Translations under genes and position numbers: made by a program
Assembly: GCA_030620115.1 (NCBI GenBank)
Contig: JAUXFG010000196.1
Span: 1 to 6,398 of the forward strand
DNA: 6,398 bases
Source of the DNA: Candidatus Fermentibacterota bacterium
GTDB lineage: Bacteria > JAFGKV01
Direction of reading: 5' to 3'
Notes under the pieces: model-generated
The model's database searches: none
Told to the model about the DNA's origin: nothing
Seen by the model: the letters and a program-made list of their open reading frames with translations, nothing else
Shown: piece by piece, positions 1 to 6,398 of the stretch
How positions within the stretch are numbered: position 1 is the stretch's first letter
Layout: each line of letters opens with the position of its first letter

Positions 1-42
1 AACCCATCACCCCATCAACCCATTCCCCCATCAACCCATTCC
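1..42. repeat. 16-bp tandem repeat overlapping the 3' end of the Memo gene
   Basis: CCCATCAACCCATTCC occurs twice exactly (11-26 and 27-42), with a degenerate partial unit at 1-10. On the coding strand it reads as GGG-tracts spaced by AAT, TTGAT or TGAT: six tracts of three or more G, a canonical G-quadruplex pattern. The array encodes the last residues of the Memo protein and its TGA stop. Because 16 is not a multiple of 3, one unit is read as Glu-Trp-Val-Asp and the next supplies the stop. Confidence 0.85.
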
Positions 43-1244
43 CGAGACCCCAGCCCCACTGCGGCAAAGGAGACTGCGGATTTTGTGGCTTCCTCGTGCC
101 ATACCTCATAGCCAAGGATCGTGCCCCTTGATTCGGGCAGGATCTCCAAAAGGCATGCCAAGACCGGGAACCCGCAGACATTATACTGATCATTGACCCG
201 TTGTCCTTCGGCCCAGAAATCCGTGACCGATCCGCGACAGAGTGCCGCGAGAAGCTGCTCGTCGTGCGCGCGGAACTCCGGTTCATAGGACCTGCCTGAT
301 CTATCATGGCCGAATTTCGGGCCGACGTGGGACAAGTCCACACCTGCCACTATCAGCGTACGCTCGTCAATCAACGATCGCAGCACATCGAGAAATCGGC
401 CCACCTCTGGAATATCGGAGGGTTTGCCGATCTTCTGGAGCTCTTCGAATGTGCCGAACAGCACAGGAACAATAGGGATGCTCTCGGGCAGAAGGTGGCG
501 CAAGAATAAGACCTGGAACTCGATGGAGTGCTCACTGCGATGGGCGAAGTCGTCGGGCGCCACCAGAGCACCGCCGGCCTCGCGAAGGGCATTTGCCGCG
601 TGTGTATCGGTGGGGAAGCTGCCCAATGGCGTCTCATAGTCTTTGGTGGTGACCGAGAAGATGCCCTCATCGAGCCCGTGACCCGTGCCAAGGATGAGGA
701 TTCGGTTGGGCTTGAGGCCGCGCACTGCGGCATAGGCGTTGCCATAAACGGCTTGTCCTACACTCAGATCGATATGTGGCGCCACCACTGCCCTGATCGC
801 CCCTACCACAGAAGGCAAAGCCGAGCTCGCCCGAGAGACAATCCCTTCCAAGAGAGTATCGAGAGCTTCTCTGTCGGATGGATATGCCGATCCCGAAAGA
901 AACGCCGGTCTGCGGTCAAGCGAGGCGAATTGCGACTTGAGCGCCTGTTTCCCCTCGTGGTACCGGGGCGTTTGGAGCACAAACAGCTCATCCAGCTCCC
1001 TTATCAGCCGCTCCACTTCGCTCAACATGACCAATTGGTTCCCCCTGGCTCGCATCATAGCCGCCTGAAGATCCCGAATCGTATGCGACCCGTCAAAGAA
1101 AGGAAGGAGACCGGCAACTTCGGCTGACAGCAATCCCATGCTCTCTCTCAATCCCAATCCATCCTTGATGGCCAGCACGCGTCGCCCACGCACGCTTGCC
1201 GGTACGAACTGGATATCAGTACGAAGAGGGGGGAGAAGATCCAA
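15..1244 (-). CDS. AmmeMemoRadiSam system protein B (Memo family) with N-terminal helical/winged-helix-like domain
   Basis: This 409-residue protein is predicted to be cytoplasmic, with no signal peptide or membrane segment. Residues about 145-400 are a Memo domain: APHIDL (His157), ILGTGH (His189), EHSIEFQ (Glu238-His239), VDLSH (Asp303-His306) and NVCGFP (Cys357). By family knowledge the two early His and the Cys line a metal site like that of human MEMO1 and extradiol-dioxygenase-like folds; the bacterial reaction is unknown. Residues 1-100 form a separate alpha-helical region resembling the PqqD/winged-helix-like extension common in bacterial protein B. The usual partners, an AMMECR1 protein and a radical SAM protein, are not in the window. 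The start is TTG, chosen because GGAG lies 8 nt upstream inside the end of the preceding gene and the gap to its stop is 3 nt. The last residues, REWVDGGMG, and the TGA stop are encoded by a tandem repeat, so the original C-terminus may have been replaced. The family call is firm; the function is not. Confidence 0.92.
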   Translation of the reverse strand: MDLLPPLRTDIQFVPASVRGRRVLAIKDGLGLRESMGLLSAEVAGLLPFFDGSHTIRDLQAAMMRARGNQLVMLSEVERLIRELDELFVLQTPRYHEGKQALKSQFASLDRRPAFLSGSAYPSDREALDTLLEGIVSRASSALPSVVGAIRAVVAPHIDLSVGQAVYGNAYAAVRGLKPNRILILGTGHGLDEGIFSVTTKDYETPLGSFPTDTHAANALREAGGALVAPDDFAHRSEHSIEFQVLFLRHLLPESIPIVPVLFGTFEELQKIGKPSDIPEVGRFLDVLRSLIDERTLIVAGVDLSHVGPKFGHDRSGRSYEPEFRAHDEQLLAALCRGSVTDFWAEGQRVNDQYNVCGFPVLACLLEILPESRGTILGYEVWHEEATKSAVSFAAVGLGSREWVDGGMG

Positions 1245-1247
1245 TTT

Positions 1248-2624
1248 CTATGCTCCGGGCCGCGCAAGTCCGTACTGTTTGATCCTCCGTCTCAGAGTGG
1301 ACAGGGAGATCTCAAGAATCCGAGCTGTTCTCGCATAGTTGCCCTTCGTCTCATCGAGCACGTGCGCGATATGAAGCCTTTCAACATCCTGCAAGCTGAG
1401 AACCTGCCCATCGGCCTCTTCGAATGTTGGGCTCAGAGAAGCCGGTGATTGGCGAACGGGCATTCCCAGATAGCACGACGGTCTGATCCGGTCGCCCTTT
1501 TGGAGCAAGGCGGCTCTCTCCAACACATTCTTGAGCTCCCTCACATTCCCCGGCCAGTCGTAGGCCATCAGTCGCTCCATCTCATAGTGAGGAATGGCCG
1601 GCTCGCGAGCAAAAGCCATCTCCGTGAGCATATATGTACAGAGGGCTGGTATGTCGCCTGTTCTCTTCTTCAATGGGGGGATGTGGATCCTGAGCACATT
1701 CAATCGATAATAGAGATCATCACGGAATCTGCGCTCTCTGACCGCAGCCTCGATGTCGATATTGGTGGCGGCGATGATTCGAACTTCAATCGGCCGGAAC
1801 GTGACGCCGCCAACCCTTCTTATGCGCCTTTCCTCCAGAACACTCAGGAGTTTTGATTGGAGCTCAAAGGGCATGGCGCCGATCTCATCGAGGAAGAGGG
1901 TTCCTCCTTGCGCCATCTCCAGCAACCCCCTCTTCACAGCGCTTGCCCCGGTAAAGGCTCCCTTGTCATACCCAAAGAGTTCCGCTTCGAAAAGGTTTTC
2001 CGGCATCGAAGCACAGTTGATGCTCACGAATCCACCACTCCTGCCTACTCCTCTGTGATGGATAGCCCGCGCCACCACATTCTTGCCCGAACCCGTCTCA
2101 CCTGTGATGAGAACAGGCGCATCAACCGAGGCGGCCTTGTTGATGATCTCGGCGATCTCTGCAAGGCCACTTCGCTCCCCAATGAGTACAGTTTCTTCCT
2201 TCTCCTTGCCCCGCTTATACTGTGCGAGTTTCGCGATCTTCTCCAGCTCATGAGCTTCGGCCGCACGCGCCACCACATGTTCCATCTCTTCGAGCTCAAA
2301 CGGTTTGGGCAGATAGTCATATGCACCGCTCTTGATGGCTCTGAGCGCATTCTCGAAACTGGGATATGCGGTGATAAAAATGATCTTTGCATGGTCATTG
2401 TGCTTCCGAATCGAGGGGCACAACTCCCACCCTTCCCCATCGGGCAGCTGCTGATCGAGCAGGACCACGTCGATATTCATGGACTTGCAAATATCAAGAC
2501 CATCGCTCCGGGTTCCCGCAACGCGGACGCGCATATTCTTCTCGACCAGGCACCTCTCAATAAGAGCGCACAGACTACTATCGTCATCAATCACAAGGAT
2601 GGAGGGTTTCTCACCCAATGACAT
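1248..2624 (-). CDS. NtrC-family sigma-54-dependent response regulator (REC-AAA+-Fis HTH)
   Basis: This 458-residue protein is a cytoplasmic transcription activator that would use ATP hydrolysis to remodel sigma-54 RNA polymerase at promoters. The receiver spans about 8-120: acidic pair Asp13-Asp14, phosphoacceptor Asp57 (LLDQQLPDGEG), Thr85 and Lys107. The AAA+ domain spans about 148-375: Walker A GETGSGKN (175-182), the sigma-54 contact loop GAFTGA (222-227), Walker B LFLDEIG (Asp246-Glu247), RFRDDLYYRL with likely arginine fingers (299-308), and WPGNVREL (357-364). Residues 415-452 form a Fis-type helix-turn-helix. All key residues are intact. The start at 2624 (MSLGEKPSIL) is preferred over an in-frame ATG at 2663 because GGAG lies 7 nt upstream and the 13 extra residues would be encoded by tandem repeat. 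The gene ends 3 nt before the Memo gene. It is the only DNA-binding protein here, so it is the likely output of the two upstream kinases (inference). Target promoters are unknown; I found no convincing -24/-12 site in the gaps. Confidence 0.95.
   Translation of the reverse strand: MSLGEKPSILVIDDDSSLCALIERCLVEKNMRVRVAGTRSDGLDICKSMNIDVVLLDQQLPDGEGWELCPSIRKHNDHAKIIFITAYPSFENALRAIKSGAYDYLPKPFELEEMEHVVARAAEAHELEKIAKLAQYKRGKEKEETVLIGERSGLAEIAEIINKAASVDAPVLITGETGSGKNVVARAIHHRGVGRSGGFVSINCASMPENLFEAELFGYDKGAFTGASAVKRGLLEMAQGGTLFLDEIGAMPFELQSKLLSVLEERRIRRVGGVTFRPIEVRIIAATNIDIEAAVRERRFRDDLYYRLNVLRIHIPPLKKRTGDIPALCTYMLTEMAFAREPAIPHYEMERLMAYDWPGNVRELKNVLERAALLQKGDRIRPSCYLGMPVRQSPASLSPTFEEADGQVLSLQDVERLHIAHVLDETKGNYARTARILEISLSTLRRRIKQYGLARPGA
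1253..1256 (-). promoter_or_regulatory. Ribosome binding site GGAG for the Memo gene, inside the upstream gene
   Basis: GGAG lies 8 nt before the TTG start at 1244, within the last codons (Pro-Gly-Ala) of the sigma-54 activator. It supports TTG as the true start, since no ATG or GTG is equally well placed. With a 3-nt gap after the activator's TAG, it suggests the same ribosomes terminate and reinitiate, coupling the two proteins. Confidence 0.75.
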
Positions 2625-2631
2625 AACACAT

Positions 2632-2637
2632 CTCCCC
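2632..2637 (-). promoter_or_regulatory. Ribosome binding site GGGGAG for the sigma-54 activator
   Basis: GGGGAG ends 7 nt before the ATG at 2624 and decides the start. Its four G residues are also the last of six G-tracts contributed by the adjoining 16-bp repeat array, so an mRNA structure using them would mask the site. Confidence 0.75.
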
Positions 2638-2680
2638 ATTCCCGCATTCCCCCATTCCCGCATTCCCCCATTCCCGCATT
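2633..2680. repeat. 16-bp tandem repeat, three copies, in the leader of the sigma-54 activator
   Basis: The unit CCCCCATTCCCGCATT is exact at 2649-2664 and 2665-2680, with one mismatch at 2633-2648. On the coding strand this gives six G-tracts (2673-2675, 2665-2669, 2657-2659, 2649-2653, 2641-2643, 2634-2637) with loops of 3 to 5 nt. The last tract is part of the Shine-Dalgarno. Each unit also contains ATGs on the coding strand, which create an in-frame but unlikely start at 2663. Confidence 0.9.
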
Positions 2681-2759
2681 TCGAAATCCCCTCATTCTCC
2701 CATCAGCCATTAGCCATTAGCCATTCGCAATTGGCCATTCTCCTCCCCTCCCCCCTCCC
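2677..2759. repeat. Intergenic module A, copy 1, with five heptads of the AGCCATT type
   Basis: This stretch opens with CATTTCGAAAT, runs through a pyrimidine stretch, then carries heptads at 2705-2739: AGCCATT three times, CGCAATT, and GGCCATT. It ends in a C/T-rich run. It matches 4351-4426 almost base for base; the main differences are one extra heptad here and small changes of one or two bases. Confidence 0.85.
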
Positions 2760-2852
2760 AGATTCTTCGGTCGCCGCACTCCCTCAGAATGACACACATC
2801 CAGCATCAAGCACCCACTGTCATTCTGAGCGACCACAAGGAGCGAAGAATCT
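2760..2852. repeat. Paired inverted element, copy 1 (35-nt arms, 23-nt loop)
   Basis: The left arm is 2760-2794 and the right arm 2818-2852. The outer 10 bp (AGATTCTTCG) pair perfectly and the inner 15 bp (ending CAGAATGACA) pair at 14 of 15, with a mismatched centre. It could fold in DNA or RNA. It resembles dispersed repeats I recall from many environmental bacterial genomes. No U-run follows it on the minus strand, so it is not a standard intrinsic terminator. Confidence 0.85.
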
Positions 2853-3039
2853 CTCCCACATCCTCTCTCCGTCATCTGAACCCCGAAGCCTGAACGCTCT
2901 CCCCCATCCCTCATTCCCTCAATCCCTCAATCCCCCAATCTCCTCTCCCAATCTGTGTAATCTGTAGGTCGCAATCCAGTAATTCCAAATCCTTCCCATT
3001 CCCCAGATTCCAGATTGACAGATTCTAGATTCCTCCCCC
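2853..3039. repeat. Remainder of the 415-bp gap: low-complexity modules
   Basis: In order along the plus strand: a stretch from 2851 shared with 4527-4560 (33 of 34 bases, including CATCCTCTCTCC and TCATCTGAACCCC); three GAACCCC-type heptads at 2878-2898, two of them degenerate; three 8-bp units TCCCTCAA/TCCCCCAA at 2915-2938; a module at 2937-2969 that recurs at 4681-4713; about 35 bp with no recognised repeat; and AGATTNN heptads at 3005-3031. No gene and no convincing promoter were seen here. Confidence 0.75.
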
Positions 3040-4116
3040 CTACAACTCCACGGTGAACACGGAACCCTTCGGCTCGTTTGGACCGGCGAATATCCGGCCG
3101 CCGTGCGCGTCCACCACCATCTTGGAGAAGGCGAGCCCAAGCCCTAGTTGAAAGCCTTCCTTCTTCTTCAGCTCAGCAACCTCATACTTCTCAAAGATCT
3201 TCTCGCGATACTCTTCCGGGATACCGGGGCCTTCATCGAGAACCTGGACTCGAACCGAGGGTTCCTGTTCTTCCGGGTACTCAATGCGTACGGTGACCGT
3301 ACTTCCGGATGGTGTGTACTCCAATGCATTCGAGATCAGGTTGTCGAACACTCGTCGGAATAGATTGCCGTCCAGCGACACCTGTCGCGATTCTTCAGGT
3401 AGATCGATCTCGAGATCTATCCCCCTTGCCTGAGCCACCACGCGCTGACATCCCACCACCGCATCCACGAACCTATTCATGTCGACTTCCAACTGATTCA
3501 AAACGGGTTTGCCGGCCTCCATCTTGGCCAGCATCAACATGTCATTGAGCAACGTATTCAAACGATGCGCCTCGGTCCTCATGGTTTCGATACTCCGCAG
3601 AACTTCGGGATCCGAGAACTTGTGACGCAGCACCTCTGCCACTCCCGAGATGATAGTCAGCGGATTTCTCATATCGTGCGCGATCATACTGGCGAGCTCT
3701 TCTCTGGAGCGAAGATTACGCTCCAGCTTATCATACTGCCCTTTGATGCGCAGCATCGATCGCACACGCGCCCTCAGTTCAAAGCCGCTCACCGGCTTGG
3801 AGATAAAATCATCGGCTCCCGCTTCAATCCCGGGAGCCAGGGCTTGTTTGGTCTCCAGGGCCGTGATCAGTATGACGGGAATATGACGTCTTGCCTCGTC
3901 CGCCTTGATCCTCTTGCAGACCTCAAACCCATCCATGACCGGCAGCATCACATCGAGCAGAATAACGTCCGGCTCGAACCTGCCCAGACATTCGAGAGCA
4001 TCACGTCCGCTGACGGCAAACGCCAAATCATAGTCTTCCTTGAGCAGAAGAGCTTCCAACGTGTGACGGGCACTGGCCTGATCGTCAACAATCAGAACAA
4101 GAGGCTTCTTCTCCAT
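3040..4116 (-). CDS. Soluble REC-histidine kinase (receiver-first hybrid)
   Basis: This 358-residue protein has no membrane segment. The receiver spans about 5-122: Asp11-Asp12, phosphoacceptor Asp55 (ILLDVMLPVMDGFEVC), Thr85 and Lys107 (ISKP). Residues 120-140 look like a charged helical or coiled linker. A HisKA domain follows with His147 in the H-box IAHDMRNPL, then a HATPase_c domain: N-box FDNLISNALEYTP (Asn263), G1 DEGPGIP (294-300), G2 LGLGLAF (324-330) and the end motif GSVFTVEL. All catalytic residues are present, so it should autophosphorylate. The receiver probably tunes the kinase or passes phosphate on. The start at 4116 is chosen because AAAGGAGG, a near-perfect Shine-Dalgarno, sits 5 nt before it; the longer frame to 4206 would translate repeat DNA. 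The TAG stop directly abuts repeat sequence. Its receiver is clearly paralogous to that of the kinase at 4679-6190 (shared DGFEVC, GIEAGADDF and ELRARVRS). The activator gene downstream is the likely partner (inference). Confidence 0.95.
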   Translation of the reverse strand: MEKKPLVLIVDDQASARHTLEALLLKEDYDLAFAVSGRDALECLGRFEPDVILLDVMLPVMDGFEVCKRIKADEARRHIPVILITALETKQALAPGIEAGADDFISKPVSGFELRARVRSMLRIKGQYDKLERNLRSREELASMIAHDMRNPLTIISGVAEVLRHKFSDPEVLRSIETMRTEAHRLNTLLNDMLMLAKMEAGKPVLNQLEVDMNRFVDAVVGCQRVVAQARGIDLEIDLPEESRQVSLDGNLFRRVFDNLISNALEYTPSGSTVTVRIEYPEEQEPSVRVQVLDEGPGIPEEYREKIFEKYEVAELKKKEGFQLGLGLAFSKMVVDAHGGRIFAGPNEPKGSVFTVEL

Positions 4117-4120
4117 TTCC

Positions 4121-4128
4121 TCCTCCTT
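4121..4128 (-). promoter_or_regulatory. Strong Shine-Dalgarno for the REC-histidine kinase
   Basis: The sequence AAAGGAGG, continuing as AGGAA, lies directly before the ATG at 4116 (5-nt spacer after GGAGG). It is the best Shine-Dalgarno match in the window and fixes the start, ruling out the 30-residue upstream extension. Confidence 0.85.
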
Positions 4129-4155
4129 TAGCGAGCTATCTCGTGCGGTCAGTGG

Positions 4156-4196
4156 CGCAGGCGTCCCTGCCTGTGATCTTCCCTGCCCGTGATCTT
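4156..4196. repeat. Short hairpin and 16-bp duplication upstream of the REC-histidine kinase
   Basis: CGCAGGC (4156-4162) and GCCTGTG (4169-4175) can pair at 6 of 7 bases around a 6-nt loop. CCCTGCCTGTGATCTT (4165-4180) is repeated with one change at 4181-4196. The core GTGGCGCAGGCGTCCCTGCC resembles a dispersed repeat I recall from planctomycete and verrucomicrobial genomes; this is memory, not a search result. The leader between this and the kinase start (4131-4155) shows nothing recognisable. Confidence 0.65.
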
Positions 4197-4274
4197 CCCA
4201 TATCAAGCATCAACGGCCATGATGAATCATCGAAAATCCGACAGCCGGCGGATGGTCCTCCATCATCCTCACTT

Positions 4275-4353
4275 CGACGTTGAATGTTGGATGTTGGATG
4301 TTCGATGTTCATTCCCCATATTTCCATATTCCAGCAATCCAGCATTCCAGCAT
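4275..4353. repeat. GATGTT heptads and TCCAGCAT octamers
   Basis: Five consecutive heptads occupy 4275-4309: CGACGTT, GAATGTT, GGATGTT twice, CGATGTT. After a short A/T-rich stretch, three octamers follow at 4330-4353: TCCAGCAA then TCCAGCAT twice. Between 4197 and 4274 I see no gene or clear signal apart from a weak 11-bp palindrome at 4221-4231. Confidence 0.8.
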
Positions 4354-4426
4354 TTCGAAATTCCCCTCATTCTCCCATCAGCCATTAGCCATTAGCCATT
4401 GGCCATTCTCCTCCCCTCCCCCGCCC
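4351..4426. repeat. Intergenic module A, copy 2, with four heptads of the AGCCATT type
   Basis: This matches 2677-2759: CATTTCGAAAT, a pyrimidine stretch, AGCCATT three times (4380-4400) and GGCCATT (4401-4407), then a C/T-rich run. Relative to copy 1 it lacks exactly one 7-bp unit. The near-identity is much higher than that between the neighbouring paralogous kinase genes. Confidence 0.85.
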
Positions 4427-4528
4427 AGATTCTTCGGTCGCTCCGCTCCCTCCGAATGACACGTGAGCCCAAACACTCAATGCCAAGCACGCCTATCATT
4501 CTGAGCAACATCAAGGAGCGAAGAATCT
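4427..4528. repeat. Paired inverted element, copy 2 (35-nt arms, 32-nt loop)
   Basis: The left arm is 4427-4461 and the right arm 4494-4528. The ends AGATTCTTCG and CGAAGAATCT pair fully; the loop-side ends pair with a few mismatches (CCGAATGACA against TATCATTCTG). It has the same orientation and position in the module order as copy 1, but its loop differs from copy 1 except for CAAGCAC. Confidence 0.83.
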
Positions 4529-4653
4529 CTCCCACATCCTCTCTCCATCATCTGAACCCCGAACCCCGAACCCCGAACCCTGAACTCTCTCCTCTCCATT
4601 CCCTCATTCCCCAGATTATAGATTATAGATTCTAGATTGACAGATTCTAGATT
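4529..4653. repeat. GAACCCC heptads and AGATTAT heptads between the two kinases
   Basis: The shared 34-bp stretch ending at 4560 leads into GAACCCC heptads at 4554-4588 (three exact, then GAACCCT and GAACTCT). On the coding strand these give four G-tracts (4557-4580) with 3-nt TTC loops, a canonical G-quadruplex pattern. After a pyrimidine stretch, AGATTAT, AGATTAT, AGATTCT, AGATTGA, one spacer base, AGATTCT and AGATT follow at 4613-4653; the second half matches 3012-3031. Confidence 0.8.
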
Positions 4654-4667
4654 CCTCCCCATCCCCC

Positions 4668-4713
4668 AATCTCCTCTCCTAATCTCCTCTCCCAATCTGT
4701 GCAATCTGTGGTT
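4668..4713. repeat. AATCTCCTCTCC module forming the 3' end of the REC-PAS-kinase
   Basis: A 13-bp unit, AATCTCCTCTCC plus one variable base, is repeated in tandem (4668-4680 and 4681-4693). The stretch 4681-4713 matches 2937-2969 with few differences (CAATCTGTG then AATCTGT). Here it is translated on the minus strand as the last residues of the kinase (EPQIAQIGRGD) and provides its stop; at 2937 it is non-coding. Confidence 0.8.
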
Positions 4714-6190
4714 CGGAATCCTCCCTCCCCTGCCTTGGCAGCAGAAGCTCCACCACCACTCCCGGGCCTTCCTTCCTGTTGTAGGCGCGGCAGCTCCCAC
4801 CGATTCCCCAGATCAACGATGAAACCATGGACAGGCCCAAACCCATGCCCGAGGCTTGCCCCGTGAAATGCTTCTCTGCTTGATAATAGGGATACCAGAT
4901 CTGCGCAAGTTGAGCCGGAGACAGGGTGAGCCCATCGTCGCTTACACGGATACGAATGTCTTCCTCAACGCTCGCACACTGCACCTCCAGCGTGGGCGCA
5001 TGCTTTGGATGGAACTTCTTCGCATTTTCACAAAGCTCCGAAAAAATCTGCTCCAGAATCTGAGGCGAAAGCGGAACGTAGATATCGCCGGGAGTCTCGA
5101 TGTATTCGTACGATACCTTGATAGATCCAAGCTGGAGACCCGCCTCGATCTTTCCAACAAGACCGGCAATCTCGCCCAGGCTGCATTGCCCATGACTCGA
5201 CTGCTCAGCAACTTCCTGGTAACGCAATACGGCATCAATGGCCTCTTGGAGGCCTACAGCGCCCTGAAGCGCGGAGGAAAGATATGTTTGTCTCTCCGCC
5301 TCAGACAAGGATTGATCTTCTTCGAGAATCCTAAGATACCCCAACAGCACGCTGAGAGGGGTCCTGAGTTTGTGGCTGATCTGTGCTTGTAACGACCAGA
5401 TCTGTTTGTCAGCCGCCATACGAGCAGTGACATCGTTTAGGTGGACCAGATGCATCCCAGGCAAAAGCTCAGCCACATCAACTTGCAGCCAGAATGTTTC
5501 TGCGGATGACGATTCGGGCCGTACGAGATACCGCGGAGCCTGCGTCTGCCCCCGAGGCTCTGTGGGCCACGCGGTCCACATCTCCCTTGGTTCTTGGCGA
5601 TATCGCCTGCACACTAGCCTCGAGAAAGACCCAGCAATGGTCTCTGCGGTATCCATGGAGAGATCAAGATACCGGCGCGCCTGAGGGTTTGCGTACAGTA
5701 CCTCATCCCGCCCACCCACGATCAGAATTCCATCCTGTGCTCGCTCCACGACCCATTGGAACTTGGCGCGTTCTGCCAGGATATGTCGATACCTGTTGAG
5801 ACGAACGATACTCCGAACCCGAGCGCGCAACTCTGTTCGATCGAAAGGTTTTGTGATGAAGTCATCGGCGCCGGCTTCAATGCCCTTCAGGCGAGAATCC
5901 CGATCATCCAGTGCGGTCACCATGATAATCGGCACTTCAGCATGTTCCGGATCAACCCGCAGCCGTCGGCATACTTCAAAACCATCCATCTTGGGCATCA
6001 TGACGTCCAGGAGAACAAGATCAGGCGTATGCGCAGTCGCCTTGGACAATGCATCAGGCCCGTTCTCAGCGAAGAACAGCTCATAACCCTGCGCACAGAG
6101 TAGCGCTTCCAGGACCTCACGCCCCACAGGCTCGTCATCCACAATCAGGATCCGGGCCTGCTCCCTCTTGGACTCAACACTCACCTTCAT
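4679..6190 (-). CDS. Soluble REC-PAS-histidine kinase with divergent G1 box
   Basis: This 503-residue protein has no signal peptide or membrane segment. The receiver spans about 12-130: Asp18-Asp19, phosphoacceptor Asp62 (LLDVMMPKMDG), Thr92 and Lys114 (ITKP). A PAS domain spans about 143-257 (VVERAQDGILIV, VLYANPQARRYL, LVHLNDVTARMA); its ligand cannot be read from sequence. HisKA follows with His273 in ISHKLRTPL, then HATPase_c with N-box FSELCENAKKFHP (Asn389), G1 SDDGLTL (417-423) and G2 GMGLGL (448-453). In G1 the usual second Gly of DxGxG is Thr, though the rest of the lid is well formed and I recall similar lids in other hybrid kinases, so activity is still likely. The domain ends near Pro485. 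Residues 486-503 are a tail whose last eleven residues come from a repeat that also occurs in the next gap, which also supplies the TAG stop. AGGTG lies 4 nt before the ATG. It is transcribed first of the four and is probably the upstream kinase of the set (inference). Confidence 0.94.
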   Translation of the reverse strand: MKVSVESKREQARILIVDDEPVGREVLEALLCAQGYELFFAENGPDALSKATAHTPDLVLLDVMMPKMDGFEVCRRLRVDPEHAEVPIIMVTALDDRDSRLKGIEAGADDFITKPFDRTELRARVRSIVRLNRYRHILAERAKFQWVVERAQDGILIVGGRDEVLYANPQARRYLDLSMDTAETIAGSFSRLVCRRYRQEPREMWTAWPTEPRGQTQAPRYLVRPESSSAETFWLQVDVAELLPGMHLVHLNDVTARMAADKQIWSLQAQISHKLRTPLSVLLGYLRILEEDQSLSEAERQTYLSSALQGAVGLQEAIDAVLRYQEVAEQSSHGQCSLGEIAGLVGKIEAGLQLGSIKVSYEYIETPGDIYVPLSPQILEQIFSELCENAKKFHPKHAPTLEVQCASVEEDIRIRVSDDGLTLSPAQLAQIWYPYYQAEKHFTGQASGMGLGLSMVSSLIWGIGGSCRAYNRKEGPGVVVELLLPRQGREDSEPQIAQIGRGD

Positions 6191-6261
6191 TACTCACCTG
6201 CTTTCGTCGCCTCCACTACCGGTCCTAACCCGCACTTCTCACCAACCATCCGCTCCGTCAT
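6191..6261. other. Leader of the REC-PAS-kinase gene
   Basis: Apart from the ribosome binding site, no clear -35/-10 or -24/-12 promoter, operator or terminator is visible. This is the only part of the right flank free of tandem repeats, so a promoter for the gene set would most simply lie here or beyond the window. Confidence 0.3.
6194..6199 (-). promoter_or_regulatory. Ribosome binding site AGGTGA for the REC-PAS-kinase
   Basis: AGGTGA lies just before the ATG at 6190 (4 nt after AGGTG). It is a moderate Shine-Dalgarno, but no competing start exists in frame before residue 64, and the receiver begins where expected. Confidence 0.6.
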
Positions 6262-6305
6262 CTGAACCCCGAACCCCGAACCCTGAACCCCGAACCCCCC
6301 CTCCC
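6262..6305. repeat. GAACCCC heptads upstream of the REC-PAS-kinase
   Basis: Five consecutive heptads occupy 6264-6298 (GAACCCC twice, GAACCCT, GAACCCC twice), preceded by TCATCT as in the other two copies, and run into a C-rich stretch to 6305. On the coding strand this gives more than four G-tracts with loops of 1 to 4 nt. Unlike the other gaps, this module lies on the left of the paired inverted element. Confidence 0.85.
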
Positions 6306-6398
6306 AGATTCTTCGGTCGCTCCGCTCCCTCAGAATGACAGGCATTCACACATCCATCTCTGCACCACCACTGTCATTCTGAGCGACTACAGGGAGCG
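6306..6398. repeat. Paired inverted element, copy 3, cut by the window edge
   Basis: The left arm, 6306-6340, is complete (AGATTCTTCG to AGAATGACA). The loop is 6341-6371. The right arm starts at 6372 with TGTCATTCTGAGCGAC and is lost at the window end after 27 nt. It has the same orientation as copies 1 and 2. Confidence 0.82.

Follow-up and report, generated by a model that had tools for sequence, protein, structure and literature searches.

The 16-bp tandem array preceding the gene of a sigma-54 dependent response regulator belongs to a large class of intergenic arrays with units of 7 or 8 bp (or doubled, of 14–16 bp), and most probably lies beside an ordinary Shine–Dalgarno (SD) sequence by chance, not having been selected as a G-quadruplex (G4). 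The window, i.e., the whole analyzed stretch of 6,398 nt, comprises bases 1–6398 of contig C93; the genome is 4.10 Mb long, in 296 contigs.

Array, ribosome-binding site, and gene context

All four genes encoded in the window are on its minus strand. Gene calls and Pfam identify two proteins that combine a receiver with a histidine kinase (6190–4679 and 4116–3040); the regulator itself (1248–2624), with receiver, AAA+, and Fis-type HTH domains (Pfam PF00072, PF00158, and PF02954), which is NtrC/AtoC-like, yet scores under the NCBIfam cut-offs; and a Memo/AmmeMemoRadiSam protein B (15–1244; Pfam PF01875, with TIGR04336 over the cut-off). The gap between the second kinase gene and the regulator gene is 415 nt. 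The possible start codon of Memo, TTG 1244, is four bases from the regulator stop codon at 1248 and has GGAG ahead of it at 1255–1252; judging by this arrangement, Memo is probably translated directly after the regulator, and the coupling of the two proposed in the original prediction is plausible. The last codons of Memo and its stop codon are written in a second G-rich 8/16-bp array (window positions 1–57; TRF), the protein tail REWVDGGMG being this array turned into protein sequence.

The start of the regulator at ATG 2624 is supported by its 57% paralogue, whose own start is at the corresponding position (MSAERRKHLLVIDD against MSLGEKPSILVIDD), and also by the coding scores of the gene-calling script; the start of the mechanically defined open reading frame, 2663, falls inside the array.

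The array occupies positions 2634–2680 of the minus strand, where TRF finds a period of 16 bp with 2.9 copies and 100% matches, and a subperiod of 8 bp with 6.1 copies and 87% matches; the 16-bp unit thus consists of two 8-bp half-units, of the GGGAATGC and GGGGAATG types. From 2675 to 2634, the minus strand reads GGG-AAT-GGGGG-AATGC-GGG-AAT-GGGGG-AATGC-GGG-AAT-GGGG, that is, six runs of 3–5 G each with spacers of 3, 5, 3, 5, and 3 nt. The SD sequence is GGGGAG (2632–2637, minus strand): the last G-tract (2637–2634) and the GGAG core (2635–2632) have two G in common, and the core is separated from ATG 2624 by 7 nt. The original prediction of a 16-bp repeat array that carries six G-runs and overlaps the ribosome-binding site is therefore confirmed. 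The exact 18-mer CCCCATTCCCGCATTCCC has a single site in the genome, in this array.

A perfect tandem array such as this is not random, and its 100% identity fits both recent expansion and maintenance. The chain of G-tracts is not extreme for its setting, as the whole region is G-rich on the minus strand: in simulations of the same 416-nt stretch (2625–3040) with a first-order Markov model, a chain of six or more tracts is seen in 8%, and of four or more in 49%.

G-quadruplex potential of the leader

With six tracts and loops of 3 and 5 nt, the array has the canonical G4 pattern (four or more tracts of at least three G, loops of 1–7 nt), as had been proposed; its G4Hunter score is 1.77. When quadruplexes are allowed, the minimum free energy computed with ViennaRNA changes from −23.5 to −32.4 kcal/mol for the 131-nt leader and from −0.6 to −10.1 kcal/mol for the array alone, i.e., G4 is preferred by about 9 kcal/mol at the array. 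The leader folded conventionally, without quadruplexes, shows nothing unusual (z 0.86). By these models, the G-tracts of the array may well fold into an RNA G4; G4s that depend on K+ are formed in vitro by similar arrays of G-rich heptamers (PMC4692102).

The original prediction had gone further and proposed a cis-regulatory RNA G4, which, by masking the ribosome-binding site, would control how much of the sigma-54 activator and, via coupling, of Memo is made. We consider this unlikely. The folding energies and the behavior of the heptamer relatives in vitro speak for it, as do the position of the last tract on the SD sequence and the repression of translation by G4s near the start: in earlier work cited in PMC11087576, a G4 about 20 bp ahead of the start codon lowered translation. 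The sign of any effect is uncertain, however, since translation rose with a G4 placed 46 bp ahead of the SD sequence (PMC11087576). The array resembles the engineered G4s of bacterial 5′UTRs in having G-tracts upstream of the ribosome-binding site, although the engineered effects, as described in PMC11087576 and the work cited there, were measured on designed constructs, their sign being set by the distance to the SD sequence, whereas here the G4 is predicted. Given the stability of the predicted G4, the last tract on the SD sequence, and an arrangement near the engineered repressive one (as known from work cited in PMC11087576), an effect in the cell is plausible, and the array may possibly influence translation.

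Several observations argue against masking. The four other G4 motifs on the same strand of the window (3–57, 2901–2936, 4557–4580, and 6267–6305) are away from ribosome-binding sites, and a sigma-70 promoter scan found no promoter; the placement and conservation data, given below, point in the same direction. A terminator scan also yielded none, and Rfam covariance models, applied with their gathering scores, did not match the window.

Repeat mosaics and arrays across the genome

The gap ahead of the regulator is a mosaic in which distinct arrays (CCCCATTC, GCCATTA, ATCCCTCA, and AGATTC-like units), with periods of 7, 8, 14, and 16 bp, surround an inverted-repeat element. The remainder of this mosaic (2684–3038; TRF and self-comparison of the window) contains GCCATTA heptamers at 2700–2739, the inverted-repeat element at 2760–2794/2818–2852, ATCCCTCA octamers at 2900–2945, and AGATTC heptamers at 3003–3033. 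The mosaic occurs three times in the window: in the gap and as pieces at 4310–4721 and 6253–6398. Comparison of the gap with the genome gave about 400 first-look candidates, and the 40 of them that were scored yielded at least 60 matches.

The palindromic arm TCATTCTGAG-N(6–24)-GAAGAATC is present 434 times in the genome, vs. 0 with the reversed-pattern control. The arms often form inverted pairs about 35 nt apart; besides the pair in the gap, the window has pairs at 4427–4461/4494–4528 and 6306–6341/6368–6398. The same arm ends, with different and often self-complementary loops, are seen 4–42 times in several genomes of other families (G007, G034, G026, G011, and G037), and arm ends with such loops are absent from the two same-family genomes; the palindromic element is dispersed and patchily shared across genomes. 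To check for a connection with REP-type Y1 transposases, the surroundings of the four such genes of the genome were examined, and no good copy of the inverted-repeat element was found near them; nothing relevant to the palindrome sequence turned up in the literature.

A census of tandem arrays was performed on a sample of about 1.31 Mb (32% of the genome), taken as stretches; the first 20 of these came from contigs with repeat matches, and the densities of arrays and G4 motifs were recomputed without them. Gene calling relied on an ad hoc script that scores codons, hence the start positions are approximate. Most arrays in the sample are intergenic (245 of 300), and the periods peak at 7–8 and 12–16 bp; 213 intergenic arrays have a short period, and only 21 of these 213 contain a G4 motif. 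Outside the repeat-chosen stretches, short-period intergenic arrays number 120 per Mb, or, by extrapolation, ~490 per genome. Short-period arrays within 200 bp of inverted-repeat arms amount to 35%, compared with 13% for random intergenic sequence. AACGCTG and AACATCG, the most frequent families, lack G-runs and outnumber AATGGGGG; given this and the small share of G4-capable arrays, we infer that arrays in this genome grow independently of G4 formation.

The array ahead of the regulator has both traits of the dispersed intergenic 7/8-bp tandem arrays, a short head-to-tail unit and many intergenic copies. Its family is that of the GGGGAATG octamers; the exact pattern of the octamer array is found at 4 places genome-wide and in none (0/192) of the other genomes searched. 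Two distant genomes have their own array families, with 7-bp (AATGGCT and variants) or 8-bp (AATTCACC, AACCATTC) units: G018 (L268–L272) and G012 (L275). AATGGCT is the same unit as that of the GCCATTA arrays at 2700–2739 and 4375–4407 of the window.

The likely origin of the array can be outlined as follows. The lineage would accumulate such arrays in repeat-rich intergenic mosaics, the arrays growing by replication slippage and spreading by copying of mosaic segments; one of them, from the GGGGAATG family, would happen to end at an ordinary SD sequence. Its G-tracts could then shift the initiation of the activator somewhat, presumably with no selected function.

Heptamer repeats of cyanobacteria are known as STRRs. 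Three heptanucleotide repeats are described for Calothrix in work cited in PMC4692102; as with these repeats, several different families form arrays in one genome, but here the families are of 7 and 8 bp and reside inside larger mosaics with an inverted-repeat element. The closest precedents are the G4-forming heptamers GGGNATC and GGGGA(T/C)T of Xanthomonas and Nostoc (PMC4692102). Common features are short tandem units that are rich in G and have A/T-containing spacers, dispersed and mostly intergenic positions, many copies, a canonical G4 motif, and the G strand being sense just after stop codons. Unlike these heptamers, the unit here is 8/16 bp (GGGAATGC + GGGGAATG) and not 7 bp; a minority of arrays here are G4-capable; and the array has G on the sense strand near a start, a position in which most of the Xanthomonas and Nostoc arrays carry it on the non-coding strand (PMC4692102). 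The TAACTGA direct repeats of marine Beggiatoaceae are heptamer arrays as well, many of them directly before start codons, and a translational role has been proposed for them (PMC4679880). Most of these repeats are within several nucleotides of starts (PMC4679880), whereas the arrays here show no enrichment near starts, and the TAACTGA sequence is unrelated to that of the array.

Placement, conservation, and alternative readings

Arrays are not targeted to gene starts: 4 were observed at most 20 nt before a start, vs. 8.6 expected from random placement within their own intergenic regions. A sense-strand G4 motif reaches within 15 nt of the start in 2 of the 865 genes with enough upstream sequence in the sample, the regulator being one of the two, and about 4 are expected at the uniform intergenic rate. 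The best paralogue of the regulator, encoded in the same genome (contig C64, 57% identity), has GGGAGA ahead of its ATG and no G-rich array there; the nearest homologue outside the genome (G032, 50% identity) directly follows a kinase gene, also without an array. In neither of the two same-family genomes does the activator have a close orthologue (best 39%) or the mosaic a match. The test of conservation is weak, as the comparison reaches only distant homologues.

Start-site placement thus shows no enrichment, and, as far as a paralogue and a distant homologue are representative, G4 is not conserved at corresponding starts. Neither the placement nor the two relatives, both of them without the array, indicate selection for G4 at this ribosome-binding site. 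The view of the array as a regulatory device, part of the original prediction, is not supported, given these counts and the mere 21 of 213 arrays that are G4-capable; a regulatory role is rather unlikely, although the non-targeted placement of the class may be compatible with a function of this single copy.

The G/C asymmetry may instead act on DNA or transcription (R-loops, pausing, transcript ends), and not on the ribosome-binding site, which we find very improbable. Among the G/C-asymmetric arrays of the sampled genome that lie at most 50 nt after a stop codon, the G strand is sense in 11 of 12 (binomial P 0.006), matching the bias reported for Xanthomonas and Nostoc, where transcript starts or ends were more frequent at G4-forming repeats than at controls (PMC4692102). 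However, these numbers are small and rest on an ad hoc gene caller, the array discussed here is at a start and not at a stop, and the authors of that study were unable to give the repeats a role (PMC4692102).

The octamers can also be read as a source of start codons. Each 8-bp unit combines a G-tract with an AUG, and copy number could then alter decoy or N-terminally extended initiation. AUGs are indeed present at 2679, 2671, 2663, 2655, 2647, 2639, and 2631; as 8 is not a multiple of 3, they are in different frames, those at 2663 and 2639 being in frame with 2624 and the others out of frame, and the reading frame is open from 2663. Still, there is little to recommend this reading, as the G-runs are 1–2 nt or about 9 nt ahead of the AUGs and seem to be poor fits to the SD consensus, the normal start is placed by the paralogue at the equivalent of 2624, and length variants are not known for the species, represented by one genome. 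A phase-variable translational switch for the sigma-54 activator and the coupled Memo, driven by copy-number changes of octamers that bear both G4 and AUG, is similarly far-fetched.

The chance placement of a class member beside an ordinary SD sequence hence remains our preferred reading. If a natural G4 at the SD sequence did control the sigma-54 activator, this would be a native case of a mechanism for which most examples are engineered constructs. A lineage rich in intergenic G-rich arrays can bring a G4 motif onto a ribosome-binding site fortuitously, and such overlaps should not each be taken as regulation.
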